A DNA stretch of 64,000 bases from Zygnema cylindricum (taxonomy: Eukaryota; Streptophyta; Zygnematophyceae; Zygnematales; Zygnemataceae), in assembly GCA_037447655.1 (NCBI GenBank), contig JBBHKE010001209.1, positions 1-64,000 of the forward strand. The letters are read 5' to 3'. The position numbers and the translations under genes were made by a program. Below, one piece after another: positions 1 to 64,000 of the stretch (position 1 is its first letter; every line of letters starts with the position of its first letter). The notes beneath the pieces are model-generated. The model did no database searches. It saw only the letters and a program-made list of their open reading frames with translations, and had not been told where the DNA came from.

Positions 1-503
1 TTTTATTTATATTTTACAAGTATTTATCGTTATTATATCTAGTATCTATTTCTCTTTTTTTTTTTTTTTTAATTTGTTCTTCAGATTTTTTTTCAAATTA
101 ATCTGAAAAAATTGTGTTTTTTTCAGCAGTCAAGTGTGTTAGGAATCAGTTTTTTTTAAGACATTTCTTTTCATAAATGTGATAATTATTTCCACAAAAT
201 AACGGGTTATTGACGTAAATTTAAATCTGAGCACGTTTTTTACATATCCGTTTAAATGTTTAAAAAACTGCTTTTTTATTAAGTTTGACTAAAAAATGTA
301 TTCTATTTGCCGCAGTTCAAATCATTTCAAAAAAGAAAAATAAATAAATAAATAAAATAATCAGTTCAAGTGTGCTGGTATTATGTATATATTATATATC
401 TTATATTGTTATTCATTTACTTTTTTCGTGGGGGGGTATGGTAAAATAGGAAAAATATTAAGACGGTGACGTTTTTTTTTATTTTTTTAATGGGTAATTG
501 CAG
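1..503 (+). other. Intron sequence upstream of the LUX-like GARP exon
   Basis: AT-rich DNA without a credible coding exon. It ends in a splice acceptor (ttgcag, to 503) that joins the GARP exon at 504, so it is most simply the 3' part of an intron whose upstream exons lie outside the window. No other feature is seen. Confidence 0.6.
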
Positions 504-2137
504 GGAAAATGTTGCGTCGCATTTGCAAAAATATCGTCTTTATTTGAAACGAATGCAGGTTTGTGTTTTTTTCCTTTCTTTCTAAACCTTTTCACCAAAT
601 TTCCTAAATCTTGAATTTGTTCAGAATTTTTGGAAACGTTTTGATCCCGCTTCTCTTTTCGGTTCCTTTTTCTTTTTTTCCTTCCTCATAAGCTTTTTTT
701 TTTTTGGGCTTTAAATTTGTCTTTTTTTTTTTTTTTTTTTCAAATGTCATTAACTGGATGCCGGAAAAAACCCCGAGGTTGTTTTTGTTCCTTGAATGGA
801 ATTTTTTTAAATTCTTCAGTATTTTCTGAATTTTTTTGAGAATACCATATGCTATAAAGGTGTAAAAAAAATTATTTTTATACTATTTTCTACTTCTGTA
901 TTATTATAATTTTCTAATGTCCATTATAATTTTAAATAATAACTTGTACAAGAATTAGTGTATATATATATTTTTGGTATAATATCGTATTTAATACCAC
1001 GATATCGGTCTAACATCGCTACAATGATAAATTGATATTTATCGAATTTGCCGATAAATATTAATATTGTGAAAACCAAAAATAATAAACCGGGTAGTAT
1101 TGATTAACTGATTGATAATTGTACCTCACTAAATACGTATATCCACAACAAACAGAAAATGTATCTCGACCAAATCTTGACCGGGCAATTTGATTGGCCC
1201 GGAATTCTGCGTAAAAACTCTGAAAATAAAAAAATCATAACTACAAAAGTCAAACATTTAGTGCCAGCGAATTTTTTCGTACAACAATTCAGTACGGAAA
1301 AGTGCAGTTTAATGTGCCGTACTGATTTTTTTTCTCTCGACGACTTCGAAACCAAATTGTTTTACTACGATGTTTCGCTATCACTATTAGTGTGGATGTT
1401 TTTATTTTTTTGCCACTTCAATGAACAAGAAAAGTCCACAGAAAAAAAAAAACAAATAAAAAAAACTGATATTTGTTTGGGGACGTTGAACCTTCGGATT
1501 ATTTTCGGATTATTTTCGGATTATTGACAATAACACACGGAAAAAAAATGAGTTTAAAAGCCGAAAAAATCTTTAATTAATGTTAATAGTCATACAAGGT
1601 GTACCAAGGGAATAATGCTTGCCTAACTTCTTATCACTTTTCCCTCTCCCTCTCCCTCTCTCTCCTTTTTTTTAACAGGGCCTCTCCAACGACGGTCCCT
1701 CTGCCTCCGACCAGCTTTTTGCCTCGACTCCTCTCCCTCCCTCCCTCTCCTCCTCCCACGCCCTCGCCCTCTATATGCCCTCCCATCCCGCGAACCACTC
1801 CCCCAATTTAAACCCTAATCTTAACCCCAATTTAAACCCCAATTTAAATCCTAATATGAACCCTAATATGAACCCTAACCTTAACCCTAATATGAACCCT
1901 AATATGGTTCCCAACATGGGTTCGAACCACGGGTTAAACCACGGTCATAGAGAGGATTTAAATTCGAGTTCGATGATTCCTTACGGAGGTTTTGAAAATT
2001 CGCATTATGGGGGAGGAGGAGGGGGAGGGAGAGGGGGGTCTGTACCTGGACGTGATTTCGGACCAGATTCACATTCGGAAAGACCGGGATCTCCGCCACA
2101 GCAGATTTTGAGTTTGTTTCCGAGTTCGGGGAAGTGA
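504..2137 (+). CDS. LUX-like: LUX/PCL1-like GARP (MYB-like) clock transcription factor, 3' part
   Basis: Two exons are visible. Exon 504-558 encodes the last helix of a GARP DNA-binding domain, including the SHLQKYR signature followed by LYLKRMQ. It is bounded by an AG acceptor and a GT donor. The intron 559-1678 is about 1.1 kb and AT-rich. Exon 1679-2137 continues in phase with [20 protein letters not shown], a run that is characteristic of LUX ARRHYTHMO/PCL1/BOA proteins rather than type-B response regulators. It then enters an Asn-Pro repeat (NPNL/NPNM units, about residues 45-80 of the exon), a Gly-rich stretch and ends at TGA 2135-2137. LUX proteins bind DNA in the evening complex with ELF3 and ELF4 and repress clock and growth genes at dusk. 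The N-terminus and most of the GARP domain lie upstream of the window. The Asn-Pro expansion appears lineage-specific. The exon junctions are inferred from phase and family similarity. Confidence 0.85.
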
Positions 2138-2480
2138 GAGGGAGAGGGAGGAGCAGGAGAAAGAGAGGGAGAGGGAGGAGGAGAGGGAGAAGGAGAGGGA
2201 GAGGGAGAGGGAGAGGGAGAGGGAGTAGGAAGGGAGGAAGAGGGAGAAGGAAAGGGAGAGGGAGGAGAGGGAAGAGGGAGATGGATTGGGAGGGGAGGAG
2301 GGGAAAGGAGGAGAAGAGGGAAGGGAGGAGGGCGAGGGAGTTGGAGAGGGAGGAGCAGGTGGAGAGGGAGTCGGAAGCGAGGGGGAGGAAGGAGGAGGTA
2401 AGGGAAGAGACAGGAAGGATTGGGGATCGGGAGAGAGAGGGTCGAGGAGGAGGAGAAGGAGAGAGGAGAGGGAGGTAGTG
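2138..2480 (+). repeat. Purine-only (GGAGAG)n-like tract in the LUX-like 3' UTR
   Basis: About 340 bases directly after the LUX-like stop codon are almost purely A and G, built from GGAGAG and GAGGAG units. Arg/Glu-rich and Pro/Ser-rich open frames across it are composition artefacts. The tract ends abruptly where T-rich DNA resumes at about 2485. Confidence 0.8.
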
Positions 2481-3929
2481 GAAGTTTTTTCGGAGACATT
2501 TTTTGAGGGATTTTTGGACGTTTCTAGGAAAGTTTTAACAGGTTTTTGTTCCTCAAAAGTTTTTTTCGGCTTTTCCCTGTCTCTCTTTAATCTTTTCCTT
2601 TTCTTTTTTTTTCCCTATCTCTCTCCTCCCCTCATTTTTTATGAAGGTTTCTGCTAGATTTATCCAAACTTTTTTTTTTTTGGGTTTTTTTTAAAAAGTG
2701 TCGGTTTAAGAGGTGGGATGGAAAATATCGGCTCGGAAATGTGGGTCTTGTTTTCCCACTCTATATTCTCTCCCCTTTTTTTTTCTTCCCTTTTTTTTTG
2801 TGACCCTTAGACACATTTTTTTTTCTCTTTTTTGGATATTTTTTTTTTTGGCGCCCAAATAAGAAAAGTGCATAAAGTAGAAAGGCTATGATATCTGGGA
2901 GTAAATACCTGAAAAAAACTGAGAAACTGCCCTGAAAAGAATTGTATTTGCCCGAAAAAAAAACTAACTGCCCGAAACAATGAATTGCAACTGCACGAAA
3001 AAAAGGAACTGCCCGGAAAAAAAGAACTGCCCGGTAAAATAACTGCTTGAAAAAAAAAACTTTCCGAAAAGAAAAGAAAAGCTACTAAGAAAAATTAAAT
3101 CTTAGCCTGTTTCCATTTATGTAATTTTTCGCAATGCTCGAATTGCGGAGGCATTTGGGTAAATAGAAGTAAAAAGTTTAAATTTGAAATTTGTACTGAT
3201 TTTTTGTTGTTTATTTTTTATTTGATTTTTTTTACCCTTTGAAAGTGGTTATTGATGGGAACAAAAGTTGGACTTTATTTTTTTATGACTTCTTATTTTG
3301 TTACTTTTATTTCTTTAGTTTATTTAAGTTTTATTTTTTCATATATTTTTTCTAGTGACGTTTTTCATCCACTAGGGTTAAGGAGAAATTGCAATATCTA
3401 TCAATTAAACGCTTTTTGATATATTTGAGTAAAACCGTTTTTATGTGTATAATAAACATTAAAATATTGGAATGTATAATGTATCAAAAATTTAGTTTTT
3501 TCTGTTCGGTAAGATTAAAATAATCATGAAAAACTAATAATAATTTAGTTTTTTCAAGTTCAATGTGACAACGATAATAGCTAAAAAAACTGTAAACCAC
3601 ACTTGAATACTAATATAATTAGGGCTTGATTGGTATGTAGTACAAATCGCTTCAAAAACAAAAAATGGAAAGGATATGTTTGAAATCTCCAATGGGTTGT
3701 ATCAAAAAGATAAATTCTAAATTTGAAATTTTATTTTGATGGTTAAATTTCCAACGTCATTTGTTCTTTTTGTTTTCTTTCTAAACATTGGAAAAATTAA
3801 TTAACTTCTCAACTTTAATTGTTTTTTGATTTTCCTGCCTTTTAAATATTGGAAAAAAATATTAGAAAAAACATAATATTTTCTAATGGTTAGTTCAGTA
3901 TAGCATCCAGTTTCTATGCTAGGGGGAGC
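2481..3929. other. Intergenic, no gene seen; contains a degenerate tandem repeat
   Basis: AT-rich sequence with long T runs. At about 2909-3075 a degenerate unit of roughly 17-20 bases (core aactgcccgaaaaaa) is repeated about eight times. Nothing else can be supported; the 3' end of the LUX-like transcript probably lies in the first part. Confidence 0.5.
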
Positions 3930-6357
3930 TGGTTTTGGAGCTTGGTATTGGCTCCACCTATTTTTTCACACCGCCCTCAGGTTCAAGCTTTGCCTCCCAA
4001 TCCACTTTCACTCTGCTCTCCATGCATGATGGTGGGATTCGCCCTATTGCCGTGGGAGAGGTTTTATATAGATTGGTGGCTTGTGCGATATGTCTCCAGC
4101 TCCAACCAGCTTTCCATGATTATTTCTCTCCTCATCAGTTTGGAGTGGCCACGAGAGGAGGTTGTGAGGCCGTGGTCCACGGGATTAGGCTTTGTTGGAT
4201 GTGCATCCGGATTGGTTGGTCCTTAAGGTCGACATTTCCAATGCCTTTCAATACGGTGGATCGTAACATGATTTTTTCGGAGCATATGGCGGCTCCATCC
4301 AATTGTCCAATTATTCCCCTTTGTAAGAGCTTTCTATTCTCTGACAAGCATCCTTTCTTTCTCGGCCGACGGTGATCTCATTCCTCTCTCCTCTGCGACT
4401 GGCACTCGCCAGGGAGACCCTCTTTGCGGATCTTTGTTCGCCCTCGCCCATTACCGAGCCCTTCGTGCTTCCGCAGCCACCTTCCGTTCTTGCCTTTTCC
4501 CTTCGGTTGTAGATGATACGCACATTATTGGGCCTAGAGAACAAGTCTTGTAGGCATATGATTTTTTCAATGAACGTTTAGCAGAACTCAACCTTTCAGT
4601 CCAACCTTCGAAGTGTGTTATTTGGTCTCCTCGGGATATTCCACCTTCCTTTACTCCCCCTCCTGGTTTTCAAACCCCTTCTCCCTCTGATGGCATTCGT
4701 GTGCTTGGTTGCCCCCTTGGTTCGGATACTTTCGTTTCCCAATTCCTTCATGATGCTTTACAATCAGATTTGGCCCAAGTGGATGACCTTCCTCTCCTTC
4801 CCGATCCCCAAGTGGCATTTGCTATGTTAACCAAGTGCTTTCCCCACCGCCCTTCTTACCTTACTCGTACTTCCCCTGCCACCTTGACGTTTGCTCCTCT
4901 CTCTCGGCTTTTGACGATCGCCTCATGGATGTCCTCCACACTCTGTTGGGTCGTGAAGCGTTCGATCGCGAGTCTAGGCCCACGGCCCGTATTCAGGCGT
5001 CCCTCCCTGTCTCTACTGAGGGGTTGGGTCTATTATCGACAGCTCGTGTTGCTCCAACTGCCCATTTGGGGAGTTGGCGCCTTATTGCCTCTACTCTTGT
5101 TTCCCATTTCTTGGCTGGGGACACCCCCGTTCTAGCTCTCGTTGTCCCTCGGGTTTCGGACGGTGTGTTCGCCTTCCAGTCTTTATTGAACGCATCACGT
5201 TCTCTTCCTCCCCATGCCCTGTTGGATGTGCCGATTCTCTCCACCCTAGTTACAAAATCCGTTGAGCGTGTCCAAGAATCGATTTCCAATCGGGTTGTCG
5301 CCGCCATAAAATCTAAGCTTCTCGAGGCGCTTCCCCCTGATTCTTCGTGTGCCCGTCTTCTGTCTTGTGGTGGACCTGATTATGGGTCTTGACTTTTCGC
5401 TACACCAATTTTGTCCACTCTCCGATTCTCACCAACTCTGTTCACCACCGCCCTCCGGTTTCGCCTTGGCCTCCCCCATCCTCTTTTATTTGGCTCTCTT
5501 GTTCGTGCATGTGGGCGCGTCCTTGGCCCCGATGGTGTCCATTTGCTTCATTGCTCATATGGGGGGGATTTGATCCAAGCCCACGACACTATTCGCGATG
5601 CCGTTGCGACTATCGCTTCAAAGGGGAGCTTTTCTGTGCGTCGGGAGGTTTCTCGTATTATTCCCAAGCGTCGGATCAATGTTGTTTTGCTTGATGGTGC
5701 CCGTCGCATCTTCGGTGATATTGTTTTGGCTAACCCTACTTCAGTTACAGTTGTTGGTTAGGCGGCTCGACATGTTGGGGTGGCGGCTTGTGATGTCGCT
5801 AAGGCGAAGGAGCCTGATTATGCCTACCGGGACCCTATGGATGACTTTATTCCGATGGCGGTCGAGATCTTTAGTTATCTAGGTGTTACAATGGACGAGT
5901 TCCTCCGTACTTGCGCTCGACGTGCTTTCGAGCGATGAGGACCAGGGAGCCCTCCTCCTTCGCTCCTTAATTCTTTTTATCGTCAACGCTTATCTATGGC
6001 TTTACAACGAGTGCAAGCTTATATTCTCCTCCGATCGGCTGTTGCGGCTATGGATCGTCGCCGGGTTCCAGAACTCCCTAAACGTGCTCCCCCGGGATGG
6101 GGGGGCTTACGTGGTTGCTTTTCGTAGTTATTTAACTGGGTTGGGGTTGTAGTTTTTTTTTTGTCAGTTGCCGTGCCTTTCATTTTGAGTTTGGTTGATT
6201 TTATTTTCCTTGTTGTTGTTTTCTTTTTGTTTTTGTTTTGCTGTTATTTTATTCCCCTGTTGGTAGTTTATTCCCCTTTTGGTAGTTTATGCCACCGGTT
6301 TTGTACCCCTAGACTCAGATGGTTTACCATCGTGCTTTTGAATTTAACTTGTTGAGA
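3930..6357 (+). mobile_element. Decayed non-LTR retrotransposon with RT and a C-terminal endonuclease-like region
   Basis: Broken frames spell out a reverse transcriptase. RPIAVGEVLYRLVA (about 4035-4080) is an RT finger motif. VDISNAFNTVDR (about 4220-4263, another frame) carries the palm motif A Asp. VVDDTHIIGP (about 4506-4535) is the palm DD motif. A conserved block beginning LPVSTEGLGLLSTARVA lies at about 5000-5050. The C-terminal section (5411-6150) has a Cys/His cluster (LLHCSYGG followed by QAHD) and then INVVLLDGARRIFGDIVLA. This resembles the C-terminal region that follows RT in some plant and protist retroelements and could be a restriction-like endonuclease fold; that assignment is inference. 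Several frameshifts and stops make it inactive. The 3' tail, 6150-6357, recurs at 20.8, 57.8 and 58.0 kb and so defines the element's 3' end. No 5' end or target duplication was found. Confidence 0.75.
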
Positions 6358-6392
6358 AATAGCGATACAAGGTGTAGCGATACAAGATGTAG

Positions 6393-6589
6393 TACACATC
6401 GCTATAAGTGTTCAAAACATCTTTTCTCCGTACACGCCTGTCAAATTTTTAAATCTGACGGTTGTGATTGAAAGCCAAGATTCTCACCTTACCATTGGCG
6501 TTCTCCATGTGAAAATCTGAAATGTGTGTACGGAGAAAATATGTTTTAATTGGCCAAAAAAATATGAACACTAATAGCGATACAGTGTA
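6393..6589. mobile_element. Short inverted-repeat element (MITE), TACAC...GTGTA family
   Basis: About 197 bp. The left end (TACACatcGCTATAAGTG) is inverted at the right end (cactaatagcgatacagtgta). Internally, cttttctccgtacac on the left pairs with gtgtacggagaaaata on the right, so most of the element can fold. No coding capacity. Related copies lie at 11499 and 15751. Confidence 0.7.
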
Positions 6590-8456
6590 CCATCACACCA
6601 AAAACCATCTGCGATATACCGATTCCAGCTTAAAACGTCAAAAATGCGCGTCGAAAACTTAGGACTTGGGAGTTGCCGATCGGACATAATACGGCGGCGT
6701 CAATAATATGAGTGCCGATTGGACGGTCAGGATGAACTCGAACCTGTCGCGCTCTAAACTGACCGTTAACGCTTATTAAGTGAAAATCGAGGCCAAAACC
6801 TTTCGGCGCCAAACCTATAAAAAGGTGCAAGGCGGCCTTCGATGTTTTTATTTTGTTTAGTTGTCAAATGCTTTTCTTCCTATGTTTCGACTGTTCCAAG
6901 GGTCTTGCATGCATAGATCGCCACGTCAAAAAGTTTTAGAGGAACAAGAGGTCGCCACGTGTATAGATGTAGAGTAACAAGAGGTCGCCACGTGTACAGT
7001 TGTAACGGAACATTTTGGAGGTTTTGGCATGGAGATTGTAAGGTGCGACGTCAGCATGATTTTCTTGAAGAATTGTGGAAAAATTCATGCGTTATTTTTG
7101 TTGTTTTTTTTCCATGTGACATTATTGTAATTTTTATTTTTATTTTGATTGCAAGTTGTTATCTAATTGAAGTTATAAGGCTTAAAGCTCTTCAGTTTTC
7201 GGCTAATTTGTGAATTTTCAATAAGGTTTTTGTTTTTTAGGAGAAAAATATAAGCGGAGATTGATCATTTTTTACAATTTTATGTCACTAACTTGAGGAA
7301 TCGTCTATTTATTTACTTGTTGGGGCTTATTTTTTGTTTACATATTATTCTCTGGTCGAATGCATTCAAACTTATACACCTAATTTAGTGTGGGGAACCA
7401 ATGTTCAGCTATTTGTGTTTCTTTTTTCTTATTTTTTAGGCAGTTTTTGTGTTTGTAACCTTTGCTACAATAATGATGTCAATTCATGTTATGTCAATTT
7501 ATAGAATAGGCTTAGCATATAATGAAACGGAAAATGCAAGCAACTCTTTTGAAATTTAAGAAGATACTCTTCCTGTTGTTGCATTTATGGTTTGACATAC
7601 ATAGAAAAAAAATTGAAAAAAAACCCCTTAAAAACCCTTAAAAACCCAAAAAACCCTAAAAAACCCTAAACACCAAAGAAACCCAATTCTGCTTTACGCA
7701 ACAACAGGAGTATTTGTATATGCAGGAGTATCTGCTCTGCTTTTTTATTATTATTATTATAAAAAATGCTCATGAAACCAAAAGTGGTGTTGGGTTCTTA
7801 AAGAAGTTTAATCTTCCTCTTGATATTTTGACAGTAATCTAAACCATTTACTATGCGCTTCGGTAGACTTTTAAGGACAAATATACTCTTATAAAGACAA
7901 ATATACTCTTTACAATTCGAAGTAATACTTGGTAGATTCTACTGAATGTATGCTCCAGGAGGCAATGATATAATAACAGTATTCATTGTTGCAATAAAAA
8001 ACCAGAAATGTATACAAATAAATAAATGAAAACCAAAAACTAGGTTTTTTCAGAAAATGAAAAAAAATAACAATTTCACGCAATGAATAAATACACGAAT
8101 ACCAAAAATTAGGTTTTTCAGATTTTTTGTCTAATATCAAAGAGAAAATATAGTAGAAAAACAAACAAAAAATTAAAATAAATTGAAAAAAATGAAATAA
8201 AATTACGTTAAAGAAAAAAAAGTAAAAAAAAAAACAAAAAAGTAGATGAATAAATGAACGAAAACCAAAAACTATAAAAAATGAGAAAATAATAAAAAAA
8301 GACACAAATAAACGATAAATTATCGTTTCAATGGTATTTTTTTCAATTTTTTCGATTTCTTCGAAAATTAACTTTTTTCGTCTTCACAGATAAACCTACC
8401 TGTCATAACTCTTTCTTGCGGTAGAGATTAATCCTGACAGGCTTTCAAGTGCCTCC
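6590..8456. other. Intergenic, no gene seen; G-box repeats and AT-rich DNA
   Basis: At about 6910-7000 a roughly 33-base unit containing gtcgccacgtgta occurs twice intact and once degenerate, giving two CACGTG G-boxes at about 6954 and 6987. From 7020 to 8340 the sequence is AT-rich with homopolymers, including runs of aaaaccctaaa at about 7620-7670. Open frames are AT artefacts. Confidence 0.5.
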
Positions 8457-10736
8457 ATGGCACCATTTTCTAGCTTTCGAGCCTCTCGTTTTACTGGGAG
8501 GGAGAGAGGCATCTCCACTAATTTTCCAGTCTTAGTACCCTTTTTTCTTGAGTACTCCAACGAAGGCTCAAAAGCTTTGTTGAAGGGACCCTCTTTTTTT
8601 CTTGGGTCGGAAAGAATGACCAGAGAATTAGGGCAGAAAAAAAAAGTAAGCCAATGAAGGCGTCGGTTTCGACTGGTCCGAGGGATTCGACCAATGAAGA
8701 AGATAAACAGGCGATCGAGTCTGTTTTTTAGAAGATAAAAAAATGGAATTTAATTGAAGATGAAAATGTGGTTCAGATTCTAGAATCTTCGATGGAATCT
8801 GTGCTTATAAGATGGCCTCGTGAAATAAATGAGGTGACCTTTGTGCTATCCTTAAGAATATTAGAGATGTGAATCTGGCATTAAAGGTTCTTCATTGGGC
8901 CGCCGGCTGGTTTAACCTTATTATAGCAAATTTAACACACTACAGCATTTTGTTACGAAAATGTAGGGAAAATGGTGATATGGAAAATGCAAGTCGTATT
9001 TGGAGGGAGAGGAAAGAGTACGGTAGTAAACTGGATATGGGGACATACAACAACATTGCACTAGTCATGTATAATTCAGGTAGGGTTGACTTAGCTCTGA
9101 ATGTCTTTCAGAAAATGAAACAAGCTGGTTTTAATCCCAATGGGGTCACATACAGCATCTTGATAGAGGCATTGGGAAACTAAGGCAAGGAGAAAGAGGC
9201 ATTATCAATATTTTAGGTGATGAAACTCGCTGGGATAAAGCCAAAGAAAAATACTTTCAGTTCATTCAGTACATTTATAGATGTGTTGGAGAAAAAAGGC
9301 AGGAGGGAGGAGGTATTTTATGTGTTTAAATAAATGACTCAAGCAGGGGTGAACCCGGGGAAGGCGACATTTGTCATGGTTATAAAGATGTAGGAAGGGC
9401 TGGTATAGTTGATGAGGCTTGGTGTTGTTTTGGGAAATTAAAGAAAAGTGAATTAAATGCAGATGTAAGCGACTACGTTGATATGATTGACATTCTAGGA
9501 AGAAATGGGAAAGTTCAAGAAGCCTATAGCCTTTTTAAAGAGATGAGGAAATTTGGGTTGTCACCGGATGCGAGGAAATGTCACAACTTAGTAAAAGTCA
9601 TGTGCGAGTCAGGTAGGGTTGACTTGGGAGTGACTTTGCTCAAAAAAATGGACCAATCAGGGAGCAAGCCTGATGTTGTGATGTACAAAATTATTGTGGA
9701 CAAGACGGTAAAGGAAAACAAGGTGGAGGCAGGTTTACGTATTTTAAATGAGATGGAACATAATGGGCTACCAGCCCGCGAGCTTACCTACAACACACTT
9801 ATGGATGTGTTGGGAAAGGCTGGTACGGTTAATGAGGTTTTACTTATGCTGGATAAGATGAAACAAGCCGGTTTTAAGACCAAGAAAGAGGTATATCACG
9901 TAGTGTTAGAAAAGTTAAAAATGGCAGGAAGGGCTTCAGAAGTTTTGATGATATTTGAGAAGATGGAATATGATGGTGTGAAAATAGACGAGTCCAGTTA
10001 CCATTCAGTTATCAATATGTTGGTAATGATGGGTAGAGTTGAGGAGGTTGTTCAAAACTTTGAGAAGATGAAACAAGCTGGTTTCAAGCCAAACAAGGTG
10101 ACCTACAATGTGTTGTTGAATGTTTTAGAAAATGCAGGCGAGTTAAAAGAGGCTTTATCGACATTCAAAGAGATGAAACTTGTGGGGCTGGATCCAAGTA
10201 CAAAAACATTTAACAAATTGATAAAGCTATTGGGGAATGCTGGATTGGTCGAAGAGGCTTTGAATGTCTTTAGGCATAGAGAGTATTTTGATGTAAGTGT
10301 TGACACAATGACCTTTAATGTCATAATTCGAGGTTTGGGAAAGGCAGGACGAGTTGAAAGAGCCCTGAACCTCTTCAAACAGATGAAAAAGGTGGGATTG
10401 TCACCAAATGTTAAAACCTTCGATGTTGTTATCGATATGTTGACGAAGGCCAAAAAAGTGGATGAAGCTTTGGTAATTTTTCAACAAATAAAAAAAAATG
10501 GAGAGGGAAGTGAGGGGAGAGCTGGTATAAAAGCCTTCAACTTTATGATAAATGAGTCAGCCAAGCACGGGCGGCTTGACGAGGCTCTTCATATGTTGGA
10601 AAAAATTGTTGAAGCTGGAGTGCAACCTGACCATACAACATTAAATGTGGTTAAAAATGCTTTGTTAAAAAAAAGGAAGTGGGGTAAAGTGTCTTCACTC
10701 CTTAGAGCTGTGAATAATTCTGCATCATCAGCGTAG
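8457..10736 (+). pseudogene. P-class pentatricopeptide repeat (PPR) gene, disrupted 5' half
   Basis: The last 417 codons (9483-10736) are open and contain about eleven 35-residue P-type PPR motifs, with typical starts such as LTYNTLMDVLGKAG and VTYNVLLNVLENAG, and end at a TAG after the Ser/Ala-rich tail. PPR proteins of this class bind organelle RNA, one base per repeat. The 5' half is broken. Repeats continue upstream through 8869-9183, but that stretch ends in a stop (9181-9183), a TAG and a TAA follow in the same frame at about 9214 and 9329, and a frameshift falls at about 9390. Further upstream, PPR-leader-like sequence (KWNLIEDENVVQIL, about 8740) is in yet another frame behind a TAG. 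Four or more lesions argue for a pseudogene. A shortened protein starting at 9483 would lack a transit peptide. No intron is needed to explain it. Confidence 0.8.
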
Positions 10737-10880
10737 TGTCGATTTTGAATTCAATGTACAAATGAATATTGCCAAGAAAATTCTAAATTGATACCGTTAA
10801 CGATTGCGTAGTGTCGATTTTGAATTCAATGTACAAATGAATATTGCCAAGAAAATTCTAAATTGATACCGTTAACGATT
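10731..10880. repeat. Perfect 75-bp tandem duplication at the PPR 3' end
   Basis: Copies 10731-10805 and 10806-10880 are identical by eye. The first copy includes the end of the PPR reading frame and its stop, so the duplication occurred at the 3' boundary. The absence of differences suggests it is recent. Confidence 0.9.
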
Positions 10881-11498
10881 AGTTACCGTCTGTTTGTTAA
10901 GTTGGGAACTGATAAACAAATAAATTCCTAACCGTTTTTGTAACCATTTTCAGTACTTTGAATAAAGTGATACATTTCTCAAATGCGTAAATAGACCATC
11001 TACATCTGAGTATATGCTTAAAAAAAGGGATGCTACCTGTCAAATTTCCACAGATAGATTAAATTTCTTTATAGCTACACATTTTGGGATACAAACTGTT
11101 TCTTACTAGATTTTGGTACTAGAAAGTATTTAGATCTTCTTCCAAAAACATCTTCTTGCAAAAACTGTTAGGATATGAAAATTTGTTGTTGTATTTTTGC
11201 GCTCTTTGTTTAGTATAAATCAAAAGCAAGATGCATTTTTTGGAGTTTGCCTCCACACTATATTGCCCATCGTTATGAGAGTTGGTAAATTCCTAGAGTT
11301 AGCACTTTATTAGAAATAACCGTATTAAATCATCTTTTGCCACGTGGCTCATAGTGCGCCGCTTGAATAAATAGTTTTATCACCACTCATCTATAATTTT
11401 GGGTCACAATAACACTACCTCAAATTAGAATGATGAGCTATGATGAGCTTTTCATGGAGTATCTAAGACCATTTTGGTTTGTATTTGATTTGGACAAT

Positions 11499-11690
11499 AC
11501 ACTGTATCGCTATACCTGTTAACATTTTCAGGTTTTCTTGGCCACTTAAAATATTTTTTCTCCGTACACACTTGTCGGATTGTGTAACCGACGATTGCGA
11601 TTGAAAGAAAAAATTCACCTTTCGATTGGCGGTCTCCAATTGAAAATCGGACAAGTGTGTACGAAGGCAAAGTAAACAAATGAAAAATTC
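11499..11690. mobile_element. MITE, TACACTGTATCGCTAT family
   Basis: The left end TACACTGTATCGCTAT matches the inverted end of the 6393 element. Internally tttctccgtacacacttgt is mirrored by acaagtgtgtacgaagg. The right terminus is less clear than in the 6.4-kb copy. No coding capacity. Confidence 0.6.
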
Positions 11691-12455
11691 AATGTTAACT
11701 TGAGCATCAAAAACCTAAAGAAATCTAACAATAATGACTACCCTCAAAGGGAGAACCTGCGGCAGCAAAGTACATGGATCATTTTGGCAAAGAGCGACAA
11801 TAATTATGTTGAGAGGGGATGTGTGTCGTTTATGATTAAATGGATCAATAATCACAAAAGATGACATAACTTATTTTTATAAGTCTTGAAAGTGGGCTAA
11901 AGTAAATGCTTAAAAGGTGCCTTTAAACCATCATTTAGGTGGGTGCCAACCGTGGGTTATAAGGTGGCAACCTCACTCAAGGGACCTCGACGAGGAAATA
12001 TGAGAGAGGTCTATTTGGAATAAAAGCAAATGCGAATTAGAATTGTTGGTTTCTAAGTGACGGCGGTGTCTGAGCCTCGAAAATAACATTTCGGTTTACT
12101 CCATTGGATTAGCCATATCTAACTATAACATCACTCAACCAAGGTGTAGATCCAAATGAGCTCACACACTATTACCAATTGCCTCCTAACCCTCATTAGT
12201 AGCAACTAGAAACAAGTGCGTGGAAAATGAGGTAATAAATAAGGCTTTACTACTAAATTAGCTTCATAATGTAAAATAGTGAATGTGTCTAAGTGGCTCG
12301 TGAAAATCTTCCTTTAGAATTTTTTGTTTTGGAAAATCTTCAAATGTTGACCAAAATTTTACATAAACAATCAGCTTGTGACACGATTCCATGGACATGT
12401 GTCACAGACATTTTAAAATACTAGGAAAAACGAAATCACTACCTAACCGTGAATC
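11691..12455. other. Intergenic, nothing recognised
   Basis: Mixed-composition sequence without a credible open frame, repeat or RNA gene. The right end abuts the LTR of the first copia element. Confidence 0.4.
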
Positions 12456-13424
12456 TGAAACTCTGAGACCTCCATTGGCCCTCAGAGTATGCAGATCCAA
12501 AAGAAGCTAATCTAGGTAGTGCCGACTCCAACTTGATATAAACCCAAATGACTGACCCTTTGACAGTCAAAAACCCAATACAACTTCACCCCTGTGAAAT
12601 AAAAACTTTATGTGTGCTCAGTTCCACCACAGAATGCAAAGTTAGAATATGAGATTTGGACACATTCACCCACTTTGACTTTCCCTTAGAAATGCAGCCA
12701 CCCTGGCAAACAAAAACTCTGACCGACTACACCCCTGTGTAGCGTGGACTCCCTTGAGTTTGGAGCAAAAAGAATCACTGAAAATGGTCAAGTAAATTGA
12801 TAGTTATGGCTGGCCAAAGTTTGCCATTTATACAAGGTGCTCTTTGGGAGAGGCAGCTACTTACCCAAAATTTTCTAAGTCTTATTTCCCCTCTATAACT
12901 CTATCTACTGAAGTACAACACCAATCAAATAACTGTGTCGTACAGAAAAGTTCAGGAGCCGATGTACTTTCTATACGACCATTGTACAACATGGCCAAAT
13001 TGTCGACACGTGTCATAGCCGGATTTGTTCCGGCATACTCCGTACTATATTAAACGGTATCTTTGTACTAAGAATCTATTTCCCGTTAAACGATTTAATC
13101 TACGTGTAACAATTTATATTGTAATTAAACCTAATGTAATGTAACACTAGTTCTAAACTTAACGGTTAAAGGTAACGGCTACGCGGACTTGGCGGACGGC
13201 AGGCTCTAGGTTCAATACCTGGGTCCGTCAAGTACATTTTGTTAAATCTACCTAATTCACTTCCTGTCTTCTCTAGAGAGTTTAGGTAGCCATGGCTCTA
13301 GCTCCCTTTCCAGCCTTTAGTGACTACAGCAAGTGTGGGGGCTTGGAGAAGGGGAGTTAGAGGCAGACCGCCTCAACTCTTTTTCTATCCTAATACAAAC
13401 CTAGAAAATACTCAAATATCAACA
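12456..13424 (-). repeat. Solo-side LTR (3' LTR) of the first copia element
   Basis: It begins TG on the plus strand at 12456 and ends CA at 13424. Blocks shared with the LTRs of the 26.5-33.0 kb element include the gagacctccat start, the tRNA-like segment and the aggtagccatggctctagc block near the right end. The second LTR is absent. Confidence 0.75.
13147..13231 (+). other. tRNA-like segment in the LTR (opposite strand to the element)
   Basis: CTTAACGGTTAAAGG...ACGGCTACG resembles a tRNA D-arm/A-box region. About 45 bases on, AGGTTCAATACCT forms a TΨC-like stem-loop with a near-consensus B-box. Homologous segments lie at the same place in all four other LTRs of the window. It is too degenerate to be a functional tRNA gene. 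Confidence 0.5.
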
Positions 13425-13442
13425 CTCCCCTTATTTTCTAGT

Positions 13443-15257
13443 CTATTTTTCTTTCAACTTCCACAAACAAGTAAACAAACACCCCCTCCCCTTTTTTCTT
13501 TTCTTTTTTCTTTTTCCTTTTCCTTTCATAAAACTTAAGTATTTAACACAGTGCATTAAATGAACTGAAATAATAATTGCATCACACATTTTATTTAACA
13601 TCCCACTTTTCATAAATCCGAGCAAAGATTTTATCCACTTGATCACTCTTTCATCCACACACAAACCGATTTCCCTCTTGCGATCCAAACAGCCAGCCCC
13701 ATCTCCAATCTGCAACATACACCCAGATGCTAACCCTTTTACAGGCACACCTTCATAAATACCATCACTCCCTTTAGCGATGTCAAACCCATTACCCGCA
13801 AAAATTGAACTTTCCTCACTCTCTCCCGTGGATTTCTTTCCACTCTCTCTTTCTAAATTTATTCCAAATAAGTATTTCTCCTCCCCTAAACCTTTCATTA
13901 AATATTCCTCTTCTCCCTTATCTTTAAAAACCCCTTCTAGTTTCACTTCTCCCCTTTCCTCGGAATCCGTTGAGGTCTCCCTTTCCGACCAGTTTTCTAA
14001 TTCCAAAATACTTATAAAATTATCCTCATTAATTTTATCTTTCCCGTTTTCACTTATGGATCCTAGATCTGACTTTCTCATTTCTAAGTCATACACTCTA
14101 CACTCCTCGTCATCCTCAAGTACCTCCTCTCTCTTTATTTCCCTTATACCTCCAAAAGCACACTGTTGCCTTCGAGCAATTTCTGTGTACTTTTCTCTCT
14201 TCCCCATTCTACCGATGTGAAGAAGCTCCAATTTTTCTTCATCCTCTTTCTCCTCTTCCTCTTCGTCCTCCTCATCCACATTCCAACTTCTAAGTTTTTC
14301 CAAACAAGGGCATTCCTCCATATAATGACCCGGTTTCCTACAAAAGAAGCAAACCCCTTTTTTCAAAGCTTCCGTGTCTTTTCCTCTCCCTCTTTTTCCA
14401 CCAAAGTTCCGATAAGGTTTACCTTTGTCTTTCTTCCTCTCATCACGCTTCCGCTCGTCACCACCGTTCCTCTCATCACGCTTCCGCTCGTCACCGCCGT
14501 TCCTCTCATCACGCTTCCGCCAATCACCACCAGCTGAAAATGCATTGACCCTGTCCCTTCCCCTACGAAGCTCCAAAGTGCTTTCCCTTACAAGAATTAT
14601 CCCCATGGTAAAGCTCCAAGTCCATGAGGAGCCATCCAATGCCTGCATACGACAAATGATGTTTTCGTACTCATCTGGGAGTTTCATAAGTCGTGTATTA
14701 ATCTTACTCTCCTCAGATTCTACATATCCCGCACAAGTAAGCTCAACATATCACGCAGCAATATCATTGCAAAACTCTATCATGCTATCGCCTTTATAAA
14801 CGTAGGCCTCTATTTCCTGTTTTACTAATTGCTGCCTCTGAATAGTCTCACTCTTATAAATCTGAATTAGTGCTTCCCATATCTCTGAAGACTTGGTTAG
14901 ACTTAAAAGAGTGATGGCTATCGACTTAGACACATATCTAAGTATGAGATGTTTTGCTATAGTGTTTTTGTATTCCTATATTTTTCTGTCATTTTCTTCA
15001 GTTTTAATCCCTACATGTGGTACCATAGCTGAGAGCCTAGCTCCCCTCACCATAGGTATCCCTTTTTTCTTCTCCCCTATTTCCCCATCCACGGAAAGAT
15101 TTTTCCCTTCACCTTCCGTTGCATCTGAACTCCGGTTGATATTTTGGGCAGCCTCAGATGAATCTCCATAGTAAGCTCCTCCAAAGCCAGGTGGCGGACA
15201 TCTCACTTGTCCCGCAACAATTCCCCATAAGTGCTTCTCGAAAAGCAATCCCTCCAT
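13443..15257 (-). pseudogene. gag fused in frame to an RNase H remnant
   Basis: One frame runs from 15257 to 13443 with two in-frame stops (at 14976 and 14751). The N-terminal part matches the copia gag of the other elements (EKHLWGIV, later MKLPDEYENI). A 10-residue RDERNGGDER repeat follows at about 14440-14530, then an intact CCHC zinc knuckle, CFFCRKPGHYMEEC (about 14310-14350). After an acidic stretch, SDGIYEGVPVKGLASGCMLQ corresponds to the copia RNase H segment SDVSYGDVPLRRCTTGYVLQ, and KWIKSLLGFMKSG also matches. The last 414 codons are open. The deletion that removed protease, integrase and RT thus kept one frame. Gag packages RNA. This knuckle is perfect, unlike those of the two longer elements. 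Function is doubtful because of the two upstream stops. Confidence 0.7.
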
Positions 15258-15284
15258 TGTAAACGCCCAATAAGTGAAGCATAC

Positions 15285-15750
15285 CCAACACTACTAATAA
15301 CGATTCACGGTTTAGCATGACTTCGCAATGTCACAAAACCCTAAACATCTACAATGTCACAAAATACTCGACGTCTACAACCGTCGCCGTTTTTGTAGAC
15401 GTCACTAATTTTAGGACGTTTCGTAGTCGTCTACATTTTGTTTCGTACTATCGTAGGCTGTCGCATATTTTGTAGACGTCTACACCAATCACATATTTGA
15501 AGTAATGAAGGCGTAAGTAATGATTGACATAGTCACATAGGAACACTTTGAAAAGTACACCTTAACGTTTCAAATTTCGGTTATATGGGAACACGCCCTT
15601 ATTCGCCTCATGCTAAAATTTTGCATCAACTGTTCAGAAAAGCTCCCAATGGGACTGTGGGCTAATTAGTTTTCAACATTTTTTTTTTACTTGTGGACGG
15701 ACTAATAGCGTACGTGACAATTCCAAACTTTTGATAGCCCGGCTCCACAG
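15285..15750. repeat. Repeat with gtctacaaccgtcgc units, shared with 16640-16800
   Basis: At 15330-15490 a series of acgtctacaaccgtcgc-type motifs recurs, and a related block in the same orientation lies at 16640-16800 (both contain tcacaaaaccctaaacatct). The left edge, ctaataacgattcacggt, is a relic of the CACCG-type element ends seen elsewhere. No gene. Confidence 0.5.
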
Positions 15751-15950
15751 TACACTGTATATCTCTATTGGAGTTAATAATATTTTCCCCACTTAAAACA
15801 TCTTTTCGCCGTACACACTTGTCACATTTTCATTTTGAGACTGTCAATCGGATTGTGAGAATCTTACTTTTCCATCCCCACCGTCTGATCCACAAACCGA
15901 CATATGTGTACGGAGGAAAGTTGTTTTATGAGACGAAAAAAACATTTAGG

Positions 15951-17402
15951 GTACGTCCCCATGTGTTAAAGTATCGACTTTAATCTGTCGTTTTCGCACA
16001 AAACGCAGGTTTGTACAGAAGAACTTTAGACGTACAAAAAAATTAATTCTTTAAAAGTACAGCAAACATCAAGTCTATACTTTGAATGTACTTCATATTT
16101 GTCGTCATCTTAACAATTTTTGGCGTTTTCCTTTTTTCGACCCTCAGGCAAGAGATTCCAGCCCGTCAAAAAACTTCATCAAAAATCACCTCGCGAGGTG
16201 ATTTTAGGGAAAGTACCGCCCAAAACAACGAATGCAAAACGGCCCACGCACGCGACACACTAGCGGGAAAATTTTAGGAAGACTCGCTATTTTTCTCCCT
16301 GCCCGTCACGCGCATGTACGGAAAATACGAGGATGTACGGAAAAAAACTGAAAGGGTCGCGGACCTCCACTTTCATTCATGGGTCCTCGGTAGAATTTTG
16401 CGTCGTTGTCGCCTCTCCCCTCTCCCTCTCGCACTATCACTTTTATCTCACACTTTTTAGAATGAGGCACGACAAAACTGGTATGAAATTAAAGATATTT
16501 GAAAAATTATTTTTTTGGCTACCCTTCATGCATATTTTTATGGCAAGTAGAGCAAAAAAAGTAGAGAAAACGAAATTGGGTATCCATGGCCGAAAGTCCT
16601 TGAATCTGTGACGTCGACGCTGTCACAAGTGTGTGTGACGTCATGATGTTACAAAACCCTAAACATCTGCCATGTCACAAAATTACAAAAATCTAGACGT
16701 CTACAACCGTCGCTGTTTTTGTTGGCGTCACTAATTTCGTAGTCGTCGTCAACCGTCACAAAGTTGTACATACGTCTACAACCGTCACATTTCAAAGTTT
16801 CGATTTCATTTTCGCACATAGGGACGCTTTTCAAAGTAGTACGGAACACTTCACTACACCGCGAATCGTAATTAGAGTAATGAAAAAATTAGAGTACAAA
16901 AACTGAAAAAAACAATTAGAGTAGTTAACGCTAATTTATGTGATAGAGCCTTTTCAACTATGAAGTTTACTCTAATTTATTTAAGTACTCTAATTTGGCA
17001 CGCTAATATCCTCTACTGTAATAAGGTATTCATACAGAATTTGGCAAAAGGTACAGTTTATCGTCACTATGACGTTTGCACTACGCGGTTTGTTATAACG
17101 CAAATACATGATAATGGCCTGTATTTAATCATTATTTGTACTTTTTTTCTTAAAAAAGTACAATTTTGCACGGTCTGACACCGTCCGTACTCCATACTAT
17201 TTAAAACAAACCTATAGTAGAATTAAAAACGCTAATTAAACTTTACCTTAAATAGAATAATGAAAAAATTAGAATCGTTTACTCTATTTCATGTGATAGA
17301 GTCGAAATTTCGAGCGACCGAATTAGAGTAATTTACTCTAATTACGATGCGCGGTGTACAGTCCAAAATACTTTTTCAAAGTATCGATTACATGGGGACG
17401 TA
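15951..17402. mobile_element. TIR element GGGTACGTCCCCATGT with TA target, nested
   Basis: GGGTACGTCCCCATGT at the left is inverted as acatggggacgtaccc at the right, and TA flanks both ends. Length about 1.45 kb. The interior has no transposase. It contains a repeat block shared with 15330-15490, a perfect 24-bp palindrome (aaaatcacctcg and its complement, 16182-16205) and the nested 16857-17356 element. Confidence 0.65.
16857..17356. mobile_element. TA-target TIR element, CACCGCGAATCG family
   Basis: The left end CACCGCGAATCGTAATTAG is inverted at the right (taattacgatgcgcggtg), with TA on both sides. 500 bp, non-coding, rich in attagagtaa motifs. A relative with the same ends lies at 45361-46938, and shorter diverged relatives at 21632, 55848 and 56640. 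TA target sites fit Tc1/mariner-like mobilisation, but no transposase is present, so the superfamily is inference. Confidence 0.7.
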
Positions 17403-17539
17403 CCCTAACACTAATAGCGATAGACGGTGCACTCTACCACTGTAGAGAACCTTTTTTTCAATCGCAATATCTGCATTCTGCAATAAAGTTCAAGAGTGGA
17501 CTGTAGAGTGATGAGTTAGTTTCCAAAGCCTCTAAGTTG

Positions 17540-17561
17540 AAACCCTAAGCTGAAACCCTAA
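17540..17561 (+). promoter_or_regulatory. Two telo-boxes (AAACCCTAA)
   Basis: AAACCCTAA occurs at 17540-17548 and 17553-17561, about 480 bases before the start codon of the GIY-YIG gene. In plants this motif is common in promoters of growth and translation genes. The rest of 17426-18029 shows no other feature. Confidence 0.4.
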
Positions 17562-18029
17562 GCTGAAAGTTGTTCTAGGGACAGCAACGGTCATTCTTGT
17601 TCGTTAAACCTCTTCAAAATTCTAACTTGTAAAAGAAGCCAGCAATGGTCGAAAGTCTTGCTGGAAAAAATAATTTTCCTTAAACTTACTTACTAAAAAG
17701 CGTTGACTGGCAAAAATAAGTCGGCGACTACATGATGTCCTCTTCATTTCAAATGTTCGTTTGTTAAGTCAATCTTTGTAAGCATCCAACAAAACGTCAA
17801 TTGCCAGTATCCTTAAAGAAAAGAAGCGTACACAAAATTCCAAAACCCTGCTAATCCCTGCGTCCTTTATCCAGCATTGAAACCAGCAACTTCAAAGGAT
17901 CTATGCATGGTGCAAACCAGTTTTGCTGTTATAACACTTTTTTTGCTGCATTGTTGTTCATATTTAATAAAGTGAGCAGCGATTCTTGATTCTGTGCCCT
18001 CTCTTGCCGTCTCGGGATAGTCTTGAGGC

Positions 18030-20363
18030 ATGAAGGCAGTAAGGCCTTTACTGTGTGTGGCAGTAAACCAAGGCAAGCCATGGCTGTTACAGTCGGCAGG
18101 TGTCAGATGTTGTTCTCAAATTTTTTCCAGGCCTTCAGATCTGCAGTTGCTGAGTAAGACCAATCAAATTTCAGAAATCTTGCCTTCATACCAAGGCTGT
18201 CAAAATGTTCTAAGTGCGTGTAATTCCTGCAAATCTGTGAAAGACAGTTTTTACTTTAGTAGAAGCAGTTTTTTGAAGAAGGATAGGGTTCGTCAGGAGG
18301 AATACATGCAGAAAGGACGAACAAAGTCAGCCCAAAAACGTTCAAGTTTGCCTAAAAAGAAGTATGGAATAAACATTGAAGTTGTCAACAACCTCGTTGA
18401 GACACCTATTGATGTAGGTTTTAACTTGGAGAAAAAAGGTTGTGTATCTAAACTGTCTCTTGTTTCTCCCTTGCATTTTCGAAACCAAAGAACTTGCACA
18501 GCGTTGATTCCAGCTGCTGGTTCTTCTAGGACTGAGTCTTTATCGGAAGTTGACGAGAGGGAGATTGTCAAGGACAGTGTCAAGCAAAGCAGTCTGTTGT
18601 CACTGATTAATCCTACAGTTGCAAGCACACACATGATAAGTGAGGAAAATGTACAGACTATTCTCTGTGAAGTTGAAAAAAAACCTAAAAGAACTCTGCG
18701 GAGGCTAGAAGATATTGTCCAGCAGCATGCTTTGACGCTATGTAAAGATTTTCTGGCAGCGGCTGGCACAGAGGAAGACATACATTTCATTTTTGCAGAG
18801 GCACGACAGAGACCTCCACCTAAAGCTGCTGAATATTCATGCATCTATTTCCTCGAGTTGCCGGGTGGATACTTCTACGTAGGACAGGTATTACACGTGC
18901 TTTCTTTTTCCTGTTGATGTCAGCAGGTTTGTATTTATGGTTTATTCGGCCTCTAACATAGATGTGTATCAGACTGGCATAGACTATGTTGATCTTTTTG
19001 CAGCAGAGAATACTCGCCTCATACCGTAAGTACACCCCAATTGAGCTGAAATTCCGATGGCTCAAGTTCAAACAACAAAGAATACAACACGGAGTCCAAA
19101 ATGTTGTTATTTGAAGTACTCTGGTTCAAATTCTAGTGAAATAGAATGCCGTATTGAATTTTACTACAGATTCGTTATGAGGGGCAGGACCATACATGAA
19201 ATGAAAAAATGTCCTCAAGGGCTCGTATTGGCAGATTGTGCACTTGTCATTGGCCGATACCAATAAGTTGCAAACAAGTGTTTTTCATATTTTAAATGTA
19301 TTGCGCGCAAACTAAAATCGCTAGACCTATGCCTTACGTCTTTGCAACCTTTGAAATGCGATTTTGATTCAGCAAAGTAATTACCTTTTAACATGAAACA
19401 ACATTTTTTTAAACAATTATCTTACTATGTCTATTTTATTATTTTTCTTTTAATGACTCTTTTATTAAATTTTTGAATTTAGGAACATTGTTTTCCAGAC
19501 TTTCAATACCTCCCAGTGTATTCTATGCAGTTGCAAGTTTAAATGTACATAAATTTTGAAGAATCCAGCTGTCTAATTTGCTGGACACAAATAAATAAGC
19601 ACGAAGACCAGTTCAGTTGGTTTTCTGTTACGGTAAATGCACTGCATATGGATAGTTTTCCATTGGTGAGCACTGCTGATACTCTCTCGATATATATGAT
19701 TAGAACCTCCTGATCTGCCATCCTCATCCACCCACTTGCAACCTTCTTTAGAGTAAATGGCACGTGACTGATTTCCTGCTAATGCTGTTACATTAGCAAT
19801 TAGCCACGACTCTTCTGTTTCTCCTACTTAAGGTTGTTTACTTCATGTTTCTCATTTTGCAGAGTGATAACATCACTGCACGGATAAAAAGTCATCGGAG
19901 AAGGCTGAAGGCACCGGTCCGGTTTGCCTTCGCAATGTTGCCGTTTGGCCGAAGCCATGCACAAAAGCTCGAGAAGATGCTTATTGATAAACTGCTGCTT
20001 TGCAGAGTCCCTGTGAAGAACAAGGAGATCAGCATCGTAAGCATTTTGGGTCTGCAACCAAAATCCTTTAGTTCGTTTTTTCTTTGGTTGGTAGGTTTGT
20101 GCCTGCTTCCGTGTTAATATGTAATATAGCTCTGTAGTTAGACTGAGGGCTAGGACGTGTTGACAAGCAACATTTGGAAGTTACTTTTCTCACTGTACTC
20201 CCCCTCTCAACTTGATTGAGGTTTTTAGAATATAATCATGTGAATTATGTGAAATACTTTTGCCGATAGTTATCGTGAAACTGTCCAAAGTAAAGCCGGT
20301 GCGAATGTTATTACAAGTATTGTATGATTTTGATCCCAGGAGCTAGAAGGATCACTGGCCTAG
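18030..20363 (+). CDS. Organelle-targeted solo GIY-YIG protein, MSH1 C-terminus-like
   Basis: Three exons with phase-0 GT-AG junctions: 18030-18887, 19863-20036 and 20340-20363 (ends TAG), giving 351 residues. The N-terminus (MKAVRPLLCVAVNQGKPW, basic, without acidic residues) looks like an organelle presequence. Residues about 30-225 are basic and unrecognised. From about residue 225, LEDIVQQHAL..., then AEARQRPPP leads into YSCIYFLELPGG..FYVGQ. Exon 2 continues SDNITARIKSHRRRLKAPVR and FGRSHAQKLEKMLIDKL. This order (short helical linker, Arg-Pro-Pro-Pro, GIY-YIG core with Tyr, Tyr-Val-Gly, catalytic-type Arg and Glu) is that of the C-terminus of plant MSH1, which suppresses organelle genome recombination. 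No MutS mismatch-binding or ATPase domain is seen. Upstream coding exons cannot be excluded, but a Met with a presequence argues for a true start. The last 8-residue exon is less certain. Confidence 0.75.
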
Positions 20364-20692
20364 TATTATCATTGGTTGATCATTTGTAAGTTGATAGTCC
20401 ACCTGGGAGTTGTCTTTTGTTGGCGTGATCTTCAAAATTGTGATATGTATTCATCCAGCAATGTTATCGAATGACATAAATAAAGTTAATTTTTGTAAAA
20501 GAATGAAATAGCTTTTGCTTCACGACTGGAATGTGTGAGAGATTCTTGAGAGGTGGCCAGATCATAATACCTTGCAGTATTACTAATTGCAAGAAATTGA
20601 TGCGAGATATCGCCTGTGATGGTAAAATAAGTCATTTTTGTCCTGTGCATGTTTCATGTAGTCCAGGATTTGAAGTATGGTGATTGATCACT

Positions 20693-21121
20693 ACAAAAAG
20701 GATATCTACAGATATCAACATTATTGACGGATAGTGGAAACATGTAACATCTCTATTTGCAAGAATCATTGCACGTTTGACATCGATGAAAACCGTATGG
20801 TGATTGATGGGGTTGTAGTTTTGGTTTTGTCAGTTGCCGTGCTTTTCATTTTGAGCTTAGGTGCTTTTATTTTCCTTGTTGTTGTTTTCTTTTTGTTTTT
20901 GTTGTGCTGTTATTTTATTCCCCGCTGGTAGTTTTTCAGTTTCGGCCATGCCACCCCTTTTGTACCCCCGGACTCAGATGGTTTACCATCAAGCTTTTTA
21001 ATTTATCTTGCCCCTATTGACAAAAAGGATATCTACAGATATCAACATTATTAATGGATAGTTGAAACATGAAACATCTCTATTTGCAAGAATCATTGCA
21101 CGTTTGACATCGATGAGAACC
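20693..21121 (+). mobile_element. 5'-truncated non-LTR insertion flanked by 102-bp target duplications
   Basis: 20693-20794 and 21020-21121 are the same 102 bp with five differences and no gaps. Between them, 20795-21019 is the 3' tail of the retroelement at 3930-6357 (shared tcagttgccgtgc and gactcagatggtttaccatc). This is the layout of a 5'-truncated insertion made by target-primed reverse transcription. The first 14 bases of the insert (gtatggtgattgat) repeat 20675-20688, just upstream of the left duplication. Confidence 0.8.
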
Positions 21122-21631
21122 TTTCCAATGCTATCCAAACAACGAGGCAAAAGGTATATTGGCTTGGAAAGCCCGCATGGACATTTTCATCATTATAAAT
21201 ACTTTTTTTTTTCCAATGAGCAATATTTGTATCAAAATTGTATTCATGACTCGAATTATCATGACGCAAATTGTACTTTAACCTTTTCACTTCTTCTTAC
21301 TGTTGTCACTTAAACGGTACGGCGCTAAGTTTTTGAGGAAAACGACAAAAAAACCCTTACTTTGGCACACGGGGACACACCTTAAGTAAGACCAGCATTA
21401 AGTCCAATTGTTCTTTGTGTTCTTTTCGTACATTCTGTACATTATGAAAGCTACGTACTTTTTGTGCATCTGAAATACCTTAGTTTTTAAAATATCAGTC
21501 GATTATTGGCAATTATTACGATATCGATATCAATTGCAAGGGCGATAATTATCAATTGTGTCGATATTACAATGCACCGGTTTCGCGATATAGCTTTTTC
21601 GATTTTTCAATCGATATGCAGAACTACAGTA

Positions 21632-21832
21632 CACCGCGAATCGCTATTAGGGTTAATCACGCTAATTCGGCGCCCCTTAATTTGTACCCAAATTCTTAAA
21701 TAGAGTGATTAAAAAAACCCTAAAACCAAATTAGAGGACCGATTCCTTGAAAATCCCCAAATTCCCAATTAGCTTAATCACAATCGATTGTTTTAACACT
21801 AAATATAGTGTTATCGCTAATAGCTTCGCGGT
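21632..21832. mobile_element. Short TA-target TIR element, CACCGCGAATCGC family
   Basis: CACCGCGAATCGCTATTAG at the left and ctaatagcttcgcggt at the right are inverted. About 200 bp, non-coding, including an aattcggcgcccc motif shared with the 55848 copy. The remaining DNA from 21122 to 23217 shows no gene. Confidence 0.6.
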
Positions 21833-24341
21833 AAATGTGCAACCGGGATCGTTATTAGACTAAAGAAATTATTAGTATCAATACCAAAATAGTGTCATTG
21901 ATGCTAATTTGTGTATCCATCCCATCGTCAAAAAAATGTTTAATTGTAATTTCTCCTTAACGCTGATTTAGGTATACAGGATCCGCCGTCATTACATATA
22001 CGTTAAAATAGGTAAAAGTACAAAACCTGACAATCCGTACCACGAGGTGTCATAACTCTAATTTGTGTTTGTTGCTAAACAATCATTACTCCATGCAGAT
22101 TTATACACTAAAATAGGTACATGTAAATTGGGTTGAATGGTACGGTTGTTGTCCTTTCGTTCAATAGTAAATACAATTGTAGTAATGGTTTTTTTCGCAC
22201 GCGTGAATATTACTACAGTAAAAGATGTGCGAGTACAACATAAGACAAACTGTACACTTATCGATTCCATGTTTCGACCTGTAAAACGCAGTGACCGTAT
22301 GACTTTAGTACGTTCGTTCGTTCAGTTTATTATCGTGTATGAACGAAACTATGACGACATGTATTCTATGTATTGTTTCGTTTCATTTAGCTTGCACTGA
22401 ATTATGTGAACGATTTTAGTTTTCCTTGTCATTCGCGTGGATATCGAGCGTTGTATGACATTAAATATGGAACATTAAATTTAATAAGGTGCCAGTTGGG
22501 TTGCTTTATTAGAATTCATATATTGTATTTCAGGCACTTCATTCTAATGTGAATGCGTTTAGTCGCGTCAAACGTGTAACGATCCTCTTTTTAGTATCAT
22601 GGTTAATTGTAATTGAGGGTCCACATATAACAAACCTCATTTAGGATACATTTTAATTCTAATTGGAGGTAAAATGCCGACAACAGCTGGTCAACCGCCG
22701 TCGGAAGATAATCATTGGCTGTTGCCGAAAAACGTGGCATGTTTAATGTCCACGTGTTTGTAAAGTTGGTCAGTGATCGAAGACGACGATGGAAAAACCG
22801 TGTATCAGTGTTACAACCATCGAATGTCATCTAATCTAATATTAGACGAACAACATGTAATCTGGAGGTGTTCCATGGCGTTGTCAATTTTTTCGGCGAC
22901 GACGTGATTTTTGAAATATTTTGCCAAATTGCTCCAAATTATATGTGTTCCCGCTTTTATTCTCTCGTTTTTTATTATTTTCAATAGTGAGGATTCAAAA
23001 AACGTTCAAATTTTGAATTTTTGAAAGTGATGGCGTTTCCCTCCATTCTTTCCGCGCAAATTCAATTTTGCATGCATCTCTTCTACAATATAAGTGCATC
23101 TGTGAAAATGAGAAGCACACTACCAACTCTCTGTCTACATTTTCTTTGGTTGCCATTCTTTACTTTTATGGCTGCTCTTTCAACTTGTTCATTTAGTGAT
23201 ATTCAGAGTTTGGAAGTATGTGGACTCTCACTCGGATTTGGGGTGCCAACTCTGGCAATAGCATCACTGATCCTCGTAATCCACAAATTGAACACGATGC
23301 GGAAGACGAGAGGATCAACGAGGAAAACGAGTTTCCAAACGAGGAATACGGTGAGAAGAACGACGACGGGAGCGAGCCGGAAGTGGAAACGTCGGTTAAT
23401 CCGACGGCGATCGTGGATGGGTTCTTTCCGTCCTCAAGCAATGCGAGAGGACGTGTTGCCCACCGAAAAATTCAACACGTGTCGACCAAGGTTACTCGAT
23501 TGCGAGTAATAAACTGGATGTTGAAAGACTGCGAGAAGAACGGGTCGAAGGAACTCATTCCAAGGACCATGAGGAAGTTTCCGGAACATTTTACCGGAGT
23601 GTACGGTACAAGTAAGCAATATCGTCATACCTAACCCTATGTATTAAATGGTTTTATTGCACCTCTTAAAACGATTTTTAAATTAAGTTTCATTGTGACT
23701 TTGAAGTAATTGTGTGTTTTAATGTTGGACCATCGTCATACCCTCTCAATGTTTGTCCTAATCGCAGTTTTCCTCCACATTAGTGCGTGTTTTTTTATTG
23801 TTGATGGATGTTCAGTATTGTGTTTGGCATTTTGTGGTCTTTCTCCTCCACGTGTTGTACGGTTTCATTTTAGGTTCATCGTTTAATCGACAATATTGAC
23901 TTGTATCATAGTAGACGACGACATCATGTCGTCGGTTCAATGATGGGCGAGACGAAATTACGGTATGTACAATAACACCTCGTTTGGACAAAAGTTCGAA
24001 TGACTGCCAACAATGGTTCGGCGTCATCGATGAACCGAGGTTAGAAACCCCTACGTTGGTATTCGTGAATGAAATTCGACAGCGACGACATTGTTTCGAC
24101 GAGTCTCTGATGGGATACCCGAATACAACTGAACAGGCGACGACATTTCTTTGTCGCTTGAACTTCCCTTCGTAGGTCGCAAGGTCAACGTTTAAATAGG
24201 TTGGGAGTGAATAGTAAAGCAACACAAATTCCAAACTGTTTTAGTAAATGCGTTGAGTAAAGTTAGTCACTTAAGCTGTTTTTGTCACATCCTAACTGTG
24301 TCTCTGCTTAGTTTCCCGGTAAGGAGTAATTTTCCTTCTTC

Positions 24342-25223
24342 ATGGAGGGCATCCGACCACCATGGAAACGTCTTCGCTTTGCCATTCAGCAACGACTTCT
24401 TCCACCGCCAACGGAAACCGAGGTGGGGGGTCATATACTTAGAGGGGAAAACTTTGCGAGGGAAGTAGCGGGGGAAGAAGAAAGAAGAATGTTGGTTGAG
24501 GAGGTGGCAGAAGAGGATAGAATCCCAAGAGAGGGCTTAAATCGAGAAAGCGAGGAGTTTGTTAGGGTAGGGGATGTGGTAGAAGATGTTGGTGGAAGAG
24601 AAAGGGTTGGATTGGAGCTTGTAATGAGGGAGGAGGAGGAAGCGAATCATGAGGAGGAATCGGATGAGGTGGGAAGGGAAAAAACTGGGACGGATAGGGT
24701 GGAAACCGGTAGTGAGTTGGAGGGGGAGTTAAAGGATGAAGGGGTTGTAGCGGATGAGGTAGGTGTACGCGAAGTAGAGGGGGGTAAGGACGTCGATGCA
24801 GATTACCACCCATCGGGAACCGATACCAATGAGTCTATATTGGATGGGGATGAGCCTACCGAAGAGGAGCAAGTGCTAAAAGAAACCCTACCGTCGGATA
24901 TTCCAGTGACCAAATACGAAGACGACCCCACAACCTCGGACGAAAAATCTTTGGAGAGCTCGAAAAGGCGTATGGAAGGAGAGTATGTGGACGAAGACGA
25001 GGTAGTGGGTTTTCCTCCTTCACCAGACTGCGAGAGGGCTCTCGTGGCGGTACAACCGGCCCGAAATCCACTGAACCGTGAAGTTCTCATCCGAGAGGAG
25101 GAACCGGACTGGTTTTTTCCGCCCCCAATCGGAGATGAGGCCATGGATGGCTTTCGACCAACGGCGACGCATTACATCCCGGTGGAGGAATGGCCTGAGT
25201 ATTGGCGTTATGGGGAGCCTTGA
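24342..25223 (+). CDS. Unrecognised acidic protein, 293 residues, inside the transposase intron
   Basis: A long open frame starting MEGIRPPWKRLRFAIQQRL. The N-terminus is basic, then most of the protein is very rich in Glu, Asp and Val without recognisable domains. The C-terminus is Trp- and Pro-containing (DWFFPPPIGDEAMDGF). It lies between the first two transposase segments and between clusters of the CGACGA hairpin repeat, so it may be an accessory protein of the DNA element or of a second element inserted in the intron. It is not low-complexity DNA of the GA-repeat type, and codon usage looks normal. Function unknown. Confidence 0.45.
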   Translation: MEGIRPPWKRLRFAIQQRLLPPPTETEVGGHILRGENFAREVAGEEERRMLVEEVAEEDRIPREGLNRESEEFVRVGDVVEDVGGRERVGLELVMREEEEANHEEESDEVGREKTGTDRVETGSELEGELKDEGVVADEVGVREVEGGKDVDADYHPSGTDTNESILDGDEPTEEEQVLKETLPSDIPVTKYEDDPTTSDEKSLESSKRRMEGEYVDEDEVVGFPPSPDCERALVAVQPARNPLNREVLIREEEPDWFFPPPIGDEAMDGFRPTATHYIPVEEWPEYWRYGEP

Positions 25224-25239
25224 CCCATAGACCGTTGGG

Positions 25240-25680
25240 TTGAACCCCGTCCCGGAAATCCTCGACATCCCTCCGGAAGTCCCCGCCCACCCAACATGGT
25301 TGTACATTACATCTTACAACCATGCTTTGAATTTTCCATACATAAGGCATTTTCAGCCTAATGATGCTCGGTTCACTTGGGTTGTCCGTAGAGTGAACGG
25401 ATTCGAGATTGATGTGCCGGAATTATTACGCCATTATCATCCTTGGGACCCACGGTTATTCACTATCCTTTGTCGTGCAATTCGTACTCCGGACTTAAAT
25501 GCATTTTTAGATGCGCGAAGTGCCGTTTTGCACCACTTTCGGAATGTACAAGTGCGACGAACTTATCTTTGGGAAATTCCGAGGGTTCCACATGTCAATG
25601 AGCCCCCTCCACCACCGGAGGTAGAACAATTGAGGAATGAGGTCGAAATTCTCAATCGTCGATGGCGGCTCAAGAAGTAG
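25240..25680 (+). CDS. Unrecognised 146-residue protein downstream of the acidic ORF
   Basis: Starts MNPVPEILDIPPEVPAHPTW 16 bases after the previous stop, in another frame. It looks like real protein: aromatic-rich centre (ARFTWVVRRVNGFEIDVPEL), Pro-rich linker, then a Leu/Glu/Arg helix at the end (VEQLRNEVEILNRRWRL). A further overlapping frame, 25661-25747 (starts MAAQEVAMIGVRRLIENL), continues the helical character, which hints that one frameshift separates a longer coiled C-terminus. It and the preceding frame may be one gene broken by a frameshift or joined by splicing. No family recognised. Confidence 0.45.
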   Translation: MNPVPEILDIPPEVPAHPTWLYITSYNHALNFPYIRHFQPNDARFTWVVRRVNGFEIDVPELLRHYHPWDPRLFTILCRAIRTPDLNAFLDARSAVLHHFRNVQVRRTYLWEIPRVPHVNEPPPPPEVEQLRNEVEILNRRWRLKK

Positions 25681-26473
25681 CGATGATAGGGGTTCGTCGA
25701 TTGATTGAAAATTTGACTCAAGAGCTTGCAGAGGTTAGGCGACGTTGATGGGAGATGATGAGGGTCATATTAATGGCCTTCATTCGACGGGGAGGTATCC
25801 CGATTTCTCCTTCACCCTCCATCGTGTTCCCATTGTTTTTTTTTTTATTATTTGTCTATACGTGTATTAACTTCGTGCTTCAATTCCCTTTATTCATCGT
25901 ATGTACGTTTAATAATTGTTAACCATTTTTATGGTTTTCCTGGCCGTCACGTTTATGTCAGACACTCGTAATTACCGATTTAACGACGAGACTGTGTCGT
26001 CGTTGCATGGATTGTGAACTCTCAAAAAACCATGGGTAGTCCACAGACGAGTATATGTCAAGGGATACACTGAAAAATAAATATGACATGACATAATTAG
26101 CGACGACAATTAGTCGTCGTTAATTATGTTACGTCAACATTTAATAGTTAATTTTTGTTGTTCATCATAATTTTTTTGGTAATGTAGCTACATTCATGTT
26201 GAAACTTATTCTTTATATATTGTTTGTTTTATCTTTATTGTGTTCAGAGTATCAAAAAGCCAAGCGATGGTGGGTACAAAGGATGTCCATGCTCGATGGG
26301 ATAAGAGAGTCAACGCGTACCTTTTCGACTTCGAGTTTTGGGAGGAGATAGGTGGCGGTTACCAAGGCATTACCGAGACGAGGAGGCAAGGAAGCCACTT
26401 GGGTCACGGTTATACACGAGGAGTTACTTGAGGATTTTGAACGGTTTAAAAAAGAGAGAATGAAGATGTCCAC

Positions 26474-27519
26474 TGCAACTCTCAGACCTCCATAGGTCCT
26501 CAGAATGGACAGCTTGCAAAAAGCCTCTAGAATAACCCTGAACCCTTCGTGTTTCAGCAAGAATAACTTCCACCCTTGAAGACAAAAACTCTGACCTCCT
26601 TCACCTCGTGAAGGCAAGACTCCCCTGAGTCGATAGCAAAAAGAATCTCTGAATTTTCTCCCTTGAGCAATTAGTTATGGAGGGTCAAAGTTGACCTTTT
26701 GTACAGAAGCTCTCTGGGAGAGAGGGTCCTATTTACCAAATTTTTCTAAGTCCTATCTCTCTCTAAAACTCTATCTACTGATGTACATCACCAATCATAT
26801 TACACTACCGTACACAAAAGTACAGCTGTTTGTATACTTTTTGTACGGATATTGTAAAACATGGCTTTAATGTCGACACATGTCATATTTGGATTCGGTC
26901 CCGTAATCCTCGGAGATGCCGCGCTCCAACGTAATCCGATGTGGTGATGACCAAAAACCGCCGAGATTCTCTTGTGCGATCTCGGCTTTCTTTGCGGCCG
27001 TCTGATTGAATACAGATTTCAATCGTAGCCGTCATAAATACTTGCGCGGTATTTGTTTCGTAAAAGAAACAAAATAAGCGATTTCTTATCCATATTGTAA
27101 TCCGTACTTTTACATAACTTGATCTATGTATCCTTAAACATCCGTCGTTAAATGCATTATCCTACGTGACAACATTTTAATAAATATCTAACCCCATAGT
27201 ATGTATCACTAGTCCTAGACTTAACGGATAAGTCTACCGGCTACCGGCGTCCTAACGGACGGCAGGTACCAGGATCAAATCCTGGATCCGACATCTTCCC
27301 TTTTAGCAAATAATCTTACCTATCCGTAAATCAGCTAATCTATTTCCCGTAAACCTCTGGATAGCCTAGGTAGCCATGGCTCTAGCTTCCTTTCCAACTT
27401 CTCAGTGATTGGAACAAGTGTGGGAGTTGGAGAGAGAAGTTAGAGGCAGACTGCCTCAGCTTTTTTCTGTATTCCAATTTAGACCTAGAAAGTACTAAAA
27501 ATCACCATCAATTTCTAAA
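26474..27519 (-). repeat. 3' LTR of the second copia element
   Basis: Starts TG at 26474. The right end, tttctaaa, is the mutated counterpart of tttctaca in the partner LTR, followed by the polypurine tract (AAAGGGAG on the coding strand). A tRNA-like segment lies at 27209-27292. Confidence 0.85.
27209..27292 (+). other. tRNA-like segment in the LTR
   Basis: CTTAACGGATAAG and CGGCTACC resemble a D-arm/A-box. CCAGGATCAAATCCTGG forms a five-pair TΨC-like stem with a seven-base loop, and downstream ATCCG can pair with upstream CGGAT. The partner LTR has the same structure at 32690-32774 with GATCGAAT in the loop. Opposite strand to the retrotransposon genes. Confidence 0.5.
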
Positions 27520-27772
27520 CTCCCTTTATTTTCTAGTCAATCTTTAATTTCAAACCACACTTCTCACTGCAGAAAATTAGCTTAAAAGAAGACACAGGTT
27601 TGGTCATCATATCTGCTACCATCTCGCTATCTAGTCGGTACACTTAACTGATTATTTTGTTTTCTACTTTCACTCTAACAAAGCTATGCCTAATGTACAT
27701 GTGTTTAGCTTTAAAATGATGTTTAGGATTGGCAGAAATAACGATTGTTGCCTGATTATCACAAACAAATTT

Positions 27773-30470
27773 CTACAAACCACTCTTAAGGTGACCGAGC
27801 TCACCAAACATAGACTTGACCCACATCAATTCTTTTACAGCAGAGCAAGAGGCCATATACTTAGCCTCTATGATGGACTGAGCAATAACCTTTTGTTGTT
27901 TGCTACTCCAACAGCAAGCCCCATCACCCATATATAATACATATCCAGAAGTACATCTCCTCATCGGAGCATCACCATAACTGGCATCACTGCAAGTAGT
28001 GATGTCAGTATTCTCCCTACCCAAATGCAACCATAGATCCCTAGTTCCTATCAAATATCTAAAGACTCTCTTAGCTGCCTCTTAATCCTTCTTAGTGGGA
28101 CCATTTAAACTTGTACTCAGCACTCCTACAGCCACAGCTAAATCCGGCCAGGTATAATTCATAAAATAGATTAGGCTTCCCACTACTTAGCACTCCTACA
28201 GCCACAGCTAAATCCGGCCAGGTATAATTCATAAAATAGATTAGGCTTCCCACTACTTGCCTGTAAGGAATAGTCTGCATGAACCTCTGTTATTCAAGAC
28301 TTAATTCCTCCTCAAAGACTATGACTCTTTCTTCCTCACTCCCCTCACTTCCCTTCTGTAACTCCATTGGAGTTGTACAACTATTAGCTTTATCCATCTG
28401 AAATTTTTCCAACATGTTCCCTATTGCTTCTTTTTGAGTCAATCTTATAATCTTTCTTTCTCGATCTATTTCTACTTGAATTCCCAAAATATATTTTGCT
28501 TCCCCCATATCTTTCATTTCAATTCTCCCCTTAAGATCGGTTTTCAGTTTATTATTTTTTTCCATTGACTTACTTTAAACAATCAAATTATCAACATAAA
28601 TTGCAATAAATATAACACCTTCCTCATCTTCAAAAACATAGATTGAGTAATCTGAGCTGAACCGGATATATCCCAGACCGGTGAGAAGCTTATCAAGCTT
28701 CTTATTCCACTGTCTAGGCGCCGGTTTCAAACCATAATGAGATTTAATCAGCCGGCATACCTTACTCTTCTCTCCTTCCTCCACAAATCCTTCGGGTTGT
28801 CGCATGAAGATCTCCTTTTCCAATTCTCCATGCAAAAAAGTTGTCTTGATGTCCATCTGGTGCATCTCGATGTCTTGCGTTGTTGCCAGACTAAGAAGTA
28901 TGCGGACGGAGGGAAATCTGACGACCGAGGCAAAGGTTTCCTCGTTGTTGATTCCTTCTTTCTGTGTAAATCCTTTTGCCACTAATCGGGCTTTGTAACG
29001 CTCAATGGTGTTATCCGGGTTCAATTTTAATTTGAAAACCCACTTACAACCGATTCGTTTTCGAGAAGGTGGACAGTCACCAGCTCCCAAGTATCGGTTG
29101 CCATAATTGAGGCCATCTCCTCATTGATGGCTGTCTTCCACCGGTTCCTTTCTGGACAAGTCATCGCCTCTCCATAAGTTTGAGGTTCATCTTGATGAGA
29201 TAGTTTTGTTACCTTGCTAATAACCTATTTTTCTTAAAATCTTTTGCTACTTCTCCTTCCCCTTTCAAAATTTGTGGCCGGAATAGATGGTTCTCGTGGG
29301 TTCTTTCGAAAAATCTCGGCTTCTCCCCTATCCCTTGACTCCGCATCAATTTCCACCACGTCTTCCGCTTTGGGTAGAGTTGTCACTTGAGTTTTCTGCA
29401 GCCGAGTCCCTTTCGGTCTGATTTGTACCTGCAAGAATGTCATCTTCTCTAAAACCTGGATAGTTAGGAAGTTCAAAGTCATCGGAATTTTTGACTCAAA
29501 TCTGATTTTTACTAACTTTGTATACTTGAAGGGATCCACAGACTTTCCTTCATCCATAACTACTAGATGCTTTACTAAAACTATATCTTCCCTTTTTAGA
29601 TCATAAACTCTATATCTTTAAGATCCTCATCATATCCTAATAAGTATCTCGGTTTTCCTTTAGGATCTAGCTTCTAATTAGACCGATCTGTATCTAGACT
29701 GAATACTTGACTACCAAAAACCTTTAAGTGAGATATGTCTGATTTCCGGCCGGTCCATCTCTCATAAGGCGTTTGATCTTTTATAGCTGAAGTAAAAACT
29801 CTATTTTTGAGGTAATTAGCACAGTTCATTGCTTCTGCCCAAAACCTTTTTCCTATCTTCTTATCCGACAGCATACTTCTAGCACTATCACGTAGTGTCC
29901 TATTTAATCTTTTAGCTACCCCATTCTGTTCCGGGTTTTTTAGAACTGTCTTTTGGTGTTGGACTCCATCTTCCCTCATAAAATGTTCAAACTGGTTAGA
30001 AGTATACTCTCCCCCATTGTCATTCTTTACTCTCTTGATTGGAGTTTCACGGAGTTTTTCGCTCCATGCTTTATATTGTCTAAAAAAATCCTGAGCTTCC
30101 GACTTGTTTTTCAAAAAACATACCCTGGAATATCAAGACAAATCATCAGTGATAGTCATCATAAATCTCTTCCCCCTGGTGAGGGCACTTTGGCCGGTCC
30201 CCAAATATATGTGTGTACTAAATCTATAATTTTTTCTCCCTTATAGGTGGTTTTTTTGGGAAAGGGCAATCTGTGTACTTTATCTTGAGCACAACAATCA
30301 CTTAGATTCTCACTCTCACTGAACTGAATCCCTTCCACCACTCCCATCTTTTTCATCTCTCTTAGCTTATCTAGATTCACATGCCCAAGCCTCTTAAGCC
30401 ACATCATTATACAATAAACACCAACATAATAAAGTTTCTTCTTTTCATTGCTGAAAATCAGCCTAAACAT
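27773..30470 (-). pseudogene. pol of the second copia element: integrase, RT, RNase H
   Basis: Fragments run from the integrase zinc region (about 30159-30470; first His of the HHCC replaced, MWLKRLGH), through the integrase core (29674-30114, with NDNGGEY and PEQNGVAKRLNRTL) to RT (28575-29090) and RNase H (27773-28054). The RT active site reads YVDN in place of YVDD at about 28582-28593. Frameshifts and stops separate the pieces. A 70-bp tandem duplication lies in the RT-RNase H connection (28119-28188 and 28189-28258). Inactive. Confidence 0.85.
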
Positions 30471-30590
30471 CCATTGGCTACCTTTTTCAGCAGTGAAATA
30501 AACTTCCTCCTCAAAACTAGCAGTAAAGACTCTTTTCCTAATGCTAGTATCAAAACCCTTATCATCTAATACAGACGTAGAGATGAGGTT

Positions 30591-31952
30591 TTAGTTCAGC
30601 TCCGGAATAAACAATACATCGGAGAATGTAACTATGGATTTCTTTCCTTCTACTAATACTTTCAGATCTACCGAACCTACAAGAGTAGTAGTGACTATCC
30701 TCCCATCCCCGTACTCTATCTCTACGATGGGAATCTTTCTTATCTTAGTGAACAGGTGTTTATCATTACACATGTGCATGGAGGCACCTGAATCTACAAT
30801 CCAGCCTGCTTCACCTTTCAATTCACTGAAAGCACATTTCTGCTTTCGTGGAATTTCTACCTCGTTTGTCGCTTCCAACTCCTCATCCAATAGGAGCTCA
30901 TCGTCCTCGTCTTCGGTATCCACCTCATGTACCTGTGTCACAAGAGCCAATTTCTTTCCTCTCGGGGTTTCACCAGTCTGCCTCTCCTTTAATCGAAGCT
31001 CGGTTAGCTTAGTGCACTCCGCTATAAAGTTCCCCGGTTTCTTACAAAAATGACATAAACCCTTAAGAGCCCTTAATCCGAACTCGTCAGTCTAATTTTT
31101 TTGCTTCCCCCCTCCATAATTTTCGACCGGTCTTCGAGAATCCTTGTTCCTCCAATCGGTCCCAGCTACCAAGGCTTGCCCACTCTTTCTTCCGCTTTGG
31201 ATCTCAATCCTATTCTCCCGAACGAGAATCATCCCTACCACTGAGTTCCATATCCTCCTTGAGTCCAACAAGTTTTGCACACGGTTGAATATGTTCTCGA
31301 ACTCATCCGGTAACTTCATCAGTAAACAGTTAACCTTTTGTGTTTCACTAAAGTCTTTTCCAACACTCTCTAGCTCCATAAAAAGTGTAGCAAGCTCATT
31401 GCAAAAATCCAACATCTTCCCCCCTTTGTATACATACTCCTTAACTTTCTGATTTGCTAACTGTTGTTGCTGAATCGTACCACTTCGGTACATCTCTATG
31501 AGAGCCATCCAAAGATCGGATGCCTTTTCTACCTGCAAATGAGGAGATGGAAGCCCTTGAGTAAGATGGCCGAGGATGAATTGCTTTACCGCCATATTAT
31601 TCAAGTCCCAGGTATCAGTATCATTCTCCTCGTTCCTCGGAATAGGTGACATGAATGCCGAACGGGTTGCTATTGGTGTGATTGTCTCCTTCTCCGTTCT
31701 TTTGTCCACCACCTCTCCTTCCTTTGTCTCCTCCGTTGAAGATGGATCTGCTTTCCTTGTGAATATGCTTCCTCTAAACCATAGAGGGATTCCAAGACTT
31801 GATGGACGCCCCACTCGTCCACTAACTATCCCCCAAAACATTTTCTCGCATAGAGCTCCTGTCATCATACTTTCCCAATATATGAAGCCAATTTCATTAA
31901 AGATTGGTACCTTAGAGGGTGGGCCCATAACCTGAAACTTTGAGACCTCCAT
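30591..31952 (-). pseudogene. gag and protease of the second copia element
   Basis: gag occupies 31952-31092 with the ATG inside the 5' LTR (31950-31952). It reads through the LTR end and the primer site (FQVMGPPS). After an in-frame stop at 31092 comes a damaged zinc knuckle, CHFCKKPGNFIAEC, where the His is Asn. The protease follows (30591-30950) with WIVDSGASMHMC, the active-site DSG motif intact. It cleaves the polyprotein in functional elements. Confidence 0.8.
31918..31932 (-). other. Primer binding site, initiator tRNA-Met anticodon arm
   Basis: On the coding strand the LTR ends CA and is followed at once by GGTTATGGGCCCACC. This is complementary to the anticodon stem-loop of plant initiator tRNA-Met (GGTGGGCCCATAACC), not to its 3' end. 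It implies priming by a cut tRNA half, as known for Drosophila copia. Confidence 0.7.
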
Positions 31953-32998
31953 AGGTCCTCAAAATGGACAGCTTACAAGAAGCCTCTAAGATATCCTTGA
32001 CACCTTCGTGTTTCAGCAAGAATAACTTCCACCCTGGAAGACAAAAACTTTGACCTCCTTCACCTCGTGAAGGCAAGACTCTCGTTAGTCGATAGCAAAA
32101 AGAATCTCTGAATTTTCTCCCCTGAGCAATTAGTTATGGAGGGTCAAAGTTGACCTTTTGTACAGAAGCTCTTTGGGAGAGAGGGTCCTATCTACCAAAT
32201 TTTTCTAAGTCCTATCTCTCTCTAAAACTCTATCTACTGATGTACAACACTAATCATATTACACTGCCGTACACAAAAGTACAGCTGTCTGTTTACTTTC
32301 TGTACGGATATTTAACGACATGGCCTTAATGTCGACACATGTCATATCTGGATTCGGTCCCGTAATCCCCGGAGATGCCGCGATCCAACGTAATCGTGCC
32401 ACGTGTCATCCGATGTGGCAATGACCAGGAACCGCCGAAATTCTCTTTTGCGATCTCGGCTTTCTTCGCGGCCGTCCGATTGAATGCAAATTTCAATCGT
32501 AGCCGTCATAAATACTTGCGCGGTATTTTTTTCGTAAAAGAAACAAAATGCGCAGTACTCGTTTCTTATCCATACCGTAATCCGTACTTTTACATAACTG
32601 GATTTATGTATCCATAAACATCCGTTGTTAAATGCATTATCCTACGTGGCAACATTTAAATAAATATCAAACCCCATAGTATGTATCACTAGTCCTAGAC
32701 TTAACGGATAAGTCTACCGGCTACTTGCGTCCTAACGCACGGCAGGTATAAGGATCGAATCCTGGATCGGACATCTCCCCTTTTAACAAATAAACGTACC
32801 TATCCGTAAATCAACTAATTTATTTCCCGTAAACCTCTGGATAACCTAGGTAGCCATGGCTCTAGCTTCCTCTCCATTTTCTCAGTGACTGCAACAAGTG
32901 TGGGAGTTGGAGAGAGAAGTTAGAGGCAAACTTCCTCGTCTTCTTTTTGTATTCCAATTCAAACCTAGAAATTACTAAAAGAACCATCGATTTCTACA
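31933..32998 (-). repeat. 5' LTR of the second copia element
   Basis: Starts TG (31933) and ends CA (32997-32998). Collinear with 26474-27519 apart from small indels, including acgtgtcatccg at about 32401 that is reduced in the partner. Carries the gag start codon and a tRNA-like segment (32690-32774). Confidence 0.85.
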
Positions 32999-34528
32999 TC
33001 CACTGGAATTCTCGGGGACATGGCACGGGATATAAGACGAAGGAGAGAAGAGTATGGCCCAGAATTGTTCAATAATGATGGGTCCGAAACACACCAAATA
33101 ATCAATAAAAGGTGGGTGCAAAGGTGCCAAGAAAAGCGCAACATTGTCGTGCGTGCACAAAAGGGGAAACTACAATGTAGTCCTGAGAAAGAGGACTACA
33201 TCGAGCGAGCTGTAGCCTTCCACATGGGCGAACTAAAACGAGGTTTTTAATCTGGTAAGCCACGCTTGATTTTGGAGTTATTATGGTAATGTTTTAATTA
33301 TTTTTATTGATTTTTCATTTTATATTATTTCCTACTTAATGACATATACTCACCAAATATTAACTTGTTTTTTTTCGGTTTGTTGTTGCATGTATACCAG
33401 AAATTTTCAATGAAAATCTCGTGGAAAACATGGACGAAACACAAGTGATAGTCAATCAAGACAATGGAAAGACATAGGGGTTTCGAAGGGATGACGTGGT
33501 GAAATATGCCGACGTTGCCGGAGGAGGTGAATCCATGACTCTCATGGTTCGAATAACAGGTGGGGTTAACGCACGGATCGAGAGCCCGATGATCATTTTT
33601 GCAAATCGTGCACGAAGTTACCCGATACAAGGTTTACTGGACAACGTCCCCGATGAGTATTCTTCTCTATACTCAATTTTCAATTTCATTCTGTTGCACG
33701 ATTTTCCTTTCACAAAGATTTATGTATGTCTTAATCCCGCTGGGAAAAATGTATGCAAGCGGTATGAAGTTATAATTATTTTCTAATTGTGGTCCATTAT
33801 ATATGTTTTCATGTGTTTGTTACCAGTCCGGTCCGAAAGGTTGGAACGACAAAACCGTATTCCCACAATGGTTCCGAGAGAAGAGGGCTTATCAAGGGGA
33901 CCGGTTGGTACGGCAAAAAATCATGTTATTTGACAACTGTGGTGGACATAATATATCGGAGGATCTGGAGCGAGCTCTAGAAGCGAAAAACACAATTCTC
34001 CACTTCTTCCCCCCTAATGCAACGCATCTTGTTCAACCGACCGTCTTGTTTGTCATTTCTAAAATCAAGGACGTTTGGACTCGCATATGAGACAGTTGGA
34101 AAGCTAAAGGTATCGAAATCGGGGAATAGGCTAAACCTTCGAGCCACGGGAGGTTCGAAAAATTGGTTGGACCCGATAAGGCATTTTTTTTGAAATTGGC
34201 AAGGGACTCCATCCGAGAGGTCAATGCGATGAGGGACAGAAACGGAATGAGTTATGCTCAAAAAGCCATGATTCAATGTGGTTTGTCCTTATGCAACAGA
34301 CTGTGGGAAGAAGACATGCTCGTACAGCAATTGCAAGCAATAATCGCCAAACGCCGCAACCACTTCAAAGGCGGGGTAGTAGAACCCCCTTGCCCAAAGG
34401 CAAGAGAAATCCTCCAAAATATTGAAGATGCCGACTGTCAACAAGACAGTATTTACACCGATGGGGCGATGAGCGGCCGCAAGGTCTTAAGATTATATAT
34501 AATTACATTTTTTGTTTTTTTTTTTTAA

Positions 34529-34830
34529 CTCGTAGTTTGGGAGTGGTTGTTGAATTATAGAGTAGGAATATAAGTGATAATCATAGCACCATGATGTAGG
34601 CAGTTATTAATGTTTAGTATCTATTCACTTCATAGGAGAAACATGATTTGATGTATTTGTACAAATTTTTCTGGGATAATACATTGTTATTTTCTAAAAA
34701 ACTTACATGTTTATAATGGCGTATCATTTCACTTAAATATAATCGTGTGTTTATCGTACTATGTTGTTGAAGTGGTATACAGAAAATGGAGTATACGTGA
34801 ACACTGGATGTATGGACTTTTATGCATTGT
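34529..34830. other. Remainder of the DNA element before the third copia insertion
   Basis: AT-rich sequence after the last recognisable transposase segment. A possible splice donor (aaggtctta) lies at about 34480-34488. No further transposase exon was found. Confidence 0.4.
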
Positions 34831-34835
34831 ATATG

Positions 34836-35725
34836 TGAAATTCTGTGGTCTCCATTGACCCACAGAATGAGCAGCCTATGTAAAGCCTCTAGGATAATAT
34901 TTGCCCCTTCTACTTTCCCGCTGAATAAGCGCCGCCCAGGCACACAAATATTCAGACCACTCTCACCCTTGTGAGGACAAGACTCCCCTGAGTCAAACGC
35001 AAAAAGAATCACTGAATTTGCTCACCCGAGCAGTAAGTTATGGCTGGTCAAAGATGACCTTTATAGTTACAAGCTCTCTTAGAGAGAGAAGTACCTAAAT
35101 ATTACTAAGTCTCGGTCTGCCTACTCACGACTACCTACTATTAAACCCTAGTCCAATAGGAACACTATAAAGTACAAGAAGGTACAATGGGCGATGTACT
35201 TATTGTACAACTATTGTACGACAAGGTCTACAAGGTGACACCTGTCATATCGGAAGCCATGGTTCCTCCTCCCATCTTCTCCGGTATCAAATAATGTGGC
35301 GCCACGTGGCACCGCGTGACGCTATATCCGTATGCCGCCAAAAAGCTCACTTCGCGTGGCGGCTATAATGCCGGCCGTCCGATCAAAACATATTTTACAC
35401 GGTTCAGATTCGCGTACATGCAGAAATTGCTCCTTTTGGTTAGTCTGCTGTTAATTAGCTGTTTTGTTAATGTTTATATATTTATAAAACCCGTCACGTG
35501 TGTCGTTTCGTAACGCCTTAATGGTTAAGGCGTTAGGCTACAAAGAATCTAGAGGTCACGGGTTCAAACCTAGACCTAGGCATCATTTTAGCCAAAATAC
35601 CCTTAACTGCAAAAACTGCCACTTTCTAAATATGGGGCAGCCATGGCGTGCCTTTGATCCTCACTCTCTTTCTTTAAAGTAAAACTAAAATAGAGAAGTG
35701 AACTATTAATTACCTCTTTTCAACA
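34836..35725 (-). repeat. 3' LTR of the third copia element
   Basis: TG at 34836, ends caaca at 35725, followed by the polypurine tract (TTAAGGGGAG on the coding strand). Contains a TATA-rich stretch at about 35475-35490 and a tRNA-like segment at 35511-35584. Confidence 0.9.
35511..35584 (+). other. tRNA-like segment in the LTR
   Basis: CCTTAATGGTTAAGGCGTTA resembles the D-arm/A-box of Ser- or Leu-type tRNAs, and GGGTTCAAACCT is a consensus B-box. In the partner LTR (40817-40890) AATGCCT and AGGCATT form a perfect 7-bp acceptor-like stem, while the B-box is degenerate. Opposite strand to the retrotransposon genes. Confidence 0.55.
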
Positions 35726-35738
35726 CTCCCCTTAATTC

Positions 35739-37509
35739 CTAGTCACTTTTTAATTTTAATCCACAGTTTTCTCTGCAATAAATCAACTTAGGGGAAGGCA
35801 CTGGTTTTGTCATCATGTTTGCTATCATTTCTCTATCAGTTTTATGAACCAGTTTAATAATTTTATTTTCAACCTTCTCTCTGACAAAGCTCAGTCTAAT
35901 ATCCATATACTTAGCTTTGAAGTGATGTTTCGGATTAGCTGCAATAGAGATAGCAGCTTGATTATCACAAAAAACATTTTGAGTTCCAGACTTCATGAAC
36001 CCAAGTTCTTCAAGAAGAGATTTAACCCACATTAATTCTTTGGTGGCAGCACAGGAAGCCATGTATTCAGCCTCCATAGTGGACTGAGCAATTACTTTTT
36101 GTTGCTTGCTACTCCAACAACATGCACCGGATCTAATTTGCAACACATATCCAGTCGTACACCGCCTTAAAGGCACATCTCCATAACTGACATCACTCCA
36201 GTTGGTGATGTCAGTGTGCTCCCCTCCCAAATGCAACCATAATTCCCTTGTCCTCACCAGATACCTCATCACCCTTTTGGTAGCCTCCCAGTCTCTCTTT
36301 CTTGGTTCATTTAGACTTCTACTAAGGACACCTACAGCTGCAGCTATATCCGGACGGGTACAGTTCATTAAATAAATTAAACTGCCTACAATCTGCCGAT
36401 AAAGGATATTTTCTATAAATTTTCTTTGTATCTCATCGATCTCATCATTAATGATCAATATTCCTCTCTCTTCACTCCCCTCAAACACATTCTTCAAATC
36501 CATACGAGTAGTACATCCGTTTGCTTTTTCCATCTGAAAACTTTCTAGCATATTACTGATTGCTCTTATTGAGTGAGTCTTATAATTCTATTCCCTCTAT
36601 CTCTCTCCATTTGAATTCCCAAAATATACTTTGCTTCGCCGAGATCTTTCATATCAAAACTGCTTCTAAGATCTCGTTTTAGTTTGTTAATTTTATCTAA
36701 GACTTGCTTAAGACCAACAAATCATCTACATAAATAGCAATAAATATCACTCCATTCTCATCCTCAAATAAATATATAGAGTGATGTGAACTAATTCTGA
36801 TATACCCAAAACCGGTCAGAAATTCGTCTAGCTTTATATTCCATTGTCGTGGGGCTTGCTTAAGCCCATAGAGTGATTTTATTAGTTTACAAACCTTGCT
36901 TTCTTCCCCGCTTTCCACGAATCCTTCCGGTTGCCTTATGTAAATTTCTTCTTCCAACTCTCCGTGCAAAAAGGCCGTTTTAATATCCATCTGGTGTATT
37001 TCCATATCCTCCGCTGCGGCTATACTTAAAAGGATTCTAACTGAAGGAAATCTGACTACAGGTGCAAAGGTTTCTTCGTAGTCTATCCCCTCTTTCTGAG
37101 TATAACCTTTTGCAACTAACCTAGCTTTGTACCTCTCAATGGTATTATCGGGGTTTAATTTAAGTTTAAACACCCACTTACATCCGATCGGTTTTCGGTC
37201 CGGTGGACAATCTACCAACTCCCATGTATTGGCTTCCATGATAGAGGCCATTTCTTCATTTATAGCTGTGATCCACCGGCTACTTTCTGGAGTGTTTATG
37301 GCCTCTAAGTATGTTTGAGGTTCATCTGGGTGAGACATCTTTGTGAGTTGGTTATTTACTTGTCTTTCTTGAAGTCGTTTACTACTTCTTCTTCCCCCTT
37401 CAAAATCGGACGCCGGTATGGAAGGCATCCTTGGGTTTCGTTTTGGGAGATTTTCAGCTTCCCTATCTTCCAATTCCGGTGTCTCATCAAATTCCTCATC
37501 GGTTTCCAC
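35739..37509 (-). pseudogene. RT and RNase H of the third copia element
   Basis: RT is open at 36697-37509 with the polymerase motif IAIYVDDLLV intact and typical blocks such as KARLVAKGYTQKEGIDYEET and HQMDIKTAFLHGEL. RNase H is open at 35739-36551 (CTTGYVLQ, CWSSKQQKVIAQSTMEAEY). A frameshift in 36552-36696 separates them. The protein converts the element RNA to cDNA in working copies. Confidence 0.88.
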
Positions 37510-37559
37510 TTCGTATTGTGGCGTTGCCTCGGATGTTGTCCTTTCCTCCTTCTCCTTTG

Positions 37560-38476
37560 TTAAATCTGCAGATTTTTCTTTTTCTCCCTCTTCCTTCTCT
37601 TCATTTTCAAAGTCAAAGTCAGAAAACTGATCCGTTTCAAATCTGATTTTGACTTCCTTATTATATTTGAATGGATCATGGACTTCTCTTCATTCATCAC
37701 CACTATGTGTTTTTCCAGAATTATATCTCTCTTTTTCAAGTCGTTCACTCGGTATCCTTTTGTGCTCTCATCATATCCTACAAGATATCCTGGTTTCCCT
37801 CTTCCCTCTAACTTCCATTTAGTCTTATCGGAATCTAAACTATAAACTTGACTTCCGAACACTCAAACTAGACAAATCAGGCTTTCTTCCTGTCCACCTC
37901 TCATACGGAGTTTCCTATTTATTTGCTGAAGTTAGGACTCTATTTTTGATGAAGTTGGCATAGTTCATAGACTCAGCCCAAAACTGCAGCCCTATCCTCT
38001 TGTCACTTAACATACTTCTGGATATATCTTCTAAATTCTATTCACTTTTTCTGCTACTCCATTTTGTTCCGGATTATAGGGAATTGTTTTCTCATGATGA
38101 ATTCCTTCTTCTTTAAGATATTCTTCAAATTCCCTTGAGGTGTATTCTTTCCCATTATCACTTCTTATCTCTTTTATTGAGGTTTCATGTAGCTTTCACT
38201 CCATACTTTATACTCTTTGAAACATCTTAATACCTCTGACTTATGTTTGAGAAAGTATACCTTCGTGTATCGAGACCAATCATCTGTGATAGTTAACATC
38301 CATCTCTTCCCCCCATGTGAAGCATACCTAGCATGTCCCCAAACATCAGTGTGAACTATATCTAATACTTTCTCTCTCCTATATGTGGTTGCCTTTGGAA
38401 ATGGAAGTCTATGAATCTTCCCTTGGGCACATACACTATAATCATCAAAGGTCTCATCATCTTCAAAAGTAATACC
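37560..38476 (-). pseudogene. Integrase of the third copia element, frameshifted
   Basis: The C-terminal part is open (37560-37862, VFGSQVYSLDSDKTKW reading). The core region 37863-38476 is recognisable by alignment with the second element (plus-strand ctccattttgttccgg corresponds to the PEQNG block) but is broken by stops and shifts. Confidence 0.75.
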
Positions 38477-40161
38477 CTACACTATTCCCTTTTTCTTCAT
38501 TTTCTTTAATCTATCTAGATGCACATGCCCCAACCTTTTATGCCAAAGCATCATCTCACTTGCACACGAGTATAGAACACTCTTTTCATTGCAAAGTACA
38601 ATTCTAAACATTCCTTGAATGCCCTTCTCAGCTATGAAATAAACCTCATTATCAAAGCTTGCTGTGAAGATTCCTTTCCTAGTTCCTGTTTCAAACTCCT
38701 TTTCATCTAAGACAGCTGTTGAGACTAGGTTCTTGCTAAGCTGTGGAATGTAAAGAACGTCTGAGAGTGATACAATTGAGGCCTTTCCATCAACTAAAAC
38801 CTTCAAGTCAACAGTTCCAACAAGACTTGTGGTTTCTACTCTACCATCTCCGTACTCTATCTCAACTGTTGGGATTTTTCTCAGTTTAGTGAACCACCGC
38901 TTATCTTTGCACATATGCATTGAAGCCCTTGAGTCTATGATCCATCCATCCTCGGGTGGATACCTTTTACCTCCAAAATCACACTTTTGTCTCCGTGGAA
39001 TGTCGACATGCTTTTCAGTGTTTTTTAGATTAAGAAGAAGCTCCTCAAGCTCCTCTTCTGGTTCGGTTTTTTCTTCCACTTCCTCATCATAAACTTGAGT
39101 GAAGAAAGCCTTTCCTCCATCCCTTGAGGTTCCTTGACCATCTTTGAGTCGAAGATCTGCAAGTTTGACACAATCTGCCATATAGTATCCCGGTTTCTTG
39201 AAGAAGTGACATAATCCTCCTCGAGAAGCTCCTCTCCCTTGTCTATCAAATCTGCCACCTCCTTGTCCTCTTCCACCAAAGTTTCGATAGGGATCTTTCC
39301 CTCTCTCCTCATCACGCTTCCGCCAATCAGCTCCTGCATACAATGCTTGAACACTTGGACTCCCTCTCCTAAGCTCTATGGTGCTTTCTTTCACTAAAAT
39401 CATTCCCACTGTGTCATCCCAATTCCAATTGCTATCTCCTATGTCCTGCAATCGGTTAATGATATTCTCATACTCTTCAGGTAGTTTCATTATTAGTGTG
39501 TTCACTCTTTGTCTCTCAGACCATGAGTTACCTGCACTCTCTAACTCTCCAAACAATGCTCCTAAATCATTGCAATAATTATCCATACTTCCTCCCTTAT
39601 AAGTATAAGCTGCAATCTTATTTTCTGCCAACTGTTGCTGCTGCAATGATCCACTCTTATATTTGTTAACTAGTGATATCCAAATCTGAGATGAAGATTG
39701 ACATGCATAAGGGGAATGGCAATGCCCTTTGCTACACTTTTAAGAATTAAGAGCTTAGCAACCTTGTCTTTGTAGTTCCACTTTTCATACTCCGATCTTT
39801 CGATCTGAACCCTTGTCGCCGTTTTTGGTGGTGCTGCTGCCGGTATCGCCTTCGGCAATGGTGTCACTTGAGTTGCAACTCCTCCCTTTTCTCCTTCCAT
39901 GACAATATCCTCTCTTTCCTCATCTTCATCCTCGGTGATGGTGACAGCTGTTCAACCAACTGTAGAGGCGGAGGTGCCAGAAAAACGTGTCCCTCCAAAC
40001 CCAGGTGGAGGTGGGCATCGAATTTGTCCAGACACTATGCCCCATAGATGCTTCTCCAATAGTTCTCCCTCCATCATCATTTCCCAATAAAGAAAGTCTG
40101 ATCCATCAAATATGGGCACCCCAGAGGGTGGGCCCATAACTTGAAATTCTCTGGTCTCCAT
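38477..40161 (-). pseudogene. gag and protease of the third copia element
   Basis: gag begins at 40161 inside the 5' LTR and reads through the primer site (FQVMGPPSGVPIFDG). A stop at 39952 and a frameshift at about 39650-39670 interrupt it. The main open part, 39646-38477, includes gag, a damaged zinc knuckle (CHFFKKPGYYMADC, second Cys and the His lost) and the protease with WIIDSRASMHMC, where the Gly of the active-site triad is Arg. It continues to the integrase zinc region (LWHKRLGHVHLDRL). Confidence 0.85.
40127..40141 (-). other. Primer binding site, initiator tRNA-Met anticodon arm
   Basis: AGTTATGGGCCCACC follows the LTR end directly on the coding strand. It matches the complement of the initiator tRNA-Met anticodon arm with one mismatch at the first base. 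Confidence 0.7.
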
Positions 40162-41030
40162 TGACCCACAGAATGAGCAGCCTATGTAAATCCTCTAGGA
40201 TAATATTTGCCTTTTCTAATTTCCCGCTGAATAAGCGCCGCCCAGGCACACAAATATTTTGACCACTCTCACCCCTATGAGGACAAGACTCCCCTGAGTC
40301 AAACGCAAAAAGAATTACTGAATTTGCTCCCCTGAGCAGTAAGTTATGGTTGGTCAAAGATGACCTTTATAGTTACAAGCTCTCTTAGAGAGAGAGGTAC
40401 CTAAATATTACTAATTCTCGGTCTGCTTTTTCACGCCTACCTACTACTAAACCCTAGTCCAATAGGAACACTATATAGTACAAGAAGGTACAACGGGCGA
40501 TGTACTTATTGTACGACCATTGTACGACAAGGTCTACATGGTAACACCTGTCAAATCGGAAGCCATGGTTCCTCCTCCCATCTTCTCGGGTATCAAATAA
40601 TGTGGCGCCACGTGGCACCGCGTGACGCTATCTCTGTATGCCGCCAACAAACTCACTTCGCGTGGCGGCTATAATGCCGGCCGTCCAATCAAAACATATT
40701 TTACACGGTTCAGATTCGCGTACATGCAGAAATTGCTCCTTTTGGTTAGTCTGCTGTTAATTAGCTGTTGCGTTAATGTTTATATATTTATGAAACCCGT
40801 CTCGTGTATCGTTTCGTAATGCCTTAATGGTTAAGGCGTTAGGCTATAGAGGATCTAGAGGTCAAATGTTAAAATATGACTTAGGCATTATTTTAGTAAA
40901 ATACCCTTTACTTCAAAAACTGCCACTTTCTAAATATGGCGGCAGCCATGGCGTGCTTTTGATCCTCACTCTCTTTCTTTAAAGCAAAACCAAAATAGGG
41001 AAGTGAACTATTAATTACCTCTTTTCAACA
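40142..41030 (-). repeat. 5' LTR of the third copia element
   Basis: Starts TG and ends CA at 41030. Close to identical to 34836-35725. Its tRNA-like segment (40817-40890) has lost the B-box but kept the acceptor-like stem. Confidence 0.9.
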
Positions 41031-41035
41031 ATATG

Positions 41036-43648
41036 TTAAACTAATCACCGACGAGTACGCTTTGTCGCCTTCATAGTCATCCATCGACGAATTTTAATTG
41101 TTGTCACATGAAAAACTAATCAGCGACGATTAAGCTTCGTCGCCTTGCTAGTCATCCATCGACGAATTTTAATTATTGTCACTATATGAACGGGCAGTTT
41201 CAAGATATTTTGTTTTCCTTATCAGCGGCGATACTGCCTCGTCGCTGTACTGAAATCCGAAACAATCTTCCACTTTGTCGTTATCTCCGACAAAAAAAAA
41301 GTCTGTCCTCTTCATTTTCTACAAATGTAATGACGACCCTTCGTCATCGCACGGACTTACAGCGTCGACACTGATTCGTCGCTAGTCCATGGGGAGCGAG
41401 TTTAAACAATAAATGAATGAGATTCTGACTATCAAGAAAGACGCCCGCTTTTACTGTGCATCATTTTCATATTATTACAGCGAGAAAAAACAATCAAATG
41501 GAATGAATAAAAAACCATATCTTCCATGTAATATAAGTACAATACAATCAAGGTAAAGGGAGAGCAGTGAGATACAAGAAGTTATAATGTTGGCATGTAA
41601 GAATGATACACAAAAGAGTACATGGCGATCACATTAGATACAATTCAATATTAAAAAGGTATGAGGATATACACACGAATCAAAATGAAAAAAGACAAAA
41701 TTATACAAAGAAACAGTGTAAATTCACAGTAAAATAATCATTTATAACAACAGCGGAAGCTAAAAAAAAACAATTTTATATTTCACGGTGATATCCTTTA
41801 CAACGTTATACTCCACAAAGGATGTGTTGAATCCATCTAATCTACAACATGATACAAAGTCGTATGTCCTACAATACTCTAAAAAACCCGTTGTAAAAAT
41901 GGAAACCCCGTACTAAAAATAAAAGTAAACTTGGGAAATACTACACACAATAGCTAAGTGGTCACCGCCATCCGTCACGGCGAAGATAGGTCCTAGCAAA
42001 GTACTCCACGAGTTGCTCCAAACGATGTCTTCTGACCAACACCTCGTATATCAACCTAAATTCTTCTCGGAATTCATATGTTGCCGTGGGGTGCGGATAT
42101 ATACATCGACCGTCGAATAGGTTTCACCGGAAAAAAAAATGAATGTCGATTTTAATATTGTACACAAAGGATAAATACAAGAAAAAGAACAACAAGGGGA
42201 TACTTGAGTTAGAAAATAGGGGGGAAATGAAAAAAAGAAAGTGGGCGACGAGAGTGAGAGTGAAGAATAGAGAAAGGGTACGGGACATAACGAGAGAAAG
42301 AAAGAGAGAGAGAGTGGAAAGAAGAGAGGGGATAGATTAATAGAGATAGGGTATGGGAAAGTATAGAAGAGAGAGGGAGAGCATGGGAAGAAGAAGGGGA
42401 CATAGAATATTATAAAAAATGTAAGGAATAGAATAAGAGAGAGAGGGAGAGAATGGGAACAAAAGAATGACAGAGAGTAGTTGGGGATTTGCATGGGATA
42501 GAATGAATGAGATAGACAAAGTGGATAGAATACAGTGACAGCCTGTAATAGGTAAATGGTACAGAACAGGACGAGACAAAGGGAGAATTTGGGAAAGAGA
42601 GAGTGCGAGAGAGAGTAGAAAAAGGGGACGAGAAGAACGGAAAAGTTTTTACAATGCGAAGAGGGAGAGAGAATGAGAAAGGAAAAGAGAGTGAGAGTGG
42701 GACCAAAAACCGGATACATCGGCACACTTACCCATGCCATTCTTCGTACATTGTAGAAGATGACGCGCCCTTATAGGTTGTATTGCCATGTAATCGACAA
42801 CCCTAATATTATTGTAAAATCTCTAATAATCCATGGCGGACTGAATGTCGTTCCATCACCAGTGGCGGCGGTTCGACGCATCTTCTTCAAAAATTAGAAA
42901 TTTTTATTGAAAATAGACCTAGGGTATTCGCACATCACTCATCCGTTGACCAGGACGTGGATGGGATTGGTCAGAACAAGAATATTTTTTTTGTGTTCTG
43001 TCCGCACTCGTCGCTAATTTGTTATCTTTTCGGGTTTTCAAGGCGTCGCATATTTTTCCAATGTAAATTGTGTAACTTTGTTGTAATACGTACGTATTAT
43101 GACTCTAAATTGTTGTCATTTTGTGTACCACGCCCCATTTTAGAGTCAAATTTAACTCTAATCAAGGTTTATTTCCTTCACAAGTCTAGTATTACGGTTA
43201 TGTTTCACTTTGAACATGTAATAGGATACATATGCTCTCTATTAAGTTACACGGACCTCAAATAATGTTAAAACGACAACACATTAGAATGAACTTTTAC
43301 GGCCATACGACATATGTAAGCACGGGGCCAAATGCTTTCGTAACATACGCATTTTTTCGCATGTGAACATGTCATCCGTTCACATTATCACACAAAAAAA
43401 CAAGCATCTGAATAAATACGAAAGCCTACGTTGCAAACTCCACTCCACGTTTATTCTAAGCGCAGTTCTATATGCGACCGGCATATATTTATAACACTTT
43501 CCGTAAGATTTTCGATAATGAAGTACAATGATGTACGGACAACCACCCTCCGTACACCTTATTATTCATGAAATATGTACGGTGACACCATTGACGCTAA
43601 TTCACAAGAACCGTAATTAACGTCACGTTAAAAATAGAACCAGTCATT
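41036..43648. other. Right part of the DNA element and intergenic DNA; hairpins and CT/GA tract
   Basis: 41048-41386 holds five more CGACGA-N7-TCGTCG-type palindromes (about 41048, 41125, 41222, 41333, 41364), matching the left group at 23.9-26.1 kb. A minus-strand frame at about 41963-42123 (ATYEFREEFRLIYEVLVRR) looks protein-like but is isolated; a minus-strand splice-donor-like site (atgggtaagtg) lies at about 42735. 42190-42700 is a GA-rich tract, probably intronic on that strand. No supported gene. 43570-43620 resembles a relic of the CACCG-type element. Confidence 0.4.
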
Positions 43649-43656
43649 GTATTTCG

Positions 43657-45360
43657 TAGTGTTGGGTATCGAGGACCGTTTGCCGATATTCGATATATAT
43701 CGAATTTCAGGTACCCGATAATCGATATATCGCTTCGATATATCGAATTTCAAATTATCGCGATACATCGCCGATATATCGTATCGTCAATATATCGAAG
43801 CTAAAAAAAAAAAAAAAAAAAAAAAATCCCACTGGTTTTCAAAGTCTCGTGACTTCAGACAAAGTGACTGTAAAATCTTTGCCGGAAAGAAATACGGCTT
43901 TTTCTTGAAAGTCAGCGGAGTGAAGAGATCTCTGAGGTACATTGACGAGGTACACTTGTGAATAGTGTTGGGTATCGGGTAAATTCATATCGCGATAATC
44001 TTGATATTCGATATATCGAATATCGATCGAGGAGGATCCTCGATATATCATACCTAGACCAACATAAATTATCGCGACATATATCGCGATATATAGTATT
44101 TTTTAAATTTAATATTTTTATTTTTTTATATAATATGTTATTTTAGCGAAAAGGTCAAATTGTCTAATACGCCACGTACGCCGTGATTTTCGTTCCGTTG
44201 CTTAAAGGTAGACGCCGCAAAATGTAACCGACAAAAAAGTACTAATTCTGTAATTCTAATGATTGTTTTTTTGAGGTATGGTTACACGAGGAGGTCTCAG
44301 TAATAGTACGGACAGCAAAATTTATGTATTACATAGGCATCGGGTACATCGCGTATCGTTTCTAAATACGTTTTACATACGTGTTCTAATATGAATGGTT
44401 CCACGTAAGCTGACTATCAAATCTCAAGAATCATCAAACATCTAGAAACCGACCTTTTTCGTATGGATAATCATACTTGCGTTTGACGTACGTGTACTTC
44501 ACAAGTGTACCTCGTCAATGTACCTCAGAGATCTCTTCACTCCGCTGACTTTCAGGAAAAAACCGTATTTCTTTCCGGCAAAGATTTTACAGTCACTTTG
44601 TCCGAAGTCACGAGGCTTTGAAAACCTATGGGATTATTATTATTATATTTTTTTTTAGCTTCGATATATCGACGATACGATATATCGGCGATATATTGGC
44701 GATATATCGCGATAATTTGAAATTCGATATATCGAAGCGATATATCGAATATCGGGTACATGAAATTCGATATATATCAAATATCGGCAATGGGTCCTCG
44801 ATACCCAACACTACTTGTGAAGTACACGTACGTTATACGCAAGTACGATTTTAAAGACGAAAAAGGTTGGTTTCCAAATATTCGATGATTTTTGAGATTT
44901 GGTCGTCACCTTACGTGGAACCACTCATATTAGAACACGTATGTAAAACTTGTTTACAAAAGATACGCGATGTACCGGAGGCCTCTGTAATACATAAATT
45001 TTGCTGTCCGTACTATTACTGAGACCTCCTCGTGTAACCATACCCCAAATAATTAATCATTAGAATTTCAAAATTAGTACTTTTTTGTCGGTTACATTTT
45101 GCGGCGTCTACCTTTAAGTAACGGAACGAAAATCACGGCGTACGTGGCGTATTAGACAATTTGACTTTTTCGCTAAAATAACATATTATATAAAAAATAC
45201 AAATATTAAATTTAAAAAATACTATATATCGCGATATATGTCGCGATAATTTATGCTGGTCTCGGTACGATATATCGAGGATCCTCCTCGATCGATATTC
45301 AATTCGATATATCGAATATCGAGATTATCGCGATATGAATTTACCCGATACCCAACACTA
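43657..45360. mobile_element. hAT-like non-autonomous element (outer copy)
   Basis: Termini TAGTGTTGGGTATCG (43657) and cgatacccaacacta (ends 45360) are inverted repeats of hAT type. The 8-bp target duplication gtatttcg is at 43649-43656; its partner is at 46941-46948, displaced because another element (45361-46938) later entered the adjoining TA. The element is non-coding and full of cgatatatcg units. It is split after 306 bases by an inverted copy of itself. Confidence 0.8.
43963..44813. mobile_element. hAT-like element inserted, inverted, in its own relative
   Basis: 851 bp with ends tagtgttgggtatcg and cgatacccaacacta, flanked by the perfect 8-bp duplication cttgtgaa (43955-43962 and 44814-44821). 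Its halves are the reverse complement of the outer copy's flanking halves, so the locus has the order A B A' B'. Confidence 0.85.
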
Positions 45361-46938
45361 CACCGCGAATCGTAATTAGAGTAATGAAAAAATTAGAGTA
45401 AAAAAACAAAAAAAAAACAATTAGAGTAATTGACGCTAATTTATGTGATTGAGTTTTTTCAACTACGAAGTTTACTCTAAGGGTGAACTTCCATTAGAGG
45501 AAAAGTGGTGTTGTTTACTGGATGCCGTACACTTTCGTACAGATTCGTACAACATTTTTTTTTTTGTCAGACGAAACATTTCGAAACATGTTTACTGGAT
45601 CGCTCCAACATTATAGGCGTAATAATCGACCGTTGGATTTTTAGCTTTTCTAGATTCGCGAAGCAATTGCGCACGTCGTCCAGTGTGAAGATACTCTCCT
45701 CGCCGAGGAGAGTATCTCCACACTGGACGATCGCGCACATCGTCCAGTTTGAAGAGAGTATCTTCAAACTGGACGATGTGCGCGATGTACACCCTGGACG
45801 ATGTGCGCGATTTTCAAGTGAAGAGTAAACAAAATCGCCAACACGAATAGGCGATGAGAACCGAACACGTCGTACACGCTATCCACTGTCCACAGTTTGT
45901 CGCGCTTTCGCTCTATTAACACACGTAAAAATGTGACAAATGTCACATAATACGGCAGAGGCTTTCCTTTGGAGGCAGTCGTCTCTATTAACACACGTAA
46001 AAATGTGACAGATGTCACATAATACGTCAGAGGCTTTCCGTTGAAGGCAGGCATTCAAGTAAAAGCCATGGCAGTGAAGAAGTCAGGGTTTGTTACAAAC
46101 CCAGATGAAGGTACAAATAGTACGTTAGAGCATACTCGTACTATACTTTAAGTACATTACGCTGGATACTTTAAGTACATTACGCTGGTACAAATATTTC
46201 GTTGACTTTCCGTTGAAGATATTTTGCAGATTTTCAAAAATTTTAGGTGGTCCACATTTTTCGTTCTGACTTTCCGTTGAAGATATTTGGCAGATTTTCT
46301 AAATCTTGACTCTTACCTACGTGGCGCCAATCATAATTTAGAAATGATGTTAACTGGCACGACATAATGGAAGGCAGTGCCAGTAAACATCAAAAATAGA
46401 CGCATCCGCATGTTTACTGGGACCGCCTAATGGAGAACAAACCTAATTTATTTAGTTATTCTATATTGGGTTATGTCGGCGATAATTATGTGCGCGACAA
46501 TTATGAACACTTAATTACGTAGACGTACAAAATATGTCAGTCCGGTATAGTATTGACGTCATTATGACGCTAATAATATTTGTCGCATTGAATGTCAGTC
46601 AATGTTCACACTGACGACGATGCTGTCGACGGACGAGAGTTATGCGAACGGCTTTTTAGATTGATTTTTTTGTTTAATGCGATTTCACGTGCGAGCGCGA
46701 TTTTATTAACTCATTTTTTGTACCTTTTTACTTATAAAAGTACAATTTTGCACGGTCAGACGTCGTCCGTACTCCACACTATTTAAAAGAAACCTATATT
46801 AGAATTTTTTACGCTAATTAAACCTCACCTAAATTAGAATAATGAAAAAATTAGAATCGATTACTCTATTTGATGTGATAGAGTCGAAATTTCGAGCGAC
46901 CGAATTAGAGTAATTTACTCCAATTACGATTCGCGGTG
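45361..46938. mobile_element. TA-target TIR element, CACCGCGAATCG family, long copy
   Basis: CACCGCGAATCGTAATTAG at the left and attacgattcgcggtg at the right, TA on both sides. It is the same family as 16857-17356. The extra length is mainly the 45480-46443 insertion. No transposase. Confidence 0.8.
45480..46443. mobile_element. Tourist/Harbinger-like element, TSD CTA, with hairpins and tandem repeats
   Basis: Comparison with the 16857 copy shows an insertion at actcta/atttattt, with CTA on both sides (45477-45479, 46444-46446). Imperfect terminal repeats share ccattag (ggtgaacttccattag against the complement ggtttgttctccattag). Inside are two hairpins (45669-45736; 45733-45783, the latter a perfect 22-bp stem with a 7-base loop), a tandem pair of about 75 bp (45913-46050) and a 24-bp tandem pair (about 46142-46190). 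Superfamily is inferred from target length and end sequence. Confidence 0.6.
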
Positions 46939-46948
46939 TAGTATTTCG

Positions 46949-48480
46949 GGTATCAATGTCAAAATTTTGGGGCGTCGATATAGAGTACATAAGTCTAATA
47001 ACGACTCACGGTGTACTGTACAGTAATTTCGACGGGTTTCCGCACTTTATCCCTACTTCTGGGTTGAACTTTGAAGTCTGAAGTTTGGACCGTCACTTTT
47101 GGAGTTTGTACTTTTTTGTCTTTTTGCTCTCTCAAAAGTTGGGGAGTTTGCGATACCGTACGGTCTGAGCGTCAGCCCTAGGCCGCCGCTCCGAGCTTCC
47201 GGAAGTTGCCCTCATGTTTGGTCCACCATTTTGTCGTCACTTCGGGCTACAAGAATGCAAGCTTGATCGACCAGTCTCATAATGGGATTCAACCAGCCTT
47301 GACTTGGTGAACGCGCAAAAGCCGGATTTAACGGTCGTTAGTTCTGAGTCAAACCGCTAAAAAGCAGTATACCTGGCGCACTCGTAATTTTTGCACTTTC
47401 GACAATTAGCAATTTTTATGTAGTTCACACGCGCACGCCATAAAGTGTGGCAGAACGAAGATTCGACGCATTTTTATTGGAAGATCATAATGGGACTAAA
47501 TGGTAATGTCTCGTAAACGTCCGGGGGAAACAAATTTTCGTAGACAGATATTCGTAGATAGCGTGCCGGCTTCACAACGGCCACGCGGAGCTGAAGGCCG
47601 TATCCACGCGTGTTGCAATTTCACACGCGTGAAATTTTCGGTTTTAATGACTTGCGTACCAAACGAACGTGACACGACAAAGAAAAAAAAAAGTTGAGAG
47701 CCAGCCATGTGTAAAAGCGGGTCCTCCAAGTTTAGCCCTTCAATACTACAGAACCAGCTATACCTGATCAGTACACTACAGTACGGTCATGCACTGTACT
47801 TCTGTACTGTACTGTTCTGTCCTACTCTGATGTACAAACTACAAACTTGTCGCCGCATAGCTGGGCATAAATGCACAAAGTTCCGACCGGGTTTCCTCCA
47901 TCAGCGTCTCAGCGACCCAACACTGGTGTAAGTACAGCAACTCCTGGCCGTCCAGATGTTTATTTGACGGACAAGATGTTGTATCTACTGGCTGGATAGT
48001 ATAATATAGTCGGCCAGAAGATCTGGCGGTAATTTAAATCCTCAAGATTTTCATACAGAATATTTAGGAACATGAGAGACCGCTTTGACGTTTCTTATTA
48101 CCTGCCTGATTTGAAATCCAGTAATCTTTTCAAGAAAAATTATAATGCTAAGTTCTGTCTGACGCGGAATTTTCGTCGTCCGCTGTGCCACGTGTCTTTA
48201 GTTACCACGCCTTCAGAAAATCCGAGCGCCCTACCTTTCGAAAAACACAACATTTTAAATTTTTGTCGTCGCACATGTCCGTACACTTTTTGTAGCAGAC
48301 TGTCTGTACGGATAAGCCGCTCATTTTTATCAAGCTTCTGTGCTAAACGTACACGTCCGAGCCTGAGCCTCCCGCAAAAATATTTCTGCTGACCGACGCG
48401 CTCTCCGCGAAACAAAGCAACGAACCATCCTCGGGCAGTTTCGAAATTTGTTTGGCTGCCCGATTTTGTTGTAGCTTTTC
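46949..48480. other. Upstream region of the NAC-pseudokinase gene
   Basis: No gene seen. At about 46995-47025 a relic of the CACCG-type element end occurs (cgactcacggtgtact). A G-box-like gccacgtgtc is at about 48186. Small open frames lack support. Confidence 0.45.
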
Positions 48481-48618
48481 ATGGCTCTGAAACTTTCTGA
48501 GCAAGAGTCTTCCCACCGCCTTTGCGTCTTTTCCGCCATGGGCAGCCGTTCCTTCACGTCCTTCGTCCAAAGAAACCTCATTCCCTTCGCCATTCGCTCC
48601 TCACTCTTCCTCTTATAA
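48481..48618 (+). other. Possible 45-codon upstream ORF
   Basis: ATG at 48481 opens MALKLSEQESSHRLCVFS... and stops at TAA 48616-48618, eight bases before the preferred ATG of the NAC-pseudokinase gene. If the transcript includes it, it could damp translation of the main frame. Whether transcription starts upstream of it is not known. Confidence 0.35.
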
Positions 48619-48626
48619 AACCCGCA

Positions 48627-51600
48627 ATGATGAGCAAACCAAAATTCGACATGTCGGCAGCTTTAGAAGATGACCTAGATCTGCCGGACTTGCCGCTCCT
48701 CGGACCGTTAGAGACCATAGGCCTAGGTCACATGGGAGTCCTCCATGGTTTCGCTGAGGCCACAGATAATTATTCCGAAAATATGGATTTGTCCACAGGC
48801 GGTACAACAACGCCACGTGTCATTGGAGAAGGAAGCAGTGTCTCTGGAAGCTTGAGAGCTCCTTCTTCTACTTCCTTGAACGATAGCAGCTCTCAACACT
48901 GGCAAAATTCCTTTGGAGGATCTCCTTCCATGCCTTTTGGACAGCAGGCCTTGCATTCGCTGGTAGGCTTTTGTCTTTTTAGGCTTTTGTCTTTTTCTGT
49001 TTGGTTTTCAGTTTCTGCTTAGATTCTAGGTAGAGTTTGGTGAATTGTGGCGTGTTTCAGATTTGACTTTGGTCAACGCTTGGTTGAGATCCCTTCGTTT
49101 TATGGTTGTTGAGTTCTGGTTTGTTGTTTTTGGTTCCGGTTCCGGTTCAGTTGTATTTCTTGATTCCCCAGCCTTGATGAAGGCTATTTTTTGTTCTATT
49201 CTATTTAATGTTCGTCTGAGTTTGTGCTGGATGTTTTTGTATGATTATTTGTTTGCCTTCATTTCTATTTTGGTGTGATATTTGTTGTTCCAATAATGCT
49301 AATAGTTACGGTCACATGTCAGTTTTTCTGGTGAAGGTTTTAGGTTGCTTTTTTGTTTGGGATTCTTGTTTTTTTTCTCTATGGGAAGAGCGAATCAAGC
49401 CAATTGCTGCTCCTCTTTTGTCTATCTGTACGGATATAAAAGAGATACTCTTAGGTTTCAGCCAGGAATGAATGCATTGTTTAGCTTTAATATATTTGAG
49501 TAGCATGTACAGCTACTCTTGTAGCTGATTGATGGCCGTAGATTCTCCTTTTTTTTCTGTTCAATTATCAAATATAAGCGTCAGTTAATGCTGTATTTCT
49601 ATGACTTATCACTTCTTCTTGTAGTCTGACCCAAGCTGTTTGGTCTTTCATCAAAACCTTTCTTGTCAATTATTTTCTAAAGCTTCTTTGTCAACTTTGT
49701 CCTTGCACTTTTGATACTTGAAGAGCGTTTTAAAGCTTATGGCTTTTGCCAATTTTGTGCAGCAGCTCGCTTTAAACATTGCTCGTACGGAAGAAGTTAT
49801 TAGCAATATAACTCGTGAACGTAATCAGTTTCAAAAGGAATATTCAAAGGCCCAGCTAGCAGCTCAAAAGCTTATGCAGGAGAAACTTCTTCTGGAGGAG
49901 AAAATTCGAAACTATGAGGTCCTTGTGGAACGTATGGGAATGCAAGCATTTCAGGAAGCAATGCAAACACTCAGGGATGCTTTTGATCAGGTAAAGGACT
50001 AACTCTAATAGTATTCCAACATTTCAATTTATCTCATAGCAAAAAATACAAATGTGGGGTTGGAGTGAAGTCTGACTTATTTCTGGAAAAGTTGTTTTTG
50101 TTTTGTGTCACAGGCTCCTATTCCAAGAGGCATTCGTTTTGCCCCCACTGATGTAGAAGTGTTTGATTATCTATCTCGAAAGCTTCGAGGCGCACAAGAA
50201 GATGTCGGATTGGACCGCTTTCTAGTTCGGCGTTTGCGAGGAGTACAAGATTCTGAAGGTCTTATTCCAGAAGTGGAATTATTAAAGTTTCCAAGGCCAT
50301 GGCATCTACCAGGTGTGTTCTACGTCCTTGAGTTTAGGAGAACTGCTTTTGTATTTCATGGGAGGTTTTAAGTTAAGAGCTCATTTTTTAAAGTTTTTCT
50401 CACTGATTTTGTCTTTTTTTGGGTTGGGAAACAGGTCTCGATGTGGCTCCGGATGGAAAAGGGCAAGTGGGATTTTACTTTGTTCGACCAGAATGGCGTC
50501 CCAATGAGAGAAGAAGAAGACGAGAGGCAGATATGGCCGCAAGAGACGGGAAACCTCCTTGTTGGAAGGAATCTTGTCAACCTACCACTTTTGACGATCT
50601 TCGACCAGGATATGGAGGTCGTCCAGAGAGGAGAATGTTTAGATTTAAGCTTCCCGGTACTCGAGAAGGACCTGCAGGAGAAAAGAAGGAAAAGTGGAAA
50701 ATGTACGAGTACACTCTAAAAAGTGATGCAGAAATGTATGAGGATCGACGGAACGGTTTACAGGTGTGGGTGGTTTGTAAAGTTGTAAGAGAAGGGCCCA
50801 TGACTGCAGATGAGATAGAAGAGCAGAATGAGAGGATCTTAGGTGGAGGGGGAGGAGGAGGAGGAGGAGGAGGATTTCCTGGTGCAGGTAATGGAAATTT
50901 CTTTGGAGGAGGGTTAGGAAGAGGGCCTGGAATGGGCGGACAAGACGGAACATCATCATCTGGTACCGGCGGCTCAAGTATATCTGGTCTAGGACAGTCC
51001 TTCATGGGAGGAGGAGGTCCTTTTGGGGGAGGCGGGATGCAATATTCCTTCAGAACAGCAGCAGGAGCACAATCTGGAGAGGGAAATGCAAAAGGGAGCC
51101 CTCCATCTGGTTCTAAAGGGGAGGAAAAGAGCAGTACCACTGCCTCAGGGAACTCGACAAATGGAACGTCTCAAGGTTCTGGAGAAATTAAGAGCTCTAC
51201 CAGCGCAAGTAGAGGTCTTCTAGACTGGCTTCAGTCTGTACCTCCTCCAATGCCTGTTAAAGACAGAAGAACTGGATTGGCTGTGGTTTTGGAAGATGGG
51301 TCTAAAGGGGGACAAGAAGGCGAGCTTATTGTTAATGCTGGGATTTCTTCTTCGAGCAGTGTGAGTTGGATGGCGAGATTTCCAGATGCTCAAAAGGTAG
51401 TTGGCTCTCTTCTTGAGGACTTCTTCGTGAGCAAGCTCGTTGTGCAGTTGAGACAGGAGGAAGTTTCTGGGAAGGGAGCCTGTTTGGAACCTCCTAGTTG
51501 GAGACGAGCCTTGACCGAAGAAGACTGGAAAACGGAAGAAAGTGAGGAGGATGTAGAGTTACCTGCTTCTGAAGAAGGAGAGGAGGAGGAGGTAGAAGGA

Positions 51601-53706
51601 GAATATGAAGATGACGATGAACTCTGTAGACCAATGGAAGGAAGTGCTCTGGACGTTCTTGCAAAATCAATGCTAGCGGAAGTGAAGAGTTTGTCGATTG
51701 CATTATCGGATTCCTCCGAAAAAGAAATTTCTGGTCGCCTCGAAGGTTTTCTTTCAAAGACATCTGTGGTCCTTAATGAGTTCATCAGTCAGGCAGGACG
51801 TGATGAACCGGCGGCTCAACTATGGCTAGAATCTCTTCAAGACAGTTTACAGAAAGTGAGAACCGTCATAGAAAGTCTGGCCGGGAAAGCCCAGTCTCGA
51901 ATTCTCCTTCTTGTGAAGAGTCCGGAAATGGCTCAAGAGGCTCAAGTGGCTGTGAGACGCTTGGCTCATGTTTTGTCTCTTTTACCTAATGTCCATTTGG
52001 ACGCCATGTCAGCAGACGTTAGAAGGCAACTCGGAGAATTGAAGGGAGCCATGGTTAAGGAAAATTTTGCACCGATGGCCTCGACTTTGGAGGCCATTTG
52101 CAAATTACAACAGGCCTTGGATGCAGGAAAATCTGGGCGAAAAGGTGAAGACGAAAAGAGTTTGAAGAATTGGGGTGTGAAGGAATTGGATTTGAGTTCT
52201 GATGATATTGCGGATCTGAAGGCCTTGAACAAATTGAAGGAGGCTCTGCTTGGGTTTCCGAGTAAGACGAAGGCGAGTTCCCAAATGGGTATATCTCCGG
52301 TAATGAGCAGTTTGGTGGTGGAAGTTTTCTCCCTTGTGGGTGTTCAATGGGATTCTTCAGCTGTTTCTGTGGAGTTGGAAAGGCTGGGGAAAGTCACAGA
52401 GGCTCGAGGAGTTCAGAAAAATGTAGTGAAAAATGTAAAACCTGAAGGAGAGGACGCGGATCTTGCAGAAGGGGTTATTGCTCTCTTAAGGGCTTGTTCC
52501 ACAGGTGTTGTCACCGATTACAATAGTCTCGACATCTCTCCGGATCCGAAAGTTGCGACTGGTAAATGTAAAGATTCAGTGGATTCGTGGATACCGACTC
52601 CTGCTCCTCTGGTTTACAGTTGTAAATTGTTTAACCGACAAGAGATTGACGGTGTTAAAGGGGAAAGGCTACAGGATGTCTTATCCGGAAAGCTGAACAA
52701 TTTCCCTGTCAGTTTGGTTTTCCTCGACAGAACTAAAGTTCCTGAAATTGCGTTACATCGGGAAGTGGAATCTGTTGCGAATATTCGGCATCCAAATGTC
52801 GTCTCTCTTATTGGTTGTTGCCCCGAAGCAGCTTGCCTGGTCTATGAACAACTCCCAGTTGTCAGCCTTGAGGATTATCTACACCAATCAGGAGGGTCGA
52901 CTCATCGAAATATGGGCCCAGAATTACCTCCTCTTCCATGGAACGCCCGTTTTATGATCTGTTATGAGATTGCTTCCGCCCTCGCTTTCCTACACGATCA
53001 GAAACCTGTTCAAGTCTTACATAGAGACGTTCGTCCGGCAAATGTCATGATTGGTTGGGATTCGACCAATTATGTCGCAACGGGGATATGGCCTACTAGC
53101 AAAGTCCTTCGAGGTAGTGTTGTGAGTAAACTCGCAGGTGTGGGAGTAGCTGCAATTGGTAGAGAACATGAGCCTGGAAAAACTCCTATGGATGGGGACG
53201 GACTGTATTTGGACCCGTCTTTTGCAAGATCGGACTGTTTCTTTGTTCCCTCAGCCGATGTTTATGCTTTGGGAGTTATTATGGCTCAATTGTTGACCGG
53301 ACGACATCCCCCGAGTGCGATAAGAGCCGTGGCTTCAACTTTCGATGGAGGAAAGAAGACTCTTGTGTCGGTTTTGGATCCAAAGGCTGGGGATTGGCCA
53401 ATGGGAGCCGCGGAGGTATTTGCGAGAGTCGCGTGGAAATGTTCTATGTTGGAGAGAGCTGCTCGACCAGAGCTGAAGGAAGTGCTCCCTCTACTCGAAA
53501 AGGTGGGTCAATATGTGTGTATGTGTTCTTTTTTTGGATGAGTTTTTTTTTACTTTTATTATATTACCATTTTAAGTGGCGAATATGTTGAATTGCTATT
53601 TCTTTGCTCTACGAAAGTTAGGATTTTCTGGGTGGGCGGGTGATTTTCTATGGTTGTTGTTGATTATGGGATTTTTTGTTAAATGCAGGCCGTGGGTGAA
53701 TGCTGA
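48627..53706 (+). CDS. NAC domain-UND-pseudokinase fusion protein, about 1,282 residues
   Basis: Five exons: 48627-48962, 49763-49990, 50114-50312, 50435-53502 and 53689-53706, all GT-AG and in phase. Exon 2 (residues about 113-188) is a coiled coil. Residues about 190-372 form a NAC domain: GIRFAPTDVEVFDYLSRKL, PRPWHLPG, VGFYFVRPEW, MFRFKLPGTREG, WKMYEYTL and VWVVCKVV match NAC subdomains A-E, though the WKATG core is altered (PCWKES). A Gly-rich linker follows (about 392-464), an acidic stretch, then a helical region (about 655-910; AKSMLAEVKSLS, VLSLLPNVHLDAMSADVRRQL) like the UND domain of plant U-box ligases. The end (about 985-1277) matches the kinase of U-box kinases: REVESVANIRHPNVVSLIG, VLHRDVRPANVMI, SADVYALGVIMAQLLTGRHP, RPELKEVLPLLEKV. 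No Gly-rich loop is seen, the VAIK Lys is absent (FPVSLVFLD) and DFG is AGV, so it is a probable pseudokinase. No U-box is present. An earlier in-frame ATG at 48522 is possible. Confidence 0.85.
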
Positions 53707-55847
53707 GTACTCGATAAAATAAAGGTGGTGAGGTTAAAGCTATTGGGTAAGTAGGCGAACACCAAGTACTTAGGATGAAGGGCAGGAAGGTTGTGGAATA
53801 AACAGATTTGACTGTTTCCTGTAAATGAAAAAGTGGTTCGTTGAAAAAGGGTTCCCTGCATTGATTTCTCGCATTTCTCACAAGTTCTGCTCGATTTTCA
53901 AAAGAAATGGTAATATTTGGAAGTAGTTCTACAGCCTGGTTGATCAAAATGATACTCCGTCCAGTTTACAATATTAAAACTTATGCTTCTGCCTATTTTG
54001 GCAGTTTCTGTTTGTATTTTTAGCAGTAATTAGAATACCGCCGAGAAATGAGACTTAAAAAGATATAAAGCACTTTCAAAAAATCGACGGGTGCTTGACT
54101 GTTTTTACATCTCCCTTAAAATTTTATGTCAAATTTTTGGCATGTAGGTAGTCTTAGTGTATTTATGAATAGTAATAAATTCTGGACAACCTTTTTTTTT
54201 ACCTTTCCTTTTTTTTTTTAGTTTTAGGCTTTTAATTGCCCATACTGTTTATATTTATAGAATGTTAAAGATGAAAGTCAAGCAGAAAGAGAGGTAATTC
54301 TGGTCAAGAATGCTTTAACTGTTAAACCGACGGCCAATTAGGTCTGTGCTTTTTGGTGCACACCTTAAACCATTTTGTTTTTTTTGTTTTTTATTTTTGT
54401 TTTTTTTTTTTTTTTACTTCTTTTATATGCCTCCACTCTGGATAACTGGAGAGGGTGGCGAGGAAAACCATTGGGCTTTCTTTGTCCCTTTTATATATAT
54501 ATTTTTTTGTTTCATTGTGGTTTTTGATTCATGTTATTTGTTTTTTGATTGAAGGATGTGAAAAGGTGATTTTGATTTATATATTTGGCATTAGCTTTTT
54601 TCTTTATGTTGTCTGTATATTAAATTGTGGGTTTAGAGATTTATAGACTTATGGTTTTGCAATCGAAAATATGTCAAAACTTTTGAAAACTAAATAGTAA
54701 AAAGTTGTGAAAGTGAAAGGTTGTATTACATGTGCACAAGTTATGATTTTACCTCGCCTAGTTATGTGAGCCAATAGAGAGTCAACTAATTTTTCAATGA
54801 AGAAAATTGAAAACATCTTTTTGCGATGTAAGTGAAGTTGTTCAATTCGCATGGATTTGGACCTTTTCACTATTTTTACGTAGTTTTTGTAAAATTTGTA
54901 CTCTTCGTAATTTTTGTATAGTTTTCGCTGTATGAAGTAATGGTTGATAATGATGGGTAGTGTCCAATAAATAAACCCTAAAAAAACCTTAAAAATCCTG
55001 AAAAACACTGAAAACATACAGAATGTACGTAATTGGAAGGAAAGTGTACCTCAAAAAAGTAAAAGTATGGAAAATGTCAGGCAGTTGTACTGAAATACAC
55101 AAGATTGTAAGGAAGTGTACTCTAATAACCCAAAATCCGTTAAACAGCCCTAGGAAGAACTGAAACATACACTCTGAACGTTGTAAATGTACGTAAGTGT
55201 AAATGCACATTGTATGTAGTACTTGTGCGTTCGATGCATGCATAATGTGCGAATTGAACAACTATGAACATAAGAATGCTGCTTAGTGTTTGTTACTGGA
55301 GCTAGTTTAAGCTCAGTTTGGAAATGAAACAAGACGTCTTTTAAAAATAGTTTTTTAGGGCACGACGAATAGGGGAAGAAGTGCGACCAGGGGATTGATT
55401 GAGGACCAACCATTGAGAGTTGGAGAAGATCTATACATATGCACGTGTATATAGAGGGCGCAAGATTCTTTGATCTAACGTGTCCACAATCAGAGAAAAC
55501 TAAAGGATTTCATGAGAAGAGAGGGAATAAACAAAGAAGGAAGGATTTTGGAGATAAGTTGCAAAAATCTCCAAGGGTGGTCATCATGGGTGCAAGATGG
55601 ACTATGTGGACAAGTTACAGCAACTTGTAACTTGTCCTTGGGGGATAAACCAAAGTGCATCATTAAAACTTTCACAATAACCGTTGTTAAATGCCAATAA
55701 GGATGTAGGCGTACTTGATACAACCTTGGAGCTTTCAAGATGACGCCAAAAGTGCAAAAATTAAACTCCGTCGATAACTTTTCAGTCACGCCAAGATTTG
55801 ATCAACGGTTATTTCGATTGGCTTCAAAGGAAGAAGGATCATTGGTA
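53707..55847. other. 3' flank of the NAC-pseudokinase gene and intergenic DNA
   Basis: T-rich, with no supported frame, RNA gene or repeat family. Small open frames here are composition artefacts. A 3' UTR probably occupies the first few hundred bases. Confidence 0.45.
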
Positions 55848-56411
55848 CACCTTGAATTGCTATTAGTGTTATTAACGCAAATTCGGCGCCCCCAAATTTT
55901 GACACTAAAACCTTAAATAGAATTAATAACACATTGTTTTTTTTATGTTAATTCAGGTACTGGTCAATTAGCGTTAATAACACAAATTTTTGGTCATCTT
56001 GAATAGAATGGTGTGTGGATCGTGTCAGTCCGTACAAAAGTACGAAACATGGATAAAAATAATCGCGAACGCACGTAAAACTGCGCTCAGAATAAAAGGC
56101 AAAATGAGATTGTACCTATTTTAGTGTAAAGATATTGATCGCGTATTAATTATACGGGAGAAAACCCAAATTAGAGTTATGAATCAATTAGAGTAAAAGG
56201 ACGCGATGGTGTACGATTTTGTACCCATACCTATTTTAAGGTAAAGATCTTGATCGCAGATTCACTATAGGCTAACTGTATCCAAATTAGAGTTGTGAAA
56301 AAATTGAAGTAAAAAGTTTTTTTCCGGAACGCGAAAAATCCAAATTAGAGTTAATAACACTATTTTTTTTTTTTACCAATTATTTCTTAACGCTAATAGC
56401 GATTCACGGTA
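55848..56411. mobile_element. CACC-type TA-target TIR element, possibly compound
   Basis: Starts CACCTTGAATTGCTATTAG after TA, ends cgctaatagcgattcacggt at 56410. Internal blocks aattagagtta repeat several times, which suggests nested or partly duplicated copies. Non-coding. Confidence 0.55.
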
Positions 56412-56639
56412 TACCACTCGACAACTTGCAATGACACTTTTTTTTTTTTTTTTTTTTTGGCAAGGGTGGTTGCGTCGGGAAGAGGGTCGAGGAGAACTTT
56501 TGAACTTCATAAACGGTGTGACAAGCCAAGGAGTAGCCATGACTGTGGACAACATTTCATTTCGTGAAGCTAACCTGAAGGAACCACGGTAAAACTTACG
56601 GTGGACAATAACTTCAATTTATAAAGCTTGTCGAAAGTA

Positions 56640-56857
56640 CACCGTGAATCGTTACTAGCGTTATGAAATAATTAGGGTTAAAAAACAATTAGCGTTATTA
56701 ACGCTAATTGGGAATTTGGGGATTTTCAAGGAAATCTTTGACTCTAATTGGAAATTTGGGGTTTTCCAAAAAAGAATTAATAATTCTATTTGAGAATTTT
56801 GGTCAAAATTTGGAGGCGCCGAAACAGCGTTATGAACGCTAATAGCGATTCATGCTG
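56640..56857. mobile_element. CACC-type TA-target TIR element, 218 bp
   Basis: CACCGTGAATCGTTACTAGC at the left, gctaatagcgattcatgctg at the right, TA on both sides. Near-palindromic inside (gggaatttggggattttc and related blocks). Non-coding. Confidence 0.65.
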
Positions 56858-57659
56858 TAGCTATGTCGAGCATCCGCTCCAAAAGAAAAAATCGAAGTTG
56901 TTTAAGGAGAGGAGACAATTTTCTATTTGACATGTCAAGTTTACATAAAATCGTACAATATGGGACCTTGCTGTGATGCGTGGACGAACGTACAAGAGTC
57001 GTTGACGATGATAAGGGGAGATTAAGCTTGGACGCGTTCAAGTTAATTACATTCGATTGCCCTTGACGAAAGAGGAGCGACAAGTGTCGAGCTAAGAAGC
57101 GATGTTCATCCAAAGATCCTTGTCGCATTAGACAATCTTATCTAGAGTCATGACACAACATTATCTAGTTCCTAGGTCTTTGATTCCACATCTGATTTGG
57201 TTGCCTATAACTCAGTCGGTCCGCCGGTCAGTCTCTTAGGCAAGGGGGTTACGACAATCATGCCCATGCAAAAAATTGGGGACCAACCTACTAGGATGGT
57301 CGTAGACATCCAGGGCCGATGGGAAATAGAAAAGGGGGTCCCACAGGCAAACATTTAATCCCATGGACAAGTTTGGAGGAGATCACAGGTACACATGGGT
57401 AGCGGGGTAGCGGGAGACCATCGTCGAGTCCATCGCCTCCAGGAAAGAGGTACCGTGTAGGAATCGGGGAACATGTCGCCAGGGAATGGGTTATGAGGGA
57501 AAAGAAGGTTGAATCAGGAGGATGAACCTAGGGTAACTTGGCACACTCCGCCATGGGCTCGGCAAGGCTTCTTACCGTTCTACGGTCGGTGTCCTCATGT
57601 ATGAGATACAAGCCACCTGATTGGACATTGCTACTTCTGACACCAAGCTTATTTAGTTC

Positions 57660-57835
57660 TTACAACACTCCTCTCTTGATCACCTTACAACCGCTAAAGA
57701 TATCTTTCGTTACCTGCAAGGAACTATATAACTTTGCCTCATCTGCTCATCGTCTGGTCCCACTGCTCTACTTTGCTTTGTCGATTCTGAATGAGCCTAG
57801 GATCCACATGCTTCTCCGACATAGATCCAAAGTTG
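57660..57835 (+). pseudogene. Copia RT-RNase H fragment
   Basis: A broken frame reads LTTAKDIFRYLQGTI then CSSSGPTALLCFVDSE, matching the conserved copia stretch where RT joins RNase H (AKRVLRYLQGT, then the first RNase H Asp). It is unrelated in detail to the three longer copia elements of the window and is on the plus strand. The DNA from 56858 to 57659 shows nothing else. Confidence 0.55.
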
Positions 57836-57837
57836 CA

Positions 57838-58070
57838 AAATTGCCACCCCTTTTTTGGTACCCATGGACTCAAATGGTTGACCATCGGGCTTTTTGATTA
57901 AGTCTAGGTTCATTGTATTGATATGTAGGAAGGATTCTACACTGTATAGCACTGTTAAAATTCAAGTTTGTCTATTTGTAAATGATTTCATCCACATGTC
58001 GTTTTTCGGTTTTAGCGTTGCCGCCCCTTTTTGTACCTATGGACTCTTCGCTTTTTAATAAAGTCTTGTT
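57838..58070 (+). mobile_element. Two relics of the non-LTR 3' tail
   Basis: 57838-57900 (gccacccctttttt, ggactcaaatggttgaccat) and about 58010-58070 (gccgccccttttt, ggactcttcgctttttaat) match the tail of the 3930-6357 element. Both are short, diverged and in the same orientation. The first abuts the copia fragment directly. Confidence 0.6.
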
Positions 58071-58301
58071 GCATTTGAAAGATACTTATCCAAATCCTTT
58101 TCTTGTTTCATTATTAACTGGAGGAATATGAGATATGCATTAAACCACAAATTGCAAAATACGATATAAACATAAATGCTTGTCACGGAATCAACTGATG
58201 GCACATCTGCTTTAGGGGTCACTAATTTTCAACCCCAACCAAAAATCTTCATTGGTGATTCTAATTTCAACATCTTTTCATTTACTTATTTTTCTCTCAT
58301 A

Positions 58302-58340
<39 letters not shown>

Positions 58341-59470
58341 AATTCTTGTTTACTTTAATTTCACTGAACAGTGTCAGTTTTCACAAATTTTCAGCAGAAA
58401 TTCACTCATTTTGACACAGACAAATTTTTTTTTGTTACAAAATTTCCAAAGAATACTGAAAATTCCTTTGCTTTCCTCATTGTTTACGACCCAATTTTTT
58501 TTAAAAAGATGGACTAGGTAGGACCGATTGCAAAGAGAGAAGGGAGGCGGATGAGGGAGAGGAGGGAGAGGAGAGAGAGGAAAAAGAGGAGGGAGGGGAG
58601 GAGGAAGCAGAGGGGAAGAGGAAGCAGAGGGGAGGAGGAAGAAGAGGGGGGAAAAAATAGAGAAGAGGAAGGAGATGAAGCTTTGTCATGTCCAACAAAG
58701 ACACATCCTAATTCTCACTTCCTTCGGAAAAGGGTAACGGGGAGTCCGTCGTTTCTATGTTTTTTAGTTATTTGAAAGACCCACAGGAGAGGGAAAAGCT
58801 GACAGCAGGAAAGTAGAAAAAAAGAGTCGCTCATAGTAAATAAAAGCATAACTCAGGCCGATATAAAAGAATCTCACAAGAGGGCAAAAAAGCCTCACGG
58901 AAGATATAAAAATTACTCTTACATGCAAGTATGTTTTAAACAACAATTATAATTATGAAAAAAACAGTTTCTTGGGGGGAAAGACTTGATAAATATATCC
59001 ATTTCTTAATGATGGGATCGACACTTAGTTCGAATGCGCACAAAATCGACAAATTTACTCAATAGGATATGTAATTAAACTTATTTCAAACATCAACCAG
59101 CTCACATTACAGACATTTAATACGCGCTATGACAAGGTAGAGACAAGATCCGTACTCATAGAAATACATTCACGTAAATTATCTTACATTGCTCACACAT
59201 TGATTCCCAATTGATGAACTTAATTCTCTCACAAGCTGGCTTTTTAACTTAGCCGCCAGATTGAATCTCGAAAGTTAATTCTAGAGACGTCACATTAAAC
59301 TTACAAATTTACGAACGACGCAAACTGAAACTACTCAAAACGAAAAAACTAAAATTACTGTACGGGAAACGTTACTAGCAGGAGACGAAATTACAGTACT
59401 AAAACTCCTGAACGAAAACTGAAACAAAACAAGCCGGACCGTGCACACTAAACGGACGCGCAAAAAAGTA
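58071..59470. other. Intergenic; TA microsatellite and purine tract
   Basis: A (TA)n run lies at about 58307-58336 and a purine-rich GAGGAG/AGAGG tract at about 58535-58670. No gene supported. Confidence 0.5.
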
Positions 59471-59477
59471 CAATCAA

Positions 59478-59630
59478 CTAAAAGTACAAATGAACCTAAA
59501 AGTACAAATGAACCTAAAAGTACAAATGAACCTAAAAGTACAAATGAACCTAAAAGTACAAATGACCTAAAAGTACAAATGAACCTAAAAGTACAAATGA
59601 AACTAAAAGTACAGATGAAACTAAACGAAA
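59478..59630. repeat. 18-bp tandem repeat, about eight copies
   Basis: Unit ctaaaagtacaaatgaac repeated about eight times with a few changes (one copy is 12 bases, the last two have gaaact). Because 18 is a multiple of 3, open frames cross it on both strands; they are not genes. Confidence 0.85.
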
Positions 59631-60194
59631 GACGCACGTCAAAATTAAACCACACTATATACGACGCACCATTGCAACATTGACATTGAAAATATACACC
59701 CACATTGCAAATCTCAACATCTAATGTGTTTCAACTGCTTATTTTACATAGAATAACAATTAACGCGTGAGAACTAGCGCTATTTTAGATAGAATAATAA
59801 ATAAAGTATAAATAGTCACGCTTGAACCGCACAAAACAATACTTGACATATATTGAAAACATGAAAAGAACTGAGGAATCCAGTTAAGAGCTCTCACTTT
59901 AAAATAAGTGCTACTTAACTGAAACATTTTTGATTATAGAAAAGGTGCCAAATACACTAAAATAATCAAAGCTACAAATAGGGACCTATAGAGAAGTAAG
60001 AGATTCCGATGCGCTATATTTAGTATCATCTTTCTATTCGTCGTCAAAGTCAAGGAATTGTTTGCCTTCATGTCTTCTCCTTCTCCAACAATTTTGTTTC
60101 TTCTCTTCCTTTCTAGAGCCAAAATTGATCCAATGAGGAAAAAAGGAGTTGATAGAGTAAATAGAATAGGGGAAATTAGGACAACAATTACAAT
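59631..60194. other. Intergenic, nothing recognised
   Basis: AT-rich DNA following the tandem repeat and reaching the stop codon of the minus-strand gene. It probably includes that gene's 3' UTR. Confidence 0.4.
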
Positions 60195-60659
60195 TTAGGA
60201 TACAATTGCCATTTGTACGTTGACAAATAGACTAACAAGTAATTTCATGACATTATCTAAAAGTGCCAATTTACTTAAATCCGCGAGAAGGTAAAGACCT
60301 CCAATAATGGTCATTAAAGCGAGGGAAAAAATTGGGACTTTGGTAATGATCTTGAAAAAATCGTTTTTCCATTTCTCCGTTTCGCCGAAGCCATCGTTTT
60401 TTTGGAATTCCTCAGTTTTGTCGGTTTCCCGCCCTTCGCTTCCTCGCAATCCCGCCTGCTGACGTAAGCGATGACCCAAATGTGCTAGCTGGAAGGAGCT
60501 CAAGCTGATGTACGGATTCCCTCTAACCGCGCAGCGACCTGAGGACAGGTGATGTGACGAATGGAAAGAGAGGCGGTAGTGACGTGTCAGCGAAGGGGAA
60601 GAAGGGGAGAGGAGAGTAAAAAAAGTTGCACGATGGTGGGAGAGGAGCATGGTTGCCAT
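60195..60659 (-). CDS. Small predicted plastid-targeted membrane protein, 154 residues
   Basis: Starts MATMLLSHHRATFF and has a Ser/Thr/Arg-rich, acid-poor first 45 residues (LLSPSSPSLTRHYRLSFHSS), typical of a plastid transit peptide. A charged middle (about 65-100, GREТ/KTEEFQKNDGF region) follows, then a hydrophobic segment VPIFSLALMTIIGGLYLLA (about 108-127) and a second hydrophobic or amphipathic helix (LLVSLFVNVQMAIV) at the very C-terminus. This suggests one or two membrane helices. The family is not recognised. A decayed inverted copy of its first half lies at 61434-61691, which supports the start and shows the sequence is gene-like. Introns are not needed. Confidence 0.6.
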   Translation of the reverse strand: MATMLLSHHRATFFTLLSPSSPSLTRHYRLSFHSSHHLSSGRCAVRGNPYISLSSFQLAHLGHRLRQQAGLRGSEGRETDKTEEFQKNDGFGETEKWKNDFFKIITKVPIFSLALMTIIGGLYLLADLSKLALLDNVMKLLVSLFVNVQMAIVS

Positions 60660-60959
60660 GAGAAAGAGGACTTAAAAAGAACGAAAAGGGAGAGGGAGAG
60701 GGAGAAAAAGAGGGAGAGAGAGGAAAAATTGCAGGTTTAAAATGGACAGGACTCATCATTCGGTCAGCCGTGTCCACATTATATTCCTTTATGTTTCGTT
60801 TATTTCGTTTCGACCTTTTAGTGTGATGTTGTACAGATGTACTAAACTTGTACCTTCCGTACACTTGCAGATTGACGCGACGTGGTGTACGGAACGTACT
60901 TCGAAGGTTTAAACTTCAAAGAAAAGCCCTTATGAGACCTTAAAAAAGAAAAGCCTCGT

Positions 60960-61320
60960 TCAAATACTTTTTTGGCGGACAGAAATTACTCAAATTCGGC
61001 CGAATAGCCTCGTTCAGTTTCTTTTTTGGCGGAAATAAATCAACCTAAAAAGCCTTTCAAAAATTTTTTGGCGGAAAAACCTAAATAAGCCTCGTTCGAA
61101 TATTTTTTTTGGCGGAAATAAATTGACCTTCGGCGTCCTCGAATGTAACGACCCTGTCCAGCCTGTCACGTCACGTCCGTAACTTTTATATTTTGGCGGA
61201 AACAAATCAACCTAAAAAGCCGCGTTCGGATATTTTTTTGGCGGAAATAAATTGACCTTCGGCGTCCTCGAACACAATTCGACCCGGTCCCAGTCTGTCA
61301 CGTCACGTCCGAAACTACGA
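60960..61320. promoter_or_regulatory. Cluster of six TTTTGGCGGAAA (E2F-like) sites in direct repeats
   Basis: TTTTGGCGG(A) occurs at about 60970, 61023, 61065, 61107, 61193 and 61236, all on the plus strand. The last two longer units (about 61084-61180 and 61216-61310) are direct repeats that include ttgaccttcggcgtcctcgaa and cctgtcacgtcacgtcc. The region lies between the divergent small plastid gene and its copy. The motif is close to the plant E2F site but not an exact consensus. Confidence 0.45.
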
Positions 61321-61433
61321 ATCAGTGTAGCTCCACGTGGCAGTTGTTGCTCCAATCAAAAGTCTAATGTGCAATCACTATTTACGATGTATACACTGGA
61401 TAGGACCTTTATTTCTCTCTCTCTCTCTCCCTC

Positions 61434-61691
61434 TTTCTCATGCGCATGGCGGCCGGGCTCCTCTCCCACCACTGTGCCCCTTTTCTCGGTCTTCTCTCTC
61501 CTTCCCCCTCTTCTCCCACACGCCATGGCCGCCTCTCCGTACACTCGTCACGTCCCCTTTCGCCAGGCCACGGCTTTCTCGGAAAGAATCCGTACACCTG
61601 CCCCATTCGGTACCAGAAAGTACAGCCACGTCATTGCTTACCTCAGCAGGCAGAATTTGCGTTAGGTTCATTGTTGAATCGCGAGACGTGA
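61434..61691 (+). pseudogene. Inverted, decayed copy of the small plastid gene 5' half
   Basis: GLLSHHCAPFLGLLSPSPSS, then TRHGRLSVHSSRPLS, parallels LLSHHRATFFTLLSPSSPS and TRHYRLSFHSSHHLS of the minus-strand gene. DNA similarity continues to about 61665 (cattgcttacctcagcaggcag), but small indels shift the frame and a stop at 61689-61691 ends it before the membrane part. Either a 5' fragment or a broken paralogue. Confidence 0.6.
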
Positions 61692-62072
61692 CACTTTAAT
61701 GAACCGCAATGTATTTCGCGTTCGCGTACGAAGCGCTCAACTTCGATTCGCGTCTATGTAATTGTATGGAGATATTTCGTGCGATCATTTCGCACGGGTG
61801 GATTTGTGACGATTTGAGTTGAACGTCACTTTTATATCGGGTTGGCGATCGAAGCGTTTGACTTTGATTCGCAAGTACACATTTGGAGTACGTTTGGAGT
61901 TTGGTACTTTCGGAGTACTGATGTTTGGCGCCGAAACGTACGACTTCGTTTCGCGTCAACATTTGATGAGTAAGCGAACGAAATGTACGATTTCGTTTCG
62001 CGTCACTTTTGTTTCGCGTCACTTTGTTTCGCGTGACTTTTGTTTGCGTGCGCAGGTGTTTGAGTTTTCGTG
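61692..62072. repeat. Degenerate repeats of the tttcgcgtca type
   Basis: Motifs such as cttcgattcgcgtc, cttcgtttcgcgtc and tttcgcgtcactt recur about seven times with decreasing spacing toward 62040. No gene. Confidence 0.45.
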
Positions 62073-62082
62073 NNNNNNNNNN
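62073..62082. other. Assembly gap (10 N)
   Basis: Ten unknown bases directly before a GA microsatellite, which probably caused the break. True length is unknown. Confidence 0.95.
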
Positions 62083-62243
<161 letters not shown>

Positions 62244-64000
62244 CCTCCGGAAATGTAGGGAGCCTGAGTGAGGCTCCGTGTCAAGGTTTAACACGAGAGG
62301 GAGGGAGAGAGAGGGAGAGGTTTATACAAAAAAAAAGAGCGAGAGGGAGGCGGGAAGTTTGAGTGTGGCGGGGAGAGCCAGCGGGACCGTACACACAGTC
62401 CGTACATTACTTTCTTTGTCCGTACGTAGCTTCTTTGTTTGTACACTTTTTCGGTACAGGGAAAGGTACAGGAGATTCGCAAAAGGTTAAAGTACGAAAT
62501 TGACAGAAATTCTCATCACAAACGGACAAAATAGTCGTACAGTACCTTGCAAATGGTTTTAAATTCGGCCAATAAAGATGCGAAATGTGCGGATTATCCG
62601 CCAGAAGATCCGGATAGTGCACCAACGAAATTGGAGGAAATTCTGCGCTCCCATTCGTTGGATCACTGTACGGAAGAAACTCCACATGCCGTACGATCTG
62701 TACAAAAAGGTTGAAATTCGGCCTGACGTCAAGATTGCGTGTATAATACGACAAATCAAGATACACGAGGGTCGGTTGTGTCCGAATTCTGGCGCGCGAT
62801 TGGACGAAATAGGGAACGAGTAGTGCCACAGCGGAAACGACAAAATTTGCAGAATATCTGTTGCGAATCTCGAGGAAGAAGAGTTGCTTTCTGTGACGAC
62901 GAGAGCTGTACGGACAGCTTGCAGTCTGAACTCTGAAGGACGTGCGTATGATTAAGAAGTGCGAATAGGACAAAAATGTACAATTTGACTACAGTAAAGT
63001 GGTGGACGGAACGGAGTAAGAAGTTGGAGGCAGAATCTTTTTTTCTTTTGTTTTAATCTGGCGACAGGAAAATTTGCTGACTTTTTTTTTGTGCGCTATC
63101 TTTTAAAATTTTCAGAAAAAGCATTTTTATCGCATCGCCATTTTCATCCGTACGATTCTGTCCTTTTACGATCGGACGGTCGTGAGTGGCTGGAATTCTC
63201 CACTTTGACTCGATGCGCCTTTTTAATGCTTTGAAAAAATTGAAAACCTGAAAATTTTCCAGCGGGTTATGCTGGCGGACAGGTGTCAGCTTCTGACACA
63301 TCGTAGCACGGGTCGTAATCTCATATTGTATTACTGAACTGTACTATACGAATCGATTGATTTAGTGCGGTCTTTAGGATTCACCGCGCGAATCAATTCC
63401 GTCTTTCTATGTTCAAACCTCTAAACAGAATGCATGTACGGTACATCAGTACGGCTGGAAACCAATCTTGTTTTGGATTTTTGTGGATCGAATCTTTCAG
63501 TCTGTTGGACGTTGCCAGCTCGGTGCCAAACGTCCCAGAGGACCAAAATTGTACTTTTCAGATCGACAGTTGTACCTTTTAAACGTACGGGGAAGCTGGT
63601 CCTGCAGTGAATGCTGAGATTAAGACACGACGACACGAAAGGCGGGAAACGCTCGACCAATGAAAAGCGGAAAAGTATTTCCAGCTACAGTGAAAAAGTA
63701 ACGCGGATGAGACAAGGTGACGATTGGATCCGTACACAATGTAACTGTGAGAAACGGGGAAGTTACCGCCGACGTTTTTGTCGACGGCAATGATTTCCTG
63801 TTGAGTAGCCGCCAAAAGTCGCCAGTGGCAATGGAAGAATCACGACAAAATCGGTGTCTGGATATCTTCCCAGATCAGTGGATATCTGCAATCACGCGTG
63901 CGCACGTGTGGGAAACAGATCTGTCATTGGTCGTCTGAGAGACTTCAGAATTTGTGTCAGGCTCCAGATTTCGGAAATCCGACAAGAAAAGTCAGAATCT
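62244..64000. other. No confident gene; one short protein-like frame
   Basis: 62553-62714 (+) opens MVLNSANKDAKCADYPPEDP and continues LEEILRSHSL, a composition typical of real protein, ending at TGA with a possible GT donor at 62710. No partner exon or family was found. 62388-62545 is dense in GTAC motifs, several of them CCGTAC. The rest of the region shows no supported feature. Confidence 0.3.

Follow-up and report, generated by a model that had tools for sequence, protein, structure and literature searches.

A NAC domain fused to a kinase domain lacking catalytic residues in Zygnema and other zygnematophyte algae

In the 64,000-nucleotide stretch of Zygnema cylindricum DNA analyzed here (the window), one gene encodes one protein in which a homologous NAC domain is followed by a linker, a helical region, and a kinase domain that has lost catalytic residues. 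The gene (positions 48627-53706, plus strand) comprises five exons separated by four GT-AG introns, with a product of 1,282 residues. We propose that the protein represents an old zygnematophyte NAC subfamily whose members would sit on DNA, probably as dimers, with the pseudokinase as their module for docking or switching, a reading to which we give about an even chance of being correct. The parts of the gene and its product are:

48627-48962, plus strand: exon 1, residues 1-112, N-terminal region, in which DDLDLPDLPLL forms an acidic/hydrophobic stretch
49763-49990, plus strand: exon 2, residues 113-188, coiled-coil-like helix N-terminal to NAC
50114-50312, plus strand: exon 3, residues 189-255, start of NAC (RFAPTDVEV ... 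PWHLPG), ending in phase 1 right after PW-LP
50123-50718, plus strand: NAC (NAM) domain PF02365, residues 192-349, split by intron 50313-50434 (Pfam E 3.3e-10)
50435-53502, plus strand: exon 4, 3,068 bp, residues 255-1277, from the remainder of NAC through the linker and helical bundle to the pseudokinase
50563-50580, plus strand: WKESCQ, residues 298-303, at the position of WKATGKD/WKASGKD in two ordinary NACs of the genome
50845-51633, plus strand: Gly/Ser-rich linker, then a Glu-rich stretch, residues ~392-654, by composition
51634-52071, plus strand: predicted helical bundle ("UND-like"), residues ~655-800
52105-52605, plus strand: probable flexible region, residues 812-978, pLDDT < 50
52624-53502, plus strand: pseudokinase of the U-box-kinase type, residues ~985-1277
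52717-52719, plus strand: V1016 in place of the VAIK Lys, by alignment with U-box kinases
53020-53028, plus strand: HRD, kept, residues 1117-1119
53137-53139, plus strand: G1156 in place of the DFG Asp, by alignment with U-box kinases
53689-53706, plus strand: exon 5, AVGEC-stop

One open frame in exon 4 takes in the rest of NAC as well as the Gly-rich linker, helical region, and kinase, in agreement with a preliminary description of this DNA, which had read a single 3-kb exon from within NAC to the kinase. Exon 4 is open as well in a second genomic copy, which has the same five exons and reading frame, with its splice sites preserved; exon 1 of this copy is identical at 333 of 336 bases, and the coding sequences of the two copies differ by a single indel, in frame and 9 bp long, within the Gly tract of the linker. 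Two of the four introns are 98.4 and 98.9% similar between the copies, which equals the exon similarity apart from indels and counts against our preferred reading. A gene-model artefact is ruled out by exon 4 in combination with the second copy and with relatives of equal domain order, so that the gene is, as first described, not a product of joined neighbors. Plasmid sequences yielded no megablast match to the portion of exon 4 used as the query.

Both halves of the fusion protein are under constraint. Between the genomic copies, dN/dS is 0.15 overall, 0.14 in the kinase, and 0 in NAC. By rounded counts, 22 of the 65 coding differences are nonsynonymous, versus 49.9 expected; the corresponding counts are 8 of 24 in the kinase (18.2 expected, P 1e-5) and 0 of 6 in NAC (4.6 expected). 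Exon 2 carries five synonymous and no nonsynonymous differences, whereas 5 of 10 are nonsynonymous in the helical region and middle, which is not significant on its own (P 0.06).

The preliminary description knew of no protein with such an order. This agrees with the open-licence literature, where titles, starts of abstracts, and term passages yielded no description of a protein joining NAC to a kinase or pseudokinase, but it does not hold for the databases: an equal order was found in seven proteins, namely three from Closterium, one from Mesotaenium, two from Spirogloea (the latter two genera by our reading of protein codes), and one transcript. The name of P0001 is that of a Trinity transcript, so in this relative a single assembled transcript seems to contain the entire order. 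The kinase model PF07714 scored above its cut-off in all seven relatives, barely so in P0001 (23.9 versus 23.1), and their NAC domains all exceeded the PF02365 cut-off, those of Closterium narrowly (28.6-30.1 bits). Identity between the window protein and these relatives is 62-84% in NAC (7/7), by far the highest of all protein parts, 35-49% in the kinase, and 21-33% in the coiled-coil-like helix of exon 2 (aligned in 7/7); the helical region aligned in five, being missing in P0006 and P0007 (both Spirogloea proteins). The linker, helical region, and kinase have diverged faster than NAC. The C-terminal Cys of the window protein is also last in P0002, P0006, and P0007, while P0001 ends in Cys-Glu and the three Closterium proteins in neither.

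A profile search for NAC at residues 190-372, the range originally assigned to it, located PF02365 at residues 192-349 (40.9 bits against a cut-off of 27), with conserved similarity extending beyond the Pfam match to residue ~374 (position 50793). In the PDB, NAC19 matched the window protein (E 8.5e-4), and with a profile built on the NAC part the matches to PDB NAC proteins were weak: NAC19 reached E 3.3e-4 over its full sequence, but every individual stretch of the alignment stayed at 0.3 or above. Among 7,999 length-limited protein-database candidates, this profile gave two matches, both with Spirogloea-like codes, and no land-plant NAC at E<=1e-3, a sample that does not by itself show absence. 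The phase-1 intron directly after PW-LP shares its codon and phase with ordinary NAC genes: the G/GTAAG donor lies in the identical codon at all four canonical NAC places compared (C859, C1707, C356, and C1464; donors only), among which C1707 and C356 look like one pair, C109 and C706 having been left out. Because the NAC of the fusion gene is split by this intron, the gene is not among the 11 matches of a PF02365 search of its own genome, and further such genes could be missed; with exon 4 as the query, only the two copies matched in the NAC part (45 of 1,283 candidates scored).

WKESCQ is identical in all eight fusion proteins, with insertions on either side, and it occupies the position of WKATGKD, which we take to be the DNA contact strand of NAC; DNA binding may therefore be changed or lost. 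Two of three canonical NACs of the genome have WKATGKD/WKASGKD at this position and the third (C1464) has WKCQKI. The RFxPTDxE motif, presumably the dimer side of NAC, retains its R, F, P, and E in 8/8, and a basic run, RRRRE, is likewise found in the NAC of all eight. The coiled coil of exon 2 is a possible dimerization element.

At the other end of the protein, Pkinase PF00069 matched residues 1026-1217 (E 1.6e-17), the NCBIfam matches were kinases only, far below cut-off, and the 50 Foldseek matches listed for the predicted model were all kinases; the same held for P0007, but its whole-protein model is of low confidence (mean pLDDT 41) and is given no weight here. The alignment with U-box kinases confirms the initial reading that HRD is present while the VAIK Lys and the DFG Asp are absent. 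The DFG Asp is missing in 8/8 fusion proteins and the VAIK Lys in 6/8; five keep both HRD and the catalytic-loop Asn, whereas HRD is incomplete in three, and the two Spirogloea proteins have Lys instead of the HRD Asp. No Gly loop is recognizable by eye in the window protein. The earlier statement that there is no U-box was also borne out, since U-box PF04564 had no Pfam match at E<=10 in any of the eight.

The nine fused kinases cluster as a single group (support 96/97; recovered in 96% of 200 bootstrap trees) in an unrooted tree. This tree was built from (i) the 19 of 23 named proteins that passed the segment rule, with P0013, P0034, P0035, and P0036 dropped, and (ii) five genomic frames out of a maximum of 14, the second kinase frame of C2141 being among those dropped. 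Outside this group the forks are partly open and the U-box kinases are not one group (3 changes); long branches lead to P0001 and the Spirogloea stem. The tree supports a single origin of the fused kinase, which would have preceded the split of Spirogloea from Mesotaenium/Closterium. Elsewhere in the genome, the three kinase places closest to that of the window show 42-44% identity over the kinase end (45 of 1,283 candidates scored), each with a U-box match after the kinase, and the best database matches of the C-terminal profile include U-box kinases (E 9e-67 and 1e-53), with 41-45% of the query, that is, the kinase, covered. The nearest relatives outside the group thus appear to be U-box kinases, with no sister group fixed by the unrooted tree.

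Of the initial proposal that the UND and kinase parts both stem from a U-box kinase without its U-box, the U-box-kinase type of the kinase is supported and the joint origin is not. The genome's sole Pfam UND-model match falls within a PUB gene, whose repeats look ARM-like by eye, and not at a U-box-kinase locus, and the two U-box-kinase loci read have a coiled-coil-like frame (by eye); this genome test is weak, as the model also misses the helical region of the window. That region contains six predicted helices (residues 659-796; ten-residue-block pLDDT 72-91, one block at 49) in a model with a mean pLDDT of 63.4 and a pTM of 0.46. The UND model PUB10_N PF25368 matched none of its four pieces at E<=10, and their other Pfam matches did not rise above chance (best E 0.019). 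An hhalign comparison with one UND of the same genome was weak (score 17.0, probability 0.8%, E 0.07), this score being reached by 3/200 residue shuffles and 8/200 block shuffles, with 15.4 for the reversed sequence. The "UND-like" label is accordingly unproven.

In our preferred reading, a kinase domain of the U-box-kinase type would have been placed behind NAC once, with catalysis lost afterwards. The protein would be nuclear, judging from the basic run in NAC, and dimeric, judging from NAC and the coiled coil, and it may bind DNA through a NAC with a diverged contact strand. Its pseudokinase could then serve to bring an active kinase to the promoter-bound complex; a candidate would be an intact U-box kinase from this genome, where kinases followed by a U-box coexist with the fusion gene. 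In its boldest form, which we regard as rather doubtful, the protein would be a signaling-to-promoter device combining a NAC of changed DNA specificity with its own pseudokinase receptor for U-box-kinase signaling, through which signaling by kinases and ubiquitin would bear directly on a complex at the DNA. Such a device would already have existed in the ancestor shared by all living Zygnematophyceae and would be absent from or lost in land plants.

The alternative that we take most seriously, while holding it unlikely, is that NAC does not bind DNA and is a dimerization or protein-interaction platform, the whole acting as a regulatory scaffold for U-box kinases or other NACs, e.g., as a non-DNA-binding partner. 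The replacement of WKATGKD by WKESCQ with insertions on both sides, the retained dimer-side residues (both in 8/8), and the coiled-coil-like exon free of amino-acid changes between the copies would all suit such a role, but no other part of the protein is nearly as conserved as NAC (62-84%), its RRRRE run is suited to DNA or nuclear import, and an ordinary NAC, C1464, also deviates from WKATGKD. Unusual or weak catalytic activity, as in the ILK1 report, seems improbable: the intact HRD and catalytic-loop Asn in 5/8 would allow for it, whereas the loss of the DFG Asp in every fusion protein and of the VAIK Lys in six, the HRD Asp-to-Lys change in Spirogloea, and the unrecognizable Gly loop of the window protein all argue against it.

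An integrated decoy, in which the kinase (or NAC) part mimics an effector target of the host and reports its modification, as proposed for NLRs, is very improbable. It draws on the recurrence of NAM and Pkinase among the integrated domains of plant NLRs and on WRKY19, a WRKY-NLR-kinase fusion (PMC4759884). However, NB-ARC, LRR, and TIR are all lacking among the Pfam matches of the window protein, and the fusion is conserved across separated genera without an excess of amino-acid changes between copies, unlike decoys. Finally, we give hardly any credence to an annotation or assembly artefact or a decaying, functionless fusion, for which nothing other than the unusual order speaks, against a single exon running from within NAC through the kinase, splice sites and frame retained in the second copy, seven database proteins of equal order, and the low dN/dS.

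If the docking or switch reading is true, a NAC with a built-in dead kinase would be an old wiring of kinase signaling to gene control. Relative to canonical NACs (NAM/ATAF/CUC, PF02365), the fusion protein shares the NAC profile, the RF, PW-LP, W-K, W-M-EY, and CK/CR landmarks, and the phase-1 intron after PW-LP, but it differs in WKESCQ, the domain insertions, the coiled-coil-like exon in front, and a very long C-terminus with a helical bundle and pseudokinase. With plant U-box kinases (e.g., P0031 and P0033; C1038, C1269, and C2136 in its own genome), it has in common the kinase type, 42-44% identity within the genome, and the C-lobe AG-WP and RP-L, but it has no U-box and no USP, has lost catalytic residues, and carries NAC in front. 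The NAC-like proteins P0029 and P0030 (probably Spirogloea) are relatives of the fused-type NAC (52% identity over 52% of the query), but they have no Pfam match at E<=1, hence no kinase, and their RF-PTD is replaced. The NAC-pseudokinase combination was not found in land plants among the matches listed, and it may be among the 209 Pfam domain combinations unique to Zygnematophyceae that PMC11096116 reports. Plant DNA-binding and kinase domains also occur together in the WRKY-kinase chimeras AtWRKY19 and BrWRKY58 and in NLRs with integrated NAM or Pkinase (PMC5112548 and PMC4759884), there with another DNA-binding family or in an NLR context, and here with a dead kinase. Whereas those WRKY-kinase chimeras are described (PMC5112548) as restricted to flowering plants, the NAC-pseudokinase fusion is common to several algal genera, a transcription-factor-kinase chimera long maintained under constraint.

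The five-exon gene at 48627-53706 (+) holds as drawn in the preliminary description, with GT-AG introns and 1,282 residues after splicing, of which residues 255-1277 are encoded by a single exon lying within a frame open for 1,044 codons. Pfam confirmed both the NAC domain (PF02365, residues 192-349, E 3.3e-10, above cut-off) and the kinase (PF00069, residues 1026-1217, E 1.6e-17), and found no U-box in the 1,282-residue product, as had been claimed. In a PDB sequence search, the first part of the protein matched NAC19 (E 8.5e-4 and 9.0e-4). The terminal mini-exon (53689-53706) makes Cys the final residue, likewise in the relatives P0002, P0006, and P0007; the Closterium proteins have no Cys at their end.

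A search of 5.8 billion proteins, with 7,994 candidates scored, yielded 28 matches, the best seven of which (P0001-P0007) contain NAC plus kinase, while the remaining 21 have a kinase but no NAC among their precomputed Pfam domains. All seven relatives exceed the Pfam cut-offs for NAC and for PF07714, the latter narrowly in P0001. Three (P0003-P0005) are named Closterium and were deposited in public databases as unnamed products; P0002 (jgi/Mesen1) is presumably from Mesotaenium endlicherianum, and the SM-numbered P0006 and P0007 we take to be from Spirogloea muscicola, the genera of P0002-P0007 being placed by us in Zygnematophyceae. The name of P0001, a 1,445-aa Trinity entry, marks an assembled transcript, and hence the NAC-kinase order seems to be present in the RNA of that organism. 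Relative to the window protein, identity falls from 62-84% for the NAC to 35-49% for the kinase; for the helical region, most of which is missing from P0006 and P0007, it is 20-51%. These relatives make a zygnematophyte alga the most likely origin of the window DNA.

Kinase motifs in these eight fusion proteins were assigned by alignment with U-box kinases. The VAIK Lys position is occupied by V in the window protein and by E in P0001-P0005, with Lys only in P0006 and P0007; HRD is whole in five of the eight (LQD in P0001, HQK in P0006 and P0007), and the same five retain the catalytic Asn; the DFG Asp is absent from all eight, the residues there being G, S, R, R, R, R, F, and F. Judged from its sequence, the fused kinase is dead and of the U-box-kinase type. 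The nearest three other kinase places in the genome, on contigs C1269 (44% identity), C1038, and C2136 (both 42%), all show a kinase that is followed by a U-box match, and two of them have HRD and D-V-G in the frames read, which lie outside the N-lobe exons.

In an unrooted kinase tree of 24 segments with hand-chosen rows, the nine fused kinases (the eight and a second genomic copy) clustered as a single group (96/97; 96% of 200 bootstrap trees), within which P0006 and P0007 branch off first; several of the outer forks stay open, three changes are needed for the U-box kinases, and long branches lead to P0001 and others and form the Spirogloea stem. A single origin of the fused kinase is supported by this grouping. 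Spirogloea is sister to the other Zygnematophyceae, and on that placement the fusion would be older than the living members of the class. Elsewhere in the genome, a further kinase frame of the U-box-kinase type (8328-9365 of L032, the stretch 489500-499400 of contig C2141), by eye with HSN for HRD and no DFG, lies ~4 kb behind a kinase frame (3150-4154 of L032) with VAIK, HRD, and D-M-G; it is probably a further pseudokinase.

The genome (352.8 Mb, 2,689 contigs) contains a second copy of the fusion gene on contig C2600, 98% identical across the exon-4 part, with its five exons and splice sites kept and one donor touched by an alignment gap (the window's own donor is GT). With gaps left out, base identity between the copies is 97.8-100% for each exon, 94.9, 94.3, 98.4, and 98.9% for introns 1 to 4, and 92.6% upstream and 94.8% downstream; indels are many in flanks and introns, and the single CDS indel measures 9 bp and falls in the Gly tract. 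Downstream, the two contigs match again, with breaks, to ~61.6 kb of the window, and upstream they differ by stretches near retroelements; the copies are therefore haplotypes or a recent duplicate. Other features of the window are:

9330-10733, + strand, single-exon frame of 468 codons with PPR repeats (PPR_2, E 5.3e-74)
~28.6-39.7 kb, - strand, remains of a Copia-type LTR retroelement (RVT_2, E 1.7e-64, at 36700-37689; gag_2 and gag_pre-integrs at 38480-39739)

Sequence related to this retroelement also lies upstream of the C2600 copy. For several genes, near-equal matches on different contigs came in pairs (C356/C1707, C1464/C109, C1038/C2136, and C907/C2600, only the last aligned in full), as expected of unmerged haplotypes or recent duplication.

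Between the gene copies, dN/dS (Nei-Gojobori counts) was 0.15 overall and, by part, 0 in the coil and in the NAC, 0.26 in the linker, 0.30 in both the helical region and the middle, and 0.14 in the kinase. Compared with neutral expectation, using rounded counts, nonsynonymous changes made up 22/65 in the whole CDS (49.9 expected), 0/6 in the NAC (4.6 expected), and 8/24 in the kinase (18.2 expected, P 1e-5); the helical region plus middle showed no significant constraint (5/10, P 0.06). The fusion gene is not decaying, and the constraint seen is recent and in one lineage, since a single pair of copies was compared.

Other NAC genes of this genome lie on C859, C356/C1707, and C1464/C109, with a partial match on C706. 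At all four places compared (C859, C1707, C356, and C1464), a phase-1 donor, G|GTAAG, directly follows PW-LP or its equivalent, and the fusion-gene intron, compared on the donor side, has the same codon and phase. The RFxPTDxE motif keeps its R, F, P, and E in 8/8 fusion proteins, all of which carry CWKESCQ, with extra residues around it, at the place of WKATGKD (C1707) or WKASGKD (C859); the ordinary-length NAC of C1464 also departs (WKCQKI). Going by work on NAC19, the WKATGKD strand would be the one that contacts DNA, and the RFxPTDxE residues would lie on the dimer side. We read the fusion-protein NAC as homologous to ordinary NAC but changed. Residues 297-302 (CWKESC) form a CxxxxC pair, invariant in 8/8, where the DNA-contact strand usually lies; a metal site is conceivable there. 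P0029 and P0030, both probably from Spirogloea, found with the NAC-part profile and missed by Pfam at E<=1, have a diverged NAC type like that of the fusion, without a kinase; they may represent a second subfamily or come from gene models that were split.

The helical region had been called UND-like, after the U-box N-terminal domain. AlphaFold predicted six helices in it, at residues 659-796 (block pLDDT 72-91, one block 49); Pfam found no UND in any of four pieces of the region. A profile comparison with the UND at the genome's single PUB10_N match, which lies in a PUB gene that by eye has ARM-like repeats, gave a collinear 84-column alignment (score 17.0, probability 0.8%, E 0.07), with 17.0 reached by 3/200 residue shuffles and 8/200 block shuffles and the reversed sequence scoring 15.4. 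UND ancestry is possible.

A basic run suggests that the fusion protein would be nuclear, where it may dimerize through its NAC and coil; the NAC part would have an altered DNA specificity, and active kinases, for example the U-box kinases encoded in the same genome, could use the pseudokinase as a docking or allosteric module. The chief alternative is a scaffold based on a NAC that would no longer contact DNA.

Our literature search on this question found no paper on a NAC-kinase protein; the passages of a count of class-specific domain combinations (PMC11096116) and of a report of NAC expansion in Anydrophyta (PMC11712027) do not name this order. WRKY-kinase proteins, including AtWRKY19, are likewise chimeras of a DNA-binding domain and a kinase, which a passage of PMC5112548 describes as confined to flowering plants. 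Another plant case, on record in a passage of PMC4759884, is that of NLRs into which NAM, WRKY, or kinase domains are integrated. Because plant chimeras of this kind are already on record, we rate the fusion as an old, maintained member of the transcription-factor-kinase chimeras.
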